Source: Pseudolabrys sp. (GTDB lineage Bacteria > Pseudomonadota > Alphaproteobacteria > Rhizobiales > Xanthobacteraceae). From it: 64,000 bases of DNA. This document shows positions 1-64,000 of this stretch, one piece after another. The position numbers were made by a program, and so were the translations under genes. The stretch covers positions 1 through 64,000 of the forward strand of contig JAFIGS010000032.1 in the NCBI GenBank assembly GCA_017849615.1, in the 5' to 3' direction. A model generated the notes under the pieces. It was not told the DNA's origin. It did no database searches and saw nothing but the letters and a program-made list of their open reading frames with translations. Numbering within the stretch: position 1 is the first letter of the stretch; each line of letters begins with the position of its first letter.

Positions 1-137
1 CCAGGTCCGCTCCCGCCAAAGCGATGGCACCCGCCACCCCCGCGCCGGCGCGCAAGGCCGTCAATGCCGGCCCGGCCCGCAACATGCAGACCGCGCTCGC
101 CAAAGCCGTCAACGCCGACGACTGGAAGGAATTCTGA
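1..137 (+). CDS. Methyl-accepting chemotaxis protein, C-terminal end (partial)
   Basis: Only the last 44 codons are in the window; the reading frame is open from base 3 and ends in TGA at 135-137. The tail is Ala/Pro/Lys-rich and ends in D-W-K-E-F. Chemoreceptors often carry a flexible linker followed by a pentapeptide of the pattern aromatic-x-x-aromatic that tethers CheR and CheB, and W-K-E-F fits it. The next gene is cheR, which supports the call. The body of the receptor lies outside the window, so ligand and topology are unknown. Confidence 0.72.
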   Translation, partial: RSAPAKAMAPATPAPARKAVNAGPARNMQTALAKAVNADDWKEF

Positions 138-228
138 GCGGGCGGAGTGACCGTCCGAATGCGAATGTCCGAGCCGCAATCCCGCAGCCCGGATTCTAGC
201 AACCGGTAGCTGTTAAACACGGATAACG

Positions 229-1137
229 ATGTCGACGAAGGCAAATCAAGCGACTGCATCGAATCTCGCTGGCAAGGGCCGCGCGGCGGCCGCGCCGCCT
301 TTCGCGCTGCCCGAGGCCGCCGATGCGATGCGCGAGTTTCATTTCTCCGATGCGGACTTCCGCGGCCTGGTCGAACTGGCCTACCAGTTCGCCGGCATCG
401 CGCTGTCCGACAGCAAGCGCAACCTCGTCTATAGCCGCCTGTCGCGTCGCCTCCGCGCGCTGAGCATGCGGACTTTCAGCGAGTATCGCGATTATCTCGA
501 GGCGACCGAAAGCGAGCGCGAGAACTTCATCAACGCGATTTCCACGAACCTCACCAAGTTCTTCCGCGAGTCGCATCACTTCGACCACTTCCGCGACCAG
601 ATCGCCATTCCATTCGCTCGTAACCGCACAGCGAGCCGCCTGCGTGTCTGGTCGGCGGGTTGTTCGAGCGGGGAAGAGCCGCACACCATCGCCATGGTGC
701 TCAAGCGCGAGATCCGCGACGTCGAACGCCAGGACGTGCGCATCCTCGCGACCGATATCGACACCGAAATGGTGGCGCGCGGCACCCGTGGCGAATACCC
801 GGCGAGCTCGCTCGACGAGGTGCCGCGGCCGTACCAGGAATACTTTGAGCCGGCTTCCAAGCCCAACACGCTGGCTGTCAATCGCGCCGTGCGCAGCCTG
901 ATTGCCTTCAAGCGGCTCAATCTCATGGATACCTGGCCGTTCAAGGGACCGTTCGATGCCATCTTCTGCCGCAACGTGATGATCTACTTCGACGGTCCGA
1001 CCAAGGCGCAATTGATCGAACGTTTTACCGAAAAGATCAGGCCCGGCGGTTTCCTCTACATTGGGCATTCGGAATCGCTCAACGGCGCGCATCCCGGCAT
1101 CAGCCTGGTCGGGCGCACCATTTACCGGAGGGTTTGA
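229..1137 (+). CDS. cheR: Chemotaxis protein methyltransferase CheR
   Basis: 302 residues. This enzyme transfers methyl groups from S-adenosylmethionine to glutamates on chemoreceptors during adaptation. An N-terminal helical CheR domain spans roughly residues 35-95 and a SAM-binding Rossmann domain follows. Visible motifs are SAGCSSGEEPHTIA (SAM loop), ILATDID (acidic residue at the end of strand 2) and FDAIFCRNVMIYF, all typical of CheR. The first 35 residues are an Ala-rich extension. It follows the chemoreceptor tail ending in DWKEF and its stop overlaps the next start (TGATG), so cheR and cheD are probably translationally coupled. Confidence 0.96.
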   Translation: MSTKANQATASNLAGKGRAAAAPPFALPEAADAMREFHFSDADFRGLVELAYQFAGIALSDSKRNLVYSRLSRRLRALSMRTFSEYRDYLEATESERENFINAISTNLTKFFRESHHFDHFRDQIAIPFARNRTASRLRVWSAGCSSGEEPHTIAMVLKREIRDVERQDVRILATDIDTEMVARGTRGEYPASSLDEVPRPYQEYFEPASKPNTLAVNRAVRSLIAFKRLNLMDTWPFKGPFDAIFCRNVMIYFDGPTKAQLIERFTEKIRPGGFLYIGHSESLNGAHPGISLVGRTIYRRV

Positions 1138-1778
1138 TGAGTATCGCCACCATCGCACGGCCGAGCGATTCCGGGTCCGACACCAGCGCGGCTTTCGCCT
1201 CGCGTAAGTTCTTTGACGCCGTCAGCCAGACCTGGATGGTCAAGGTATTTCCGGGCGAATACTACGTCACCTCGAAGCCGGACGAGGTGCTCGTCACCAT
1301 TCTCGGCTCCTGCGTCGCCGCTTGCATTCGTGATCCTAAACTCGGCATCGGCGGCATGAACCACTTCATGCTGCCGCATTCGAAGGCGGGCAACTGGGCC
1401 GGCGACATGCAGTCCACGCGATTTGGCAATTTCGCGATGGAGAAATTGATCAACGAACTGCTGAAAGCCGGCTGCTCCCGCAACTCGCTTGAGATCAAGG
1501 TGTTCGGCGGCGGTAACGTTACCGACACCCAGAATGCGATCGGCACCGACAACTCGGACTTCATCCTGCGCTACCTCGAGGCCGAAGGGCTGCGCTGCGT
1601 CGCGCAAGATCTGCGCGGCAACCTGCCAAGGCGCATCCACTACACGCCGGCCACTGGCAAGGTGATCCGCCGCCTCCTCGGCTCGGGCGAATCGCCTGCG
1701 GTCGCGCGCGAGGAAAAGGAATACGTCAGCCGCATCTCGAAGCGCCAGACCGGCGGCGAAATCACGCTGTTCGACTGA
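1137..1778 (+). CDS. cheD: Chemoreceptor glutamine deamidase CheD
   Basis: 213 residues from the ATG at 1137, which overlaps the cheR stop by one base; a TTG three bases upstream is less likely. CheD deamidates receptor glutamines. The family signature GSCVAACIRD, containing the catalytic cysteine, is followed by GGMNHFMLP with the catalytic histidine. The KVFGGGNV stretch is also characteristic. The C-terminus, rich in charged residues after about residue 185, is longer than in minimal CheD proteins. It lies between cheR and cheB in one operon. Confidence 0.95.
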   Translation: MSIATIARPSDSGSDTSAAFASRKFFDAVSQTWMVKVFPGEYYVTSKPDEVLVTILGSCVAACIRDPKLGIGGMNHFMLPHSKAGNWAGDMQSTRFGNFAMEKLINELLKAGCSRNSLEIKVFGGGNVTDTQNAIGTDNSDFILRYLEAEGLRCVAQDLRGNLPRRIHYTPATGKVIRRLLGSGESPAVAREEKEYVSRISKRQTGGEITLFD

Positions 1779-1793
1779 TTTCAGGAAACGCCA

Positions 1794-2852
1794 ATGGACA
1801 AGAAGATCAAGGTTCTCATCGTCGACGACTCCGCCGTCATCCGTCAGCTCTTGTCCATGCTGCTGTCGGAGGACCCGGAAATCGAGGTCGTCGGCACGGC
1901 CGGCGATCCCCTCATCGCGCGCGACCGGATTAAGGCGCTCAACCCCGATGTCGTCACGCTCGACGTCGAGATGCCGAACATGGATGGCGTCACCTTCCTG
2001 CGCAAGATTATGACATTGCGCCCGATGCCCGTGGTGATGGTTTCGACCCTGACGCAGGCGGGCGCGGAAACCACGCTCGAAGCGCTGGAAATTGGCGCGG
2101 TCGATTTCATCGCCAAGCCGGTGCACGATGCCGCGCATGGGTTGACGGAGATCGCGGGCGAACTGCGCAACAAGGTCAAGCAGGCGGCGCGGGCGCGGAT
2201 CGGACGCGGTGTATCGCCGGCGGCGTCGCGCAAGAGCACGCGAGTCTACAGCGCGGGCAAGGAAAAGCTCGTCGCCATCGGCGCCTCGACGGGCGGCGTC
2301 GAAGCACTGAAGACGGTTCTAATGGACCTTCCAGCCGCATGTCCGCCAATCGTCATTACGCAACACATGCCGCCCCGATTCACGGCGGCCTTCGCCGAAC
2401 GCTTGAATCGCGAATGCCCGATGAAGGTATCCGAGGCCAGGCACAACGACTCCATCGAGCCCGGGCATGTCTATATCGCGCCTGGGTCGCATCACCTGGA
2501 GGTCGTCCGTGTCTCGAACCAGTATCGCTGCACGCTGAGCGACTCGGCACCGGTGTCCGGCCACAGGCCTTCGGTCGACGTGCTGTTCCGTTCAGTTGCC
2601 GAGACCGTCGGCCGCGGCGCCGTCGGCGTGATCTTGACCGGCATGGGCAAGGATGGCGCCGAAGGCATGCTGGCCATGCGCAAGGCCGGCGCCTTCACGA
2701 TTGGCCAGGACGAAAACTCGGCGCTCATCTACGGCATGCCGCGCGTTGCCTTCGAGCGCGGCGCCGTGATGAAGCAGGTGTCACTCTCACATATGGCCGA
2801 CGCGGTTATGGAAGCATGCGAGTCACCGGCCAAGGCCGCGGTGCGGGCATAA
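1794..2852 (+). CDS. cheB: Protein-glutamate methylesterase/response regulator CheB
   Basis: 352 residues. It has a receiver domain (residues about 5-125) with acidic pair D11-D12 and phospho-acceptor D57 in TLDVEMP, then a methylesterase domain from about residue 160. The catalytic triad motifs are visible: serine in GASTGGVEAL, histidine in ITQHMP and aspartate in GMGKDGAEG. It removes receptor methyl groups when phosphorylated by CheA. It starts 15 bases after cheD and continues the same operon. Confidence 0.97.
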   Translation: MDKKIKVLIVDDSAVIRQLLSMLLSEDPEIEVVGTAGDPLIARDRIKALNPDVVTLDVEMPNMDGVTFLRKIMTLRPMPVVMVSTLTQAGAETTLEALEIGAVDFIAKPVHDAAHGLTEIAGELRNKVKQAARARIGRGVSPAASRKSTRVYSAGKEKLVAIGASTGGVEALKTVLMDLPAACPPIVITQHMPPRFTAAFAERLNRECPMKVSEARHNDSIEPGHVYIAPGSHHLEVVRVSNQYRCTLSDSAPVSGHRPSVDVLFRSVAETVGRGAVGVILTGMGKDGAEGMLAMRKAGAFTIGQDENSALIYGMPRVAFERGAVMKQVSLSHMADAVMEACESPAKAAVRA

Positions 2853-2864
2853 GGCGGGCCGAAC

Positions 2865-3617
2865 ATGATCAACACCGAACATAGTACGTTGAAACTGCCA
2901 GGGGCTCTCGATCAGGCGGCCTCAGAGTCGTTTCTCGAGCAAATGCGGCAACGGACCAAAGGCGACGCGCCCCTTGCCCTTGATGCCTCGGACGTCGAGG
3001 TGCTGACATTGCCCTGCACGCAGATCATTCTGTCGGCGGTACGCGGCAGCGACAGCATCAGGATCAAGGATCCGTCGTTGGCTTTCGTGGCCGCGTTCGA
3101 GGATCTCGGGCTCGACTGGAAGGCCTATCTCGACGCAGGTGAACCCGCCAGTCCGGAAGAATCCTTCGGCGAGACCGAGACTGCCGCACCGGCTCCAACC
3201 GCAGACATTGCCGAAGTCGAACTTCCTCCAATCAGCGAGAAGGTCATGAGCAAGCGAATTCTCACCATCGACGACTCGAAGACGATCCGCGACATGCTCA
3301 TGCTTACCCTTGTCGAGGCGGGCTTTGATGTCGTCCAGGCAGTGGACGGGCAGGACGGCCTCGATGTGCTGGCCAGGGAGAAGGCAGAGGTCGATGTCAT
3401 CATTACCGACATCAACATGCCCCGCATGGATGGTTACGAAGTGATCCGGAACCTGCGCAAGGACCCGGCCTACAAGTCGAAGCCGATCCTCGTTCTCACG
3501 ACGGAAAGCGACGGCGACAAGAAGAATCTTGCCCGCGATGCCGGCGCCACTGGTTGGATGGTCAAACCGTTCGATCCGGAGCGCCTGGTCGCGACCGTGC
3601 GCAAAGTAGCGCCCTGA
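2865..3617 (+). CDS. STAS domain-CheY receiver fusion protein
   Basis: 250 residues. Residues 1-90 resemble a STAS domain (anti-sigma-factor-antagonist fold), residues 91-127 are an acidic, Ala/Pro/Glu-rich linker, and residues 128-250 form a complete CheY receiver with D136-D137, phospho-acceptor D182 in ITDINMP, and the switch lysine in MVKPFD. The receiver begins with MSKRILTIDDSKTIR, which looks like the natural N-terminus of a separate CheY. An in-frame ATG at 3246 follows a GAGAAGG purine run, so a stand-alone CheY could also be made. Neighbours are cheB and cheA. In related clusters the STAS and CheY parts are usually separate; that is recollection, not a search. Confidence 0.85.
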   Translation: MINTEHSTLKLPGALDQAASESFLEQMRQRTKGDAPLALDASDVEVLTLPCTQIILSAVRGSDSIRIKDPSLAFVAAFEDLGLDWKAYLDAGEPASPEESFGETETAAPAPTADIAEVELPPISEKVMSKRILTIDDSKTIRDMLMLTLVEAGFDVVQAVDGQDGLDVLAREKAEVDVIITDINMPRMDGYEVIRNLRKDPAYKSKPILVLTTESDGDKKNLARDAGATGWMVKPFDPERLVATVRKVAP

Positions 3618-3658
3618 ACGGCCCGATGAACCTAGGCTGACGAACAAGGCTCAACGAC

Positions 3659-5851
3659 ATGGCAAGCTTGGACGATCTGAAGAAGACATTCTTCGACGAA
3701 TGCGACGAAGCGATGCAGCAGATCGAAATCGGTCTCACCGACATTCGGTCGGGCGAGGGCAATGACGAGACGATCAATGCCGTGTTCCGCGGAGTCCATT
3801 CCGTCAAGGGCGGGGCCGGCATCTTCGGCTTCGAGCAGCTTGTCGGATTTGCTCATGTGTTCGAGACCGTTCTCGACGGTCTGCGCAATGGCAGCCTGAC
3901 GGCGACGCCGGAAAATCTCGACGTCTTGCTGTCGGCAAGCGACGTGTTGTCCGATCTGGTGCAGATGTCGCGTGGCGGCGAGAGCATCGCCAGCGGGTTC
4001 GGCGCCGAGGTACGCAGCGCGCTCGAGCAGATCATCGAACAGGGCGGCGGCGCGGGCGGCGACGACATTGCGCCCGCCGAATTCGACGGGCTGGATTTCG
4101 TGCCGGTTGCGGTCGACCTCGACGATCTCGGCGCCGAGGATGCGGCCGCCATGGGAGACGGAAGCCACGTCTACAAGATTGTGTTCCGGCCGAAGCCGGA
4201 GATGTTGAAAAAAGCCAACGAGCCGCTCTACGTGCTGCGCGAGTTGCGCAAGCTCGGAGAAGCCGAGATCGTGGCCAATGTCGACAGCCTGCCGCCGCTT
4301 TCGGATATCGAAGTCGACGTTCCCTATCTATGGTGGACCGTTACTCTGCGCACGCAAGAGAGCCGCGCCAAAGTCGATGAAGCTTTTGAGTTCGTGATGG
4401 GAGACTGCGAACTGTCGATCGACGATGAGACGCCGTTGGCGCCCATCGCCGTCCCGGCGGATGTCGTTGCCGAGCCGGTGGGGCCGGAGGCGGTCGCCGC
4501 CCTTCCGGTGGTGGAAGCGCCTTCCGTGGCGCCTGCCATGCCCGCGCTCAAGGCCGATATCAAGATCGACACCAAGCCGGCCGCGAAGCCCGAAGCCGAG
4601 ACGGCTGGTGGAGCAGGGCGCGGCAAACCCGCCGCGACGACGACCCGTATCGAACTCGACCGTATCGATCGCGTCGTCAACATGGTCGGTGAACTCGTCA
4701 TCTCGCAGGCCATGCTCGGCCAGATCGTGCAGGACCTGCCGGAATCCACCAGCATGCGCCTGATTCAAATTCTCGACGAGGTTGCGCATCACACCCGCGA
4801 ACTCAAGGACAGTGTTATGTCCATGCGTGCCCAGCCGGTCGGCTCGGTATTCCAGCGCATGCCGCGCCTGGTGCGGGAGGTTGCCGCCAAGACGCATAAG
4901 AAAGTCCGGCTTGAAACGCACGGCGAAACGACCGAAGTGGATCGGTCGATCATCGAGCGTCTCGGCGATCCCCTCACACACATCATTCGCAACTCGGTCG
5001 ATCATGGGGTCGAGGCGCCGGCCACGCGCGTCGCTGCCGGAAAGCCGGAGGAAGGGGTAATCCGCCTCTCCGCCGAGCATCGCGGTGGCCGTATCGTGAT
5101 CGAGATCAAGGACGACGGCGCTGGCATCAATTCGGAGCGCGTTCTCAAGATCGCGCGCGAGAAAGGTCTGGTCGGGCCCGATGCGCAGCTGACCGAGGAC
5201 GAGATCAACAACCTGATCATGATGCCGGGCTTCTCGACGGCTGAGACGATCTCGGACATTTCGGGGCGCGGTGTCGGCATGGATGTCGTGCGCAGCAACA
5301 TCCAGGACCTCGGCGGACGCATCACTCTGAAATCGGTGCGCGGGCAGGGCATGACCATTCAACTTGCTCTGCCGCTCACTCTTGCGGTGATGGACGGTAT
5401 GGTCATCAAGGTCGGCACCCAGACCTACGTGATGCCGCTGTCGGCGATCGTCGAATGCTTGCGGCCTTCGCGGGGCGAAATCAGCGATCTGATCGGCACC
5501 CATGGCATGTTGCAGCTGCGCGGCGAGTTCGTGCCGATCATTCTTCTTTCGGATCTGCTCGGCGTCGAATCCGCACCGGGCGGTAGCAGCGAGCGCGTGG
5601 TGATCGTCACCGACAACGGTGATGGATCGCGCATCGGTCTCGTCGTCGACGAGTTGCTCGGGCACCAACAGGTGGTCATCAAGAGCATCGAGGAAAGCTA
5701 TGGTGCCGTCCCGGGAATAGCGGCGGCCACGATCCTCGGTAACGGCCGGGTCGCCTTCATCCTCGACGTCGAGAAAATGGCGGAACTTGCCGCTCAGACA
5801 CCCATTGCCAGCCATGCGAGCAGCAGAGCGGGTCAACCCGCATTGAACTGA
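3659..5851 (+). CDS. cheA: Chemotaxis histidine kinase CheA
   Basis: 730 residues. P1 Hpt domain at about 1-110 with phospho-histidine H47 in VHSVKGGAG; a variable region; a P2-like part and a Pro/Ala-rich linker at about 265-325; dimerisation helices with ELVISQ; HATPase domain with N box HIIRNSVDHGVE, G1 DDGAGI and G2 GRGVGMDVV; and a C-terminal CheW-like P5 domain ending near residue 715. It phosphorylates CheY and CheB under control of receptors and CheW. No cheW gene is visible here, so it must lie upstream of the window or elsewhere. Confidence 0.97.
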   Translation: MASLDDLKKTFFDECDEAMQQIEIGLTDIRSGEGNDETINAVFRGVHSVKGGAGIFGFEQLVGFAHVFETVLDGLRNGSLTATPENLDVLLSASDVLSDLVQMSRGGESIASGFGAEVRSALEQIIEQGGGAGGDDIAPAEFDGLDFVPVAVDLDDLGAEDAAAMGDGSHVYKIVFRPKPEMLKKANEPLYVLRELRKLGEAEIVANVDSLPPLSDIEVDVPYLWWTVTLRTQESRAKVDEAFEFVMGDCELSIDDETPLAPIAVPADVVAEPVGPEAVAALPVVEAPSVAPAMPALKADIKIDTKPAAKPEAETAGGAGRGKPAATTTRIELDRIDRVVNMVGELVISQAMLGQIVQDLPESTSMRLIQILDEVAHHTRELKDSVMSMRAQPVGSVFQRMPRLVREVAAKTHKKVRLETHGETTEVDRSIIERLGDPLTHIIRNSVDHGVEAPATRVAAGKPEEGVIRLSAEHRGGRIVIEIKDDGAGINSERVLKIAREKGLVGPDAQLTEDEINNLIMMPGFSTAETISDISGRGVGMDVVRSNIQDLGGRITLKSVRGQGMTIQLALPLTLAVMDGMVIKVGTQTYVMPLSAIVECLRPSRGEISDLIGTHGMLQLRGEFVPIILLSDLLGVESAPGGSSERVVIVTDNGDGSRIGLVVDELLGHQQVVIKSIEESYGAVPGIAAATILGNGRVAFILDVEKMAELAAQTPIASHASSRAGQPALN

Positions 5852-5906
5852 ACAGACAGGCGCGGTCACCCGATGACGGCCAGCCCGCTTCAAGGAGAAT
5901 AACTAG

Positions 5907-6296
5907 ATGCCAGTACCAGGAGCTATCAAGGTTCTCGTCGTCGACGACCAGAACAGCGTGCGGCAAATGACCCGCATGGCGCTCGAGGAAATCGGTTTCC
6001 GCCACATCCATGAGGCGGAGAATGGCGTGCAAGCCATGGAAACCGCGTCGGTGCAGCCACTCGATCTCATCATTTCCGACTACAACATGCCTGAGATGGA
6101 CGGGCTCGGTTTGCTGCGCGCGGTGCGTGGCCACCCGGTCGCCCGCAAGGTGCCGTTCATCATGCTTACCGGTCGAGGCGATCGCGAGCTGGTGGTCAAG
6201 GCCGCCCAGGCCGGCGTGAACAACTATCTGGTCAAGCCTTTTACGGCAGCGATTCTCCGCGACAAGATTGAAGCGGTGATCGGCAAGCTGTCGTAA
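5907..6296 (+). CDS. cheY: Chemotaxis response regulator CheY
   Basis: 129 residues, a single receiver domain. It has the acidic pair D13-D14, phospho-acceptor D58 in ISDYNMPEMDG, a T in MLTG and the conserved lysine in YLVKPF. An AAGGAG ribosome binding site precedes the ATG. CheY~P normally binds the flagellar switch. It is the second CheY-type receiver in the operon, the other being fused to STAS. Which one drives the motor and which acts as a phosphate sink cannot be told from sequence alone. Confidence 0.95.
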   Translation: MPVPGAIKVLVVDDQNSVRQMTRMALEEIGFRHIHEAENGVQAMETASVQPLDLIISDYNMPEMDGLGLLRAVRGHPVARKVPFIMLTGRGDRELVVKAAQAGVNNYLVKPFTAAILRDKIEAVIGKLS

Positions 6297-6331
6297 CTGA
6301 ATCGAGAGTCGGATCGTTCAAGGAAAGCTTC

Positions 6332-6742
6332 GTGGCAACGGAAGATTCAGACAATGATGTGAGCGCGTTCCTGGCGGTTCTTGCCGCCATGATGCTCGAC
6401 AATGTTTGGCGCCTTGACGAAACGGTCGGCCGCGTCACGGACTTTGTCATGAGCAACAGGCCGGACCGCGATACAGTTGTCGTTCTGCAGAGCTTCGACC
6501 GGCTCAAACAGGAATTCGAGGCGCTTGCCGAGACTCTGGCTCGCTACGCGCAGGCGCATCCCTCGACCCCGGAAAGCGGCGAGGCTCGGGCGCGGCTCGG
6601 GCACGCCGTGATCGGCGACATTACGGTCGCCGACCTCAAGGAACGGTTGCTCAGCCGCCTGCAGCCGGACCTGGATGATGTAATGTTGCCGGAGATCTCA
6701 CCCGAACAGGTGGCGGAGATCGGTCTTGACGTCGTTTATTGA
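6332..6742 (+). CDS. CheT/CheZ-like chemotaxis protein with DxxxQ motif (putative CheY-P phosphatase)
   Basis: 136 residues from a GTG start preceded by AGGAAAG. It is predicted helical throughout. The segment VVLQSFDRLKQEF contains D56-x-x-x-Q60, the pattern of the catalytic Asp and Gln in CheZ-type phosphatases and in CheT of Sinorhizobium meliloti (literature knowledge of those families). Position right after cheY supports a role in CheY~P dephosphorylation. It is shorter than CheZ and lacks an obvious C-terminal CheY-binding peptide of the E. coli type. The call rests on one short motif plus context. Confidence 0.55.
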   Translation: MATEDSDNDVSAFLAVLAAMMLDNVWRLDETVGRVTDFVMSNRPDRDTVVVLQSFDRLKQEFEALAETLARYAQAHPSTPESGEARARLGHAVIGDITVADLKERLLSRLQPDLDDVMLPEISPEQVAEIGLDVVY

Positions 6743-6770
6743 CGTCCTGTTTCCGGCATAGGAGACGCAA

Positions 6771-7847
6771 ATGTCGAACAATGCCTTTCTTACTGAACTC
6801 GAAGATGTGCTCAGCAACGGGCCGGTGGACAAGCGCGCCAAGACCTTGCGCCGTGTCACGGATCTGTTCGTATTCGGTTCGAGCCATTTCTCGGAAGATC
6901 ACGTCAAGATGTTCGACCAGGTGTTCCGCCACCTGCTGTCCGATATCGAGGCGTCAGCGCGCTCCGCACTCGCCGAGCGGCTTAAATCGGTGCCAAACGC
7001 GCCGCTGGGCGTGATCCGTGAGTTGGCGATGGACGACGATATCGCTGTGGCCGGACCGGTGCTCGCCGAGTCCAGCCGTATCGACAACGCCTCACTGGTC
7101 GAGACGGCGCGCACCAAGAGCCAGCCGCATCTGATGGCGATCTCGAATCGCAAGGAAATCGCCGAGACCGTCACCGACGTGCTGGTGGAACGCGGCGATC
7201 GCGCCGTCGCTCTCAATGTCGCGCGCAACCAGGGCGCCCGTCTCTCGGAAACCGGCTATCTTCGCCTTGTCCGCCGCTCCCACGGCGACGACGAATTGGC
7301 CCGCACGGTCGGTTCGCGTCCTGAAATTCCGCGCCAGCACTTCCTGCGCCTGCTGTCGACGGCGTCGAACGCGGTGCGCGAGACGCTGCAGTCCGCGCAC
7401 CCGGAGATCGCCGGGCATGTCGAGAGCGTCGTCGACAAGGTGGCCTCGGACATCCAGATGAAGGCCGTTCTTTCGCACGACTACACCGCCGCGCGCGATC
7501 TCATCGAGAACATGAAGCGCGCCGACAACCTCACCGAACGTGACGTCGATGCTTTCGCGCGCGCCGGCAAGTTCGAGGAGACGGCGGTAGCGTTGTCGAT
7601 GATGGGAGACATGCCGCTCAATCTCGTCGAGCGCGCGATGATCTTCGATCGCGAGGAGACTATCCTGCTCGTGGCCAAGGCGATCGGCCTGTCCTGGGCG
7701 ACGACGCGCGCGATTCTGATGCTGTGTGCGGGGCGCAGCGGGCTCGCCGCCGATACGGTCGACAACTGCCGGACGCTTTACAACAAGCTCAAGCCGGAGA
7801 CTGCGGCGCAGGTCATCGCTTTTCAGCGCAGCAAGCGACCGGCCTGA
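6771..7847 (+). CDS. DUF2336 domain-containing protein
   Basis: 358 residues, all-helical, HEAT-like. Repeats of the type LAMDDDIAVAGPVLAES and LVETARTKSQPHLMAI followed by RKEIAETVTDVLVERG are the recognised DUF2336 pattern. No catalytic motif or membrane segment is visible. DUF2336 proteins occur in alphaproteobacteria next to chemotaxis or two-component genes, but the molecular function is not established. It follows the CheT-like gene by 28 bases and is probably the last gene of the che operon. Confidence 0.82.
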   Translation: MSNNAFLTELEDVLSNGPVDKRAKTLRRVTDLFVFGSSHFSEDHVKMFDQVFRHLLSDIEASARSALAERLKSVPNAPLGVIRELAMDDDIAVAGPVLAESSRIDNASLVETARTKSQPHLMAISNRKEIAETVTDVLVERGDRAVALNVARNQGARLSETGYLRLVRRSHGDDELARTVGSRPEIPRQHFLRLLSTASNAVRETLQSAHPEIAGHVESVVDKVASDIQMKAVLSHDYTAARDLIENMKRADNLTERDVDAFARAGKFEETAVALSMMGDMPLNLVERAMIFDREETILLVAKAIGLSWATTRAILMLCAGRSGLAADTVDNCRTLYNKLKPETAAQVIAFQRSKRPA

Positions 7848-7856
7848 GCCGGTCGC
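7835..7856. terminator. Hairpin between convergent genes, terminator-like
   Basis: A perfect 9-bp stem (GCGACCGGC / GCCGGTCGC) with a CTGA loop spans the stop codon of the DUF2336 gene. It sits between two convergent operons. There is no T-run directly after it on either strand, so intrinsic termination is only a suggestion. Confidence 0.4.
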
Positions 7857-7873
7857 CGGGCTGCGGCGACGGT

Positions 7874-8383
7874 CTATTCCTTGCCGCTGGACGGCACGAT
7901 GCTTGAGACTTCGACGACGCGGAGCAGGCCCCTCGCCAGCTCCGGCACTTCCTGCGGGCGCATGTGCCGGTATTCGTCGGTCCTGGCGAGCAGAAAAGCG
8001 TCCATATGGCAATCGGTGACGTTCTTGTCGAATGGCGCGCCGGCGATATAGGCGTCGAGAACCTCGCACAAGGTCGAGGCGACGAAGGTCACGAGCGGAT
8101 ATCCCATCGTGCCGCTGACATCGCGCAGATAGACACTCTTCTCGTGCGCGCGCTCGAGCGCCGCCTTGTCGCCGGGGTTTCCGGACAGGTCGGCCAGCGT
8201 CGCGCTGAGTTCGCGGAGCTGCTCGTCGATCCAGCCTGTAAAGTCGGTCGAGAGCTCGTCGACAGCGCTTTGCGCCTGTTCGATAGCCTCTTCGCGGCTG
8301 ATGCCGCCGGGGCGCCGCGCCATCCGCTCGAAGCGGGTGTCGGCGTAAAAGATGTGCGCTTCGGTATCGCCTGGCTTGGCCAT
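7874..8383 (-). CDS. Hpt-like helical protein, chemotaxis-associated
   Basis: 169 residues, predicted helical. The segment ALERAHEKSVYLRD followed by a glycine turn and MGYPLV resembles the histidine region of Hpt domains, with H80 as the candidate phospho-site, but the spacing differs from the canonical AHxLKG pattern, so this is a weak match. Its ATG overlaps the stop of the upstream response regulator (TGATG), indicating translational coupling. A histidine phosphotransfer or scaffolding partner of that regulator is the simplest hypothesis; it could equally be an uncharacterised helical protein. Confidence 0.5.
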   Translation of the reverse strand: MAKPGDTEAHIFYADTRFERMARRPGGISREEAIEQAQSAVDELSTDFTGWIDEQLRELSATLADLSGNPGDKAALERAHEKSVYLRDVSGTMGYPLVTFVASTLCEVLDAYIAGAPFDKNVTDCHMDAFLLARTDEYRHMRPQEVPELARGLLRVVEVSSIVPSSGKE

Positions 8384-8970
8384 CAGTCTTGTCCCGCTCG
8401 GGCGTTCGAAAAGAGGCTGTCGATGTCGTTCTGGTTGAGGCTCGGGCCTTCTTCCGCCGCGACCTCGATCACCTTGTCGCCCTTACGGCGGCCGACACCG
8501 CCCGGATACCCTTCGATCTTGAAGCGGCGGTCCGGGCCGAAATAGGTCGCGCAATCGACGAAGGGGCGGGGATTGAACACGATCCAGCCCAGCCGGTCGT
8601 AGAGCCCGCTGGGTGACATTGGCTTGGCGACGACGATATTCGCGCCGGCGTCGCGCGCATTCTTCACGGTCGATTCGCTGGTGTCGCTCGACATCAGAAG
8701 AATCGGCATCGTGCGGTTCTCGTTGTCGGCATTGCGGCGGATGGTGCGTGTGAGCTTGAGGCCGCCATGCGGCGGCAGCCGCATGTCGCACAGAAGGATA
8801 TCGACCTTCTGGCTCGACAGGGCCTGAAACAGGCCGGCGGCGCTGTCCACTTCCATCACCTTATTGGCGCCAAAACCGCGCAACATGCCGTTGATGACAC
8901 GTCGCAGGTACGAGTTCTGGTCGGCGACGAGAATGAGCAGGTCGCGCAGATTGATGGTCGAATTTTTCAT
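8383..8970 (-). CDS. Response regulator with a FliM-like C-terminal peptide
   Basis: 195 residues from the ATG at 8970; the longer open frame upstream to 9126 has no receiver-like content. Receiver domain at about 10-130: phospho-acceptor Asp in LLCDMRLP, SS in the strand-4 region (LLMSSD), and lysine in VVAKPM. The first acidic pair is altered to V-A-D-Q, so metal binding may be weakened. After a basic patch (GGVGRRKGD) the tail has L-N-Q-N-D-I-D-S-L-F at residues 178-187, close to the LSQxEIDALL CheY-binding peptide of FliM. It forms an operon with the Hpt-like gene. Confidence 0.78.
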   Translation of the reverse strand: MKNSTINLRDLLILVADQNSYLRRVINGMLRGFGANKVMEVDSAAGLFQALSSQKVDILLCDMRLPPHGGLKLTRTIRRNADNENRTMPILLMSSDTSESTVKNARDAGANIVVAKPMSPSGLYDRLGWIVFNPRPFVDCATYFGPDRRFKIEGYPGGVGRRKGDKVIEVAAEEGPSLNQNDIDSLFSNARAGQD

Positions 8971-9469
8971 TCCGGGCCTTGAGACCGAACGATCAATTGC
9001 GCGAATCCGGATTTTGACGCTGGCAGTATCGCTCTTGTCGTGCGCTGTGAATCTCGGCGGGTGCGCCCAATTTTTGCCGATTCCGGATAACGAGCGGTTA
9101 ATCCACTCGTCCTCGGCGCATGACAACCCGGAATATTAAACAAATGTTTATGCGCGGATTCGCCGGAAATTCCCGGCGCATCTCATCTAAATAACGTCAA
9201 AAAACCGTGAAAAATAACGCAGCGGCCGGACCGGCCAAATCTCAAGTCTTCCCGCGCGTTCGACTGTATTGCGGTGCGCAGTTAAGCGACCGCAATCTAG
9301 TTTAATGTCTTTTTACTGTACTATAAATGTAGAGGCCGTATGTTAACTCTACGCTTGTAGCCGACGATTCGAGAAAACCTTCGCAGCCTGTTGCTGAAAC
9401 TGAAGGGTACCAAAAGTAGAGATTGCGAAGACTAAGCAAATCTACCCGCGGTTGTAGTAGCGCGTTCGT
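8971..9469. other. Intergenic region, AT-richer than surroundings
   Basis: About 500 bases with no convincing gene. It is divergent between the response regulator and the Crp/Fnr gene and richer in A/T than its flanks, with promoter-like stretches such as TTTTACTGTACTATAAATG near 9312-9330. A 14-base sequence (AGCCGACGATTCGA) at about 9359-9372 recurs near 9625-9638. It could hold an sRNA or a long leader, but no specific structure can be claimed. Confidence 0.5.
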
Positions 9470-10369
9470 GTGAACGATTTTCGTTATCGACAACCGGACT
9501 CGCATCCCGTGACAAATCTTGCCACCCGCCCCCCCAAGCCCGTCGTTGAGACCTCATCGTTTGGAGGCGGCGGCATCCTTGGCGGCCAGACCGCGACGAT
9601 AATCGCCTCGGCCGGGACGCAGCCAGCCGACGATTCGAAGATGGCTGCCACGATGTGCGCGGTGTCCTGCGACAGGGCTTGCTCGCTGTGTCCGGTTCAT
9701 AATCTTCTCTGCGGCGGCCTTGGCAGGGATGGCGGGGCCGAGATGCAGGCCGTGCCTGTGGCCAGTTCGCTCCACACCATCCCGGCGCGCCGGCTTATCC
9801 TGCACCCGAAAGAGTGGTCCGAATACGTTCCGATCGTTTGCAGCGGCTGGGCCATGTCGTCGATCGCTCTGCCCGACGGCAGACGGCAAATCATCTCCTT
9901 CCTGCTGCCTGGTGACATCGTTTCGATCGGCAGTCTGATTGCCCCGTTGTCCGGTCATGCGGTCGAAGCGATTACGGAAGTGACCTACCGCAAGTTCAAG
10001 CGCGATGAACTCAAGGAGTTCCTGTTCGCTCGTGCGGACTTGCTCGAGCGGCTGTTCAAGCTTTTGAATGAGGCGAAGACCCGCGCCGATCAGCTCGCGC
10101 TCGATCTCGGCCGTCGCCGCGCCGACGAGCGGATCGCCCGCCTTATTCTCCGGTTGTCCGAGAAGGTCGCGAGGCGTTCCACGGTGCGTACGCAGACTTT
10201 CGACTTCCCTCTGCGGCAGCGCCATATTGCCGACGCGACCGGATTGACCCCGGTACATGTCAGCAAGGTCCTGGGCGAACTGCAGCGAGCCGGCATGGTC
10301 GAGATCGGCGGTCGGACGCTGACCATTCTCAATACCGCAGAATTGCAGCGCGTCGCCGATTGGCGCTAG
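9470..10369 (+). CDS. Crp/Fnr-family transcriptional regulator with N-terminal Cys cluster
   Basis: 299 residues if the GTG at 9470 is used. The recognisable part starts near residue 62: cysteines C63, C67, C71, C74 and C81, then a cyclic-nucleotide-binding-like beta barrel (about 95-190), a dimer helix, and a winged helix-turn-helix with HIADATGLTPVHVSKVLGEL. C71-x2-C74-x6-C81 is close to the Fe-S ligand spacing of FNR, so oxygen or redox sensing is possible. The first 57 residues look less like coding sequence and have no clear ribosome binding site; an ATG at 9641 or 9653 would place the cysteines near the N-terminus, as in FNR. The start is uncertain. Confidence 0.8.
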   Translation: MNDFRYRQPDSHPVTNLATRPPKPVVETSSFGGGGILGGQTATIIASAGTQPADDSKMAATMCAVSCDRACSLCPVHNLLCGGLGRDGGAEMQAVPVASSLHTIPARRLILHPKEWSEYVPIVCSGWAMSSIALPDGRRQIISFLLPGDIVSIGSLIAPLSGHAVEAITEVTYRKFKRDELKEFLFARADLLERLFKLLNEAKTRADQLALDLGRRRADERIARLILRLSEKVARRSTVRTQTFDFPLRQRHIADATGLTPVHVSKVLGELQRAGMVEIGGRTLTILNTAELQRVADWR

Positions 10370-10796
10370 CAGCCCTCAGCGAAACTGCCGGGCTCTTGTT
10401 CCTCGAGCATCGATCCTTCGCACGGCCATGGGTGCGCCTTGTGCGTTGCGGTCGGAAATTTCAGCATAAACGCCGGCAATTCACCCCTTTAGAAAAAGCG
10501 GCACCATCTTTGTTGTCCAATCATGTTGCTTGGGGCCACCACTGGATGAGTTGCTGCTCTCCGATTGATGGATGGGCAGCAAAGGTATGGCTTTTGATCG
10601 GCCATGCTTATCAGGCCCGCCGCGACGCAGCGACGTTTGCTGCACTTGCACCGCGTCTTTGAGCCTTTTTCCGCTTGCGGAGTGTCCGCGTTTATACTGG
10701 TATTATGTATAACAAATGCGTCGCCGTTTAATTGGCGGCTACGTCGAAGACCGGTGCAAACGCCGGCTTCTGAAACGAAAAAACAGGGAGGATGCG
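10370..10796. other. Intergenic region upstream of the TTT transporter operon
   Basis: About 430 bases without a supported gene. The 3' half has the promoter-like AT-rich stretch 10691-10713, which contains the CTGGTAT operator candidate listed separately. A good ribosome binding site (AGGGAGG) ends the region. Nothing else specific is visible. Confidence 0.5.
10697..10712 (+). promoter_or_regulatory. Putative operator, CTGGTAT-N3-GTAT motif, site A
   Basis: CTGGTATTATGTATAA lies about 85 bases before the TTT substrate-binding gene and overlaps an inverted repeat, TTATAC-N9-GTATAA (10692-10712). The same 16-base pattern recurs upstream of the MFS gene (14106-14121) and of the gntR gene (15591-15606). 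Binding by the local GntR regulator is inference. Confidence 0.5.
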
Positions 10797-11816
10797 ATGT
10801 CCGTTACCAAATCACTTTTTACGATTGGTACCGCCGCTCTTGCTAGCGGCCTCATCATGCTATCGGCTGCGCCGGCCAAGGCGTGGGAGCCGAGCCATCC
10901 TATCGAGATCATTGTCCCCGCCGGCACCGGCGGCGGCGCCGATCAGATGGCCCGCACCATGCAGGGCATTATCACCAAGCATAATTTGACGAAACAGCCG
11001 GTCGTCGTCGTCAACAAGTCGGGCGGCGCGGGCGGCGAAGGCTTCCTCGATGTCAAGAATTCCAAAGGTAACGATCATAAGCTGATCATCACCTTGTCGA
11101 ACCTGTTCACCACGCCACTGGCCACCGGCATCCCCTTCTCCTGGAAGGACATGACCCCGGTCGCAATGATGGCGCTCGACGAGTTCATCCTTTGGGTCAA
11201 TGCCGATAAGCCCTACAAGACGACGAAGGATTTCGTCGCCGCGATCAAGGCGGCGCCGGACAACACTTTCAAGATGGGAGGCACCGGCTCGAAGCAGGAA
11301 GACCAGATCATCACCGTCGCGCTGCAGAAGGCGACCGGCAAGAAGATGATCTACATTCCGCAGTCCGGTGGCGGTGCCGTGGCCGTGCAACTCGTCGGTG
11401 GCCATGTCGACTCGACCGTCAACAATCCGATCGAAGCTGTGGCTCACTGGCGTGCCGGCAAGCTCCGCCCGCTTTGCGTCTTTGACTCCAAGAAACTTGA
11501 TTACAACGAGAAGATTCAGGGCGACTTGACCTGGAATTCGATTCCGACCTGCAAATCCGAAGGTCTCGATGTCGAATACCTGATGCTGCGCGGCTACTTC
11601 ATGCCGCCGGGCGTCAGCAAGGAGGCGGTCGCGTATTACGTGGAGATGTTCAAGAAGGTGCGTGAGACTCCCGAGTGGAAGAAGCTGATGAGCGACGGTG
11701 CTTTCAACACCACCTTCATGGTTGGAGACGAATACGCAAAGTGGGTCGCCGAGAATGAAAAAATCCACGAAAGTCTGATGAAGGAAGCGGGCTTCCTGGC
11801 CTCCAAGAGCAACTAA
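10797..11816 (+). CDS. Tripartite tricarboxylate transporter substrate-binding protein (TctC family)
   Basis: 339 residues from the ATG at 10797, chosen because AGGGAGG lies 5 bases upstream and a signal peptide follows directly (ends near APAKA-W). This is a periplasmic solute receptor of the TTT family (Bug/TctC fold), with the hallmark IEIIVPAGTGGGADQMAR close to the N-terminus and the GGTGSKQEDQ loop of the ligand site. TTT systems take up di/tricarboxylates and other organic acids; the ligand is not readable. It is followed by tctB- and tctA-type genes. Confidence 0.93.
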   Translation: MSVTKSLFTIGTAALASGLIMLSAAPAKAWEPSHPIEIIVPAGTGGGADQMARTMQGIITKHNLTKQPVVVVNKSGGAGGEGFLDVKNSKGNDHKLIITLSNLFTTPLATGIPFSWKDMTPVAMMALDEFILWVNADKPYKTTKDFVAAIKAAPDNTFKMGGTGSKQEDQIITVALQKATGKKMIYIPQSGGGAVAVQLVGGHVDSTVNNPIEAVAHWRAGKLRPLCVFDSKKLDYNEKIQGDLTWNSIPTCKSEGLDVEYLMLRGYFMPPGVSKEAVAYYVEMFKKVRETPEWKKLMSDGAFNTTFMVGDEYAKWVAENEKIHESLMKEAGFLASKSN

Positions 11817-11868
11817 AAATCAAGAAGACTTCAAACCGAGAAAGCCCGTTGATCCTTGGGGGAATGCG

Positions 11869-12384
11869 ATGAGCGATACGGCACATGAAACCGGTGGGGC
11901 AGGCCCGTCCCACCGGGGCGTCGAAGCGGGCGTTGCGGTCGTCGTCGGTGCGTTCGGGATAATAACCGTTCTCGGCAGCCTCAAGGTCGGTATTGGCTGG
12001 GCCGATGACGGTCCGATGGCTGGATTCTTCCCGTTCTATATCGGGCTGGCCATCATCATCGCCTCTGTGGTCAACCTTTACAATGTGCTCGCCGCCCCGA
12101 ATGACGGCTCGGTGTTTGCGACCTGGGAGCAGATATACAAGGTCCTCACGGTCGTCGTTCCGACCGCGGTTTATGTGACGATCATTCCCTTTGTCGGGAT
12201 CTACGTCGCATCGGCGCTTCTGATCGGCCTCTTCATGCTGTGGCTGGGCAAGTACAAGCCGCAGGCCGCCATACCGGTCGCGATTGGCGTGCCGATTTTC
12301 TTCTTCATCACATTCGAGCGCTGGTTCCTGGTGCCTTTGCCGAAGGGTCCGCTCGAACAGATGTTGGGCCTCGCCGTCGGCTGA
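11869..12384 (+). CDS. Tripartite tricarboxylate transporter small membrane subunit (TctB family)
   Basis: 171 residues with four hydrophobic segments (about 20-42, 50-72, 92-112 and 118-160), matching TctB. The first segment after a short hydrophilic start contains GWADDGPMAGFFPFYIG, resembling the TctB pattern with G-x-G-x-x-P. It partners the large TctA subunit in the cytoplasmic membrane. It lies 52 bases after the substrate-binding gene and 110 bases before tctA-type, in one operon. Confidence 0.9.
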   Translation: MSDTAHETGGAGPSHRGVEAGVAVVVGAFGIITVLGSLKVGIGWADDGPMAGFFPFYIGLAIIIASVVNLYNVLAAPNDGSVFATWEQIYKVLTVVVPTAVYVTIIPFVGIYVASALLIGLFMLWLGKYKPQAAIPVAIGVPIFFFITFERWFLVPLPKGPLEQMLGLAVG

Positions 12385-12494
12385 GGCGACAGGTTCTCGA
12401 CGTCTTGAGAAAATCGGACCGCGGTTGGCAGAAACCGTGGTCTTAAGGGGCAGTCACGCGGCCAGCGATCGCCAGCGGATCAGGGAATACGGAA

Positions 12495-14015
12495 ATGTTC
12501 GAAGACATCGGCAATTTGATGCACGGCTTTGCGGTGGTGGTCCAGCCGCACAACCTGCTTCTCATGGTGGTCGGCATTGTGCTTGGCGTGATCGTCGGCG
12601 TGCTGCCGGGCCTTGGCGGCGCCAACGGCGTAGCCATCCTGCTGCCGCTCACTTTCAGCATGTCGCCGACTTCGGCGATCATCATGCTGTCCTGTATCTA
12701 CTGGGGCGCGCTGTTCGGCGGCGCCATCACGTCGATTCTCTTCAACATCCCCGGCGAGCCATGGTCGGTCGCGACCACGTTCGACGGCTATCCCATGGCG
12801 CAGCAGGGCAAGGCGGGTGAAGCGCTCACCGCCGCCTTCACGTCATCCTTCGTCGGCGCGCTTTTCGCCGTCATTATGATCACGCTCGTCGCGCCGCTGG
12901 TCGCCAGTTTCGCGCTCAGATTCGGTCCTGCCGAAATCTTTTCGGTCTACTTTCTCGCCTTCTGCAGCTTCGTCGGGCTGAGCAAAGAGCCGCCGTTCAA
13001 GACCATCGCGGCCATGATGATCGGCTTTGCTCTCGGTGCGGTTGGCCTCGACCAGATGACGGGGCAATTGCGTCTGACCTTCGGCTCGGAAACGCTGATC
13101 GGCGGCTTCGACTTCCTCATCGCCGTCATTGGCTTGTTTGGCATCGGCGAGATCCTGCTGACGATGGAGGAGGGCCTGTCGTTCCGCGGCAAGTCCGCCA
13201 AGATCGACCTCAAGGTCGTGCTCAAGACCTGGAAGGAACTGCCGAAGTACTGGATGCTGTCGCTGCGCTCGTGTCTCATCGGCTGCTGGATGGGCATCTC
13301 GCCCGCCGGTGCGACGCCGGCGTCGTTCATGAGCTATGGAATCGCCAAGCGCATCTCCAAGCGCGGGAAAAACTTCGGCAAGGGTGAAATCGAAGGCGTC
13401 GTCGCGCCGGAAACGGCGGCGCACGCCGCCGGCACCGCCGCGCTGCTGCCGATGCTCGCGCTCGGCGTGCCCGGTTCGCCGACCGCGGCCGTGCTTCTCG
13501 GCGGCCTGCTGATCTGGGGTCTGCAGCCCGGTCCGCTGCTGTTCGTCGAACAGACCGATTTCGTCTGGGGCCTCATCGCCTCGATGTATATGGGCAACAT
13601 CGTCGGCCTGATCGTGGTCCTCACTTGCGTGCCGTTGTTCGCCGCGATCCTGCGCATTCCGTTCAGCGTCATCGCGCCGATCATTCTCGTGCTCTGCGCC
13701 ATCGGCGCCTACACCGTTCACAACAACACCTTCGATGTCGTGATGATGCTGGTGTTCGGCGTGGTCGGCTACTTCATGAAGAAGGCCAACTATCCGCTGG
13801 CGCCGCTGGTGCTTGCCATCGTGCTCGGTGACAAGGCGGAGGTGTCGCTGCGGCAGGCCTTGCTCGGATCGCAGGGTAATCTCGGCGTGTTCTTCTCGAA
13901 CGGGCTTGTCGGTTCGGTCATGACGCTGGGGCTGATCGCCCTGTTCTGGCCGATCATCCAGAATGGCTGGGCCCGCATTCGCGGATCTTCCCCCGAGGCG
14001 CGGGCGGCGGAGTGA
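12495..14015 (+). CDS. Tripartite tricarboxylate transporter permease (TctA family)
   Basis: 506 residues, about 12 membrane segments. Family signatures are GVLPGLGGANGVAILLPLTF near the N-terminus, AIMTS-type region as GGAITSILFNIPGEP, and GVPGSPTAAVLLGGLLIWGLQPGP in the second half. It is the ion-coupled large transport subunit. It completes a TTT operon upstream of oxalate genes, so an organic acid such as oxalate, formate or a related acid is a reasonable guess, but the family has many substrates. Confidence 0.95.
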   Translation: MFEDIGNLMHGFAVVVQPHNLLLMVVGIVLGVIVGVLPGLGGANGVAILLPLTFSMSPTSAIIMLSCIYWGALFGGAITSILFNIPGEPWSVATTFDGYPMAQQGKAGEALTAAFTSSFVGALFAVIMITLVAPLVASFALRFGPAEIFSVYFLAFCSFVGLSKEPPFKTIAAMMIGFALGAVGLDQMTGQLRLTFGSETLIGGFDFLIAVIGLFGIGEILLTMEEGLSFRGKSAKIDLKVVLKTWKELPKYWMLSLRSCLIGCWMGISPAGATPASFMSYGIAKRISKRGKNFGKGEIEGVVAPETAAHAAGTAALLPMLALGVPGSPTAAVLLGGLLIWGLQPGPLLFVEQTDFVWGLIASMYMGNIVGLIVVLTCVPLFAAILRIPFSVIAPIILVLCAIGAYTVHNNTFDVVMMLVFGVVGYFMKKANYPLAPLVLAIVLGDKAEVSLRQALLGSQGNLGVFFSNGLVGSVMTLGLIALFWPIIQNGWARIRGSSPEARAAE

Positions 14016-14105
14016 ACGCGTGAGGCTCGACCCGCCGCGGACACGCGGTGACAGCGCGGCCGGTTTATTTACGAGGTTTTAAGGGGCGGAGCCCTCACGG
14101 GCGCG

Positions 14106-14121
14106 TAATACTTTATACCAG
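14106..14121 (-). promoter_or_regulatory. Putative operator, CTGGTAT-N3-GTAT motif, site B
   Basis: Read on the minus strand the site is CTGGTATAAAGTATTA, matching site A at 12 of 16 positions including CTGGTAT and GTAT. It lies 70 bases before the MFS carrier gene. Its regulator is inferred to be the GntR protein encoded at 15624-16385. Confidence 0.5.
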
Positions 14122-14190
14122 CGGCAAGAAAGCCGTGTAAAAACAGCGATTTTCGCCACTGGCGGGATTGCCTGGTAGGGAGAATGCCCA

Positions 14191-15465
14191 ATGACTCAAG
14201 TGGCCGGAGCGCCCGCGATTGCGCGCGCGTCTGAAGCATCGCGATGGGGCCAGCTCATAGCTGGCATCATCTGCATGGTGATGATCGCCAACCTGCAATA
14301 CGGCTGGACGCTGTTCGTCGCCCCGATCGACCAGAAGTATCAATGGGGCCGCGCGGCCATCCAGGTCGCTTTCACGATCTTCGTGCTGACCGAAACCTGG
14401 CTGGTGCCGATCGAAGGCTATCTCATCGACAAGTTCGGGCCGAAGATGATGGTGTGCGGCTCGGGCGTGCTCGTCGCGGTGGCCTGGTACATCAACTCGA
14501 TCGCCAGTTCGCTGTTCATGCTCTATGTCGGCGCCGCGATCGGCGGTATCGGCGCCGGCGTCATCTACGGCGCGTCGGTCGGCAATGCGCTCAAGTGGTT
14601 TCCAGATCGCCGCGGATTGGCTGCCGGTCTTACCGCTGCAGGATTTGGTGCAGGCTCGGCCATCACGGTGATCCCGATCGCCAATATGATCGCGACCAGC
14701 GGTTACGAGGCGGCATTCCTTTGGTTCGGCTTGGGGCAGGGGCTTGTTGTTGTCCTGGTGTCTCTGTTTCTGCGCGCGCCGCAGGCGGGCGAAGTGCCGG
14801 CGGCCACAGCCGTGCAGCAATCCCGCCGCGACTACACGCCGAAGGAAGTTGTCAAGGCGCCCGTCTTCTGGGTGATGTACGTCATGTTCGTCATCGTCGG
14901 CGCCGGCGGCCTGATGGCAACCGCGCAGCTCGCGCCGATCGCCAACGACTTCAAGGTGGCGGGCGTGCCGGTGTCGATCCTCGGCATCACCTTGCCGGCG
15001 CTCACCTTCGCTCTGTCGATTGACCGGGTGCTCAACGGCATCTGCCGGCCCTTCTTCGGCTGGGTCTCCGACAATATCGGGCGCGAGAACACGATGTTCA
15101 TCGCCTTCCTGCTGGAGGGCATCGGCATCTACGCCTTGTTCTATCTTGCGGAAAATCCGCTCTACTTCGTGATCCTGTCCGGCCTCGTGTTCTTCGCCTG
15201 GGGCGAGATCTACTCGCTGTTCCCGGCGACCGCGACCGACATCTTCGGCCGCAAGTTCGCGACCACGAATTACGGGCTGCTCTACACCGCCAAGGGGACT
15301 GCCGCGCTTCTGGTGCCGTTCTCCAGCCTGCTGACGCAGGCGACCGGCAACTGGCACGCGGTCTTCATCGTCGCGGCGATCCTCAACATCGTTGCGGCGG
15401 TCATGGCGCTCGCCGTGCTCAAGCCGATGCGGATGAGGCTGATGGCGCGGGACGGCGGGCGCTGA
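14191..15465 (+). CDS. Oxalate/formate antiporter-like MFS transporter (OxlT family)
   Basis: 424 residues with 12 predicted membrane segments. The N-terminus has WGQLIAGIICMVMIANLQYGWTLF-type sequence as in OxlT proteins, followed by the loop-2/3 region FGPKMMVCGSG and IGAGVIYGASVGNALKWFPDRRGL, characteristic of the oxalate/formate antiporter branch of MFS. An R (in RGLAAG) and a K in the second half could pair with carboxylates. Gene context with gntR, oxc and frc supports oxalate uptake against formate. Exchange partner and direction are inferred. Confidence 0.85.
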   Translation: MTQVAGAPAIARASEASRWGQLIAGIICMVMIANLQYGWTLFVAPIDQKYQWGRAAIQVAFTIFVLTETWLVPIEGYLIDKFGPKMMVCGSGVLVAVAWYINSIASSLFMLYVGAAIGGIGAGVIYGASVGNALKWFPDRRGLAAGLTAAGFGAGSAITVIPIANMIATSGYEAAFLWFGLGQGLVVVLVSLFLRAPQAGEVPAATAVQQSRRDYTPKEVVKAPVFWVMYVMFVIVGAGGLMATAQLAPIANDFKVAGVPVSILGITLPALTFALSIDRVLNGICRPFFGWVSDNIGRENTMFIAFLLEGIGIYALFYLAENPLYFVILSGLVFFAWGEIYSLFPATATDIFGRKFATTNYGLLYTAKGTAALLVPFSSLLTQATGNWHAVFIVAAILNIVAAVMALAVLKPMRMRLMARDGGR

Positions 15466-15590
15466 CGAAGAATGGTGCAAATGCCGCCCGGTGCCCAGCC
15501 AAAGTGGCGCGCACCGGGCGGAAAATACGAGAGAAACGGCCATGTGGCGCTGCAGCATGACATTCTGTTGCCAGCGCGATGCGGCCTCTG

Positions 15591-15606
15591 GCATATAGTA
15601 TACCAG
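15591..15606 (-). promoter_or_regulatory. Putative operator, CTGGTAT-N3-ATAT motif, site C
   Basis: On the minus strand: CTGGTATACTATATGC, sharing CTGGTAT and TAT spacing with sites A and B. It ends 17 bases before the gntR start codon and overlaps a TATAGT -10-like sequence, a position suited to autorepression. A GGTAT (15610-15614) just downstream forms ATACC-N5-GGTAT with it. Confidence 0.5.
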
Positions 15607-15623
15607 GACGGTATCCAGTCGTT

Positions 15624-16385
15624 ATGAGCCTCAAAGGTATCAGTACCCGGAATGCTTCCCCGCGCGGCCGCGCCGGCAATGCCGTGCGCACGCCGACCGC
15701 CGTCGAGCGGCCGACGCTGGCCCGGATCGAGGAATCGCCCAGTTTCAAGCACAAGGCTTACACGGCGCTGAAGAACGCCATCGTGGCGATGGACATCTAT
15801 CACAGCCGCGACGAGATCCGGCTCGACGAGCGCAAGCTGGCGCAGGACTTCGGCATCTCCCGCACCCCGGTGCGCGAGGCCATGGCGCAGCTCGAGAGCG
15901 AAGGCTTCGTGCGCTCGGTGCCGCGCCGCGGCATCTATGTCGTTCGCAAGACCAAACAGGAAGTGATCGAGATGATCACGGCCTGGGCCGCGCTCGAGAG
16001 CATGGCCGCGCGCCTGATCACCCAGGCCGCGACCGACGCCGAGATCAAAGGCCTGCGCGAGATGTTCGCCGCCTTCATCGATGGCGAATTGCACGCGCAT
16101 CTCGACGAATATTCCGACGCCAATATCGAATTCCACCAGACCATCATCCGGCTCAGCAAGAACGGCGTGCTGATTGATCTGGCGGCGGACCTGTTCACGC
16201 ATATGCGGATGATCCGCCGCACCACCATCGGCGAGAAGGATCGCGCCGACCGGTCGATTCAGGATCACATGGCGATCATCGAGGCTTTGGAAGCGCGCGA
16301 CACAAAGCGCGCCGAAAGCCTGGTGCGCGATCACGCGCTCGGCCTTGCCGAGCACGTGGCGAAGTTCGCCGACTATCTGGACTGA
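15624..16385 (+). CDS. GntR-family (FCD domain) transcriptional regulator
   Basis: 253 residues from the ATG at 15624; an earlier in-frame start exists at 15579 but lies across the operator-like sequence. After a basic N-terminal extension of about 45 residues comes the winged helix (KLAQDFGISRTPVREAMAQL), the GntR signature, then an all-helical FCD ligand domain with E-FHQTIIRLSKN and H-rich metal/ligand positions (FHQ, DHMAI, DHALG). It sits between the MFS carrier and oxc and probably controls this block in response to an acid or CoA intermediate. Confidence 0.92.
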   Translation: MSLKGISTRNASPRGRAGNAVRTPTAVERPTLARIEESPSFKHKAYTALKNAIVAMDIYHSRDEIRLDERKLAQDFGISRTPVREAMAQLESEGFVRSVPRRGIYVVRKTKQEVIEMITAWAALESMAARLITQAATDAEIKGLREMFAAFIDGELHAHLDEYSDANIEFHQTIIRLSKNGVLIDLAADLFTHMRMIRRTTIGEKDRADRSIQDHMAIIEALEARDTKRAESLVRDHALGLAEHVAKFADYLD

Positions 16386-16463
16386 CGTTCAACTGGGCGG
16401 TCCCGCGCACGTCCGGCGCGCGCGGCAGCCGTAGCGCAATATAAGAAGAGGGGAGCGAGAGTA

Positions 16464-18191
16464 ATGGCGGAAGCAGCGGCGAAACAGGACGCCGGCAGCG
16501 AGCGTGAGCTGACCGACGGCTTCAACCTCATTATCGACGCGCTCAAGCTCAACGGCGTCAAGACGCTCTACGCGGTCCCGGGCATTCCGATCACCGATTT
16601 CCTGCGCATGTCGCAGGCGGAGGGCCTGCGTGTTCTGTCGTTCCGCCACGAGCAGGCGGCCGGTTACGCCGCCTCGATCGCCGGCTATCTCACCAAGCAG
16701 CCGGGCGTCTGCGTCACCGTGTCGGCGCCGGGTTTCCTCAACGGCCTGACCGCGCTCGCGCACGCCACCACCAACTGCTTCCCGATGATCCTGATCTCGG
16801 GTTCGTCCGAGCGTGAGATCGTCGATCTCCAGCAAGGCGACTACGAGGAAATGGATCAGCTTGCCATCGCCAAGCCGCTCTGCAAGGCGGCGTTCCGCGT
16901 GCTGCATGCGCAGGACATCGGCATCGCCTTCGCGCGCGCCATCCGCGCCGCGGTGTCGGGCCGTCCGGGCGGCGTCTATCTCGATCTGCCGGCCAAATTG
17001 TTCGGCCAGGTGATGGATGCCGAGGCCGGCAAGAAGTCTCTGGTGAAGGTCATCGATCCTGCCCCAGCCCAGCTCCCGGCGCCGGACTCGATTAAGCGCG
17101 CGCTCGACGTGCTCAAGAGCGCCAAGAAGCCGCTGATCATTCTCGGCAAGGGCGCGGCTTACGCCCAGGCCGACGACGCCGTGAAGGCGTTGGTTGAAAA
17201 GTCGGGCATCCCGTTTCTGCCGATGTCGATGGCCAAGGGCTTGCTGCCCGACACGCATCCGCAATGCGCCGGCGCGGCGCGGTCGACCGTGCTCAAGGAT
17301 TCCGACGTCGTCATGCTGATCGGCGCGCGCCTGAACTGGCTGCTGTCGCACGGCAAGGGCAAGGCCTGGGGCGACGCGCCGAAGAAGTTCATCCAGATCG
17401 ACATCGAGCCCAAGGAAATGGACTCGAACGTCGAGATCGTGGCGCCCGTCGTCGGCGATATCGGCTCGTGCGTCGATGCGCTGCTCAAGGGCATGGGCGA
17501 CAAGTGGCCGGCGCCCGCCGCCGACTGGATCAAGACGGTGACATCGAAGCGTGACGACAACATCGCCAAGATGGCGCCGCGCCTGATGAACAACAACTCG
17601 CCGATGGACTACCACGGCGCGCTCGGCGTGCTGCGCACCATCGTCAAGGAGCGGCCCGACGCCATCCTGGTCAACGAAGGCGCCAACACGCTCGATCTCG
17701 CGCGCGGCATCATCGATGTCTACAAGCCGCGCAAGCGCATCGACGTCGGCACCTGGGGCATCATGGGTATCGGCATGGGCTACGCCGTCGCCGCCGCGGT
17801 GGAGACCGGCCAGCGTGTGCTCTGCGTCGAGGGCGACTCGGCCTTCGGGTTCAGCGGCATGGAGATCGAGACCATCTGCCGCTACAACCTGCCGGTCTGC
17901 ATCATCGTCTTCAACAATGACGGCATCTATCGCGGCACCGACGTCAACAAGGCGAGCGACGATCCGGCGACCACCGTATTCGTCAAGGGCGCGCGCTACG
18001 ACAAGATGATGGAAGCCTTCGGCGGCGTCGGCGTCAACGCCACCTCGCCGGACGAGCTCAAGCGCGCCGTCAACGAGGCGATGGACTCCGGCAGGCCGAC
18101 ATTGATCAACGCCGTGCTCGATCCGGCCGCCGGCAGCGAGTCCGGCCGTATCGGCAATCTCAATCCGCAGAGCCAGTTGAAGAAGAAGTGA
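16464..18191 (+). CDS. oxc: Oxalyl-CoA decarboxylase
   Basis: 575 residues, cytoplasmic, thiamine diphosphate-dependent. It converts oxalyl-CoA to formyl-CoA and CO2. The N-terminal PYR domain has the catalytic glutamate in [12 protein letters not shown] and the Oxc-typical stretch [21 protein letters not shown]. The central domain follows, and the C-terminal PP domain has [19 protein letters not shown] and FNNDGIYRG, the diphosphate/Mg motif. Length matches known Oxc (about 570). A GGGGAG ribosome binding site precedes the ATG. It is followed by frc, its obligate partner in the cycle. Confidence 0.97.
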
Positions 18192-18193
18192 AT

Positions 18194-18266
18194 TCGTCGT
18201 CCTCGCGAAAGCGGGGACCCAGCCCTTGAAGCATAAGAGCTGGATGCCCGCCTTCGCGGGCATGAC
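18194..18266. repeat. REP-like palindromic element between oxc and frc
   Basis: Two arms, TCGTCCTCGCGAAAGCGGGG ending in ACCCAGC and GCTGGATGCCCGCC ending in TTCGCGGGCATGAC, can pair. The same core (CCCGCGAAAGCGGG / CCCGCnTTCGCGGG) recurs at 22708-22846 and 34571-34654. It lies inside the oxc-frc transcription unit. Confidence 0.75.
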
Positions 18267-18287
18267 AGCCGAGAGTGGAGCAAGCAG

Positions 18288-19748
18288 ATGGCGAAGAAGA
18301 AACAGAAGGCGAAAGCCAAATCCAAACCGGTCGCCAAAAAACCGGCGAAAAAGGCGGCGAAGCCCGCCACGCGCAAGGCCGCGAAGCCTGCCGCCAAAAC
18401 GGCTGCGCCAAAGAAGACCAATGGCAACGGCGCCTATCCGAGGCCGTCGGCCAAGCCTTTCGGTCAGGACGGCAAGGCGCTGCAGGGCGTCCGCATCCTC
18501 GATTTCACGCATGTGCAGTCGGGCCCGACCTGCACGCAATTGCTCGCCTGGTTCGGCGCCGACGTGATCAAGGTCGAGCGCCCCGGCGTCGGCGACATCA
18601 CCCGCGGCCAGCTGGTCGACGTGAAGGGCGCCGATTCGCTCTATTTCACCATGCTCAATCACAACAAGCGGTCGATCACCATCGACTCCAAGCACCCGCA
18701 GGGCATGCGCGTCCTCAACGCGCTCATCAAGTCCTGCGACGTGCTGGTCGAGAACTTCGCGCCCGGCGCGCTCGATCGCATGGGCCTGACCTGGGACTAC
18801 ATCCACAAGCTCAACCCGCGCATGATCGTCGCCTCGGTCAAGGGTTTCGGCCCCGGGCCGTACGAGGATTGCAAGGTCTATGAGAACGTGGCGCAGTGCG
18901 CCGGCGGCTCGGCGTCGACCACCGGATTCCGCGATGGCCCGCCGCTCGTTACCGGCGCGCAGATCGGCGACTCCGGCACCGGTCTGCATCTGGCGCTCGG
19001 CATCGTGACCGCGCTCTACCAGCGCAACCGCACCGGCCGCGGCCAGAAGGTGCTGTGCGCCATGCAGGATGGCGTGCTCAATCTGTCGCGCGTCAAGCTG
19101 CGCGATCAGCAGCGCCTCAAGCACGGACCGCTCACCGAGTACTCGCAATACGGCGAGGGCATTCCGTTCGGCGACGCAACGCCGCGCGCCGGCAACGATT
19201 CCGGCGGCGGCCAGCCCGGCCGCATTCTCAAGTGCAAGGGCGCGCCGGAAGACCCGAACGCCTACATCTATTTCATCACCCAGGCGCCGGTCTGGGGCGA
19301 GATCTGCGACATCATCGGCGAGCCGACCTGGAAGACCGATCCGGAATACGCCACGCCGAAGGCCCGCCTGCCGAAGCTCAACCAGATATTCGAGCGGATC
19401 GAGCAGTGGACCATGACCCTGACCAAGTTCGAGGTCATGAATGCCTGCAACGCGGTCGATATCCCGGTTGGTCCGATCCTGTCGATGAAGGAGATCGCCG
19501 AAGAAAAATCTTTGCGCGACACCGGCACGGTGGTCGAGGTCGATCATCCGACCCGCGGCAAGTATCTGACGGTCGGTAATCCGATCAAGATGTCGGATTC
19601 GATCTCGGAGGTGAGGCGCTCGCCGCTGCTTGGCGAACACACCGACGAAATCCTGTCCGACGTGCTCGGCTTCAAGGCGGCGGAAATCGCGGAGATCAAG
19701 AACTCGGGTGCGCTCAGCGCGCCGGAGAAGAAAGAAAAGGCGGCGTAA
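18288..19748 (+). CDS. frc: Formyl-CoA:oxalate CoA-transferase with Lys/Ala-rich N-terminal extension
   Basis: 486 residues. The enzyme moves CoA from formyl-CoA to oxalate, giving oxalyl-CoA and formate. The class III CoA-transferase fold begins near residue 63 ([20 protein letters not shown]). D228 in [10 protein letters not shown] corresponds to the catalytic aspartate of Oxalobacter Frc, and [13 protein letters not shown] is the glycine loop. Residues 2-47 are an unusual Lys/Ala/Pro-rich tail. No ATG, GTG or TTG codon occurs between the tail and the fold, so it is part of the protein rather than a start error. A GGAG ribosome binding site lies upstream. Confidence 0.96.
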
Positions 19749-19751
19749 CTT

Positions 19752-19904
19752 CCCTCTCCCCGCGTGCGGGGAGAGGGTGCCGAGCGCCGGTAGGCGCGAG
19801 GCGGGTGAGGGCGCTTCGCCGCATTGCGTGACGGCTGCGCCCCCTCACCCGACTTCCTCGCGTCGCTCGGAAGTCGACCTCTCCCCGCTAGCGGGGAGAG
19901 GTGA
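19752..19904. repeat. Composite inverted repeat (two hairpins plus long arms)
   Basis: The ends are near-identical hairpins: CCTCTCCCCGC..GCGGGGAGAGG at 19753-19776 and again at 19878-19901. Between them GGGTGAGGGCGC (19803-19814) faces GCGCCCCCTCACCC (19837-19850). The whole unit can fold into one large cruciform. It separates frc from the formyltransferase-like gene. No transposase is nearby, so it is a non-autonomous palindromic element. Confidence 0.8.
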
Positions 19905-19932
19905 GGAAAGTGAAGTTCTGGGAGGTTTATGA

Positions 19933-20862
19933 ATGCGTATCGTAGTCCACGGCCAGCAGGCCTTCGGCAAGGCAGTGTTGGAAGCGCTGCTCAAGCGCGG
20001 CGACGAAGTCATCGCGGTTTATGTCGCGCCGGAAAAGGAAGGCGCCAAGGCCGATCCGCTGAAGGAAGCCGCGCTCGCCGCCGGGCTGCCGGTGCATCAG
20101 CCCTCGTCCTACAAGGACCCCAAGGTGTGGGAAGAGTTCAAGGCCATGAAGCCCGACCTGCAGGTCATGGCTTTCGTCACGCTTTTCGTGCCGGAGGAAT
20201 TCCTCAATATCCCGACACACGGCTCGATCCAGTATCATCCGTCGCTGCTGCCGGCCTATCGCGGCGCTTCCGCCATCAACTGGCCGATCATCAAGGGCGA
20301 GAAGGAAACCGGTCTGTCGATCTTCTGGCCGGATAACGGCCTCGATACCGGCGACATTCTCATCCAGAAGAAGACGCCGATCTCCGACACCGACACGCTC
20401 GGCACCGTCTATTTCGATCGGCTGTTCCCGATGGGCGTCGATGCCATGCTCGAAGGCGTCGATCTGGTGAAGGCCGGCAAGGCGCCGAAGATCAAGCAGG
20501 ATGAGTCGAAGGCCACCTACGAAGGCCTGTGCCGCGCCGACAACGCCAAGATCGACTGGGGCAAACCGTGGGAGCAGATCGATCGTCTGATCCGCGGCTG
20601 CAATCCGGCGCCCGGCGCGTGGACGACACTCAACGGCGCCAACGTCAAGGTGTTCGACGCCAAGCCTTTGCCGGCGCGCGACCCCAAGGGCATCGGCGGC
20701 AAGCTCGGCGAGATTGTCGCCATGGATGACAACAGCATCACCGTCGTCTGCGCCGACGGCCGCTTCAACATCACCCGCGTTCAGGCCGACGGCGGCAAGA
20801 AGATCAGCGCGGGCGAGTGGGCGAAGGGCGCAGGCGTCCAGCTCAAGGCCCGATTCTCATAA
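19933..20862 (+). CDS. 10-formyltetrahydrofolate hydrolase/formyltransferase-like protein
   Basis: 309 residues. An N-terminal formyltransferase fold and a C-terminal OB-like domain resemble methionyl-tRNA formyltransferase, but the active-site segment reads SIQYHPSLLPAYRGASAINW, with FWPDNGLDTGD further on. This is the pattern of the hydrolase domain of 10-formyl-THF dehydrogenase (ALDH1L1), with H102 and D138 matching its H106/D142 in spacing. Fmt has N-x-H at this place, here Q-Y-H. So it likely handles the formyl group of 10-formyl-THF, not Met-tRNA. It lies between frc and fhs. Whether it releases formate, or transfers formyl between CoA and folate, is open. Confidence 0.8.
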   Translation: MRIVVHGQQAFGKAVLEALLKRGDEVIAVYVAPEKEGAKADPLKEAALAAGLPVHQPSSYKDPKVWEEFKAMKPDLQVMAFVTLFVPEEFLNIPTHGSIQYHPSLLPAYRGASAINWPIIKGEKETGLSIFWPDNGLDTGDILIQKKTPISDTDTLGTVYFDRLFPMGVDAMLEGVDLVKAGKAPKIKQDESKATYEGLCRADNAKIDWGKPWEQIDRLIRGCNPAPGAWTTLNGANVKVFDAKPLPARDPKGIGGKLGEIVAMDDNSITVVCADGRFNITRVQADGGKKISAGEWAKGAGVQLKARFS

Positions 20863-20871
20863 CTCTCCGCT

Positions 20872-20952
20872 GTCATGCCCGCACTTGTTGTGGGCATCCA
20901 CGTCTTGAGCCGCAAGCAAGACATGGATGGCCGGGATTAGCCCGGCCATGAC
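20872..20952. repeat. REP-like palindromic element
   Basis: Outer arms GTCATGCCCGC at 20872 and CCCGGCCATGAC at 20952 with inner ATCCACGTCTTG / CAAGACATGGAT form a long imperfect hairpin. It lies between the formyltransferase-like gene and fhs and belongs to the same broad class as the other elements, with a different core. Confidence 0.72.
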
Positions 20953-20999
20953 GAAGAAGAAAAATGCCGGTTCACCAGGTCACCAAACGGAAACGCACC

Positions 21000-22694
21000 A
21001 TGCCCGCTTCGCAGCACCAGTCCCCGAAATCGGATATCGAAATCTCCCAGGCCGCGACCAAGCGTCGAATCCTCGACGTCGCCAAGGAAAAGCTCGGCAT
21101 CGCCGCGGAAAACCTCGAGCCCTATGGTCACTACAAGGCCAAGGTGTCGATGGACTACGTCAAGTCGCTGGCCGGCAAGCCGAACGGCAAGCTGATCCTG
21201 GTCACCGCGATTTCGCCGACGCCGGCCGGCGAGGGCAAGACCACCACGACGGTCGGCCTCACCGACGCGCTCAACTACATCGGCAAGAAGGCGATGCTCT
21301 GCCTGCGTGAGCCGTCGCTCGGGCCGTCCTTCGGCGTCAAGGGCGGCGCGGCCGGCGGCGGCTACGCGCAGGTGATCCCGATGGAGGACATCAACCTCCA
21401 CTTCACCGGCGATTTCCACGCCATCACCTCGGCGCACAATCTGCTTTCGGCGCTGATCGACAACCACATCTACTGGGGCAACGCGCTCGGTATCGACTCG
21501 CGCCGCGTCACCTGGCGCCGCGTCATGGATATGAACGATCGCGCGCTGCGTGAGATCGTCTGCTCGCTCGGCGGCGTCGCCAACGGCTATCCGCGCGAAG
21601 CCGGTTTCGACATCACCGTCGCCTCCGAGGTCATGGCGATCTTCTGTCTCGCCCGCGACCTCGAGGACCTCAAGGAGCGCCTCGGCAACATCATCGTCGG
21701 CTACACCCGCGAGCGCAAGGCGATCCGCGCCCGCGAGCTCAACGCCCACGGCGCCATGGCCGCGCTCTTGAAGGACGCCATCGCGCCGAACCTGGTGCAG
21801 ACGCTCGAAGGCACGCCCGCCTTCATCCACGGCGGGCCCTTCGCCAATATCGCGCATGGCTGCAACTCGGTGTCGGCGACCGCCTCGGCGCTCAAGCTCG
21901 CCGATTACGTCGTCACCGAAGCCGGTTTCGGCGCCGATCTCGGCGCCGAGAAGTTCATCGACATCAAGTGCCGCAAGGCCGGCCTCAAGCCGGACTGCGT
22001 CGTCATCGTCGCCACCATCCGCGCGCTCAAGATGCATGGCGGCGTCAAGAAGGAAGACCTCAAGAGGGAGGACCTGAAGGCGCTCGAGGCCGGCATGTCG
22101 AACCTGCAGCGCCACATCGAGAACCTCAAGAAGTTCGGCTTGCCGGCGGTCGTGTCGATCAACCGCTTCTCGGCCGATACCGATGCGGAGATCAAGCTGG
22201 TCAAGGACAAGTGCAAGGCGCTCGGCGTCGAGGCGCTGATGGCCGATCACTGGGCCATGGGCGGCGAGGGCGCGGCCGACGTCGCCAAGGCCGTGGTCAA
22301 GACCATCGACGAGGGCAAGGCCAATCTCAAGTTCCTCTATCCGGACGAGATGCCGCTGTTCGAGAAGATCCGCACCATCGCCAAGGAAATCTACCGCGCC
22401 GACGATGCGACCGCCGACAAGTCGGTCAAGGATCAGCTCAAGCAGTGGGAAGAGATGGGCTTCGGCAAGCTGCCGGTCTGCATCGCCAAGACGCAGTACT
22501 CGTTCTCGACCAACCCGGACGCCAAGGGCGCGCCGACCGGCTTCTCGATCCCGGTGCGTGAGGTCCGTCTGTCGGCCGGCGCCGAGTTCGTGGTCGCGGT
22601 CTGCGGTGAGATCATGACCATGCCGGGCCTGCCCAAGACGCCCTCGGCCGACGTCATCGACGTCAAGGACGGCAAGATCGTCGGGCTGTTCTAG
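21000..22694 (+). CDS. fhs: Formate-tetrahydrofolate ligase
   Basis: 564 residues from the ATG at 21000; an in-frame ATG at 20964 would add 12 residues. The enzyme joins formate to tetrahydrofolate with ATP to give 10-formyl-THF. The P-loop-like motif [40 protein letters not shown]-type segment and FTGDFHAI are hallmarks. Length fits the family (about 557). In the oxalate block it would carry formate into one-carbon metabolism. Confidence 0.97.
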
Positions 22695-22707
22695 GCCGGT
22701 CGTCTTC

Positions 22708-22846
22708 CGGTCATCCCCGCGAAAGCGGGAATCCAGCACTTCGAAACGGGCGGCCTCAACGGCCGCCCGTTTCCGTTCCGGCTCGCGGCCCTCGAACGCC
22801 GTGATATAAATCGCCAGGGCTGGGTCCCCGCCTTCGCGGGGACGAC
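22708..22846. repeat. REP-like element with embedded hairpin after fhs
   Basis: Left arm TCATCCCCGCGAAAGCGGGA (22711-22730) followed by ATCCAGC, and right arm GCTGGGTCCCCGCC plus TTCGCGGGGACGAC (22819-22846), share the core of the 18194 and 34571 elements. Between them is a perfect 10-bp stem listed as a terminator. Confidence 0.75.
22746..22777 (+). terminator. Probable terminator of fhs
   Basis: ACGGGCGGCC and GGCCGCCCGT form a perfect 10-bp stem around a TCAAC loop (22746-22770), followed by the short T-containing run TTCCGTT. It lies 50 bases after the fhs stop. Confidence 0.5.
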
Positions 22847-22866
22847 AACAAACCGAGGACCTGCAG

Positions 22867-23553
22867 ATGCTCAAGTTCTACTATTCCGGCGCACCGAACC
22901 CGATGAAGGTGGCGCTGTTCCTCGAGGAAGCCGGGCTGCCCTACGAGGCGGTGCCGGTCGACACCCGCAAGGGCGAGCAGCACAAGCCGGAATATCTGGC
23001 GATCAATCCCAACGCCAAGGTGCCGGCGATCGTCGATGGCGACGTCACGGTGTTCGACTCCAACGCTATCCTGCTCTATCTCGGCGAAAAGACCGGCAAA
23101 TTCATGCCAGCCTCCGGCGACAAGTTGCGCGGCGAATTGCTGTCCTGGCTGATGTTCATTGCCTCGGGCGTCGGCCCGTATTCCGGCCAGTCGGTGCACT
23201 TCCGCAACTACGCGCCGGAGAAGATCGAATACGCCATCAACCGCTACATGTACGAGACGCAACGTCATTACGGCATTATCGATGCACGGCTCGGCAAGCA
23301 GAAATACATGGTCGGCGACACCTATACGATCCTCGACATGGCGCTGTGGGGCTGGGCGCGGCTCATCCCGGTGGCGCTCGGCGAAAGTTACTGGGCCAAG
23401 TTTCCGAACCTCAAGCGGCTGATGGACGAGATCAACGCCCGCCCCGCCGCGGCCCGCGCCATCGCCATCAAGGACAAGCACGCCTTCAAGACCGAGTTCG
23501 ACGACGAGGCGAAGAAGGCGATGTTCCGCCACATGCAGGAGAAGGTGTCGTAG
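22867..23553 (+). CDS. Glutathione S-transferase family protein
   Basis: 228 residues. The N-terminal thioredoxin-like GST domain (about 1-80) has KVPAIVDGD with the cis-proline and FDSNAILLYL for glutathione binding. The C-terminal helical domain spans about 90-210. QHKPEYLAINPNAKVPAI resembles the YghU/YfcG (Nu-class-like) group, which often act on disulfides; this finer placement is a guess. It follows the oxalate genes after a REP element and may be independently transcribed. Confidence 0.9.
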   Translation: MLKFYYSGAPNPMKVALFLEEAGLPYEAVPVDTRKGEQHKPEYLAINPNAKVPAIVDGDVTVFDSNAILLYLGEKTGKFMPASGDKLRGELLSWLMFIASGVGPYSGQSVHFRNYAPEKIEYAINRYMYETQRHYGIIDARLGKQKYMVGDTYTILDMALWGWARLIPVALGESYWAKFPNLKRLMDEINARPAAARAIAIKDKHAFKTEFDDEAKKAMFRHMQEKVS

Positions 23554-23563
23554 ACGGTTGCCG

Positions 23564-23602
23564 TTGTTCCGGGCCGCCGCCGCGCGGCGGTCCCGGAATG
23601 AC
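23564..23602. repeat. Short REP-like palindrome
   Basis: TTGTTCCGGGCCGCCGCC and GGCGGTCCCGGAATGACC form a compact hairpin of the TCCGGGA-type repeat also seen at 38757, 49413, 51144 and 60371. It follows the GST stop and may help end transcription. Confidence 0.65.
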
Positions 23603-23654
23603 CCGGTAAGAATTGCGTGCTAGGAGGCGGAAAAGCACAGACAAAGGCTGTCCC

Positions 23655-24260
23655 ATGGACCTTAACAAGATACCTGCGGGCATGAATCCGCCGCACGATG
23701 TTTATGCCGTGATCGAGGTGCCGCTCGGCGGCGTTCCGGTGAAGTACGAATTCGACAAAACGTCGAGCGCGCTGTTTGTTGATCGCTTCCTGCACACGGC
23801 GATGTTCTATCCCGGCAATTACGGTTTCATCCCGCATACTTTGTCGAACGACGGCGACCCCTGCGACGTCATGGTGATCACGCAGGTGCCGGTGGTGCCC
23901 GGCGCGGTGATCCGTGTGCGTCCGGTCGGCGCCTTGCTGATGGAAGACGAAGCCGGCGGCGACGAGAAAATCCTCGCCGTCCCGGTGGACAAGCTGCACC
24001 CGTTCTACAAGGGCGTCACCAGCTATCGCGATCTGCCGGATGTGATGATCGAGCAGATCGCGCACTTCTTCCAGCACTACAAGGATCTGGAAAAGGGCAA
24101 GTGGGTGTCGATCGTGCGCTGGCTCGATGCGCGCGAGGCCGAAGGCCTGATCCTGGAAGGCATCGCCCGCGCCAAGGGCAGGAAAGTCGGCGCGAAGACC
24201 AAGCCTGCAACAAAGCCTGCGGCCGCGAAGAAGGCCAAGTCGGTCAAGCGCAAGAAGTAA
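23655..24260 (+). CDS. ppa: Inorganic pyrophosphatase with Lys/Ala-rich C-terminal tail
   Basis: 201 residues from the ATG at 23655 (the open frame begins 14 codons earlier, without good context). Family I soluble pyrophosphatase: EVPLGGVPVKYEFDK, YPGNYGFIPHTLSNDGDPCDVMV and EDEAGGDEKILAVP hold the metal-binding acidic residues. It hydrolyses diphosphate, for example from acyl-CoA and folate ligations. The last 25 or so residues are a Lys/Ala/Thr tail absent from E. coli Ppa (176 residues), similar in composition to the Frc N-terminal extension. It is convergent with the LysR gene. Confidence 0.95.
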   Translation: MDLNKIPAGMNPPHDVYAVIEVPLGGVPVKYEFDKTSSALFVDRFLHTAMFYPGNYGFIPHTLSNDGDPCDVMVITQVPVVPGAVIRVRPVGALLMEDEAGGDEKILAVPVDKLHPFYKGVTSYRDLPDVMIEQIAHFFQHYKDLEKGKWVSIVRWLDAREAEGLILEGIARAKGRKVGAKTKPATKPAAAKKAKSVKRKK

Positions 24261-24349
24261 CTCTAGCCATTCGTCTCCACGGAAGCGGGGACGAACCTAG
24301 CTCCACGCTCCGTAAAGACTGGGCCCCGCCATAGGTGTTCCCAAAGAAC

Positions 24350-24366
24350 GCCGTTCTTCGAACGGC
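24350..24366. terminator. Perfect hairpin between convergent ppa and LysR gene
   Basis: GCCGTTC-TTC-GAACGGC, a 7-bp stem with a three-base loop, lies between two convergent genes. No T-run follows directly on either strand, so its role as a terminator is uncertain. A degenerate copy of the CGAAAGCGGGGA repeat lies just upstream (about 24268-24305). Confidence 0.35.
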
Positions 24367-24411
24367 TATGGGCGAGGGCGAACGGAGTTCTTACAGCGTT
24401 CAGGGCCGCGC

Positions 24412-25302
24412 CTAAGCCAGCGACGGCGCGATGCGCTTGGCCTCGGTCACCAGCGCCGCGGTCGTCGGCATCATCGGTTCGCGGCGCGGAACAACGAGAC
24501 CGATGGTCTGCACCGCGTTCGGCTCGACGATCGGAATGGCGCGGATCGTCTCCGTGAGGCCGAGAGTCTGCGCGATCTTCTCCGGCATCACGCTGGCCCA
24601 GCGCCCGGTGCGCACATGGCTGTACAGAAGGATCATCGAATTGGATTCGAGCGTCGGCCGCGATTCCGCGCCGGCGCTTTTGAGCAGACGGTCGATGATC
24701 CGGCGGTTCTGCATGTCGGGTGTCAACAGGCATAGCGGCAGCTGCGCGACCTCCGTCCAGGTGACTTTGTCGCGGTCGCCGAGCGGCGCGTCGGCGGAGG
24801 TCAGCAGCCGGTAGTGTTCCTGATAGAGCGGCACGATGTTGACCCGCCCGACCGGCTCGTTCTCGATGTAGGAAATGCCGGCATCGATTTCGAGATTTTC
24901 CAGGAGGTCGAGAATCTCGATCGACGTTCGCGACAGCACCGTGAACTGCACATGGGGATGCCGCTCGCGATAGGGCGTCGTCAGTGCGGCCACCATCGGC
25001 AGCGCGGTCGGAATCGCGGCGATGCGCAGCCGCCCGGTCAGGCCGTGGCGCAGCGCCTTGATGTCCTCGCGCATGGCGCGCGTATCGCCGACGATGCGGC
25101 GCGCCCACTCCAGCACCCGCTCTCCCTCGGGGGTGAAGCCCTGGAATCGCGAGCCGCGTTTGACCAGCAGTACGCCCATTTGCTCCTCGATCTGCTTCAC
25201 GCCGGCGGACAAGGTCGGCTGGGTGACGCCGCAGGTCTCGGCCGCCCGGCCGAAGTGCTTCTCGCGCGCCAGCGCCAAAAGGAAGTCGAGCTTGTCGATC
25301 AA
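24412..25302 (-). CDS. LysR-family transcriptional regulator of formate dehydrogenase (putative)
   Basis: 296 residues. N-terminal winged helix with FGRAAETCGVTQPTLSAGVKQIE, the LysR helix-turn-helix; then an effector-binding domain. It is transcribed divergently from the formate dehydrogenase genes, the classic LysR arrangement, as with FdsR-type regulators. RAHR-type residues of the effector pocket cannot be assigned. The likely signal is formate or a related metabolite, by context only. Confidence 0.9.
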   Translation of the reverse strand: MIDKLDFLLALAREKHFGRAAETCGVTQPTLSAGVKQIEEQMGVLLVKRGSRFQGFTPEGERVLEWARRIVGDTRAMREDIKALRHGLTGRLRIAAIPTALPMVAALTTPYRERHPHVQFTVLSRTSIEILDLLENLEIDAGISYIENEPVGRVNIVPLYQEHYRLLTSADAPLGDRDKVTWTEVAQLPLCLLTPDMQNRRIIDRLLKSAGAESRPTLESNSMILLYSHVRTGRWASVMPEKIAQTLGLTETIRAIPIVEPNAVQTIGLVVPRREPMMPTTAALVTEAKRIAPSLA

Positions 25303-25386
25303 GGCAATAGTCCTTTTTAATCAGTATCTTAACCTAGCAAAAGCGATCGGCCCACACACCAATTTCGAGCGGCAATGGCCTCGGCT

Positions 25387-25405
25387 TGATAGTCTTTGGC
25401 TATTA
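25387..25405. promoter_or_regulatory. Putative LysR box in the fdh/lysR divergent region
   Basis: ATAG-N7-CTAT at 25389-25403 is a short palindrome with the T-N11-A spacing typical of LysR sites (T25390, A25402). An ATAGTC at 25307 near the lysR start repeats its left half. It lies between the two divergent start codons, about 70 bases before the dehydrogenase gene. Confidence 0.4.
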
Positions 25406-25472
25406 ACCCATGCCCGGGAGGGGGTTGTCCACTCTCTAGAACGGCTTCAGAAAGAGCCTCTGGGAGAACAAT

Positions 25473-27224
25473 ATGAATATCCATAATCCGCCGAAGACGG
25501 GCGGGAATGGTCCGGACCAGGGTTCGGGCAAAGGTGGCCGGCGCAAGGCGCGGCGCACCCCCAAGGGTCGCCAGGTCGACCCACAGGCGCTCAGCGAGGT
25601 CCAGGCGCTACTCATCGACAAGCCGCGCCGGCGCGATCTGCTGATCGAGCATCTTCATCTCATCCAGGATCATTACGGCCACATTTCCGCGCCGCACCTT
25701 GCCGCCCTCGCGCAGGAAATGCGCATGGCCCAGGCCGAGGTTTACGAGGTCGCGACTTTCTATTCGCATTTCGACGTGGTGGACGTGGTGAAGGAAGGCG
25801 AAGCGCCGCCGGCGCCGGTCACCGTGCGCGTCTGCGATTCACTGTCCTGCTGCATGGCCGGCGCCAACACGCTGCTGGCCGAATTGCCCGCCAAACTCGG
25901 CAAGGATGTGCGCGTCGTGCGCGCGCCGTGCATGGGCGCCTGCGATCACGCGCCCGCCGTCGCCGTCGGTCATATGCAGACCGTCAATGCGACCGCCGAC
26001 ACTGTCGCGGCCGCGGTCAAGGCGCATCCGCATCCGCACGCCTGGAAGCCGCAGACGGATTTTGCCGGCTACCGGAAAGCCGGCGGTTATTCGCTGCTGA
26101 AGGATCTTCTCGGGGGCAAACGTACGATCGACGAACTCGTGAAGACCGTCAGCGACGCCGGCCTGCGGGGCCTCGGCGGCGCCGGCTTTCCGACCGGGCG
26201 CAAGTGGTCGCTGGTGCGCGCCGAACCCGCGCCGCGTTTGTTCGCCGTCAATTGCGATGAAGGCGAGCCGGGCACGTTCAAGGACCGTCATTATCTTGAG
26301 CGCGATCCGCATCGCTTCATCGAAGGCATGCTGATCGCCGCCTTCGTCGTCGAAGCCGCCGACACGTATCTGTACGTGCGCGATGAATACCCCGAAATCC
26401 GGCTGATGCTGCTCGAGGAGCTCGACAAGGTTGCCGCCGAAGGGCTGTCGCCGCACACCAAGGTGCATGTGCGCCGCGGCGCCGGCGCCTATATCTGCGG
26501 CGAAGAGTCGGCGATGATCGAGTCCATCGAGGGCAAGCGCGGCCTGCCGCGCCATCGTCCGCCTTATGTCGCGCAGAAGGGCCTGTTCGGCCGTCCGACG
26601 CTCGAGCAGAACGTCGAGACCATGTACTGGATCCGCGACATCATCGAGAAGGGCCCGCAGTGGTTCGCCTCGCAGGGCAAGCCCGAACGCACGGGCTTCC
26701 GCAGTTTCTCGGTGTCGGGCCGCGTCAGGAACCCGGGCGTGAAGGTGGCGCCGGCCGGCACCACCATCCGCGAACTGATCGAGAATTACTGCGGCGGCAT
26801 GCAGGACGGCCACGCGCTCAAGGGCTTTCTGCCGGGCGGCGCTTCGGGCGGCATCTTCCCCCTGTCATTTGCCGATCATCCGCTGGACTTCGGCACTTTC
26901 GAAAAGCACGGCGGCTTCGTCGGCTCGCACGCGGTGGTCATCCTGTCCGACAAGGACGACATGAAAGCCGTTGCGCTCAACCTCATGAAGTTCTTCGCGG
27001 ACGAGAGCTGCGGCCAGTGCACGCCATGCCGCGTCGGCACCGAGAAGGCCGTCAAGCTGATGGAGCGCGGCCCCTGGAACGTCGATCTGCTGACCGAATT
27101 GTCAGCATTGATGCGCGATGCATCGATCTGCGGTCTCGGCCAGGCGGCCCCTAATCCGCTGCTGTCGGTGCTCAACTATTTCCCCGAAGACCTCGAAAAG
27201 CCCCTTCAGGACCTGGCGCCATGA
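25473..27224 (+). CDS. NAD-dependent formate dehydrogenase beta subunit (NuoE-NuoF fusion)
   Basis: 583 residues. Residues about 25-190 are a NuoE/FdsG-like thioredoxin-fold domain with a [2Fe-2S] cluster (CDSLSCCMAG and CMGACDHAP). From about 205 comes the NuoF/FdsB domain: GLGGAGFPTGRKWSLVR and NCDEGEPGTFKDR for NADH and FMN, then ESCGQCTPCRVG plus a later SICGLG cysteine for a [4Fe-4S] cluster. It passes electrons from the alpha subunit to NAD+. The N-terminal 30 residues are basic. The fused architecture matches the two-subunit FDH1 of methylotrophs rather than separate FdsG and FdsB. Its stop overlaps the alpha start by four bases. Confidence 0.95.
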   Translation: MNIHNPPKTGGNGPDQGSGKGGRRKARRTPKGRQVDPQALSEVQALLIDKPRRRDLLIEHLHLIQDHYGHISAPHLAALAQEMRMAQAEVYEVATFYSHFDVVDVVKEGEAPPAPVTVRVCDSLSCCMAGANTLLAELPAKLGKDVRVVRAPCMGACDHAPAVAVGHMQTVNATADTVAAAVKAHPHPHAWKPQTDFAGYRKAGGYSLLKDLLGGKRTIDELVKTVSDAGLRGLGGAGFPTGRKWSLVRAEPAPRLFAVNCDEGEPGTFKDRHYLERDPHRFIEGMLIAAFVVEAADTYLYVRDEYPEIRLMLLEELDKVAAEGLSPHTKVHVRRGAGAYICGEESAMIESIEGKRGLPRHRPPYVAQKGLFGRPTLEQNVETMYWIRDIIEKGPQWFASQGKPERTGFRSFSVSGRVRNPGVKVAPAGTTIRELIENYCGGMQDGHALKGFLPGGASGGIFPLSFADHPLDFGTFEKHGGFVGSHAVVILSDKDDMKAVALNLMKFFADESCGQCTPCRVGTEKAVKLMERGPWNVDLLTELSALMRDASICGLGQAAPNPLLSVLNYFPEDLEKPLQDLAP

Positions 27225-30058
27225 CTGAGACACAGAAGCCCCTCGGTTATGGGCACGACAAAAAGGGCTCCGGCGGCGCGCCGACACCCGGGACTTTCTT
27301 CATCGACGGTCACGAGATCGATATCCGCGAAGGCGAGTCGATCTTCCGCGCCGCGCGCCGCCTCGATATCAAGCTGCCGCATCTGTGCTACTCGCCGCAG
27401 CCGGGCTATCGCGCCGACGGCAATTGCCGTGTCTGCATGGTCGAGATCGAGGGCGAGCGCGTGCTTGCCGCGTCCTGTATCCGCACGCCGTCGCCGGGCA
27501 TGAAGGTGACGACCGACAGCCATCGCGCCAAGACCGCGCGCAAGATGGTCGCCGAACTGCTGGTCACCGACCAGCCTGCAATGGACGTCGCGCACGACCG
27601 CGACAGCGAGTTCTGGAAGACCGCGAAGCGCCAGCACGCCGAGGCCGGCCGTTTTCCCCGGCGCGAAATTGAAGCCGTTCCGGCGCCTGATCGCTCGCAT
27701 CCGGCGATGGCGGTCAATCTCGACGCCTGCATCCAGTGCAATCTCTGCGTCCGCGCCTGCCGCGAAGTCCAGGTCAACGACGTGATCGGCATGGCCGGCC
27801 GCGGTCACGCCGAAAAGATCGTGTTCGATTTCGACGATCCGATGGGCGCCTCGACCTGCGTTGCCTGCGGCGAATGCGTGCAGGCCTGTCCGACCGGCGC
27901 GCTGATGCCTTCGACCATGGTCGACGACAACAACATCTATCTCGGTGCGCCCGATCGCACCGTGGACTCGGTCTGTCCCTATTGCGGCGTCGGCTGCCAG
28001 CTCACGTATGAGATCAAGGACGACAAGATCGTCGCCGTCTCCGGCCGCAACGGTCCGGCCAATGAAAACCGGCTCTGCGTCAAGGGCCGTTTCGGCTTCG
28101 ACTACGTCAATAACCCGCAGCGCCTGACCAAGCCGCTGATCCGCAAGGAAGGCGTGCCGAAGGTCCCGCACGAATTCATCGACCCGTCCAATCCGTGGAC
28201 GCATTTCCGCGAGGCGACCTGGGAAGAGGCGCTCGATCGCGCCGCCAGCGGCCTCAAGACCATCCGCGATCGCGACGGCTCGGACGCGCTCGCCGGTTTC
28301 GGCTCAGCCAAGGGCTCGAATGAAGAGGCCTATCTGTTCCAGAAGCTGGTGCGCCAGGGCTTCGGCACCAACAATGTCGATCACTGCACGCGGCTGTGCC
28401 ACGCCTCGTCGGTGTCAGCGCTATTGGAAGGCGTTGGTTCGGCGGCGGTGTCCGCCACCTTCAACGAAGTGAAGAATTCGGAAGTCATCATCGTCATCGG
28501 CGCCAACCCGACCGAGAACCATCCGGTGGCGGCGACCTACTTCAAGCAGGCGGCCAAGCGCGGCTCCAAGCTCGTGATTATGGACCCGCGCGGCACGGCG
28601 ATGAAGCGCCACGCCTGGAAGATGATGCAGTTCAAGAACGGCACCGACGTGGCGATGCTCAACGCCATGCTGAATGTCATCGTCACCGAGAAGCTCTACG
28701 ACGAGCAGTACATCCAGACCTATGTCGAGGGCTTCGACGCCTGGAAGGAAAACGTCAAGGACTTCACGCCGGAAGAGATGGCGCCGATCTGCGGCATCGA
28801 GGCCGAGACCTTGCGCGAGGTCGCGCGCGCTTATGCCCGCGCCGAGTCGGCGATCATTTTCTGGGGCATGGGCGTGTCTCAGCACACCCACGGCACCGAC
28901 AACGCCCGCTGCCTGATCGCGCTGGCGCTCATCACCGGCCAGATCGGCCGTCCCGGCACCGGCCTGCATCCGCTGCGCGGCCAGAACAACGTGCAGGGCG
29001 CTTCCGACGCCGGCCTGATTCCGATGTTCTTCCCGGACTACAAGTCGGTCGAGAATCCGGAAATCCGCGGCCAGTACGAGAAGGTCTGGGGCGTCAAGCT
29101 GCCGCCCAAGCGCGGCAAGACCGTGGTCGAGATCATGGATGCGATCCACGCGAACGAGATCAAGGGCATGTATATCGAGGGCGAGAACCCTGCGATGTCG
29201 GATCCCGATCTCAACCACGCCCGTCAGGCGCTGGCGCATCTGGAGCATCTCGTGGTGCAGGACCTGTTCCTCACCGAGACCGCGGTTTATGCCGACGTCG
29301 TTCTGCCGGCCTCGGGCTGGCCGGAAAAGGACGGCACCGTCACCAACACCAACCGCCAGGTGCAGATGGGCCGCGCCGCGGTGCCGCTGCCGGGCGATGC
29401 GCGCCAGGATCTCTGGATCATCCAGGACATCGCCAACCGCCTCGGCTGCGGCTGGAACTACAAGAATGTCGGCGAGGTGTTCACCGAAATGGCGTCGCTG
29501 ATGCCGGCGCTGGCCAACATCACCTGGGAGCGCGTCGAGCGCGAGCACGCCGTGACCTATCCGGTGGACGGGCCGGACGTGCCGGGCCGCGACGTCGTGT
29601 TCGACGCCGGCTTCCCGCGCCCGGGCGGCTTCGCCAAGCTGGTGGCGACCAAGCTCACGCCGCCGGACGAAGTGCCGGATCACGACTATCCGTTCATTCT
29701 GTCCACCGGCCGTCAGCTCGAGCACTGGCACACCGGCTCGATGACGCGCCGCGCCAAGGTGCTCGATGCGCTGGAGCCGACCGCGATCGCGCAGCTCTCG
29801 CGCGGCACCATCGAGAAACTCGGCATCGCGCCGGGTGACATGGTGCGCGTCTCGACACGGCGCGGCGAGGTCGAATTGCAGGCGCGGCAGGACGATGCGG
29901 TGCCGGATGGCGTGGTCTTCATTCCGTTCGCCTATGTCGAGGCGGCGGCGAACCTCCTGACCAATCCGAAGCTCGATCCGTTCGGCAAGATTCCGGAGTT
30001 CAAGTTCTGCGCCGCCAAGGTCGAGGCGGTGCGGCCGACCATGGAAGCTGCGGAGTAG
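27221..30058 (+). CDS. fdhF: NAD-dependent formate dehydrogenase alpha subunit (Mo/W-bis-MGD)
   Basis: 945 residues. It has an N-terminal [2Fe-2S] domain (C56, C69, C72, C86), a two-cluster ferredoxin domain (C170-C180 and C213-C223), the proximal [4Fe-4S] (C252, C255, C259, C286), then the molybdopterin domains. C393-H394 in CTRLCHASSV is the metal-ligand Cys with adjacent His of formate dehydrogenases, so it is the cysteine, not selenocysteine, form. It oxidises formate to CO2. Together with the beta subunit it yields NADH from the formate produced by frc. No fdhD/fdsC chaperone or small fdsD subunit is present nearby. Confidence 0.96.
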   Translation: MTETQKPLGYGHDKKGSGGAPTPGTFFIDGHEIDIREGESIFRAARRLDIKLPHLCYSPQPGYRADGNCRVCMVEIEGERVLAASCIRTPSPGMKVTTDSHRAKTARKMVAELLVTDQPAMDVAHDRDSEFWKTAKRQHAEAGRFPRREIEAVPAPDRSHPAMAVNLDACIQCNLCVRACREVQVNDVIGMAGRGHAEKIVFDFDDPMGASTCVACGECVQACPTGALMPSTMVDDNNIYLGAPDRTVDSVCPYCGVGCQLTYEIKDDKIVAVSGRNGPANENRLCVKGRFGFDYVNNPQRLTKPLIRKEGVPKVPHEFIDPSNPWTHFREATWEEALDRAASGLKTIRDRDGSDALAGFGSAKGSNEEAYLFQKLVRQGFGTNNVDHCTRLCHASSVSALLEGVGSAAVSATFNEVKNSEVIIVIGANPTENHPVAATYFKQAAKRGSKLVIMDPRGTAMKRHAWKMMQFKNGTDVAMLNAMLNVIVTEKLYDEQYIQTYVEGFDAWKENVKDFTPEEMAPICGIEAETLREVARAYARAESAIIFWGMGVSQHTHGTDNARCLIALALITGQIGRPGTGLHPLRGQNNVQGASDAGLIPMFFPDYKSVENPEIRGQYEKVWGVKLPPKRGKTVVEIMDAIHANEIKGMYIEGENPAMSDPDLNHARQALAHLEHLVVQDLFLTETAVYADVVLPASGWPEKDGTVTNTNRQVQMGRAAVPLPGDARQDLWIIQDIANRLGCGWNYKNVGEVFTEMASLMPALANITWERVEREHAVTYPVDGPDVPGRDVVFDAGFPRPGGFAKLVATKLTPPDEVPDHDYPFILSTGRQLEHWHTGSMTRRAKVLDALEPTAIAQLSRGTIEKLGIAPGDMVRVSTRRGEVELQARQDDAVPDGVVFIPFAYVEAAANLLTNPKLDPFGKIPEFKFCAAKVEAVRPTMEAAE

Positions 30059-30067
30059 GCCGTCAGC

Positions 30068-30135
30068 CATGCGCGCGCGGAAGCGCGCGCCTCAGCCCAT
30101 GCGCGCGCGCAAGCGCGCCTCAACCCATGCGGCGC
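30068..30135. repeat. Tandem short hairpin repeats, 2.5 copies
   Basis: CATGCGCGCGCGGAAGCGCG then CGCCTCAGCC is followed by CATGCGCGCGCAAGCGCG then CCTCAACC, and then a partial CATGCGGCGCGAGCG. Each full copy can form a GCGCGC hairpin with a GAA/CAA loop. The last partial copy lies within the 3' end of the small minus-strand gene at 30120-30347. The array lies between convergent genes and may act as a terminator. Confidence 0.7.
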
Positions 30136-30347
30136 GAGCGGGCCAGAATGCTCTGATAGGTCGGGGCCGGCGGCGGCGCCTTGCGCTCCGGCTCGGCCTG
30201 CGGCGCGGGCGCCGCTACCGGATCGGCCTTGGCCACGAACAGATTGGCGACCTGCTCGTCGAACTTGCGGGCCTGTTCTTTTTTCGCCGCGCTGAACTTG
30301 TCCAGCGCCGCGTCGATATCGCCGTTCTTGATTGGAATCCGGATCAC
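30120..30347 (-). CDS. Small hypothetical protein
   Basis: 75 residues, not recognised. It has a charged helical N-terminal half (IDAALDKFSAAKKEQARKF) and a Pro/Ala-rich C-terminal half ending in a basic RSRRMG. No signal peptide or membrane segment. Its 3' end merges with a tandem hairpin repeat, so the C-terminus may have been extended or created by that repeat. The reading frame has normal codon bias, but the call as a real gene rests mainly on that. Confidence 0.55.
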   Translation of the reverse strand: MIRIPIKNGDIDAALDKFSAAKKEQARKFDEQVANLFVAKADPVAAPAPQAEPERKAPPPAPTYQSILARSRRMG

Positions 30348-30459
30348 GTCTGCAGTCTCCCGCGTCTTCGCCCTGACGCGGATACTGCAGCGCGGCCGTT
30401 AAGTTTCTCGCGGGCCGATCCCGTCAATTTTATCGACTTCCGTTAACCAGCCGGCGCCG

Positions 30460-30813
30460 TTACTGGAGTGTGCCGTGCGGTTCTTCAACCAGGCGCAGCC
30501 GCATGGAATCGATCAGCGCGCGGCGCCGCGCTTCGGTCTCGCCGAGCGCGGCCTGCGTCTGCTCGCGCGTGGTCTTGTTGGAGCCGGCCAGCACGAAGCC
30601 GCCGAGAAGGGCCGCCATGGCGCCGGCAAAGCCGGCCGGCGCGAACATCAGGATGGACAGCGCCACCAGCACGAACCAGAGCGCGCCGCCGCCGATGGCG
30701 ATACGCGCCGCCCAGGCCAGCTTGTCGCAGCGATCGAGCGCCTGGCGCAGTTCCTCGATCCGCTCTTCCAGCCGGGCGATCTCGGAATGGGCGAGCTCGT
30801 CGTTCATCGGCAT
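30460..30813 (-). CDS. Small membrane protein with coiled-coil N-terminus
   Basis: 117 residues. An amphipathic, charged helix (SEIARLEERIEELRQALDRC) precedes two hydrophobic segments at about 35-58 and 60-78, and a charged helical tail follows. I do not recognise the family. It lies upstream of the 75-residue small gene on the same strand and downstream of the DUF3297 gene; the three could share a transcript. Function unknown. Confidence 0.65.
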   Translation of the reverse strand: MPMNDELAHSEIARLEERIEELRQALDRCDKLAWAARIAIGGGALWFVLVALSILMFAPAGFAGAMAALLGGFVLAGSNKTTREQTQAALGETEARRRALIDSMRLRLVEEPHGTLQ

Positions 30814-30835
30814 GCCCGCTGCCCGTTCGCCGACC

Positions 30836-31111
30836 TTAGGCCTTCGCGCGGAAGTAGGGTTCGACCGTGCCCGTCAGCTTGATGGTCAGCGGCTGGCCGT
30901 AGCGGTCGAGCGCCTTGCCGGCGGCGACGCGGACCCAGCCTTCGCTGACGCAGTATTCCTCGACATTGGTTTTCTCGACGCCCTTGAAGCGGATGCCGAT
31001 GTCGCGCGCGAGAATCTCGGCGTTGAAATACGGGCTGCGCGGATCGGTCGACAACCGGTCGGGCAGCGTGTCGGCGGCGGGCGCGGGGGTGTTGTTATCG
31101 GTCTCTGACAT
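30836..31111 (-). CDS. DUF3297 family protein
   Basis: 91 residues. LPDRLSTDPRSPYFNAEIL, IGIRFKGVEKTNVEEYC and YGQPLTIKLTGTVEPYF match the small DUF3297 family as I know it. It is cytoplasmic with no catalytic motif recognised; some databases mislabel it glutathione peroxidase. It lies 22 bases from the next gene and is probably cotranscribed with it. Confidence 0.82.
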   Translation of the reverse strand: MSETDNNTPAPAADTLPDRLSTDPRSPYFNAEILARDIGIRFKGVEKTNVEEYCVSEGWVRVAAGKALDRYGQPLTIKLTGTVEPYFRAKA

Positions 31112-31251
31112 GGCCGCCTTCTCTCACAGGAGCAGGGCGGCATCAAGCATCGCCGCGGTCCTGCGTCACGCCGCGATACTGCCGCTTTTGCCCTTTGACA
31201 TGCTATGGTCCGCCCCGGAGAGACGGGCGGACGCCGCCAGAGAACGGATCG

Positions 31252-31650
31252 ATGAGAATGCGCGCATTCACGCTGATCGCCGTGGGCTTGTCGCTGGCGG
31301 CAACGGCTCCGGCCTTCGCCAAGCCGGCCTATGTGCCGTCCACGGTCAACCTGCGGTCGGGCCCGGGTACTGACAAGGATATCCTCGGCAAGATCCCGAG
31401 CGGCAGCCTGATCGAAGTCGGCGATTGCACCGGCGGCTGGTGCGCGGTGACCTGGCAGGACAAGAAGGGCTTCGCCATTCAGTCCGCGATCGACTTCTCC
31501 GGGCGCGTGCCGCAGCGGCGCGCCGCGGCACGACGCTATTACGTCGAGGAGCCGCCGATCTATTACGAGGTGCCCCCGCCGCCCGTCTATTATGGCCCGT
31601 ATTACCGGCGGCACTATTTCAGCCCCTGGGGGCCGCGCTACCGTTGGTAA
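31252..31650 (+). CDS. Secreted SH3-domain protein
   Basis: 132 residues from the ATG at 31252; the open frame extends upstream but the signal peptide begins here (MRMRAFTLIAVGLSLAAT, cleavage near AFA-K). An SH3_3-type bacterial domain follows with VNLRSGPGTDKDIL and CTGGWCAVTWQDKKGF. The C-terminus is Tyr/Pro-rich (EEPPIYYEVPPPPVYYG). It is likely periplasmic and cell-wall associated. The two cysteines in the domain could form a disulfide. Confidence 0.88.
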   Translation: MRMRAFTLIAVGLSLAATAPAFAKPAYVPSTVNLRSGPGTDKDILGKIPSGSLIEVGDCTGGWCAVTWQDKKGFAIQSAIDFSGRVPQRRAAARRYYVEEPPIYYEVPPPPVYYGPYYRRHYFSPWGPRYRW

Positions 31651-31690
31651 CGCATGATCCCGGCAACAAAGCGCCGGTTATTTCTTCTTC

Positions 31691-31948
31691 TTATTTCTTC
31701 TTCGGCGTCGCCTCGGTGCCGCGCATGTTCGACCACGGATCGACGCGCACCGGCTGGGCATCGGACTTGCGGGTCCGCTCCAGCGCATTGCGATACTGCG
31801 CATCGACGGTCTCGGCCGTCTTCACGTCGTTCTTTTCGTCGTTGGACATGGCGTGGAAAGGCTTGCGGCCCTGCGCCTCGGCTGGCGCCGACCAAAAGCC
31901 GGCCGTCAAACCGGCAACCATCAAGCTAACGACTGCGAACCTCAGCAC
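31691..31948 (-). CDS. Small exported protein of unknown function
   Basis: 85 residues with a clear signal peptide (LRFAVVSLMVAGLTAGFWS, cleavage near AEA-Q). The mature part is short, hydrophilic and charged, ending in a Lys run. It contains AMSNDEKNDVKTAETVDAQY. Not recognised; proteins of this type recur in Bradyrhizobiaceae-like genomes (impression). It is convergent with the SH3 gene. Confidence 0.7.
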   Translation of the reverse strand: MLRFAVVSLMVAGLTAGFWSAPAEAQGRKPFHAMSNDEKNDVKTAETVDAQYRNALERTRKSDAQPVRVDPWSNMRGTEATPKKK

Positions 31949-32055
31949 CGCGTTTCTCCTGCGACAGCGTCGTTTTCCGACGGCATTTGGAGGCTGTTTG
32001 TACCCAGTTTAAGGCAAAAATACTACTTTCGGCCCGTCGCCGCCGTGGCCTGAAA

Positions 32056-32430
32056 TCACGTCAGGTTACGCATCAGCGCCAGCCCGGCGAATACCGCGAG
32101 CAGCGAAATGAATACCGAAGCAAGGATGTAGATCGCGGCCAGAGCGACCTCGCCGCGCTCATACAGGGCGGCGACGTCGAGGGAAAAAGCCGAGAAGGTG
32201 GTGAAACCGCCGAGAATTCCGGTGGTCAGGAACAGCCGCCAGTGCTGGCTGACGTCGCCCTTGAAGGCGAAATAGCCGGCCAGCAGGCCCATGATCAGGC
32301 AGCCCACGACGTTGACCGTCAGGGTTCCAAACGGGAACGACATTCCGAACAGCCGGGCCGCCCCGACATTGACGCCGTGGCGAAGCGCCGCGCCCAGGCC
32401 GCCGCCGACAAAAACGATCGCATAGAGCAT
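32056..32430 (-). CDS. crcB: Fluoride ion channel CrcB (Fluc)
   Basis: 124 residues, four membrane helices. Signatures are GGGLGAALRHGVN, FPFGTLTVNVVGCLIMGLL (with the central Asn) and TGILGGFTTFSAFSLD, including the TTFSxFS phenylalanine-box region. It is a dual-topology channel that lets fluoride out of the cytoplasm. A single-gene CrcB would homodimerise. The upstream fluoride riboswitch confirms the role. Confidence 0.96.
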   Translation of the reverse strand: MLYAIVFVGGGLGAALRHGVNVGAARLFGMSFPFGTLTVNVVGCLIMGLLAGYFAFKGDVSQHWRLFLTTGILGGFTTFSAFSLDVAALYERGEVALAAIYILASVFISLLAVFAGLALMRNLT

Positions 32431-32484
32431 GTGTCACCTTCGCTTTTGTGCACCGGGCAGCAAAAGACCGCCTTGAACGACTCG

Positions 32485-32583
32485 ACTCCTGCCACCCGCG
32501 CGCGCCGTGGGCGCTGCACGTGTTTGACCTGGCAGGAGTCATCAGCCGTTCGGCGGTTATCGGGGGACCCCATCCCCATCGGC
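32485..32583 (-). promoter_or_regulatory. Fluoride riboswitch (crcB motif) with expression platform
   Basis: Read on the minus strand, the aptamer at about 32583-32531 contains GGGGATGGGGTCCCCC, then AACCGCC-GAAC-GGCTGATG and ACTCCTGCC, matching the crcB-motif features I know: GGnG-AUGGnnUnC-CnCC, AACCGC and CUGAUGACUCCUnC. The final ACTCCTGCCA (32539-32530) is perfectly complementary to a downstream TGGCAGGAGT (32494-32485), the usual mutually exclusive switch stem. There is no long T-run after the stem, so control may involve Rho or translation. crcB starts 55 bases downstream. Confidence 0.9.
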
Positions 32584-32661
32584 GACCAAGCTAGGAGCCG
32601 GCCGCCGGGCGGTCAACGGGCCCCGCGGTATGGCCAGGACATCCGGGACGCGGCGGTTGGC

Positions 32662-32701
32662 TTGACACCCGGTAACCGGGTGTTTATGGAGTGAACGTTC
32701 A
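32662..32701 (+). promoter_or_regulatory. Promoter and TetR operator candidates
   Basis: TTGACA (32662-32667) and TATGGA (32685-32690) are 17 bases apart. The spacer holds the palindrome CACCCGGTAACCGGGTG (32666-32682), and TGAACGTTCA (32692-32701), a perfect 10-bp palindrome, lies at the probable start site. TetR repressors bind such palindromes over promoters. One or both may be the operator of the TetR gene that follows. Confidence 0.68.
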
Positions 32702-32822
32702 TTCTCATCTGAGCCGGCAAAAGCCAGGTGCCTTGGCGCTTGTGCAGGGCCGAGGCGGGCCGGTAACGACCGCCCAGGGTTGCGACCGGACGTTTCGGCA
32801 ACGGAATCTCGCGAGGCAGGGC

Positions 32823-33452
32823 ATGCGCCATCCAAACCAGCAGCGGCAATCCGACCGCCGCACCGAAATTCTCGATGCCGCCGAGCGCTGCTTCGCACGG
32901 TCGGGCTTTCACCGGGCCTCGATGCAGGACATCTGCGCCGAAGCGGGCATGAGCCCCGGCAATCTCTACCGTTATTTTCCGTCGAAAGAGGCGCTGATTG
33001 CCGGCATTTGCGAGCGCAGCCGCGCCGACGCCGCCGAGAGTTTCAACCGGGTCAATGACGCCCCCGATTTCTTCGAGGCGCTGGCCGGTCTGGCGAAATA
33101 TCACCTTGTCGATCGCACCGACGATGAAGTGTCGATCTGCGCCGAGATCATGGCCGAGAGCCGCCGTCATCCGGACATCGCCAGGCTGTACCAGACGATC
33201 GAGAATGACATCCGCGACCGCATGGCGGCGATGCTGAAGCACGCGGCCGAGCGCGGCGAAATCCGCGCCGATATCGACGCCGAGGCGATCGCCGGTCTGT
33301 TGCTCGCCATCGGCGACGGCATGTCGTGGCGGCGCTCGGTCGACGTGAAATTCAATGCCGAGGACTCGTTGCCTCTCGTTTTGAAGATGGTGCGTGGGCT
33401 GCTCGCGCCGGCCAAGACCGCGCGCGGCGACAACAACGGTATCGAAAAATGA
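32823..33452 (+). CDS. TetR-family transcriptional regulator
   Basis: 209 residues from the ATG at 32823, preceded by GAGGCAGGG; a longer frame upstream overlaps the palindromes and is unlikely. HTH: ILDAAERCFARSGFHRASMQ and AEAGMSPGNLYRYFPSKEAL. The C-terminal ligand domain is helical. Its stop overlaps the membrane-fusion gene start (ATGA), so it is the first gene of an RND efflux operon and likely represses it. The effector is unknown. Confidence 0.94.
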   Translation: MRHPNQQRQSDRRTEILDAAERCFARSGFHRASMQDICAEAGMSPGNLYRYFPSKEALIAGICERSRADAAESFNRVNDAPDFFEALAGLAKYHLVDRTDDEVSICAEIMAESRRHPDIARLYQTIENDIRDRMAAMLKHAAERGEIRADIDAEAIAGLLLAIGDGMSWRRSVDVKFNAEDSLPLVLKMVRGLLAPAKTARGDNNGIEK

Positions 33453-34546
33453 TGAAAGCAAGCCGCATCACCGCTGTCGGCATTGTCGCCGCTGCGGTGC
33501 TCTGGATCGCGTCGGGTTATCTGTTCCCGCACGAGACCGCGAAGGGCGAAGCCGCCGTGCGTCCCGGCGAGGCAAAGCAGCAGCCTTTGTTCCGGGTCTC
33601 GGTCGCCCCGGTGAAGATCGAGCCGCACGCACCGACGCTCACTTTGTCGGGCCGTACCGAGGCCGATCGCAAGGTCGCCATCACCGCGCGCACCGGCGGC
33701 ACATTGGTCGAGTTGCGGGTCAAGCGCGGCCAGCACGTCCAGAAGGATGAGGTCGTTGCCGTCCTGTCCGACGACGCCCGCAAGGCGCAGGTCGCGCAGG
33801 CCGAAGCTCTGGTCGAGCAGCGCAAGGCCGAACTCGACGCCAAGCGCACGCTGATCCAGAGCGGCGCCTTGCCGAAGCTCGACATGGTCAATCTTGAATC
33901 GCAATACCGGGCGGCGGAAGCCTCGCTGGGCGTCGCGCGCGCCGAACTCGAGCGCAGCATCGTGCGCGCGCCGTGGGCCGGCGTCATCACCGACGTTCCG
34001 GCGGAAGTCGGCGGCGCCGCCTTCTCGATGGCCGGCAAGGAAATCGCGACCATCGTCGCGCTCGATCCGATGCTGGCGGTTGTCGAGGTATCCGAGCGCA
34101 AGCTCGCCGGCGTCAAGGTCGGCGAGACCGCGAAGGTCAAGCTGATCACGGGTCAGACCGTATCCGGCCGCGTGCGCTATGTCGCCAAGTCGGCCAGCGC
34201 GACGACGCGCACCTATCGCGTCGAGGTCGAGATGGAGAACGCGAACGGCGCGATCCCGGACGGCATCACCACCGAAGTCGCGGTGTCGCTGCGGCCCGAG
34301 CCGGCGGCGCAGGTTCCGCGCTCGGCGCTTACCATCGCGTCGTCGGGGGATATCGGCGTGCGCATCGTCGATGCCGAGCAGAAGGTGCAGTTCGTGCCGG
34401 TGAAGATCGTCGAGGACATGCAGGACACGATGTGGCTGTCGGGCGTTGCCGACGGCGCGCGGGTCATCGTGCGCGGGCAGGATTTCGTGCGCGAAGGCCA
34501 GAAGGTCGAGGCGACGAGCGCGCCGGCGGAAACGGCGGCGAAGTAA
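33449..34546 (+). CDS. RND efflux membrane-fusion (adaptor) protein
   Basis: 365 residues from the ATG at 33449, which overlaps the TetR stop. An N-terminal membrane anchor (about 8-25) is followed by a lipoyl-like beta domain (GRTEADRKVAITARTGGTL), an alpha-hairpin with Ala/Gln/Glu heptads at about 105-160, the second lipoyl half (SIVRAPWAGVITDVPAEVGG), a beta barrel and membrane-proximal domain. It links the RND pump to an outer-membrane channel. No tolC-type gene is nearby. Confidence 0.93.
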   Translation: MMKASRITAVGIVAAAVLWIASGYLFPHETAKGEAAVRPGEAKQQPLFRVSVAPVKIEPHAPTLTLSGRTEADRKVAITARTGGTLVELRVKRGQHVQKDEVVAVLSDDARKAQVAQAEALVEQRKAELDAKRTLIQSGALPKLDMVNLESQYRAAEASLGVARAELERSIVRAPWAGVITDVPAEVGGAAFSMAGKEIATIVALDPMLAVVEVSERKLAGVKVGETAKVKLITGQTVSGRVRYVAKSASATTRTYRVEVEMENANGAIPDGITTEVAVSLRPEPAAQVPRSALTIASSGDIGVRIVDAEQKVQFVPVKIVEDMQDTMWLSGVADGARVIVRGQDFVREGQKVEATSAPAETAAK

Positions 34547-34570
34547 GGTTTGGCGATACAGCAAACTCAG

Positions 34571-34654
34571 CTCATTCCCGCGAAAGCGGGGATCCAGAGC
34601 GCAGTATGAGTACAAGCGTTTGTAGCTCTGGACCCCCGCTTTCGCGGGGGTGAG
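34571..34654. repeat. REP-like palindrome inside the RND operon
   Basis: The arms CTCATTCCCGCGAAAGCGGGG then ATCCAGAGC (34571-34600) and GCTCTGGACCCCCGC then TTTCGCGGGGGTGAG (34625-34654) are almost perfectly complementary. The element lies between the adaptor and pump genes, where it could stabilise or attenuate the operon mRNA. It has the same core as elements at 18194 and 22708. Confidence 0.82.
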
Positions 34655-34676
34655 CGGAGATAACGAGCAAATCTGA

Positions 34677-37600
34677 ATGTCCACGTTCATCAATTACGCC
34701 ATTTCCCATGCGCGTCTGACCCTGGCGACGCTCGCCTTTCTTCTGGTCGCGGGCCTCATCGCCTATCAGACCATCCCGAAAGAGGCCGAGCCTGACGTCA
34801 AGGTGCCGATCATCTATGTGCAGCTCACGCAGCGCGGCATCAGCCCCGAGGATGCCGAGCGCCTGCTGATCCGCCCGGTCGAGACGCAGCTCAAGTCGGT
34901 CACCAACGTCAAGGAAATGCGCGCCACCGGCTATGAGGGCGGCGGCTATGTGCTGCTCGAGTTCGAAGCCGGCTTCAATTCCGACGCCGCGCTGGCCGAC
35001 GTGCGCGCCAAGGTCGATCAGGCCAAGCGCGATCTGCCGCGCGATGCCGACGAGCCGGCGGTGCAGGAAGTCAATCTGTCGCTGTATCCGGTGCTGATCG
35101 TGACGCTCGCCGGCAACGTGCCGGAGCGCACGCTGCTGCGCATTGCGCGCGAGGCCAAGAACCAGATCGAACAGCAGCCCGGCGTGCTCAAGGCCGAATT
35201 GCGCGGCGCGCGCGACGAGGCCGTCGAGATTGTCGCCGAGCCGATGCTGATGAAGAGCTACGGCATCTCCCTCGATCAGCTCATTCAGGTCACGCAGCAA
35301 TCCAACAGCCTGATCGCCGCCGGCGCGCTGGAAAGCGCGACCGGCCGTTTCGCCGTCAAGGTGCCGGGCCTGATCGAGCAGCCCGAGGATATGCTCGAAA
35401 TCCCGGTTGTCTCGACCGCGGGCGCGTCGGTGTCGCTCGGCGACATCGCGACCGTGCGGCCGACCTTCAAGGACGCGACCTCGGTGACGCGCGTCAACGG
35501 CCGGCCGGCCATGGCCATCGAAGTGTCGAAGCGCACCGGCTCCAACCTCATCGAGACCGTCGATGCGGTGAAGAAGCAGGTTACCGTGATGCAGAAGACC
35601 TGGCCGGAAGGCGTCGAGGTCGGCTTCACGCAGGACAAGTCCAAGATCATCCGGCAGATGCTGGCCGACCTGCAGAACTCGGTCGCGACCGGCGTGCTGC
35701 TCGTCGCCGTCATCATCCTGTTCGCGCTCGGCTTCCGCGCCTCGCTGTTCATCGGCATCGCCATCCCGGCGTCGTTTCTCGCCGGCGTCCTCGGACTTCA
35801 GCTCGCGGGGCTGACCGTCAACATCGTCGTGCTGTTCTCCCTCATTCTCGCCGTCGGCATGCTCGTGGACGACGCCATCATCGTGTCGGAATACGCCGAG
35901 CGGCGCATGTCCGAAGGCATGCCGCCGAAGGAGGCCTATGCCCAGGCGGCCGTGCGCATGTCCGGGCCGGTGATCGCGGCGACCGCGACGCGCGTCGCGG
36001 CATTCTCGCCGCTGCTGTTCTGGCCGGGCATCGTCGGCGAGTTCATGAAATACATGCCGATCACCCTCATCGCGACCTTGTCGGCGTCGCTGGCGGTGGC
36101 GCTGTTCTTCACGCCGACGCTCGGCGCGCTGCTGGGCCGCGCCTCGCCGGTGCCGCATGACGACCGCGCTTCCGAGAAGGGCCTCTACATGCGCGCGGTG
36201 CACTTCGCGCTGCACCGGCCGGTCCTCATTCTCGGCCTTGCCGTCGGCCTGCTGGTCGCGGTGATCGGCGCCTATGGCAAGTTCGGCAACGGCGTCGAGT
36301 TCTTCCCCAATGTAGAGCCGGATTACGGCCAGGTGATCGTCCACGCGCGCGGCAACCTGTCGCTCGATGAAAAGGACAAGACGCTGGCGCAGGTCGAAAA
36401 GACCGTGCTGGCCACCGACGGCCTGCGCACCGTTTATACCCGCGTCGGCGAGCAGCCGCGCGGCTCCAGCGAAATCACCGAGGACACGATCGGCGTCATC
36501 CAGTTCGAATTCTCCGACTGGCAGAACCGCGCGCCGGCCCACGTCATCATGGACCAGATCCGCGCGCGTACGCAGACCATCCCCGGCATCCTCGTCGAAG
36601 TGACCGCGCCGCGCGGCGGTCCGCCGACCGGCAAGCCGGTGCAGGTGCAGCTTGCCGCGCTCGATCCGGCCAAATTGCCGGCCGCCGCCAAGATGGTGGC
36701 CGAGGCGCTGTCGAAGATGCCGGAAATCCGCGATCTCGATGACGGCCTGCCGCTGCCGGGCATCGACTGGAAGATCAACGTCAACAAGACAGAGGCGGCC
36801 AAGTACAGCGCCGGGCTCACCTCGGTCGGCAACGCCGTGCAACTGGTCACCAACGGCGTCAAGGTGACCGAGTATCGGCCGTCCGACAACGACAAGGCGG
36901 TCGATATTATTGTCCGCTTCCCGGAAGACCGCCGCAGCCTCGACCAGATCGACGAACTGCGCGTCCAGACGCCGGCCGGTTACGTCCCGATCGGCAATTT
37001 CGTCGAGCGCATTCCGGCGCAGCGGGTAGGCTATATCAACCGCGTCAACGGCAACCGCGTCATGACGGTCTCGTCCAATATCGCGGAGGGTGTCCAGAAC
37101 GCGGTGGTGCAGCAGAAGATCATCGACGCGCTCGGCAGGATGAACCTCGGCGACGGCGTCATCTTCAAGCTCAAGGGCGAGGACGAGGAGCGCAACAAGG
37201 CCGGCGCCTTCCTCGGCAAGGCTTTTGGCACCGCGCTGTTCCTGATCTTCGCGATCCTGCTGGCGCAGTTCAACCGGTTCATCTCGGTCGGGCTGGTGCT
37301 GTCCGCGGTGGTACTATCGACCATCGGGGTGCTGCTCGGCCTTATGATCATGGGCCAGCCATTCGGCGTGGTTATGACCGGCATCGGCGTGATCGCCAAC
37401 GCCGGTGTGATCGTCAACAACAACATCGTCCTCATCGATACCTACGACCGACTGCGTCGCGAAGGGCAGAACGCCTACGAAGCAATCCTTGAGACATGCC
37501 GGGAGAGGGCGCGGCCCGTGGTGTTGACGGCGGTGACGGCGATACTGGGCGTGTTGCCGATCGCGTTCGGCGTCAACCTTGAGTTCGTCCATCGCAATAT

Positions 37601-37802
37601 CACCATCGGTGCGCCGGCGACGCAGTGGTGGATCAGCCTGTCGACGGCGATCGTATTCGGCCTCGGCTTTGCGACGGTGCTGACCTTGATCGTGACGCCG
37701 GCGGCGCTCATGGCGATCGCCAATCTCGCCGAAAAACGCGACCGCTGGCGCGAGCGTCGCGCCGCGCGCCGGCTGGCCAAACAGGGCATACCTGCGGAGT
37801 AG
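34677..37802 (+). CDS. RND efflux transporter permease (AcrB/HAE family)
   Basis: 1041 residues, 12 membrane helices with two large periplasmic loops (about 30-330 and 555-855). The helix-4 aspartate pair is visible in VGMLVDDAIIVSEYAERRM and the helix-10/11 partner region in IGVIANAGVIVNNNIVLID. The N-terminus begins with TM1 after MSTFINYAISHARLT. It is a proton-driven exporter of organic or toxic compounds; substrate unknown. It is the last gene of the tetR operon. Confidence 0.95.
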   Translation: MSTFINYAISHARLTLATLAFLLVAGLIAYQTIPKEAEPDVKVPIIYVQLTQRGISPEDAERLLIRPVETQLKSVTNVKEMRATGYEGGGYVLLEFEAGFNSDAALADVRAKVDQAKRDLPRDADEPAVQEVNLSLYPVLIVTLAGNVPERTLLRIAREAKNQIEQQPGVLKAELRGARDEAVEIVAEPMLMKSYGISLDQLIQVTQQSNSLIAAGALESATGRFAVKVPGLIEQPEDMLEIPVVSTAGASVSLGDIATVRPTFKDATSVTRVNGRPAMAIEVSKRTGSNLIETVDAVKKQVTVMQKTWPEGVEVGFTQDKSKIIRQMLADLQNSVATGVLLVAVIILFALGFRASLFIGIAIPASFLAGVLGLQLAGLTVNIVVLFSLILAVGMLVDDAIIVSEYAERRMSEGMPPKEAYAQAAVRMSGPVIAATATRVAAFSPLLFWPGIVGEFMKYMPITLIATLSASLAVALFFTPTLGALLGRASPVPHDDRASEKGLYMRAVHFALHRPVLILGLAVGLLVAVIGAYGKFGNGVEFFPNVEPDYGQVIVHARGNLSLDEKDKTLAQVEKTVLATDGLRTVYTRVGEQPRGSSEITEDTIGVIQFEFSDWQNRAPAHVIMDQIRARTQTIPGILVEVTAPRGGPPTGKPVQVQLAALDPAKLPAAAKMVAEALSKMPEIRDLDDGLPLPGIDWKINVNKTEAAKYSAGLTSVGNAVQLVTNGVKVTEYRPSDNDKAVDIIVRFPEDRRSLDQIDELRVQTPAGYVPIGNFVERIPAQRVGYINRVNGNRVMTVSSNIAEGVQNAVVQQKIIDALGRMNLGDGVIFKLKGEDEERNKAGAFLGKAFGTALFLIFAILLAQFNRFISVGLVLSAVVLSTIGVLLGLMIMGQPFGVVMTGIGVIANAGVIVNNNIVLIDTYDRLRREGQNAYEAILETCRERARPVVLTAVTAILGVLPIAFGVNLEFVHRNITIGAPATQWWISLSTAIVFGLGFATVLTLIVTPAALMAIANLAEKRDRWRERRAARRLAKQGIPAE

Positions 37803-37810
37803 GGCTGGCT

Positions 37811-38056
37811 CTACAGCTTGATCTTGCCGAACACGGCAACGTCGAGTTCGGCATCCGGGCTCTTGAGCCCCATGCCGGCGGTGACGCTGTCGCCAGGCTT
37901 GACGGTGCCGTCGGCGATCGCCTTGCGCAGGCGCTTCTCGATCTCGCGCCGGGTGGCGTGATCGATCGACTTCATGAACTGGCTGACGGCGGCCTCGATG
38001 GCCTGATCCCGCGCCGTCTGCGTTGCTTTGGCCTTGGTCACCACGGGGCTCCCCAT
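37811..38056 (-). CDS. Small hypothetical protein (DUF6494-like)
   Basis: 81 residues. The middle segment RREIEKRLRKAIADGTVKPG and the beta-like ending DAELDVAVFGKIKL recall the small DUF6494 family from memory, but this is tentative. It is cytoplasmic and charged, without catalytic motifs. Its end lies 8 bases from the RND gene stop, so the two are convergent. Confidence 0.6.
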   Translation of the reverse strand: MGSPVVTKAKATQTARDQAIEAAVSQFMKSIDHATRREIEKRLRKAIADGTVKPGDSVTAGMGLKSPDAELDVAVFGKIKL

Positions 38057-38227
38057 GCCGGCATTAAGCGATCCGGCGGCTGTTTAATCAAGTTCTGGGA
38101 CGTTGCCCGGCGGCCGTTAAGTTAATGCCGCCCGCGAATTAGTGATGAATCGGCTTTGCGCTGGCCGGGCCGGGCGGCCGGGTTATTTTCGAGGCGGGAT
38201 AGGGATCGCAACCAACAAGGTGCCGCC

Positions 38228-38746
38228 GTGAGCTTCATGTCCAAGGATCATTCGACCGCCGAGGCCCGTCCGGGTTCCGCCGGCAAGGTGCAGCCCGATA
38301 TCGTCACCACCCTTGGTCCCGGCATGCTGGTGACCGGCAACATCGTCTGCGCCGGCGCCGTGCAGGTGTTCGGCCGCGTGCTCGGCGACATCCATGCCGC
38401 GCACCTCATCATCGGCGAAGGCGCCTATGTCGAGGGCAACGTCACCGCGCTGGACGCCATCGTGCAGGGGGCCTTCAAGGGCATCATCCAGGGCAACACC
38501 GTCAAGCTGCAGGGCAACGCCCGCATCGACGGCGAGGTCTACAACAAGTCGCTCAGCATCGAGGCGAACGTCGTGTTCGAAGGGTCGTCGCGCCGCCTCG
38601 AGCGTCCAGTCGAGGCCCCGAGCGTCAACGACGTTGGCGGCAGCCGTGATTACGCGCCTCTGGCGCCGTCCGCCGAGCCGCTCAACCTCATGCCGCAGCA
38701 ATATGCCGGCGCGGCGGCCGGCATCGACAACGACGTCCTGGTCTGA
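38228..38746 (+). CDS. Bactofilin (polymer-forming cytoskeletal protein)
   Basis: 172 residues from the GTG at 38228, chosen because AAGG lies 7 bases upstream; an ATG at 38237 is possible. The bactofilin domain is a repeating beta-helix: GMLVTGNIVCAGAVQVFGRV, GDIHAAHLIIGEGAYVEGNV and NARIDGEVYNKSLSI show the short glycine/valine rungs. N- and C-terminal tails are disordered. Bactofilins form filaments for cell shape, stalk or wall synthesis. Gene neighbours give no further hint. Confidence 0.92.
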   Translation: MSFMSKDHSTAEARPGSAGKVQPDIVTTLGPGMLVTGNIVCAGAVQVFGRVLGDIHAAHLIIGEGAYVEGNVTALDAIVQGAFKGIIQGNTVKLQGNARIDGEVYNKSLSIEANVVFEGSSRRLERPVEAPSVNDVGGSRDYAPLAPSAEPLNLMPQQYAGAAAGIDNDVLV

Positions 38747-38756
38747 TCGCCTCTCC

Positions 38757-38852
38757 GTCATTCCGGACGCCGCGCGGCGGCGATCCGGAACCCAGCGGCC
38801 CATGAGAATGGTCTGGATTCCGGGTTCGGCCTGACGGCCGCCCCGGAACGAC
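38757..38852. repeat. REP-like TCCGGA-type palindromic pair
   Basis: GTCATTCCGG with GATCCGGAACCCAG, and CTGGATTCCGGG with CCCCGGAACGAC, are pairs of small hairpins. Repeats of this type are listed elsewhere in the window. It lies between the bactofilin and the convergent DUF1850 gene. Confidence 0.7.
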
Positions 38853-38860
38853 GATGTGCT

Positions 38861-39247
38861 TTACGGACAGATGGTCAGCGTCACCGGATCCGCCTTCGGG
38901 TCCGGCAGATACTCGCCCATCGCCTTGCAGGCGGCGCCGGTGGTGCCACCGATGCAGACCTGCCAATCGCTGACCGTCATGCCGGAGCGCCGCAGCACGA
39001 TCTGCGGCAGCGGCGCCACCCTCGGGTTATAGCGCCACCACTGGCCGTCGAATGTTGCGCCTGCCGGCGGTTCCATGCCGGCGCCGGTGCCCTGCACACG
39101 GTCTTCCACCAGCACGATGCCGGCCGGCGTCGCGCGGTAGTCTTCTTCCCAGCGGATTTTCTCGATCGAATGCGTCCAGGCCAGCGTCAGCGCCACCGTC
39201 GCGAGATGGACGGTGGCGCCGGCCGCGAGCAGGCAGAGCCCGGCCAA
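38861..39247 (-). CDS. DUF1850 domain-containing protein (TRAP-associated)
   Basis: 128 residues. The start is a TTG directly after the TRAP permease stop (TAATTG), which gives the hydrophobic N-terminal segment needed for export. WTHSIEKIRWEEDY and a later G-RVQGTGAGMEPP match the DUF1850 pattern. DUF1850 genes are found with TAXI-type 4TM-12TM TRAP permeases, as here. Its role in that transporter is not known. The last gene of the TRAP operon. Confidence 0.82.
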   Translation of the reverse strand: MAGLCLLAAGATVHLATVALTLAWTHSIEKIRWEEDYRATPAGIVLVEDRVQGTGAGMEPPAGATFDGQWWRYNPRVAPLPQIVLRRSGMTVSDWQVCIGGTTGAACKAMGEYLPDPKADPVTLTICP

Positions 39248-41365
39248 TTATCCCACCGCCTTCACGGCGTTCTGCGCATTCTGCCGCTTCCAGTATTGGT
39301 AGGCGAAGAACGCGCCGCAGCAGGCAAAGCCGATCGGGTCGGTCCACGGCATTTCGAGGACCAGCAGCACCGCCGCGCCGAAGGCGAGGATGCGTTCGGG
39401 CCAGCTTACCGGCGCCAGGAAATAACCGATCGCGGTTACGCCCCAGAGCGTCACGGCGATGAAAGCCTTGACGATCATGAAGGCGGCCGCGGCGACGAAG
39501 CCCCAGGCCGCGACGCGCGCGCCGACCGGCTGCAGCATCAGCGCCGGCGAATAGACCGCCATGAACGGCACAATCCACCCCGGCAGGGCTATTCGAACCG
39601 CGGTGAGACCTATCTTGAAGCCGTTCTCCTTGGCGATCGAGGCGGCCGCGAAGGCGGCGAGAGCCACCGGCGGCGTCAGGTCCGCCATGATGCCGAAGTA
39701 GAACACGAACATATGCGACACGATCAACGGCACGCCGAGTTGCAGCAGCGCCGGCGCCGCGATCGACGAGGTGATGATGTAGTTCGGGATGGTCGGAATG
39801 CCCATGCCGAGGATCAGCGACACCAGCGCGGTGAGGCACAGCGACAGGAACAGCGAGCTCTCGCCGACCGAAACGATGACGCGGACGAAATTGGTCGCCG
39901 CGCCGGTCAGGGTCAGCGTGCCGATGATGGTGCCGACCAGCGCGCAGGCGACGCCCACCGGCAGCGCATGGCGTGCGCCGTCGGCAAGCGAGTTGAGCGA
40001 GATCGACAGGGTTTCGCGCCCGCCCTTGACGAAGACGGTGACCGCCATCAGCAGCAGCACCATCGTGATCAGCAGCCAGACGCCGAATTCGAAGAACAGC
40101 GACGCCGCAAGGCCAAGCAGGATCCAGAAGGCGATGCGCAAAGCCGGCGCCGGAATGGCCGCGACGATCGGATGGCTGAAGATCACCATCGCGGTGAGGC
40201 CGAGGCCGACGGTGCCGGCGAACAGCGGCGTGTACCCGCTGAACAGCAGCGTCACCAGCGCGATCAGCGGCATCAGCAGGTACCAGTTCTTCTTCAGCGC
40301 CTCGATCGGCTTTGGCGTCTGGTCCTTCGGCAGGCCGACCAGGCCCCGCTTGCCCGCTTCGAGATGCACGGCCCAGAACGCCGAGTAGTAATAAAGTACG
40401 GCCGGCACGATGGCGGCGATGCAGACCTCGATGTAGGGGACGTTGATGGTCTCCGCCATGATGAAGGCAACGGCCCCCATCACCGGCGGCATGATCTGGC
40501 CGCCCATCGATGAGGTGGCTTCCACCGCGCCGGCAAAGTGCGCCGGATAACCGAAGCGCTTCATCAACGGGATGGTGAATTGCCCGGTGGTGACCACGTT
40601 GGCAATTCCCGAGCCGTTGATCGTGCCCATCAGGCCGGACGAGATCACCGCAACCTTGGCGGGGCCGCCGCGCTTGTGGCCGACCAGGCCCATCGACACG
40701 TCGTTGAACAGGCCGATCATTCCGGCGCGCTCGAGGAAGGCGCCGAACAGGATGAACAGGAAGATGTAGGTCGACGACACGTAGATCGGCGTGCCGTAAA
40801 TGCCCTCGGTGCCGCCGAACATCTGATCGACGACCTGGGCGAAGTCGTAGCCGCGCGTTTGCAGCGGACTCGGCAGATGCTCGCCGAACAGGCCGTAGCT
40901 CAGGAAGATGGCGCAGATGATCGGCAGAACCGGGCCCATCATGCGGCGGCCCGCTTCGAACACCAGCGCGACGACGGCGACGCCGACCACGATGTCGAGC
41001 GTGCTGGGGTCGCCCGCGCGGACGATCAGGTCGGCATAGAACACCCAGTGATAGAGCCCGAGCAGGAAGCTGACGATGCCGGTCGTCCAGAACAGGGCCT
41101 TGAGCGAGCGGCTGTCGGTCAGGGTCGCCGAGACGCCGAACACCATCAGCAGCAGGAAGCCGACATGGACCGAGCGCACGATCTGGCTCGCCAGCGGGGA
41201 GAACATCGCGGTGATGATCTGAAACGCCGAGAATATAACGGCGGTCCAGAACAGCGCGCGGCCCTCGAAATTGTCACCCCAGCCTTTGTCGAGTTGGGCT
41301 TCGGCTTTGGTCTGTCCCGGAATCGGCGTTCCAGGCTGCACGGCGGCAACGTCAACATTGGTCAT
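39248..41365 (-). CDS. TRAP transporter 4TM/12TM fused permease, system 1
   Basis: 705 residues, about 16-18 membrane helices: fused DctQ-like and DctM-like parts, typical of TAXI TRAP systems. Motifs include GTINGSGIANVVTTGQFTIP and GGQIMPPVMGAVAFIMAET in the DctM half, and a DctM-like GMGIPTIPNYIITSS. It imports an organic acid using an ion gradient with the TAXI receptor encoded 180 bases upstream. Its end abuts the DUF1850 gene. Ligand unknown. Confidence 0.95.
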   Translation of the reverse strand: MTNVDVAAVQPGTPIPGQTKAEAQLDKGWGDNFEGRALFWTAVIFSAFQIITAMFSPLASQIVRSVHVGFLLLMVFGVSATLTDSRSLKALFWTTGIVSFLLGLYHWVFYADLIVRAGDPSTLDIVVGVAVVALVFEAGRRMMGPVLPIICAIFLSYGLFGEHLPSPLQTRGYDFAQVVDQMFGGTEGIYGTPIYVSSTYIFLFILFGAFLERAGMIGLFNDVSMGLVGHKRGGPAKVAVISSGLMGTINGSGIANVVTTGQFTIPLMKRFGYPAHFAGAVEATSSMGGQIMPPVMGAVAFIMAETINVPYIEVCIAAIVPAVLYYYSAFWAVHLEAGKRGLVGLPKDQTPKPIEALKKNWYLLMPLIALVTLLFSGYTPLFAGTVGLGLTAMVIFSHPIVAAIPAPALRIAFWILLGLAASLFFEFGVWLLITMVLLLMAVTVFVKGGRETLSISLNSLADGARHALPVGVACALVGTIIGTLTLTGAATNFVRVIVSVGESSLFLSLCLTALVSLILGMGIPTIPNYIITSSIAAPALLQLGVPLIVSHMFVFYFGIMADLTPPVALAAFAAASIAKENGFKIGLTAVRIALPGWIVPFMAVYSPALMLQPVGARVAAWGFVAAAAFMIVKAFIAVTLWGVTAIGYFLAPVSWPERILAFGAAVLLVLEMPWTDPIGFACCGAFFAYQYWKRQNAQNAVKAVG

Positions 41366-41507
41366 GGATGGATCCTGAGAGATGTCTGGATTTCGTTATT
41401 CCGCGGCGCGCGGTCATGAGCTCATGGACATGCGCTTTTAGGACTGCGCTTTTACGATTGCGCCCATGGGCCTGGGACGCGCGCCCTGGAATAAGGAAGC
41501 GAAGGAA

Positions 41508-41537
41508 AAGCGGTGCGGGGTTTGCCCCGCACCGCTT
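41508..41537 (-). terminator. Intra-operon attenuator/terminator after TAXI receptor gene
   Basis: A perfect 13-bp stem AAGCGGTGCGGGG / CCCCGCACCGCTT with a four-base loop lies just 8 bases after the receptor stop and before the permease. On the minus strand the stem ends in TTTT and continues TTCC. Partial termination here would give more receptor than permease mRNA, as usual for binding-protein-dependent transporters. Confidence 0.7.
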
Positions 41538-41544
41538 CCGCGAA

Positions 41545-42495
41545 TTACATCGCGCCTTTTTCCTTGTAGAACTTCTCGGCGCCCGGATGCACCGGCACCG
41601 GCGAGCCCTTGCCGGCGGTGTTGATGTCGATCGCCTTGGCGGCGGCGTGCGCGGCCTGCAGCGAGGGCAGGGCGTCGAACATGGTCTTGGTCATCTGATA
41701 GACGACGTCATCAGGCAGCGCCGAGCTGGTGACCAGGTAGTTCTGCACGGCGGCCGCGGTGACATCCTTGTCATTGCCCGGATAGGTGCCGCCCGGAACG
41801 GTGGCCGACTGGTACGGCGCGCCGATCTTTTCGACGACGGCCTTCGGGATTTCGACGATGACGCATTCGACCGAGGCGCACAGATCGCGGATCGCCGAGA
41901 CGCCGAGGCCGGCCGAGATCAGCGTGGCGTCGAGCTGACGGTTCTTCATCAGTTCGACCGACTCGTTGAACGGCAGATACTCGACCTTGCCCAGATCCTT
42001 ATAGCTCATGCCGGCGCCCTGCATGATGGCGCGCGCGTTGAGCTCGGTGCCCGAGCGCGGCGCGCCGACCGACAGACGCTTGCCCTTGAGGTCCGCGAGC
42101 GTCTTGATGCCGGAATCCTTGAGCGCGGCGATCTGGATGAAGTTCGGATAGATCGCGGCGACGGTGCGCAGCTTGTAGAGCTTGCCCTTGAAGCCGACTT
42201 CGGTGTTGCCGTTCCAGGCATCGCCGAGCGAATCGCCGAGCGTGAAGGCGAGTTCGCCCTTGCCCTGCTGGATCAGATTGAGGTTCTCGACCGACGCCTT
42301 GGTGGCCTGCACTGAGGGCTTCGAATCCTTGATCTTGTCGGCATAGATCTTCGAGATGGCGACGCCGAGGGGATAGTAAACGCCGCCGGTGCCGCCGGTC
42401 AGGATGTTGATGAACTGATCGGCTTTGGCCTGGAGCGGCAGTGCAATCACCGCACCGGCAACAAGGGTCGCGCAAATATTGCGGGACAGAGACAT
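41545..42495 (-). CDS. TAXI family TRAP substrate-binding protein, system 1
   Basis: 316 residues from the ATG at 42495, preceded by CAGGAGGATC and followed by a signal peptide (SRNICATLVAGAVIALPLQ, cleavage near AKA-D). The mature start, FINILTGGTGGVYYPLG, is the TAXI signature of glutamate-like receptors. ILTGGTGG and a later PRSGTELNARAIMQ support it. It delivers a carboxylate-type ligand to the permease. A sigma-54-type promoter precedes it. Confidence 0.94.
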   Translation of the reverse strand: MSLSRNICATLVAGAVIALPLQAKADQFINILTGGTGGVYYPLGVAISKIYADKIKDSKPSVQATKASVENLNLIQQGKGELAFTLGDSLGDAWNGNTEVGFKGKLYKLRTVAAIYPNFIQIAALKDSGIKTLADLKGKRLSVGAPRSGTELNARAIMQGAGMSYKDLGKVEYLPFNESVELMKNRQLDATLISAGLGVSAIRDLCASVECVIVEIPKAVVEKIGAPYQSATVPGGTYPGNDKDVTAAAVQNYLVTSSALPDDVVYQMTKTMFDALPSLQAAHAAAKAIDINTAGKGSPVPVHPGAEKFYKEKGAM

Positions 42496-42555
42496 GGAAT
42501 GATCCTCCTGTTGTGCTTTTCTATCGAATGCCTTTACGGCTTGCGCCTGATGGCT

Positions 42556-42571
42556 AACAAAAACCGTGCCA
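42556..42571 (-). promoter_or_regulatory. Sigma-54-type promoter for the TRAP system 1 operon
   Basis: On the minus strand: TGGCACGGTTTTTGTT. The -24 element TGGCAC is perfect and the -12 element TTGT has one change from TTGC at the right spacing (N5). It lies about 60 bases upstream of the receptor ATG. The adjacent genes encode a sigma-54-dependent activator and its kinase, which fits. Confidence 0.62.
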
Positions 42572-42577
42572 GCAGCG

Positions 42578-42598
42578 AATGCGCGCACTCTGCGCATT
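42578..42598. promoter_or_regulatory. Inverted repeat upstream of the sigma-54 promoter
   Basis: AATGCGC-N7-GCGCATT, a perfect 7-7-7 palindrome, is directly upstream of the -24 element. A related CTGCGCAT occurs at 42648-42655. It could bind the activator or a repressor; its closeness to the -24 element is unusual for an activator site. Confidence 0.45.
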
Positions 42599-42705
42599 AT
42601 CGCCGCGCGAGTTCAAGCGCTTAGTCGCTGGGCCGTGCGATCGATGCCTGCGCATGAGCGGGAACTTGCCAGCGCGCCTCCGGCCGCCGGCGGAATCTTG
42701 CCGGG

Positions 42706-44058
42706 TCAGCGTCTGGCGGGCTCCGCGGCGCGCCGGGTGAGGCCGAGGCGGTTCATTTTCTCGTTCAACGTCCGGCGCGGAATGCCGAGCGACTGCGCGG
42801 CGCCCGCCATGTCGCCCTGATGCTCGCGGATCGCGGCCGCGATGAGCTCGCGCTCATAGGCCGCGACCTGCGCCGGCAGCCAGGCTTCGGCCCCCTCCGT
42901 GCTGGCGGACGCCAGGCGCTCCGCCGGCGTTTCCAGGCCGATGGCGAAACGCTCCGCGGCGGTGCGCAATTCGCGGACATTGCCGGGCCAGTCATGGCGC
43001 AGCAGCGCGGCGATGCTGTCCTTGTCGAGCGCGCGCAATTCGCGGCCGTGACGATGGGCGGCGTCGCTGGCGAAATGCAGGAACAGCAGCGGGATATCTT
43101 CGGTGCGCTCGCGCAGCGGCGGCAGGACGATCTCGCCGACATGCAGGCGATAATAGAGGTCCTGGCGGAAGCGGCCCGCCTCGCTCGCCGCCTTGAGATC
43201 GTCCTTGGTGGCGGCGACGACGCGCAGGTCGAGCGGGATCGACTGATTGGAGCCGAGGCGCTCGATCTGCCGCTCCTGGATCGCGCGCAGCACCTTGGCC
43301 TGCAGCGCCAGCGGCATGCTCTCGATCTCGTCGAGCAGCACCGTGCCGCCATTGGCATATTCGAGGCGGCCGACGCGCACGCCGCGCGCGCCGGTAAAGG
43401 CGCCGGCCTCGTGGCCGAACAATTCGCTCTCGAACATGTCGGCCGGAATCGCCGCGCAGTTGATGGCCACGTAAGGCCCCGAGGCGCGCCGCGACAGGTC
43501 GTGCAGCGCCCGCGCCACGACTTCCTTGCCGGTGCCGGTTTCGCCCATGACGATGACATCGCAATCGACGCTGGCCAGCGCCGCGATCTTCTCGCGCATG
43601 CGGGCGGCCTGCGCGCTCGATCCCATCAGCCGGCTGGCGAGGCTCCGGTCGCCGCCGAGCAGCGAGCGCAGCCGGATGACCTCGCGCATCAGGCGGCGCT
43701 TGTCGTCGGCCTTGCGGATGACCTCGACGAGATGCTCCGGCTCGAACGGCTTCTGCAGGAAATCGTAGGCGCCGAGGCGCATTGCTTCGACGGCAAGCGG
43801 CACGTCGCCATGGCCGGTGATCAGGATAACCGGAAGCGTCGGGTCGGCCTCGGTGAAATGGCGCAGGACCGACAGCCCGTCGGCGCCGGGCATGCGCACG
43901 TCGCTGACGATGACATCGGGCGGATCGGCGGCGGCCATGGCGAAGGCGGCGTCGGCATTGTCGGCCGCCGCCACGTCGAAGCCGGACAATTGCAGCCACT
44001 GCGCGGTGGAAACGCGCAGCGCCGCGTCGTCATCGACGAACAGAATGCGGCAAGACAT
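42706..44058 (-). CDS. Sigma-54-dependent response regulator, DctD/NtrC type
   Basis: 450 residues from the ATG at 44058, which has GGAG 7 bases upstream; a GTG six bases earlier overlaps the kinase stop. Receiver domain (about 1-120) with VDDD and phospho-acceptor Asp in IVSDVRMP; AAA+ domain with Walker A GETGTGKE, the sigma-54 contact motif GAFTGA, Walker B GTVLLDEIE; and C-terminal Fis-type HTH with GAAQSLGIPRRTLNEKM. It activates sigma-54 promoters when phosphorylated by the upstream kinase. Sits beside TRAP systems 1 and 2. Confidence 0.95.
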   Translation of the reverse strand: MSCRILFVDDDAALRVSTAQWLQLSGFDVAAADNADAAFAMAAADPPDVIVSDVRMPGADGLSVLRHFTEADPTLPVILITGHGDVPLAVEAMRLGAYDFLQKPFEPEHLVEVIRKADDKRRLMREVIRLRSLLGGDRSLASRLMGSSAQAARMREKIAALASVDCDVIVMGETGTGKEVVARALHDLSRRASGPYVAINCAAIPADMFESELFGHEAGAFTGARGVRVGRLEYANGGTVLLDEIESMPLALQAKVLRAIQERQIERLGSNQSIPLDLRVVAATKDDLKAASEAGRFRQDLYYRLHVGEIVLPPLRERTEDIPLLFLHFASDAAHRHGRELRALDKDSIAALLRHDWPGNVRELRTAAERFAIGLETPAERLASASTEGAEAWLPAQVAAYERELIAAAIREHQGDMAGAAQSLGIPRRTLNEKMNRLGLTRRAAEPARR

Positions 44059-44060
44059 TG

Positions 44061-45899
44061 TCACGCTCCGGCGGCGAGTGCGGCCGGCGCGATGGCAAGC
44101 GCCGTCGGCAGGCTGAATGAAAATTCGGCGCCGCCGCCAGCCTTGTTATGGACGCGCAGGCGGCCGCCATGATCCTCGATGATGGCGTAGGAAATCGACA
44201 GGCCGAGACCGAGCCCCTTGCCGACGTCCTTGGTGGTGAAGAACGGATCGAACACCGAGGCCATATGGTCCGCCGCGATGCCCGGGCCAGAATCGGCGAC
44301 GCTGACCTGAACCTCGCCGTCCTGGTGCAGGACCGAAACGGCGATGGTGCGCGCGCGCTGGTGAGCAACGGCGTCGGCCGCGTTGCTCAGGAGATTGAGC
44401 AGCACCTGCTCGAGGCGCGTGGCGTTGCCGGTGACGGTGACGCCGCCCGCCGGCATGTCGATCACGGTGCGCACGTCTTCGGCGCCGAGCCTGGCGTTCG
44501 CCAGCGCCAGGGCGCGCTGCACGACGATGGTGATATCGACCGGCCCCATCTCGCCGAAGTCTTTGCGTGCGAAGGTACGCAGGTGCTGGGTCAGTTCGCT
44601 CATGCGCGCCACCAGGTCGTCGATGGTGGCGACGGTCGCGGCGGCGCGTTCGGCCGAGCCGTTACGGATGAGCAGCTTGGCGCTCGCGAGCGTGGTCTTG
44701 AGCGCGGCCAGCGGCTGATTGATTTCATGGACCAGCGCCGCCGACATCTGCCCGAGGGCGGCGAGCTTGCCGGCCTGCACCAGATCGTCCTGCGCGCGCT
44801 TGAGCGCGTCCTCGGCGCGGCGGCGCTCCTCGATCTCGCGGCTGAGGCTCTCGTTGGCGACGATCAGTTCGCGCGTGCGCTCGCTGACGCGCTGCTCGAG
44901 CATGTCATGGGCGTCCAGCTTGGCGCGCAGGATGGCGCGGCGGCCGCGCCACCACAGCAGGAGCAGCAGCAACACCGCGGCCGCCAGCGACCAGGCGGCG
45001 CCGCCCAGCACCGCGGCGCGGCTGATGGGCGCGAGGTCGGTGAAGGAATAAATCGTCCAGCCATAGGCCGGCAGATCGGTGCGCGTGACGAGGAAACGGT
45101 GCGGGCCGCTGTCGTCCTTGACGATATCGACGACGTCGCCGTTGCCCGGTGCCTGCCGGCTTCTCAGCAGGGGCCAGCCTTCCAGTGAAATGCCGGAATA
45201 CTGCATCGAATGCCGGATGTCCGTGCGCTCGGTGTCGGACAGCGGACGGATCGGGCGATACTTCCAGCTCGCAGGGCTCGCCAGGAACAACACGCCGCGG
45301 TTATCGGCCAGCGCGATGTTCTCGCCGGTGGACCGCCAATCGGTCTCCAGCGCTTCGAGCGAGATCTTCACCACGGCGACGCCGAGCAGCTTGCCGTCGC
45401 GGCGCACGGGCCGCGACATGAAATAGCCGGGGTCGCCGGTCGTGACACCGATGGCGAAGAACTGGCCGTGGCCGTGCTCAACCGCATCCCGGAAATAGGG
45501 ACGAAAATTGTAGTTCTCGCCGACGAAGCTTTTCGGCTGGCCGTAGTTGCTCGCCGCCAAAGTGAGGCCGTCGGCATTCATGACATAGAGCGCGTCGGCG
45601 GCGGCGGCCTCGGCCAGCGCGGCGAGCGAGCGGTTGACGTCGTCGATGCGCGCGGGATCGGCCGGCGCCTCCAGCATTCGGTAGATGCGCTCGTCATTCG
45701 CCAGCACGAATGGCAGCGCGCGGAATCGCTCGACAACCTGATCGAGCGTCGAGGCATAGAGGCCGATGCGTTCGTCGCCGGTCGCCTTGGCGTCGCTGCG
45801 CCCGCTGCGGTCATGAACGGTGTGGCCGAAAAGGCCGACGGCCGTGATCGCGCACAAGGCGGCGGCCCAGGACAGGAACGAATGAGAGGGTGCTTTCAC
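44061..45899 (-). CDS. DctB-type sensor histidine kinase
   Basis: 612 residues from the GTG at 45899, preceded by GGAG with 8-base spacing; the longer frame upstream overlaps intergenic sequence. Helix 1 at about 7-24, a periplasmic dCache-like sensor (about 40-300, with NYNFRPYF and [15 protein letters not shown]), helix 2 at about 305-325, then a coiled coil and HisKA with phospho-His in [12 protein letters not shown], and HATPase with [15 protein letters not shown] and [10 protein letters not shown]. The sensor motifs are typical of C4-dicarboxylate DctB. It likely detects the ligand of the neighbouring TRAP systems. Confidence 0.93.
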
Positions 45900-46120
45900 G
45901 CAAAATACTCCAGCACGGCCAATCTGCGTGAACGGGTCCGTGAAAACAAGTTGCCCATCGTGACGCCACCCGCCGGTCATGCCGGGCCGCGATCTTTTGC
46001 GCTGCAACGGCGAGGACGATTTTGCCCAGCGAATAAACGTGATATGGCCGTGGTCGACAAACCATGATCGGATCGAAGGCGCAACAGCCCGCCCGTTCGT
46101 GGAACTGAAAAGGGGGGAAG

Positions 46121-48328
46121 ATGAGCGCGGATCAAAAGTCTGCCGCTGCGGCCGACGACAGCATCTCTGCGGAACGCCTGCGCAAAGCCGAGGAGTACGT
46201 GCAGCAGGAGGAGGGCGCGGGGAACCGCCTGACCGGCTGGGTCGGCAGCGCCGTGCTGGCGCTCGCAATCGCGATGACGCTCTTCCACCTCTATGCGGCC
46301 TACGAAATCGTGCCGACGCAGGAACTGCGTTACATCCACGTCGCCTTCGTTCTGCTGCTGAGCTTCCTCTTGTTCCCCATGGCGGACCGCTTCCGCAACC
46401 GCATCCAGTGGTTCGACCTGCTGCCCGCCGTCGCCGGCATCGTTATCATCATCTACGCGCTCTGGGGCGGTGACGATTTCACCGACCGCGCCACGATGCC
46501 CAACCGGCTCGACGTCATCATGGGCGGCCTGTTCATCGTGCTGGTGCTGGAAGCGGCGCGCCGCACCACCGGCCCGATCATGCCGATCGTCGCCATTCTG
46601 TTCATCGCCTATGCGATGTTCGGCCCCTATCTGCCGCCGCCGTGGACGCATCGCGGCTTCGACATCGCGCGTCTTGTCGGCCATCTGTTCATCACGCTGG
46701 AAGGCATCTTCGGCGTCGCGGTCGATGTGTCGGCCTCGCTGATCATCATGTTCACGATCTACGGCGCCATCCTCCAGCATTCCGGCGCGGGCAAATTCTT
46801 CATCGACTTCTCGCTCGCCATCATGGGCAACAAGCCGTCGAGCGCGGGCCGCTCCGTGGTGGCGTCGTCCTTCCTGCTCGGCGGTCCCTCGGGCTCCGGC
46901 GTTGCCACGACGGTGATGATCGGCACCGTGGCATGGCCGATGCTCCGGAAGGCCGGCTTTGAAGCCAATGCCGCCGGCGGTCTGCTGGCCGCGGGCGGCC
47001 TCGGCGCCATCATCTCGCCGCCCGTGCTGGGCGCGGCCGCGTTCCTGATCGCCGAGTTTCTCAAGATCGGCTATCTCGACGTCATCTGGATGGCGATCAT
47101 CCCGACCTGCCTTTACTACCTGTCCCTTCTGTTCATGGTCGAACTCGACGCGTTGCGTTTCGGCGCGCGCGAGGTCGTCTTCAAGCAGGAGATGGCTCTC
47201 GGGGCGATGACCAGGCGTTACGGTTTCCACTTCGTGTCGCTGGTCGCGGTCGTTGTCTTCATGGTCATCGGCTTCTCGCCGATGCTGTCGGTGTTCTACG
47301 CCACGGTGCTGGCTTTCGGCATGAGCGCGCTCACCGCCGAAACGTCGCTCGGTCCGCAAAAGGTCGTCCTGCCGCTGCTCGCGGCCGCCGCTTTCGTCGT
47401 GGGGATCGAGATGATACCCGCGGTCGCGACATCGTCGGCCGGCGGCGCGATCAGGGACTGGTTCCCGGCTTTGATCCTTGTCGTGATGGCGGCGATCGCC
47501 TTCGCGGGGCTCACCGAACGCGGCCAGAAGGCGATGCCGTCGGCCGGCAAGCTGACATCCGCGCTGGCCGATGGCTCGATCGGCGTGCTCAGCGCGGCCA
47601 CCACCTGCGCCGCCGCCGGCATCATCGTCGGCATCGTCACGCTGACCGGTCTCGGCCTCAAGTTCTCGTCCATCGTCATCGACATGGCGGGCGGCAGCCT
47701 GCTGATGACGGCGATCTATACGGCGCTCGTGGTATGGATCATCGGTCTCGCCGTGCCGGTGACCGCATCCTACATCATCTGCGCCGTCATCGCCGCGCCG
47801 GCGCTGATCAAGCTCGGCGTGCCGGATTACGCCGCGCACATGTTCATCTTCTATTACGCGGTGCTGTCGGAGGTCTCGCCCCCGACCGCGCTGTCGCCTT
47901 TCGCGGCGGCCGCAATCACCGGCGGCGATCCCTACAAGACGACCATGCAGGCCTGGAAATACACGCTGCCGGCCTTCCTGGTGCCCTTCGTCTTCGTGCT
48001 TGATCCGCTCGGCATCGGCTTGCTGATGAACATCCCGAAGGGCGGCTCGTGGGTCGATGTCGTCTGGATCACCTTTGTCACCGGCGCGGGGCTCGGCGCG
48101 TTGTCGGCGGCGGCGCAGGGCTGGGCGCTGCGAGCAACGACGTCCGCCGAACGCATCCTGTTCACGATCTGCGGCCTGCTGCTGGTGTTTCCAAGCCTGC
48201 TGGAAGCCGGGCTCGAACTGGCGACCGGCCTTGATATCCCGCACCCGGCGCCGTTCGGTCTTGCGCTGGGCGCCGCCTTGCTGCTCTGGCAATGGAAAGG
48301 CCCAAGGCCGGCGACTGCGGCGGCGTGA
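46121..48328 (+). CDS. TRAP transporter 4TM/12TM fused permease, system 2
   Basis: 735 residues, about 18 membrane helices after a hydrophilic N-terminal stretch of about 40 residues. DctM motifs: GGPSGSGVATTVMIGTVAWP and GGLGAIISPPVLGAAAF. A second paralogue of the system-1 permease, arranged divergently from the kinase gene. A GGGGGGA ribosome binding site precedes the ATG. No sigma-54 match is visible in front of it. Substrate unknown; the paired layout suggests related ligands. Confidence 0.95.
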   Translation: MSADQKSAAAADDSISAERLRKAEEYVQQEEGAGNRLTGWVGSAVLALAIAMTLFHLYAAYEIVPTQELRYIHVAFVLLLSFLLFPMADRFRNRIQWFDLLPAVAGIVIIIYALWGGDDFTDRATMPNRLDVIMGGLFIVLVLEAARRTTGPIMPIVAILFIAYAMFGPYLPPPWTHRGFDIARLVGHLFITLEGIFGVAVDVSASLIIMFTIYGAILQHSGAGKFFIDFSLAIMGNKPSSAGRSVVASSFLLGGPSGSGVATTVMIGTVAWPMLRKAGFEANAAGGLLAAGGLGAIISPPVLGAAAFLIAEFLKIGYLDVIWMAIIPTCLYYLSLLFMVELDALRFGAREVVFKQEMALGAMTRRYGFHFVSLVAVVVFMVIGFSPMLSVFYATVLAFGMSALTAETSLGPQKVVLPLLAAAAFVVGIEMIPAVATSSAGGAIRDWFPALILVVMAAIAFAGLTERGQKAMPSAGKLTSALADGSIGVLSAATTCAAAGIIVGIVTLTGLGLKFSSIVIDMAGGSLLMTAIYTALVVWIIGLAVPVTASYIICAVIAAPALIKLGVPDYAAHMFIFYYAVLSEVSPPTALSPFAAAAITGGDPYKTTMQAWKYTLPAFLVPFVFVLDPLGIGLLMNIPKGGSWVDVVWITFVTGAGLGALSAAAQGWALRATTSAERILFTICGLLLVFPSLLEAGLELATGLDIPHPAPFGLALGAALLLWQWKGPRPATAAA

Positions 48329-48437
48329 CCCCGAAAAAGCATTGGATCGGGACGCCTAAAACGGCACAATGAGGCTCATAAGGCCGGGTGCAATCCCGGC
48401 CCATAAAGAAAACTTTGAATCAACCGGAGGAAGCACG

Positions 48438-49403
48438 ATGAAGAAAGTCATGATAGGCGCGATGGCTGCCGCCGCGGCGGTCGTTATCGCCGCGGCCGGT
48501 GCGGTTGCGCAGCAGCGCACCATCGCCATCGGCACCGGCGGCACCGGCGGCGTCTACTATCCGATCGGCGGCGGCCTCGCCAACCTGATTTCAAAGAACC
48601 TGCCGGGCGTGCAGGCCACCGCGCAGGTCACCGGCGGTTCGGTCGACAATCTCAAGTTGCTCGGCTCCGGCCAGAGCGAAATCGGCTTCTCGATGGCCGA
48701 CGCGGCGCTCGACGCGCAGAGCGGCCAGGACAAGTTCAAGGGTTCGCCGATCGAGCTTCGTACCTTGATGGTGCTTTATCCGAACGTCATGCATGTTGTG
48801 ACCATCGACGGCACCGGCATCAACTCGATGGCCGACATGAAGGGCAAGCGCGTGTCAACCGGCTCGCCGGGCAGCGCCACCGAAGTCATGGCCTTCCGTG
48901 TCATCGAGGCCGCCGGTCTCGACAAGGACAAGGACATGAAGCGCGAGCGCCTTGGCGTCGCGGAATCGGTCAACGCCATCAAGGACCGCAAGATCGACGC
49001 CTTCTTCTGGGTCGGCGGCTTGCCGACCGCCGCCGTGACCGATCTCGGCGCCACGCCGGGCGTCAAGCTCAAGCTGATCGACCATGACGATCTGGCGCCG
49101 AAGATGAACGCGAAATACGGCCCGCTCTATTCGGCGAAGGTCATCGGCAAGAGCGTCTATCCGAACCAGGGCCCCGACAACAAGGCGACGGCGGTCTGGA
49201 ACGTGCTGCTCACCAACGACAAGATGTCCGACAAGGATGCCTATGACATCGTCAAGCTGATGGTCGAGAAGAAGGCCGATCTGGTCGCCGTGCACAAGGA
49301 AGCCGAGAGCTTCTCGCTGGAGAACCAGGTGAAGGGCAACTCGTCGGTGCCGTGGCATCCGGGCGCGTTGAAGTACTTCGCCGAAAAAGGCGTGAAGATG
49401 TAG
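48438..49403 (+). CDS. TAXI family TRAP substrate-binding protein, system 2
   Basis: 321 residues from the ATG at 48438 (GGAGGAAG upstream). Signal peptide of about 25 residues ends near AVAQ-Q, and mature IAIGTGGTGGVYYPIG is the TAXI signature. VSTGSPGSATEVMAFR is the second ligand-site segment. It follows the permease in reverse order to system 1 (permease first). Ends in a terminator shared with the convergent zinc operon. Confidence 0.94.
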   Translation: MKKVMIGAMAAAAAVVIAAAGAVAQQRTIAIGTGGTGGVYYPIGGGLANLISKNLPGVQATAQVTGGSVDNLKLLGSGQSEIGFSMADAALDAQSGQDKFKGSPIELRTLMVLYPNVMHVVTIDGTGINSMADMKGKRVSTGSPGSATEVMAFRVIEAAGLDKDKDMKRERLGVAESVNAIKDRKIDAFFWVGGLPTAAVTDLGATPGVKLKLIDHDDLAPKMNAKYGPLYSAKVIGKSVYPNQGPDNKATAVWNVLLTNDKMSDKDAYDIVKLMVEKKADLVAVHKEAESFSLENQVKGNSSVPWHPGALKYFAEKGVKM

Positions 49404-49412
49404 GTTAGACCT

Positions 49413-49459
49413 GTCCCGGACGCGGCGCATCACGCAGTGGTGCGCCGCAGATCCGGGAC
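49413..49459. repeat. REP-like palindrome
   Basis: GTCCCGGACGCGGCGCA and TGCGCCGCAGATCCGGGAC form a long hairpin just after the TAXI receptor gene. Same TCCGGGA-type family as 60371. Confidence 0.72.
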
Positions 49460-49472
49460 CGCCAGAATTCAG

Positions 49473-49503
49473 CGGCCCCGCCTTGTGCGGGGCCGTTTGC
49501 TTT
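49473..49503 (+). terminator. Rho-independent-type terminator
   Basis: CGGCCCCGC-CTTGT-GCGGGGCCG (9-bp stem) is followed by TTTGCTTT. It ends the TRAP system 2 unit and lies at the 3' edge of the convergent znuB. Confidence 0.75.
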
Positions 49504-50299
49504 AGTGCGCGTGGCGGGCCGTCGGCCGAAAGGCCGCCGCGAAATAGACGAGCGCACTCAGGAGCGCGATGCAGAAGCTCACCGGCCAGTCGGTGTGATA
49601 GGCGATGGTGATGCCAAGCCAGGCTTCGGCGACCGCCAGCGCTGCGGCGAGAACGAGCCCGCTCCACAGCCCGTTGACGAGGCGCTGCGCCGCGGCCGCC
49701 GGGCCGACCATCAGCGCGAACACCATCAGCACGCCGACGATCTGGGCGCAGGCCGCCACCGCGAGCGCCACCAGCGCGAGGAACACCGTGGAGATGAAGC
49801 GCAGCGGCACGCCCTTGGCTTCGGCCAGTTCCGGCTGCAGCGTGGCGAAGATCAGCGGCCGCATGATCAGCGCGAGCAGCACCAGCGTCGCCGCGCCGAG
49901 CGCGGACAGCGCCTTGATCATTGCCAGATCGACCGCCAGCACATTGCCGAACAGCAGCGCGGTCGCCTGCGTCGCGAACGACGTGTAGTAATAGAGAAAC
50001 AGAATGCCGAAGCCGAGCGCCAGCGACAGCACCACGCCGATGGCGACGTCGCGATTGGCGAGCCGCTCGCCCATCATGCCCATGGCGATGCCGGCGATCA
50101 GCGTGAAGCCGACGAGGCCGGCGAGCGGCGACAGCCCGATCAGCCCGGCGCCGGTCGCGCCGGCGAACCCGATATGCGACAGCGCGTGGCCGGCGAAGGT
50201 CTGCCCGCGCATGACGAGGAAATAACCGGTCACGCCCGACACGACGGCGACGATGCCGGCGGCGATGAAGGCGTTGATGACGAAGTCGTATTGGAACAC
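49502..50299 (-). CDS. znuB: High-affinity zinc ABC transporter permease ZnuB
   Basis: 265 residues, 7-8 membrane helices, ABC-3 family. AGHALSHIGFAGATGAGLIG, the ABC-3 signature near the N-terminus, and MVGPAAAAQRLVNGLW near the end. It forms the membrane channel for Zn2+ with ZnuC and ZnuA. Its start lies 13 bases after znuC, so the two are cotranscribed. Related permeases can carry manganese, but the upstream Zur box points to zinc. Confidence 0.94.
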   Translation of the reverse strand: MFQYDFVINAFIAAGIVAVVSGVTGYFLVMRGQTFAGHALSHIGFAGATGAGLIGLSPLAGLVGFTLIAGIAMGMMGERLANRDVAIGVVLSLALGFGILFLYYYTSFATQATALLFGNVLAVDLAMIKALSALGAATLVLLALIMRPLIFATLQPELAEAKGVPLRFISTVFLALVALAVAACAQIVGVLMVFALMVGPAAAAQRLVNGLWSGLVLAAALAVAEAWLGITIAYHTDWPVSFCIALLSALVYFAAAFRPTARHAH

Positions 50300-50311
50300 G
50301 TTGCCGCTGCC

Positions 50312-51148
50312 TTAGTGGTGATGTCCGTGGTGCTCGTGGCCGTGCCCGTGATCGTGCATGTGCGCGTCGCGCTCGACATCGCGGCCGCGCGACATCACGA
50401 AGATATGCCCGGCGGCGCGCACCACTTCGATCTCGGTGTCATAGAGCGTCGACAGCACCGGCGCGGTCACCACCTCATCGACCGTGCCCAGCGCGGCGTG
50501 GCTATTGCCGAGGTAGAGCACCTTGTCGATGGCGCCGAGCAACTGGTTGAGCTCATGCGCCGAGAACAGAACCGTAATGCCGCGCTCGCGCGCGATTCTG
50601 CGCACGACGCCGATGACGACCTCCTGGTGCCGGGCGTCGAGGCTGATCAGCGGCTCGTCGAGCAGCAGCAGTTTCGGATTGCCCATCAGCGCCTGCGCCA
50701 GCAACAGGCGCTGGCGTTCGCCGCCCGACATCTCGGACAGCGGGCGGCGCGCGAGGTCGGCGGCGCCGACGGCGTCGAGCGTGTGTTCGATGGCGTCGCG
50801 GTCGGCCGCGCTCAGCGACGGCAGGCCCCAGCGCTCGCCGTGCAGCGAACTGGCGATGTAGTCGAGGCCGCGCACGCGCAGGTCCGGCAGCACGGTGCGC
50901 AGTTGCGGCAGGTAGCCGATGGCGGCATTGCCGCGCGCCGGAGGTGCGCCGAAGACGCGGAGCGTCCCCACGCTCGCGGGGACCAGGCCGAGGAGGGCCC
51001 GCATCAAGGTCGTTTTGCCGGCGCCGTTGGGGCCGAGCACGCCGATGAACTCGCCGGGCGCGATGGCGAAGCTGACGTCGCGCAGCACGGCGCGGCCGCC
51101 GATGGCGACGGTGGCGTGGTCGAGAGAGATGATGGGATGCTGTGTCAT
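50312..51148 (-). CDS. znuC: Zinc ABC transporter ATP-binding protein ZnuC
   Basis: 278 residues from the ATG at 51148. Walker A GPNGAGKTTL, signature LSEMSGGERQRLLLAQAL, Walker B LLLLDEPLISLD, and an H-loop. The C-terminus is His-rich (HDHGHGHEHHGHHH), a likely zinc-binding tail. The start codon lies within the terminal GTCATTCCGG of a REP element, with only CCGGA in front, so ribosome binding looks weak. Upstream reading frame is shadow sequence. Partner of ZnuB and ZnuA. Confidence 0.94.
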   Translation of the reverse strand: MTQHPIISLDHATVAIGGRAVLRDVSFAIAPGEFIGVLGPNGAGKTTLMRALLGLVPASVGTLRVFGAPPARGNAAIGYLPQLRTVLPDLRVRGLDYIASSLHGERWGLPSLSAADRDAIEHTLDAVGAADLARRPLSEMSGGERQRLLLAQALMGNPKLLLLDEPLISLDARHQEVVIGVVRRIARERGITVLFSAHELNQLLGAIDKVLYLGNSHAALGTVDEVVTAPVLSTLYDTEIEVVRAAGHIFVMSRGRDVERDAHMHDHGHGHEHHGHHH

Positions 51149-51219
51149 TCCGGGGCTCTTGCCGCCAGCGCGTTTACGCGCGTCTTCGACGCGCTGTGGC
51201 AAGAGAGCCCGGAATCCAG
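51144..51219. repeat. REP-like palindrome overlapping the znuC start
   Basis: GTCATTCCGGGGCTCTTGCC at 51144 and GGCAAGAGAGCCCGGAATCCAG ending at 51219 form a strong hairpin, with inner palindromes around CGCG. It separates znuA from znuC, and its left end contains the complement of the znuC start codon. Confidence 0.8.
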
Positions 51220-51250
51220 ACGCGGGCAAGAGGGCTGCCGCCGGGCTCGA

Positions 51251-52144
51251 TTACGCCCCCGGCTCGCTCAGCGCCTTGTCGAGCGCGTCGAGCTGGCCGA
51301 GCATCCAGTCCGTGAAGGACGTGTCGGCCGGCTGGGTCTCGGTGACGCCGACCACGGCAATCTTGTTGTCCCTGGCGATGTCCACGAGCCGCTGCGCCAG
51401 CTTCTCCGAGACCTGCGAATTGTAGAGCAGCGCCTTCACCTTGCGGGTCTTCAGGTCGGTCTCGAAGGCGGCGATGTCGCGGGCGCTGGGCTCGGATTCG
51501 TTCATCAGCGCCAGTTGGAATTTCTCGTTGCGCATGGTGAGGCCGAGCGCCTCGGCCATCAGGCCGAATACGGGCTCGGTGGCGGTGACCGGCTTGCCTT
51601 TGTGCTTGTCGCGAAGCTGGCCGACGCGCTGCGTGATGCGCTCGAGGTCGGCGAGCACCTTGTCGAGATTGGCGGCATAGTCGGCGGCGTTCGCCGCATC
51701 GGCCTTGCTGAAGGCCGCGGCCATGGCCTTGGCGACCGCCGGCATGGTCGCGGGGGCGTACCACAGATGCGGGTTGCCGCCGTGTTTGGCCTTGACGAGC
51801 TTGGCGGCCTCGACCGTGACGCGGTCCTTGCGCGGCGAGGCCTTGAGCAGCTTTTCCATCCACTCGTCGTAATGCCCGCCGTTGAAGATCACGACCTGGG
51901 CATCGGCAACCTGGCGCACCTGGCCGGGCGTCGCCTCGAAGGAATGCGGGTCCTGGTCCGGATTGGCGATGACGTTGAAAACGGCGACATGGGCGCCGCC
52001 GATCCGGGCGGCGATGCCGCCATAGAAGTTCTCGGCCGCCACGACCTTGAGCGGGCCGCCGCTGGTCTGGGCCTGTGCGGCTGCCAGGGGCAGGGCCAGC
52101 AGCGCGGCGAGGGCCGCGAAATGAAGGAAAGAGCGCGCGCGCAT
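51251..52144 (-). CDS. znuA: Zinc ABC transporter substrate-binding protein ZnuA
   Basis: 297 residues with a signal peptide (RARSFLHFAALAALLALPLA, cleavage near AQA-Q). Cluster A-I metal receptor: ENFYGGIAARIGG, NPDQDPHSFEATP with a ligand His, NGGHYDEWM with another, and NPHLWYAPATMPAVAKAM with the third. The usual His-rich loop is short or absent. It captures zinc in the periplasm. A Zur box 34 bases before the ATG shows repression by zinc. Confidence 0.94.
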   Translation of the reverse strand: MRARSFLHFAALAALLALPLAAAQAQTSGGPLKVVAAENFYGGIAARIGGAHVAVFNVIANPDQDPHSFEATPGQVRQVADAQVVIFNGGHYDEWMEKLLKASPRKDRVTVEAAKLVKAKHGGNPHLWYAPATMPAVAKAMAAAFSKADAANAADYAANLDKVLADLERITQRVGQLRDKHKGKPVTATEPVFGLMAEALGLTMRNEKFQLALMNESEPSARDIAAFETDLKTRKVKALLYNSQVSEKLAQRLVDIARDNKIAVVGVTETQPADTSFTDWMLGQLDALDKALSEPGA

Positions 52145-52177
52145 GGGGAACCTCGTTGGGGCGGGAGCGAAGATGCC

Positions 52178-52200
52178 GAAATGTAATATTATAACATTTC
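52178..52200. promoter_or_regulatory. Zur box
   Basis: GAAATGT-AATATTATA-ACATTTC is a 23-base palindrome with 10 of 11 positions paired, matching the Zur consensus known from proteobacteria. It lies 34 bases upstream of znuA. The divergent small gene at 52335 might also be influenced. Confidence 0.9.
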
Positions 52201-52334
52201 TTCTGGCAAGGCCGCGGCGCGTTATTTTTCGCTGGCGGCCAACCTGCCGGCTTTTCCGCCTTTGATCAGAGCCTTAGGCGGCGCTATCACGCCCCGGCGG
52301 GCTCGGCGCCCCGCCGGCCGATTGGATCGAAATC

Positions 52335-52565
52335 ATGGCGAAACTGACCCGCGACGTGCTGGCGAGCTATCTGGCGGAGATGCCGGCCGGGCACATCTTC
52401 GATCTGCCTTATGCGCAGTTCGCCGGCCTGTTTCCGCCGGGCGAGCCGGACCCGTTCGCGCGGTCGGCCCTGCGGGCTTTCGCCGGCGAATGCGGCTGCG
52501 ATCTGGTGCAGATTGTCTCGGAAGAGCGCTTCGAGCTGCGCAAGCGTACGGCGCAGCAGTCTTGA
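52335..52565 (+). CDS. Small hypothetical protein
   Basis: 76 residues, not recognised. It is compact, with no signal peptide: LTRDVLASYLAEMPAGHIFD, LPYAQFAGLFPPGEPD, then FAGECGCDLVQIV, suggesting a small alpha/beta protein. The two close cysteines (C-G-C) could bind metal, but this is a guess. Convergent with the small coiled-coil gene (2 bases apart). Confidence 0.6.
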   Translation: MAKLTRDVLASYLAEMPAGHIFDLPYAQFAGLFPPGEPDPFARSALRAFAGECGCDLVQIVSEERFELRKRTAQQS

Positions 52566-52567
52566 TA

Positions 52568-52744
52568 TCAGCCGAAGCGCCGGCCGACCCGGACGTCGCG
52601 CTGGACGCGGCGGACTTCGTCTTCCAGGCGCTTGATCTCGCGCGTCATCTCGGTGAGGGCCCGCAGATAGCTCTCGTTGATGTCCCGCTGCGAGATCTGG
52701 GCTCGCGCGTTCTGCAGGAAGTTCTCGATCGCGGATAACGACAT
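52568..52744 (-). CDS. Small coiled-coil protein
   Basis: 58 residues from the ATG at 52744 with a G-rich ribosome-binding run; a GTG at 52756 would add 4. The second half, YLRALTEMTREIKRLEDEVR, is a strong coiled-coil heptad pattern. Not recognised. It shares its 3' end region with the convergent 76-residue gene. Confidence 0.6.
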   Translation of the reverse strand: MSLSAIENFLQNARAQISQRDINESYLRALTEMTREIKRLEDEVRRVQRDVRVGRRFG

Positions 52745-53171
52745 GGCCAGCCCCACAAATTCGACATCGCTCCGGGCGATGCCCGCGGCGGATCGAGCCT
52801 AGGCCCCAAGAGTGAAGAAACTTCAAAAAAGGCCGCTAAACTTTGGCCGCCCCGGTCCGGGCCGGATCCCGGAAATTAGCGAGGCAGCCGGACGTTTGAC
52901 CACCCGGCCGCCTCTGGCCCGGACAAACGGCATCACTAATCTGTCGGGCTGACATGAGATTACCAAGGCGGCGCGGCGGCGTGTTTTGGAGTCTGCGATG
53001 CTGGTTAAACGGCGTGGTAAAGCGCCGCATTGGCCGCGGCCGCGCGACTTGACCCGAAAATCCGACGTAAACCATGTCGCCCGGAGGACACACTGGTGTG
53101 GGTTTCGTCGTGGGCGTGTTGCAAGAGGGGCCGATGGTTAGCAATATGCCCGCAAATCATCAGAGTGCCCC
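52745..53171. other. Intergenic region before the L,D-transpeptidase gene
   Basis: About 430 bases with no supported gene. A TTGCAA-N17-CAATAT promoter-like pair (53119-53124 and 53142-53147) is near the next start. Several short palindromes (GGCCGCTAAACTTTGGCC near 52830) are present, but I see no convincing RNA gene. Confidence 0.45.
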
Positions 53172-53792
53172 ATGAATCGCCCCAAAATCTCGACTGAATC
53201 CGCCGTTCTTCTCAGCCGGCGCGCCTTCACCCTCGGCCTGCCGCTCTTTGCCGCCGGCTGCATGACGACCAGCTACGGCTATATGAGCGACGGCGGGCAC
53301 AACATCTCCGCGGTCGAGAATGTCGATCCGAGCCTGATGCGGACCGAGGTCTCCTGGTCGGGCAACGAGAAACCTGGCACCGTGGTGGTCAATATCGGCC
53401 AGCGCCGGCTCTATCTGGTGCAGGCCGGCGGCCGGGCGCTACGCTACGGCGTCGGCGTCGGCCGCACCGAGGCGGCGAATTTCCGCGGCACCGCCGTGAT
53501 CGGCCGCAAGGAGAAGTGGCCGCGCTGGACGCCGACGGCGAACATGATCGCGGCGATCCCGTCCTACCGCGCCTATGCCGGCGGCATGGCGGGCGGCCCG
53601 GACAATCCGCTCGGCCCGCGCGCGCTCTATCTCTTCCGCGGTGGCCGCGACACCTACTTCCGCCTGCACGGCACCGTCGAGCCGGAGACCATCGGCACCG
53701 CGGTGTCGAGCGGCTGCATCCGCCTGTTCAATCAAGACATCATCGACCTGTACGAGCGCGTCCCGCTCGGCGCCACCGTCAAGGTGGTCTGA
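53172..53792 (+). CDS. L,D-transpeptidase (YkuD family)
   Basis: 206 residues. The N-terminus carries a twin-arginine-like/lipoprotein-like signal with SRRAFTLGLPLFAAGCMTT, where a lipobox (LFAAGC) suggests a lipoprotein. The catalytic motif is HGTVEPETIGTAVSSGCIR, the YkuD HxxG...S-H/C-x-R pattern with active cysteine in SSGCIR. It makes 3-3 peptidoglycan crosslinks or anchors proteins to the wall. No operon partner is evident. Confidence 0.93.
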   Translation: MNRPKISTESAVLLSRRAFTLGLPLFAAGCMTTSYGYMSDGGHNISAVENVDPSLMRTEVSWSGNEKPGTVVVNIGQRRLYLVQAGGRALRYGVGVGRTEAANFRGTAVIGRKEKWPRWTPTANMIAAIPSYRAYAGGMAGGPDNPLGPRALYLFRGGRDTYFRLHGTVEPETIGTAVSSGCIRLFNQDIIDLYERVPLGATVKVV

Positions 53793-53831
53793 TCCGGCGT
53801 GCGGCGCCGCGATCGCGGCGCCGCCGCCGAC

Positions 53832-54299
53832 CTAGCCAAATCGTTTCGCCAGAACGTGGTCGAGCGACAGCGCTCCCGCGCCGCACGTCATCAGCAGCAG
53901 GCAGCAGGCCGCCCAGGTGCCGTGGGTCGGCCACGCGTCGGGATAGACGAAGATCTCGATCACGAGCGTCATGCCGAGCAGCGCCAGCGCCGAGAATCGC
54001 GTCGCCAGCCCCGCGATCAGCAGCACCGGAAACAGATGTTCGACGACGGCGGCGCCATAGGCCGCCACCACCGGGTCGAGCAGCGGCAGTCGATACTCGC
54101 TGCGGAATAGTTCGATCGCGTTTTCCGACAGGTGGAAGCCGTCGACCTTGGTCTGGCCGGATTGCCAGAACACGCCGGCGATGGCGATTCGCGTGAGCAG
54201 GGCAACAAACCAGTACGGAATGGCTTCCATCCAGGCGATGGCGCGCTTCAGCAGCGCAACCGGCATCGGCGTGGAGATTGCGGTCAGGCTCTGGCTCAT
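53832..54299 (-). CDS. DoxX-family membrane protein, bufferin operon
   Basis: 155 residues from the ATG at 54299, which overlaps the stop of the upstream bufC-type gene (ATGA). Four membrane segments; the first loop has RIAIAGVFWQSGQTKVDGF, the DoxX pattern, and a second-half GLATRFSALALLGMTLVIEI. DoxX proteins are the fourth gene in several bufferin (gig-type) operons. Its role there is not established; it may couple redox or respiratory components to peptide maturation. Confidence 0.88.
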   Translation of the reverse strand: MSQSLTAISTPMPVALLKRAIAWMEAIPYWFVALLTRIAIAGVFWQSGQTKVDGFHLSENAIELFRSEYRLPLLDPVVAAYGAAVVEHLFPVLLIAGLATRFSALALLGMTLVIEIFVYPDAWPTHGTWAACCLLLMTCGAGALSLDHVLAKRFG

Positions 54300-55084
54300 G
54301 ATGCGTGGTCCTTCGCGATCGTGGAGAGGTGCAGTGCGGTTGCCAATTCGCCGCCGATCAGCCCGGCGAGATTGACGGCCGGATCGAAGGCGGAGTCGGC
54401 GTTCGCCGCTTCGGCGGCCGCTTCGCCGAGCGGCGTGCCGCCGGCGAGCGCCTCGAGAAATGTCGCGCCGCCGGGCGGCAACCGGCGAACTTCGACGGCC
54501 CCGTGCGGCCGCGCGATGAGCGCATCCTCCCGCCCGCAATCCTCGATCGAGGCCGGCGCCATGCCGCCCGAATTCATCGACCAGATCGTCACCACCGGAA
54601 AGGCCGAGCGCACGACGCGCAGCGACGGATGCAACACGACGCGAAGATCGCCTAGCCTGTTCGCGTCGATGGTCTGCCAGGCAGCCGTATCGAGCGGCGC
54701 GGCATCGGCCGCGTGATAGGCCTGCGTGCGCGCGAATTCGAGCCGCGCCACGTCGGCGAGATAGGGGATTGCCGCGGCCGGCTCGAACCGCGCGACGAAA
54801 GCCGGAAAGCGTTCGCCATAGTTCATCATCACCGGCGAGCACGGCGGCTCGCTGGACACATAGATGCGCGCCAGCGCCGCGAAGAATTCCGTGCCGACGA
54901 TTCGTTCGGTCGCCGGAAACTGCGCGCGCATGGCTTCGCTCAAGCCGACGATGACATTGTTGCGATAGACCGCGAAGCGCTTCTGCGGCGAACGCCCCGT
55001 ATGCGACGCGACGGTCTGCGGCACGGCCCGATCGGAATCGAGCAGGGCGCCCGCGAACTGGTTCTGTATTCGGAATGCGCTCAT
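54296..55084 (-). CDS. bufC: BufC/HvfC family maturation partner (DUF2063)
   Basis: 262 residues from the ATG at 55084, which overlaps the stop of the DUF692 gene (TGATG). KRFAVYRNNVIVGLSEAMRAQFP and FPATERIVG...FFAALARIYV are the DUF2063 pattern; GERFPAFVARFEPAAAIPYLADVARLE is its second half. DUF2063 proteins partner DUF692 enzymes and recruit the RiPP precursor. Position between the maturase and DoxX gene fits a buf operon. Confidence 0.9.
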   Translation of the reverse strand: MSAFRIQNQFAGALLDSDRAVPQTVASHTGRSPQKRFAVYRNNVIVGLSEAMRAQFPATERIVGTEFFAALARIYVSSEPPCSPVMMNYGERFPAFVARFEPAAAIPYLADVARLEFARTQAYHAADAAPLDTAAWQTIDANRLGDLRVVLHPSLRVVRSAFPVVTIWSMNSGGMAPASIEDCGREDALIARPHGAVEVRRLPPGGATFLEALAGGTPLGEAAAEAANADSAFDPAVNLAGLIGGELATALHLSTIAKDHAS

Positions 55085-55941
55085 CACGCCGCCTCCTGCG
55101 CCGCGGCGCGGTCGAGAATACGGGCCGCGGCCCGTGCTTCATCGGCGAGCACCGGCCAGGCCGGCACGTCGTTGTCCCACTCGATCAGGGTCGCGACCGG
55201 CCCGGTACGGGCGATGACGGCCTCGTAAAGCGCCCAGACCGGATCGGCGACCGGCGTGCCGTGCGCGTCGATCAGAAGCGGCGCGCCGGCATCGTCGCTC
55301 TGCGCGTCGTGGCCGCCGAGATGGATTTCCTTGATTTGTGAAAGCGGAAAGACGCTCAGATAGGCCGCCGGATCGGTGCCGTGATTGACGGCGCTGACAA
55401 AGACGTTGTTGACGTCGAGCAGCAGGCCGCAACCGGTGCGCCGCGTCACCGCGTTGAGAAATTCGGTTTCCGGAATCGTGCTGTCGACGAAGGTGACGTA
55501 GGTCGACGGATTTTCCAGCAGCATTTCGCGCCCAAGCGCGTTCTGCACCGTGTCGATGTGTTCGCACACGCGCGCCAGCGTTTCTTCGGTGTAAGGCAGC
55601 GGCAGCAGGTCGTTGTAGAAGAATTCGCCGTGCGACGACCACGCCAGGTGCTCGGAAAAGCTCTGCGGCTGATGCCGGTCGCACAGGGTTTTCACTCGCT
55701 TGAGATGGGCGCGGTCGAGCGGACCGGCGCCGCCGATCGACAGGCCGACGCCATGCACCGAAAGCGCGAACCGCTCGCGCAATGCATTGAGCTGAGCATG
55801 CGCCGGCCCGCCATCGCCCATGTAGTTCTCGGCATGAATTTCGATGAAGCCGACAGGCGCATCGCCGGCAAGAATGCCGGCGAAGTGTTGCGGCTTGAAG
55901 CCGACGCCGGCGCGGGCGGGAAGTGACGAGGCAATTGGCAT
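55084..55941 (-). CDS. bufB: DUF692/MNIO-family multinuclear iron oxidase, bufferin maturase
   Basis: 285 residues, TIM-barrel. Metal-ligand segments [51 protein letters not shown] and IHLGGH are all present, as expected for MbnB/TglH/BufB enzymes that carry two or three iron ions. These enzymes modify cysteines of RiPP precursors, giving thiooxazole in bufferins (literature). It follows the DUF2282 precursor by 60 bases, which is its probable substrate. Confidence 0.94.
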
Positions 55942-56004
55942 GACGAGCGCTCGCGTGAATGAAAAGTCGGGAGGCGCGTGGATCGCGCGCCTCCCGATGG
56001 TCGA

Positions 56005-56295
56005 TCAGCTCTTGATCGGCGTGAGCGAGCCCATGCCCTTCGGCGTGCTCATCGTGGCGCAGGTGCCCTTGGCGACGTACTTCCAGGCATTACCCTGGTA
56101 GTCCACCTTGGAGGTGCCGGCGCAGGTGGTGCCGGGGCCGGCGGCACAGTCGTTCTTGCCGGCGAGCGAGACGCCGTAGCATTTGTCGGCGTTGGCCTGG
56201 ACCGGCGCCGGGCCGGCGGACGCGACCGAGATCATGGTGAAGGCGGCGGCCAGCGAACCGGCGAGCGTCGTGGCGGCGATGGCAGTCTTGGTCAT
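56005..56295 (-). CDS. bufA: Bufferin precursor peptide (DUF2282, BufA1-like)
   Basis: 96 residues from the ATG at 56295; the longer frame upstream has no signal peptide and spans the promoter. Signal peptide with cleavage after A25-S26-A27 (VASA-GP). Mature part has four cysteines, C39 (DKCYGV), C50 (KNDCA), C58 (TTCAG) and C79 (KGTCA), spaced as in DUF2282. The SAGKNDCA-type and KGTC motifs are typical. In Caulobacter such peptides bind copper after modification by BufB. It is the first gene of the operon and follows an ECF-type promoter. Confidence 0.93.
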
Positions 56296-56363
56296 GGGAT
56301 AGTCCTTCCTCGTGAGGGCGTTTGACACAGTGGGCGCGGTATACTTCCGGCTCACATGCGGTC

Positions 56364-56391
56364 TTTCGCGCCGAAGCCCTCGCTTGTTACA
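56364..56391 (-). promoter_or_regulatory. ECF sigma-type promoter of the bufferin operon
   Basis: On the minus strand: TGTAACA (56391-56385) and CGAAA (56368-56364), 17 bases between TGTAAC and CGAA. The pattern resembles the GTAAC..CGAA promoters of Caulobacter sigma-F. About 60 bases lie between it and the bufA start. Confidence 0.72.
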
Positions 56392-56446
56392 TCGCTCACG
56401 TTTTTGTGTTGCCGCGCCTCGGGTACTCATTTTTTTCGTCGAAGCA

Positions 56447-56472
56447 TGTAACAACGACGCGCATCATCCGAA
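56447..56472 (+). promoter_or_regulatory. ECF sigma-type promoter of the sigma factor operon
   Basis: TGTAACA (56447-56453) and CGAA (56469-56472), 16 bases between TGTAAC and CGAA. It is the mirror partner of the bufferin promoter and lies 20 bases before the sigma factor TTG start. Autoregulation is inferred. Confidence 0.7.
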
Positions 56473-56491
56473 TGAAGATGAAGGAGCGGGC

Positions 56492-57031
56492 TTGAGCGAC
56501 GCTGGCTGGTCAGACCTGATGCGCGCCGCCAATGCCGGCGATGCGGAGGCTTACGGCCGTCTGCTGCACGCGATTGCGGCGGCGCTGCGCGCGCCGATAC
56601 GGCGCAACCTGTTACGCGCGGGGCGCTCCGCCGCCGACGTCGAGGATGTGGTTCAGGAGGTTCTGCTTGCCGTGCATCTGAAGCGCCATACATGGGACAG
56701 CGAGCGCCCGGTCGGGCCATGGGTGCACGCCATCGCCCGCTACAAGGTGGTCGATGCATTGCGCCGGCGCACCGGACAATTCGATCTGTCGATCGATGAA
56801 TTCTCCGAGACGCTGGCGGCGGAGGAGCCCGAGCCGTCCGTGCCGGCGAGTGAGGTCGAGCGCCATCTGGCGACACTGCCGGCCGGCCAGCGCACGGTGG
56901 TTCAGGCGATCGCGGTCGAAGGCCGCTCGATCGGCGAAGCGGCGGAGCGGCTGAGCATGACGGCGGGCGCCGTCCGGGTGGCGTTGCATCGCGGCCTTGC
57001 GGCGCTGGCGAAACAATTGGGACAGGACTGA
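56492..57031 (+). CDS. ECF RNA polymerase sigma factor, SigF-like
   Basis: 179 residues from a TTG at 56492, with AAGGAG six bases upstream; the longer ORF upstream would run through the promoter. Region 2 with ADVEDVVQEVLLAVHLKRHTW-like sequence and RPVGPWVHAIARYKVVDALRRR; region 4 with LPAGQRTVVQAIAVEGRSIG and HTH AGAVRVALHRGLAAL. It belongs to the SigF/NrsF group by its downstream DUF1109 gene. A sigma factor of this type responds to heavy-metal/oxidative stress in Caulobacter. Likely drives bufA and itself. Confidence 0.93.
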   Translation: MSDAGWSDLMRAANAGDAEAYGRLLHAIAAALRAPIRRNLLRAGRSAADVEDVVQEVLLAVHLKRHTWDSERPVGPWVHAIARYKVVDALRRRTGQFDLSIDEFSETLAAEEPEPSVPASEVERHLATLPAGQRTVVQAIAVEGRSIGEAAERLSMTAGAVRVALHRGLAALAKQLGQD

Positions 57032-57033
57032 CG

Positions 57034-57669
57034 ATGCGAACGGACGATCTGGTACAGGCCCTGGTGGCCGATCGCGCGACGGCGCCGCCGCTCGGTACGC
57101 AGTTCGCCTGGGCGCTCGCCGCGGGGCTTGTGCTGTCGGCGGCCGGATTTCTGCTGGTGCTCGGCCCGCGTCCGGATATCGGCGGGGCGGTGGGCACGAT
57201 CCGGTTCGACATCAAGATCGTCCAGGTTCTCCTGCTGGCGGTGACCGCCTTCACGCTGGTTCTGCAGATCGGCCGCCCGACGGCCGTGCACAGAGGCCGG
57301 GTGGCCGCACTCGCCATCGCGCCGGTCCTGCTGCTTCTTGCTGTCGGCGCCGAATTGATGGTCGTCCCGGCGGACCGGTGGCCGGTCAGGCTGGTGGGCA
57401 CCAATTCGCGCGTTTGCCTGACCGCGATCCCCCTGATGGCGCTGCCGCTGCTGGCGGCGTTCCTGATCGTGCTCAGGCGCGGTGCGCCGGCCTCGGGCGC
57501 TGTCGCGGGCGCAGTGGCCGGGCTAGCCGCCAGCGCCGCGGCGGCGGTGCTTTACGCCACGCATTGTCCGGACGATTCGCCGCTTTTCGTCGCCGTCTGG
57601 TACCCGATCGCCATCGGTGGCGTGACCCTGGCCGGGGCCCTGTTGGGCCGTTTTCTGCTGCGCTGGTAA
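57034..57669 (+). CDS. nrsF: NrsF-type anti-sigma factor (DUF1109)
   Basis: 211 residues with six membrane segments, starting two bases after the sigma gene. DUF1109 features are the N-terminal short cytoplasmic region (RTDDLVQALVADRA) and GTNSRVCLTAIPLMALPLL. Two cysteines, C128 and C178 (YATHCPDDSPLF), correspond in spacing to the conserved pair of NrsF that mediates metal/oxidant response in Caulobacter. It holds the sigma factor at the membrane until stress is sensed. Confidence 0.9.
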   Translation: MRTDDLVQALVADRATAPPLGTQFAWALAAGLVLSAAGFLLVLGPRPDIGGAVGTIRFDIKIVQVLLLAVTAFTLVLQIGRPTAVHRGRVAALAIAPVLLLLAVGAELMVVPADRWPVRLVGTNSRVCLTAIPLMALPLLAAFLIVLRRGAPASGAVAGAVAGLAASAAAAVLYATHCPDDSPLFVAVWYPIAIGGVTLAGALLGRFLLRW

Positions 57670-57894
57670 GCGCCTGGAGGCCCCGTCAAAGACGACGGGT
57701 GGCTTGATACCTCCAGATTGCCCCGGTCGGCCGCAATATCTGTTAATGGCCGAGCGGTATGACGCGTGCGTTGTGCACGGCCGTTGGAACCCAAGGCCGC
57801 TTCCGGGCATTACTGGGGCGGGCCATATTGCAAACGTAATCTGACGGCCTGTTTTCGTTCGTACGTCAAAATTCGACATCCCGGGAGATACAAA

Positions 57895-58164
57895 ATGATC
57901 AAGAAGGTGTTGGCGGTCGCTGCATTGGCCCTCGCGCTCGGCGGTTGTGAAACTGCGCGTCAGGATCGCGTTGCGGGCGGTGCGCTCATCGGTGGCGGCA
58001 CTGGCGCGCTGATCGGCGGTCTGGCCTCGAATTCGGTCGGCGGCGCGGTTGCCGGCGGTCTCATCGGCGCGGCGGCGGGCGGCATCATTGCCGACGCGAC
58101 CCGTCCGGGCCGCTGCTACTACCACGACCGTTACGGCAATCGCCGTTACGTGCGCTGCCGCTAA
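57895..58164 (+). CDS. Glycine-zipper lipoprotein
   Basis: 89 residues from the ATG at 57895. Lipoprotein signal (IKKVLAVAALALALGGCETA, lipobox LGGC). The middle is Gly/Ala-rich with a repeated G-xxx-G zipper (GGALIGGGTGALIGGLAS). A short basic tail has CYYHDRYGNRRYVRC. Outer-membrane or inner-leaflet location inferred. Similar to small 17-kDa antigen-like proteins of alphaproteobacteria. Confidence 0.88.
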   Translation: MIKKVLAVAALALALGGCETARQDRVAGGALIGGGTGALIGGLASNSVGGAVAGGLIGAAAGGIIADATRPGRCYYHDRYGNRRYVRCR

Positions 58165-58192
58165 GCAGCTCAAGCCGTTCCACGGACGAAAA

Positions 58193-58217
58193 GGCCGCCT
58201 TCGGGCGGCCTTTTTGC
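58193..58217 (+). terminator. Rho-independent terminator
   Basis: GGCCGCC-TTCG-GGCGGCC (7-bp stem, tetraloop) is followed by TTTTTGC. It lies 29 bases after the lipoprotein stop and is a textbook intrinsic terminator. Confidence 0.88.
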
Positions 58218-58293
58218 ATTTCCGGCGCGGGAATTCGGCTTTTGCACCCCCGGCGCCGAACCCCTATATGTGCGCGGCAAGGAGCCCATTTCC

Positions 58294-59343
58294 ATGACCG
58301 ACGCCACTTCCGCGGCCGATCCGGCCGGCAAGATCCCCGTTACCGTGCTCACCGGCTACCTCGGCGCCGGCAAGACCACTTTGCTCAACCGCATCCTGAC
58401 CGAGCCGCACGGCCAGAAGTTCGCCGTCATCGTCAACGAATTCGGCGAAATCGGCATCGACAACGACCTCGTGGTGGACGCCGACGAGGAAGTGTTCGAG
58501 ATGAACAATGGCTGCATCTGCTGCACGGTGCGCGGCGATCTCGTCCGCATCATCGACGGCCTGATGCGCCGCAAGGGCAAGTTCGACGCCATCATCGTCG
58601 AGACCACGGGCCTCGCCGATCCGGCGCCGGTCGCGCAGACCTTCTTCATGGACGAGAATGTCGGCGCCAAGACCAAGCTCGACGCCGTCGTCACGGTCGC
58701 CGACGCCAAGTGGCTCAAGGACCGGCTCAAGGATGCGCCGGAAGCCAAGAACCAGATCGCCTTCGCCGACGTCATCGTGCTCAACAAGACCGATCTCGTC
58801 ACCCCGGCCGAACTCGACGAGGTCGAGGCGCGCATTCGCGGCATCAATCCTTACGCCACCATGCATCGCACCGAACGTGCGCAGGTCGCCATCAAGGACG
58901 TGCTCGGCCGCAACGCCTTCGATCTCGACCGCATTCTCGAAATCGAGCCGGAATTCCTGACGGCGGACGACCACGATCATCATCATGACCATGGCCACGA
59001 TCACGACCATCATCACCATCATCACGGCCTCAAGCACTATCACGACGAGGAGATGCAATCGATTTCCATGTCGTCGGAGAAGCCGCTCAATCCGGACAAG
59101 TTCTTCCCGTGGATTCAGGAGCTGGTGCAGACCGAGGGCAAGGACATCCTGCGCTGCAAGGGCATCCTGTCGTTCAAGGACGACGACGAGCGCTTCGTGT
59201 TCCAGGGCGTGCACATGATCCTGGACGGCGACCACCAGCGCAAATGGAAGGACGGCGAGGCGCGCATCAGCCGCGCCGTGTTCATCGGCCGCCATCTGCC
59301 GGAAGAGAAAATCCGCAAGGGCTTCGAGAGCTGCGTGGCTTAG
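58294..59343 (+). CDS. CobW-family GTPase (zinc/metal chaperone)
   Basis: 349 residues from the ATG at 58294, with AAGGAG upstream. G1 [13 protein letters not shown] (residues 21-33), CxCC metal motif (C74, C76, C77 in [10 protein letters not shown]), switch region [11 protein letters not shown] and NKTD specificity motif, then a His-rich loop at about 225-250 ([18 protein letters not shown]) and a C-terminal CobW domain. Metallochaperone that delivers zinc or cobalt to targets, GTP-dependent. No Zur box is visible upstream. The WD40 gene is 10 bases downstream. Confidence 0.94.
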
Positions 59344-59353
59344 GTCGTTCAGT

Positions 59354-60364
59354 ATGACCGACGCAGCCTCCACCATGTTCACACTCGCCGATCGCGCGCG
59401 CATCGTCGCCGAAGCCGAGGGCTCGACCATCGTCGGCGTCCACTTCCTGCGCCAGACGCCGGTCTTCGTGCTCGGCGAGGAAGCGCTGCTGTTCGCGCCG
59501 GCCGAAAAGCGCACGCGCGTCGCCGTGCATGACGGCGGCATTCTCGCCAGCGCCGCCGACCCATCGCGCATCGTCACCGGCGGCGACGACGGCAAGCTGG
59601 TCGCCACCGACCGCGACGGCAATGTCGAGACGCTTGCCACCGACGAGCGCAAGCGCTGGATCGACCAGGTCGCGCTCGGCCCGGATGGCGCCGTGGCGTG
59701 GTCCACCGGCAAGATCGCGCGGGTGAAAACCGGCAAGGGCGATCTGCGCGAATTCCAGGCCGCCTCGACGGTCGGCGGGCTTGCCTTCTTCCCCAAGGGC
59801 TTCCGCCTCGCGGTGGCGCATTACAATGGCGTGTCGCTGTGGTTTCCCAATGCGGCGGGCGCCAAGCCCGAAGTGCTGGAATGGAAGGGCTCGCATCTCG
59901 GCGCTTCGGTGAGCCCCGACGGCCGCTTCCTCATCACCCAGATGCAGGAGCCGACCTTGCACGGCTGGCGCCTCGCCGACGCCAAGCACATGCGCATGTC
60001 CGGTTATTCGGCGCGCGTGCGCTCGATCTCGTGGTCGCATGACGGCGGCCTGCTGGCGACGTCCGGCTCCGAGCAACTCATCCTCTGGCCGTTCGACGGC
60101 AAGGACGGCCCGATGGGCAAGCAGCCGACCATGTACGCGCCGTCGCCGTCGCGCTGCACGCGCGTCGCCTGCCATCCGAAGCAGCCGGTCTGCGCCGCCG
60201 GTTTCGCCGACGGCACGGTGCTGATGGTGCGTCTCGAGGACGGCGCGCTCATTCTCGCGCGCGAGGCCGACGGCCAGAGCGTCAGCGCGCTGGCCTGGAG
60301 CGCCGAGGGCCAGGTGCTGGCCTTCGGCACCGAGCAGGGCGATGCAAGGGTGCTGACGCTTTAA
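59354..60364 (+). CDS. WD40-repeat beta-propeller protein
   Basis: 336 residues, predicted seven-bladed propeller. Blades visible as repeats of GGDDGKLVATDRDG, DGAVAWSTG, FFPKGFRLAVAHYNGVSLW, SPDGRFLITQMQE, SHDGGLLATSGSEQLILWPF and PKQPVCAAGFADGTVLMVRL. No catalytic residues. It directly follows cobW, which recurs in my memory of related genomes, so it may be a client, adaptor or partner of the metallochaperone. Intracellular; no signal peptide. Confidence 0.88.
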   Translation: MTDAASTMFTLADRARIVAEAEGSTIVGVHFLRQTPVFVLGEEALLFAPAEKRTRVAVHDGGILASAADPSRIVTGGDDGKLVATDRDGNVETLATDERKRWIDQVALGPDGAVAWSTGKIARVKTGKGDLREFQAASTVGGLAFFPKGFRLAVAHYNGVSLWFPNAAGAKPEVLEWKGSHLGASVSPDGRFLITQMQEPTLHGWRLADAKHMRMSGYSARVRSISWSHDGGLLATSGSEQLILWPFDGKDGPMGKQPTMYAPSPSRCTRVACHPKQPVCAAGFADGTVLMVRLEDGALILAREADGQSVSALAWSAEGQVLAFGTEQGDARVLTL

Positions 60365-60370
60365 AAATTT

Positions 60371-60491
60371 GCCCCGGACGCGATGCAGCGCGTAGCGCTG
60401 CTTCGCAGATCCGGGGCCGTTACAAACTCCGCCTTCGTGAAGGTCCCGGTTCAGCAGCGCGTCATTGCATGCCGCGCTGCGCCCGGGACAA
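60371..60491. repeat. REP-like palindrome pair
   Basis: GCCCCGGACGCGATGCAGCG ... GCAGATCCGGGGC (60371-60418), followed by GTCCCGGTTCAGCAGCGCG ... CGCGCTGCGCCCGGGAC (60443-60490). It lies between convergent WD40 and homospermidine synthase genes and may act as a shared terminator. Confidence 0.7.
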
Positions 60492-60496
60492 CACCA

Positions 60497-61933
60497 TTAC
60501 CGCACCAGCACGTTCCTGAACTGCCACGGGTCGGACGTGTCGATGTCCTCCGGAAACAGCCCCGGCCGGCCGGCGAGCGGCGTCCAGTCGGTGTAGTAGC
60601 CCTTCACCGGGCCGAGATAAGGCAACTGGATTTCCAGAGTGCGGTGGAAGTCGATTTCGTCGGCTTCGACGATGCCTTCGTTCGGATTTTCCAGCGCCCA
60701 GACCATGCCGGCGACGATGCAGGACGTGACCTGCAGCGCGGTGGCGTTCTGGTGCGGCGCCAGTGCCCGCGTTTCCTCGATCGAGAGCTGCGAGCCGAAC
60801 CAGTAGGCGTTCTTGCCGTGGCCGTAGAGCAGCACGCCGAGCTCGTCGATGCCGTCGACGATCTCGTCCTCCTCGAGGATGTGGTGCTTCTCCTGCATCT
60901 TGCCCGAGCCGAACATCTCGTGCAGCGACACCACCGCGTCGTCGGCCGGATGATAGGCGTAGTGGCAGGTCGGCCGGTACGTCACCTTGCCGGAGGCATC
61001 GCGCGCGGTGAAGTAATCCGAGATCGAGATCGACTCGTTGTGCGTGACCAGGAAGCCGTATTGCGCGCCGCGCGTCGGGCACCAGGTGCGCACGCGCGTA
61101 GTGGCGCCGGGCTGCATCAGGTAGATCGCCGCGCCGCAGCCGGTTTCATGCGTCTTCGCGTTGTCCGGCATCCACTTCTCGTGGGTGCCCCAGCCGAGTT
61201 CGGCCGGCTGCAGGCCTTCCGACATGAAGCCTTCCACCGACCAGGTGTTGACGAACACCTCGGCTTCCTTCGGCGTCCTGCAGCGCTGCGTGTCGCGCTC
61301 GGCGATGTGAATGCCCTTGATGCCGGCCTGGCGCATCAGGTCGGCCCATTCGCCCTTGGTCCTGGGCTCCGGCACGTTGAGCTTGAGATCGGCGGCGACG
61401 TTGAGCAGCGCCTGCTTGACGAAGAACGACACCATGCCGGGATTGGCGCCGCAGCACGACACGGCCGTGGTCGAGCCGGGCTTGCGCGCCTTCTTGGCGG
61501 CCTGCGTCGTCTCGCGCAGCGCGTAGTTCGAGCGCGCCTCCGGACCTTTCGACGAATCGAAATAGAAGCCGAGCCACGGCTCGTTGACGGTGTCGATATA
61601 GAGCGCGCCGATCTCGTTGCAGAACTCCATGATGTCCACCGAGCCGGTATCGACCGACAGGTTGACGCAGAAGCCCTGGCCGCCGCCGGCGGTGAGCAGC
61701 GGCTTGAGCACCTCGCGGTAATTGTCGCGGGTCAGGCCCTGCTGGATGAAGCGCACGCCGTGCTTCTCGCAGAAGGCCTTGCGGCCTTCATCCTTGGGGT
61801 CGAGCACCACGAGGCGCGACTTGTCGAATTTGAAATGCCGCTCCAGCATCGGCAGCGTGCCTTTGCCGATCGAGCCGAAGCCGACCATGACAATCGGTCC
61901 GGTAATGGTCGCGTAAACGGGCCAATCGGTCAT
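60497..61933 (-). CDS. hss: Homospermidine synthase
   Basis: 478 residues from the ATG at 61933, preceded by GGAGG. An N-terminal NAD-binding Rossmann domain has ITGPIVMVGFGSIGKGTLP; NLSVDTGSVDIMEFCNEIG and TAVSCCGANPGM follow. Length agrees with Blastochloris viridis Hss (477). It makes sym-homospermidine from putrescine with NAD. The ornithine decarboxylase three genes away provides putrescine. Cytoplasmic. Confidence 0.95.
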   Translation of the reverse strand: MTDWPVYATITGPIVMVGFGSIGKGTLPMLERHFKFDKSRLVVLDPKDEGRKAFCEKHGVRFIQQGLTRDNYREVLKPLLTAGGGQGFCVNLSVDTGSVDIMEFCNEIGALYIDTVNEPWLGFYFDSSKGPEARSNYALRETTQAAKKARKPGSTTAVSCCGANPGMVSFFVKQALLNVAADLKLNVPEPRTKGEWADLMRQAGIKGIHIAERDTQRCRTPKEAEVFVNTWSVEGFMSEGLQPAELGWGTHEKWMPDNAKTHETGCGAAIYLMQPGATTRVRTWCPTRGAQYGFLVTHNESISISDYFTARDASGKVTYRPTCHYAYHPADDAVVSLHEMFGSGKMQEKHHILEEDEIVDGIDELGVLLYGHGKNAYWFGSQLSIEETRALAPHQNATALQVTSCIVAGMVWALENPNEGIVEADEIDFHRTLEIQLPYLGPVKGYYTDWTPLAGRPGLFPEDIDTSDPWQFRNVLVR

Positions 61934-62050
61934 TTGTAAATTCCTCCAGATAATCGGGCCGTGATAGCCGCCCTGTGTGACAAACGGAAGGGACGCCCCG
62001 CGGTCGGCGGGGCGTCCCAAGGTCAGGCCGTGAAAGGCCTTCTTCTGCGG

Positions 62051-62635
62051 TTACGCGGCGCGGCGGCGGATGGCACCACCGCGAAGACGGTGGGCGCGGG
62101 CATCCTGCGCCACGAGGTCGTGCAGGTCCGGCGTCGGCGCCATGCGGCCGGCGGGTGCGATCATGCCGCGCGCACCGTTGAGCGCGCCGGCGGTGAGTTC
62201 GCGGCCGAGCAGGCGCCGGCGCTCGAACGGCCCGGGCATCCACAGCGCGCCGGTCTTCTCGCCGGAGAAGCCGAAACGCTCATAGTATTCCGGATCGCCC
62301 ACCAGCACGATGGCGTCATGGCCGAGCTTGCGCGCCATCTGGATCGCGCGGCGCACCAGCGCACCGCCGAGGCCCTTGGAGCGGCAGTCGTCCGCCACCG
62401 CGACCGGCCCGAGCAGCAGCGCGCGCTTGCCGTTGCCGATCGAGACGTCCCACAGCCGCGCGGTGCCGATCACGCGGCGGCCTTCCGCGGCGATGAAGGC
62501 CAGGCCTTCGGCCGGCAGACGGTCTTCGCGCAGGCGCTCGGACGACTTGCGATAGCGGGTCTCGCCGAAGGCGGCATCGAGCAGCGCTTCGCGCGCGTCG
62601 AAATCGGCGAACCGTTCGTGGCGGATCTGGATCAT
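62051..62635 (-). CDS. GNAT-family N-acetyltransferase
   Basis: 194 residues. GNAT motif A region is LLGPVAVADDCRSKGLGGALV (acetyl-CoA pyrophosphate loop R-S-K-G-L-G-G), with a later motif VGDPEYYERFGFS. The last 35 residues (GRMAPTPDLHDLVAQDAR) are an extension. It lies between hss and the ornithine decarboxylase; a polyamine acetylation role is an inference from context only. Confidence 0.9.
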   Translation of the reverse strand: MIQIRHERFADFDAREALLDAAFGETRYRKSSERLREDRLPAEGLAFIAAEGRRVIGTARLWDVSIGNGKRALLLGPVAVADDCRSKGLGGALVRRAIQMARKLGHDAIVLVGDPEYYERFGFSGEKTGALWMPGPFERRRLLGRELTAGALNGARGMIAPAGRMAPTPDLHDLVAQDARAHRLRGGAIRRRAA

Positions 62636-62769
62636 GGTCGTACTCCTTCCCCGCTCCAGGCGCGTGCGAACACGCGCGCAACGAGCGCCGTCAGTTCAAG
62701 CGTTGAGGAAAGGGGGAGGCGGTTATCCGCCTCCCTTAACTGTCAGATGTGGCGCCGATCGCGGAGCGA

Positions 62770-63912
62770 TCAGATGTGGATCGTCTTCAACGGCGGCAAA
62801 CCGTTGAACGCCACCGCCGAGTAGGTCGACGTGTAGGCACCGGTGCCTTCGATCAGCAGCTTGTCACCGATCTCCAGGCTGACCGGGAGCGGGTAGGGCT
62901 GCTTCTCGTACAGCACGTCGGCCGAGTCGCACGTCGGGCCGGCCAGCACGCACGGCGCCATCGCATCGGCATCGCGCGGCGTCTTGATCGCGTAGCGGAT
63001 CGACTCGTCCATCGTCTCGGCGAGACCGCCGAACTTGCCGATGTCCAGGTAGACCCAGCGCACCTCGTCTTCCTCGCTCTTCCTGGAGACGAGGACGACT
63101 TCGGTCTCGATCATGCCGGCATTGCCGACCATGCCGCGGCCCGGCTCGATGATCGTCTCCGGGATGCGATTGCCGAAGTGCTTCCGCAGCGCCTTGAAGA
63201 TCGCGTTGCCGTAGGTGCGAACCGTCGGCACGTTCTTCAGGTACTTGGTCGGGAAGCCGCCGCCCAGGTTGACCATCGACAGGTTGATGCCGCGCTCGCC
63301 GCATTCCTTGAACACCGCCGCCGCCTGCGCGAGGGCACGGTCCCAGGCATGCTGGTTGCGCTGCTGCGAACCGACATGGAACGAGATGCCGTAGGGCTCG
63401 AGGCCCGCCTTGAAGGCGTGCTCAAGGACGTCCACGGCCATCGCCGGCTCGCAACCGAACTTGCGCGACAGCGGCCATTCGGCGCCGGCGCCGTCGCACA
63501 GGATGCGGCAGAACACCTTCGCGCCGGGGGCTGCCCGGGCAACCTTGTCGGCCTCGGCCTGGCAGTCGATCGCGAAGAGGCGGATGCCGAGCGCGTAGGC
63601 GCGCGCGATATCGCGTTCCTTCTTGATCGTGTTGCCGAACGAGATGCGGTCGGCCGTGGCACCGGCCGCGAGCGCCATCTCGATCTCCTGGACCGAGGCG
63701 GTGTCGAAGCAGGAACCCATGGAGGCGAGCAGCGACAGCACCTCCGGCGCCGGATTCGCCTTCACGGCGTAGAACACGCGCGTATCCGGCAAAGCCTTGG
63801 CGAAGGCGGTGTAGTTGTCCTTGACCACGTCGAGGTCCACGACCAGGACGGGGCCCTCGTCGACACCGCGCTCGCGGCGATCGCGCAGAAATTCACGGAT
63901 GCGCTCGGTCAT
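62770..63912 (-). CDS. Ornithine/lysine decarboxylase, fold III (PLP)
   Basis: 380 residues from the ATG at 63912, with GGGAG upstream. Alanine racemase-fold: PLP lysine in VFYAVKANPAPEVL, SISFHVGSQ-like SFHVGSQQ, EPGRGMVGNAG for phosphate binding, and catalytic cysteine in GPTCDSADVL, with the substrate Asp. It is typical of bacterial ornithine decarboxylases. It forms putrescine for homospermidine synthase. Lysine or other diamine activity cannot be excluded. The remaining 88 bases to the window end show nothing further. Confidence 0.93.
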   Translation of the reverse strand: MTERIREFLRDRRERGVDEGPVLVVDLDVVKDNYTAFAKALPDTRVFYAVKANPAPEVLSLLASMGSCFDTASVQEIEMALAAGATADRISFGNTIKKERDIARAYALGIRLFAIDCQAEADKVARAAPGAKVFCRILCDGAGAEWPLSRKFGCEPAMAVDVLEHAFKAGLEPYGISFHVGSQQRNQHAWDRALAQAAAVFKECGERGINLSMVNLGGGFPTKYLKNVPTVRTYGNAIFKALRKHFGNRIPETIIEPGRGMVGNAGMIETEVVLVSRKSEEDEVRWVYLDIGKFGGLAETMDESIRYAIKTPRDADAMAPCVLAGPTCDSADVLYEKQPYPLPVSLEIGDKLLIEGTGAYTSTYSAVAFNGLPPLKTIHI

Positions 63913-64000
63913 TGGCGCAAACTCCCAGCTCAAGGGGCGACGGAAGTCGCCCGGATGATGCGTTTCGGAGCCTTCGAGCAGGTGCGCTGTGGGGACGCAG

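Follow-up and report, generated by a model that had tools for sequence, protein, structure and literature searches.

The locus described here raises the question of whether a bufferin operon and a sigma/anti-sigma gene pair that lie side by side in a Pseudolabrys sp. genome act as a single stress circuit, and which stress would set it off. Within the window (the whole stretch of DNA analysed, 64,000 nucleotides), a Buf1-type bufferin operon (bufA, bufB, bufC, doxX) is divergent from an ECF sigma factor gene and nrsF. We consider it very probable that this is a Buf1 cluster under an ECF16-type sigma/anti-sigma switch, of the same kind as Caulobacter CC3252-CC3257, with excess copper as the likeliest signal. 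The features are the following:

53832..54299, minus strand: doxX, membrane protein of the DoxX family, at the end of the operon (Pfam DoxX, 2.6e-17)
54296..55087, minus strand: bufC, DUF2063 partner of the MNIO, GTG start (Pfam DUF2063, 8.1e-26)
55084..55941, minus strand: bufB, MNIO/DUF692 oxidase, bufferin maturase (Pfam MbnB_TglH_ChrH, 2.7e-107)
56005..56295, minus strand: bufA, 96-aa DUF2282 protein, Buf1 precursor (Pfam DUF2282, 3.1e-24)
56365..56391 (read 56391->56365), minus strand: SigF-type promoter towards bufA, TGTAACAAGCGAGGGCTTCGGCGCGAA, TGTAAC-N17-CGAA
56447..56472, plus strand: SigF-type promoter towards sigF, TGTAACAACGACGCGCATCATCCGAA, TGTAAC-N16-CGAA
56492..57031, plus strand: sigF, ECF sigma factor, 179 aa (Pfam Sigma70_r2/r4, about 5e-11)
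57034..57669, plus strand: nrsF, membrane anti-sigma factor, 211 aa (Pfam NrsF, 6e-53)

All six genes lie where the initial annotation had placed them and match the Pfam families it had named, and its outer limits were exact, 53832 being the doxX stop and 57669 the nrsF stop. The bufA-bufB-bufC-doxX genes are read leftward and sigF-nrsF rightward, forming a divergent pair of operons in which bufB and bufC, like bufC and doxX, overlap by 4 bases, and 2 bases separate the sigF stop from the nrsF start. Two start codons were chosen by eye: that of doxX at 54299, whose open frame extends to 55142, and the TTG of sigF, which is preceded by GAAGGAG. Among the NCBIfam models, SigF exceeds the cut-off of PRK12512 (255.6 vs 198 bits) and BufB that of MNIO_BufB, the 'bufferin maturase' (382.9 vs 310 bits); matches below cut-off were obtained for DoxX with the HvfX-family maturation protein (48.8 of 80 bits), for BufC with HvfC, and for NrsF with AntiSigF_NrsF (94.9 of 300). 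An ECF sigma gene followed by a gene for a DUF1109/NrsF membrane anti-sigma factor is the ECF16 SigF/NrsF arrangement, the group 16 label being taken, by likeness, from the systems of PMC3420878 and PMC8315932. A single DUF2282 gene was found in this genome. A reading as a defence system was dropped, the six proteins having no PADLOC match at E 0.001.

The claim that both directions start with the same promoter pattern holds for the motif itself but not for its spacing, which differs by one base (N17 towards bufA, N16 towards sigF). The two promoters are 55 bp apart and point outwards, and the bufA-facing one ends 69 nt from the bufA start codon. The strict motif TGTAAC-N16..18-CGAA has only five sites in the 4.4-Mb genome, two of which are these promoters, and its reversed control has 26. 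Conservation was followed across 38 orthologous gaps with the relaxed motif GTAAC-N16..17-CGWA, which faces sigF in 34 (0.10 expected; four lack it), bufA in 33 (0.11 expected; five lack it) and both genes in 30 (0.0 expected), the reversed pattern being present in 1 and 0 of the 38; the strict motif is found both ways in only 5/38. Control of both promoters by one sigma factor, as first proposed, has good support from homology, from conservation and from the literature on Caulobacter.

The product side of the locus is conserved too. BufA carries the four cysteines ascribed to it (C39, C50, C58 and C79), all of them kept in 38/38 orthologues, and a 28-aa stretch that, judged by eye, resembles a Sec-type signal peptide. 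In BufB, whose solved relatives are 3bww, 8hci and MbnB, 24 H/E/D/N positions are kept in 37/37 BufB proteins and another in 36/37. The operon also holds the DUF2063 partner and the DoxX gene, with overlapping reading frames. In the Caulobacter Buf1 peptide the central cysteines are reported to be modified and the outer ones disulfide-bonded (PMC12452194). Maturation of the bufferin by the MNIO is well supported through homology, conservation and the published Caulobacter counterpart.

The signal was approached through NrsF, which has two cysteines, C128 and C178, exactly as annotated, conserved in 38/38 and 37/38 cases respectively. C178 is replaced by His in 3/40 bufferin-linked NrsF proteins, so it is not strictly needed for bufferin linkage. 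In a tree of 76 distinct NrsF proteins, which were selected on score and linkage and are not a representative sample, that of the window falls in a 36-row group with 35 bufferin-linked members (support 87/88, not starred). The smallest well-supported sets that hold it (3 and 6 rows) consist entirely of bufferin-linked proteins, and it sits outside a small set containing four rows from one genus (g26) with 11-13 methionines. This genus, in the window's own family, may by our guess be Bradyrhizobium.

It could be that the circuit is the same but its signal another, with NrsF sensing oxidants (peroxide, hypochlorous acid) as OsrA of Bradyrhizobium japonicum does and the bufferin being an oxidative-stress product; we regard this as distinctly improbable. 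C128 and C178 correspond to OsrA C129 and C179, the latter required for the H2O2 response (PMC3420878), and a Brucella pair of the same ECF group answers HOCl (PMC8315932). However, the bufferin-linked Caulobacter system is induced by Cr, Cd and Cu, and its response to H2O2, t-butyl hydroperoxide, paraquat and diamide is at most twofold (PMC3511200, PMC8224329); the window's NrsF, moreover, groups with the bufferin-linked proteins and away from the four g26 rows. A metal signal, by analogy with Caulobacter, is the reading that we prefer for this NrsF. Methionine content was also considered: the window's NrsF has 2 methionines beyond the start, and the mean is 3.5 in bufferin-linked proteins (n=40) vs 7.5 in the others (n=36; Mann-Whitney p 7e-7, kinship ignored). 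Independent pairs on the NrsF tree gave no support for this difference, and methionine content as a marker of the signal remains a lead only. A broader idea, which we put forward tentatively and think unlikely, is that bufferin-linked NrsF proteins form a copper-tuned branch of ECF16 anti-sigma factors, distinct from oxidant-sensing members of the OsrA type, so that the linked product would predict the signal. If so, the methionine-poor NrsF of the window, which groups with bufferin-linked proteins, would belong cleanly to that branch.

The layout is found repeatedly among related bacteria. Sampling of the order found it, in its divergent form, in at least 32 of 297 genomes. Among 33 stretches selected from the order for closeness of DUF2282 and NrsF, 32 have the divergent layout with SigF, and all six genes are present in 29, as they are in 5 of the 7 longer NrsF stretches from the genus. 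The linkage of bufferin and SigF/NrsF occurs in many families of the order, and the divergent sigF-nrsF/bufABC-doxX wiring with facing SigF-type promoters recurs across many of them. A scan of named genomes with the NrsF protein gave at least two confirmed loci, in Methylocella silvestris and Reyranella aquatilis. That the two modules adjoin by chance, with a sigma factor exerting no control over the bufferin operon, is scarcely credible: NrsF often has no BufA match in the surrounding 1.5 kb or so (36/76, in the non-representative set of the tree) and many genomes in the order have DUF2282 without NrsF or the reverse, but the promoter motif is shared both ways far above chance, the linkage spans many families, and SigF control was directly proven in Caulobacter (PMC3511200, PMC8224329).

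We also looked for further SigF targets. Genome-wide, 21 sites fit the relaxed motif and a larger number, 127, fit its reversed control. Filtering the sites by whether they overlap a mechanical open frame proved useless, since 20/21, both real ones included, overlap one that is 150 aa or longer. At 9/21 sites, counting the window's two, a frame of 90 aa or more has its start codon within 150 bp downstream, and two of the other seven, picked by eye, were followed. Genome G033 retains the site ahead of a rhodanese-like gene (G000:C31:30637-30662), G004 has it in altered form, and in G013 and G012 it was not seen within the 75 bases that precede the gene; the other site, ahead of the gene for a 141-aa protein (L144), is disrupted in G004. 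Conservation was shown for neither. With two of seven further start-proximal sites followed, the description of the operon as 'self-contained' is not established. The genome also has two sites of the strict motif whose spacing is longer (L023, L024), and four Oxidored_molyb (msrP-like) genes were located.

Taken together, the reading of a metal-controlled Buf1 cluster leads to the following mechanism, in which sigma release, inducer, thiooxazole chemistry and copper binding are modelled on published relatives. In the unstressed cell, the membrane protein NrsF would hold SigF. Under metal stress, for which an excess of copper sensed by way of the two conserved NrsF cysteines is the likeliest form, SigF would be freed and would in turn activate both divergent promoters, that of sigF-nrsF (perhaps modestly) and that of bufA-bufB-bufC-doxX. 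BufB and its partner BufC would then convert the central BufA cysteines C50 and C58 to thiooxazoles, the outer C39 and C79 would form a disulfide, and the exported peptide would buffer periplasmic copper. The original proposal, in which metal stress acts through SigF to turn on the peptide, its maturase and SigF itself, is well supported in its wiring, with NrsF as the anti-sigma factor; sigF need not activate itself strongly, because Caulobacter sigF is 'not strongly auto-regulated' under dichromate (PMC3511200, PMC8224329). With one DUF2282 bufferin and one NrsF, the locus offers a simple system for asking whether NrsF senses metals or oxidants.

The closest known system is Caulobacter crescentus/vibrioides CC3252-CC3257 (nrsF, sigF, DUF2282, DUF692, DUF2063, doxX), with the same six families in the same order. 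Its Buf1 peptide was reportedly characterised in 2024, and family membership suggests that CC3254 is this peptide. Numbering and separate promoters indicate that the Caulobacter genes are probably also read in opposite directions. The Caulobacter promoter is GTAACC-N16-CGAA vs GTAACA-N16-CGAA towards bufA in the window, whose sigF side is one base shorter, and the NrsF cysteines are C131/C181 vs C128/C178. Caulobacter also possesses another operon of this kind under SigF control (CC2907-2905), and its SigF regulon includes a YedY/MsrP-type gene. CC3252-CC3257 was described as a SigF/NrsF-controlled metal-stress regulon in 2012 and as copper-induced in 2021; a sigF::Tn5 mutant is copper-sensitive, sigF and nrsF rise with copper, and SigF dependence, promoter deletions, NrsF as a negative regulator and its cysteines were all tested (PMC3511200, PMC8224329).

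EcfF/OsrA of B. japonicum resembles the window in its ECF group 16 sigma factor, DUF1109 anti-sigma factor and two matching cysteines but answers H2O2 and singlet oxygen and controls methionine-sulfoxide reductases; the terms DUF692, DUF2282 and DoxX are absent from the main text of that paper (PMC3420878; counts 0). The gig operons of Cupriavidus metallidurans and Legionella, which are reported to be gold- and copper-responsive, are classed as bufferin clusters (PMC12452194). In methanobactin synthesis (MbnA/MbnB/MbnC), as with bufferins, an MNIO and its partner modify cysteines of a copper-binding peptide; MbnB matches BufB weakly, BufB reaching 52.2 of 325 bits, far below the NCBIfam MbnB cut-off, and methanobactins serve copper acquisition whereas bufferins serve protection (PMC12452194). 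The circuit itself is not new, since the Caulobacter wiring is published and sigma/NrsF genes were reported in Buf1 clusters by a 2025 survey (PMC12452194); the locus is a compact, one-locus example of this published copper-stress circuit in another genus.

Taken globally, the bufferin locus is real, well conserved and of a published kind. Reading frames were found exactly where the initial annotation had placed the six genes, each with a strong family match, and the four cysteines counted in BufA (96 aa) and the two in NrsF (211 aa) are indeed present. The MNIO encoded by bufB passes the NCBIfam bufferin maturase model (382.9 bits, cut-off 310) and the sigma factor a specific NCBIfam ECF model (255.6 bits, cut-off 198); against the narrower NrsF, HvfC and HvfX models, the window proteins score below the cut-offs. 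The leftward genes resemble one operon, since 4-base overlaps join bufB to bufC and bufC to doxX (with the doxX start chosen by eye). The window's own genome holds one NrsF gene, two MNIO genes and a single DUF2282 gene, bufA. The second MNIO-family gene is distant (L029, G000:C35:184288-184896; 129 bits, open frame of 323 aa); by eye it is alike to the 8hci sequence of the DUF692 family, and the next open frame after it is some 300 aa long.

Because an importer and a CobW gene flank it on either side, the locus sits in a metal-homeostasis neighbourhood.

Genes neighbouring the bufferin locus (window coordinates)
49502-52144, minus strand: ABC importer of the zinc/manganese type, made up of a permease, a substrate-binding protein and an ATPase whose tail is His-rich; none of the best NCBIfam matches reaches its cut-off
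57895-58164, plus strand: small gene lying after nrsF and ahead of the CobW gene; its glycine-zipper matches are weak and fall short of the cut-off
58288-59343, plus strand: CobW-type GTPase with a His-rich stretch, flanking the bufferin locus

The CobW gene also adjoins the bufferin locus in the related genomes G004 and G033, both of which keep the small gene; no importer match was found in the short stretches of relatives examined.

The same promoter pattern had been proposed for both directions, and this was borne out: two of the five TGTAAC-N16..18-CGAA sites in the 4.4-Mb genome (26 for the reversed control pattern) point away from each other in the bufA-sigF gap. We then compared 38 orthologous gaps: that of the window plus those in 32 of the 33 stretches of its order and in 5 of the 7 of its genus; L114 (no SigF match), L124 (no BufA match) and L125 (neither) were excluded on the stretches examined. 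The strict motif (N15..18) occurs on the sigF side in 11 gaps and on the bufA side in 12 (expected 0.025 and 0.015), and on both in 5. A relaxed motif, GTAAC-N16..18-CGWA, fixed after inspecting the strict results and shared by the random and reversed controls, occurs in 34, 33 and 30 gaps, respectively, compared with about 0.1, about 0.1 and 0.0 expected in first-order random sequences and 1 and 0 for the reversed pattern in the same gaps. The sigF-side motif ends equally in CGTA and CGAA (17 each), the bufA-side motif in CGAA in 31 of 33. The bufA-side -10 element of the window is 69 nt away from the start codon, a fitting distance because the start site mapped in Caulobacter is 61 nt ahead of the codon (PMC3511200). 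Another SigF-like site (L027, L147; G000:C31:30637-30662) stands 16 nt from the start of a rhodanese-like gene, and is kept in G033 and altered in G004.

In a sample of 297 genomes of the order, each at least 90% complete, DUF2282 is present in 149 and NrsF in 130 (126 over the family cut-off). At least 33 places, picked by eye among the matches listed, have the two close and divergent; four further genomes, not among these, carry them about 3 kb apart on the same strand. BufA and SigF are divergent in 32 of the 33, together with BufB in 31, and all six genes lie within the fetched stretch in 29. No DoxX match was found in stretch L093, nor a BufC or DoxX match in L096, and L108 ends at a contig end. 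In L114 (G238:C10:9000-14000), bufA-bufB-bufC-doxX and a divergent nrsF occur with no SigF match in 5 kb, perhaps a variant whose sigma gene was lost or moved. Two tandem bufA copies adjoin the sigma/NrsF pair in L095, L096, L097 and L108. NrsF is matched in 12 of the 35 other genomes of the genus; seven high-scoring NrsF stretches fetched at greater length gave the full gene set in five, and bufferin genes were not found in the other two, both from G016. In two lower-scoring stretches (L014, L017), BufA is matched at a distance of up to about 1.5 kb.

As to the signal, the homologous Bradyrhizobium pair EcfF/OsrA is reported to answer H2O2, with C179 required for that response and C129 for binding (PMC3420878), and a Brucella pair to answer HOCl (PMC8315932), whereas none of four oxidants is reported to have induced the bufferin-linked Caulobacter pair more than twofold (PMC3511200). 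We built a tree from 76 NrsF proteins, selected for score and linkage. On it, bufferin linkage requires 6 changes versus 25.5 in shuffles, and the window protein falls in a 36-member group (35 bufferin-linked) with a support of only 87/88. C128 is conserved in all 76. A His occupies position 178 in 3 of the 40 bufferin-linked proteins and in 7 of the 36 others. Methionines are fewer in bufferin-linked NrsF, a difference not independent of kinship.

Much of the testing initially proposed for this locus has already been carried out in Caulobacter. There, SigF is reported to control CC3254-3257 and CC2907-2905 under dichromate, to bind GTAACC-N16-CGAA, to be opposed by NrsF (CC3252), which requires C131 and C181, and to be freed into the cytoplasm upon chromium stress (PMC3511200). 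Copper reportedly induces the SigF regulon under every condition tested, and copper sensitivity is described for a sigF::Tn5 mutant (PMC8224329). Sigma and NrsF genes are described as present in Buf1 clusters and not in Buf2; the modified cysteines of Buf1 are the central ones, with the outer ones joined in a disulfide, and the thiooxazoles of Caulobacter Buf1 chelate both Cu(I) and Cu(II) (PMC12452194). A 2026 paper reports that related clusters yield 5-thiooxazole (PMC13097082). With every part matched by homology, promoters included, we infer that the window mechanism would be that of this published Caulobacter counterpart.
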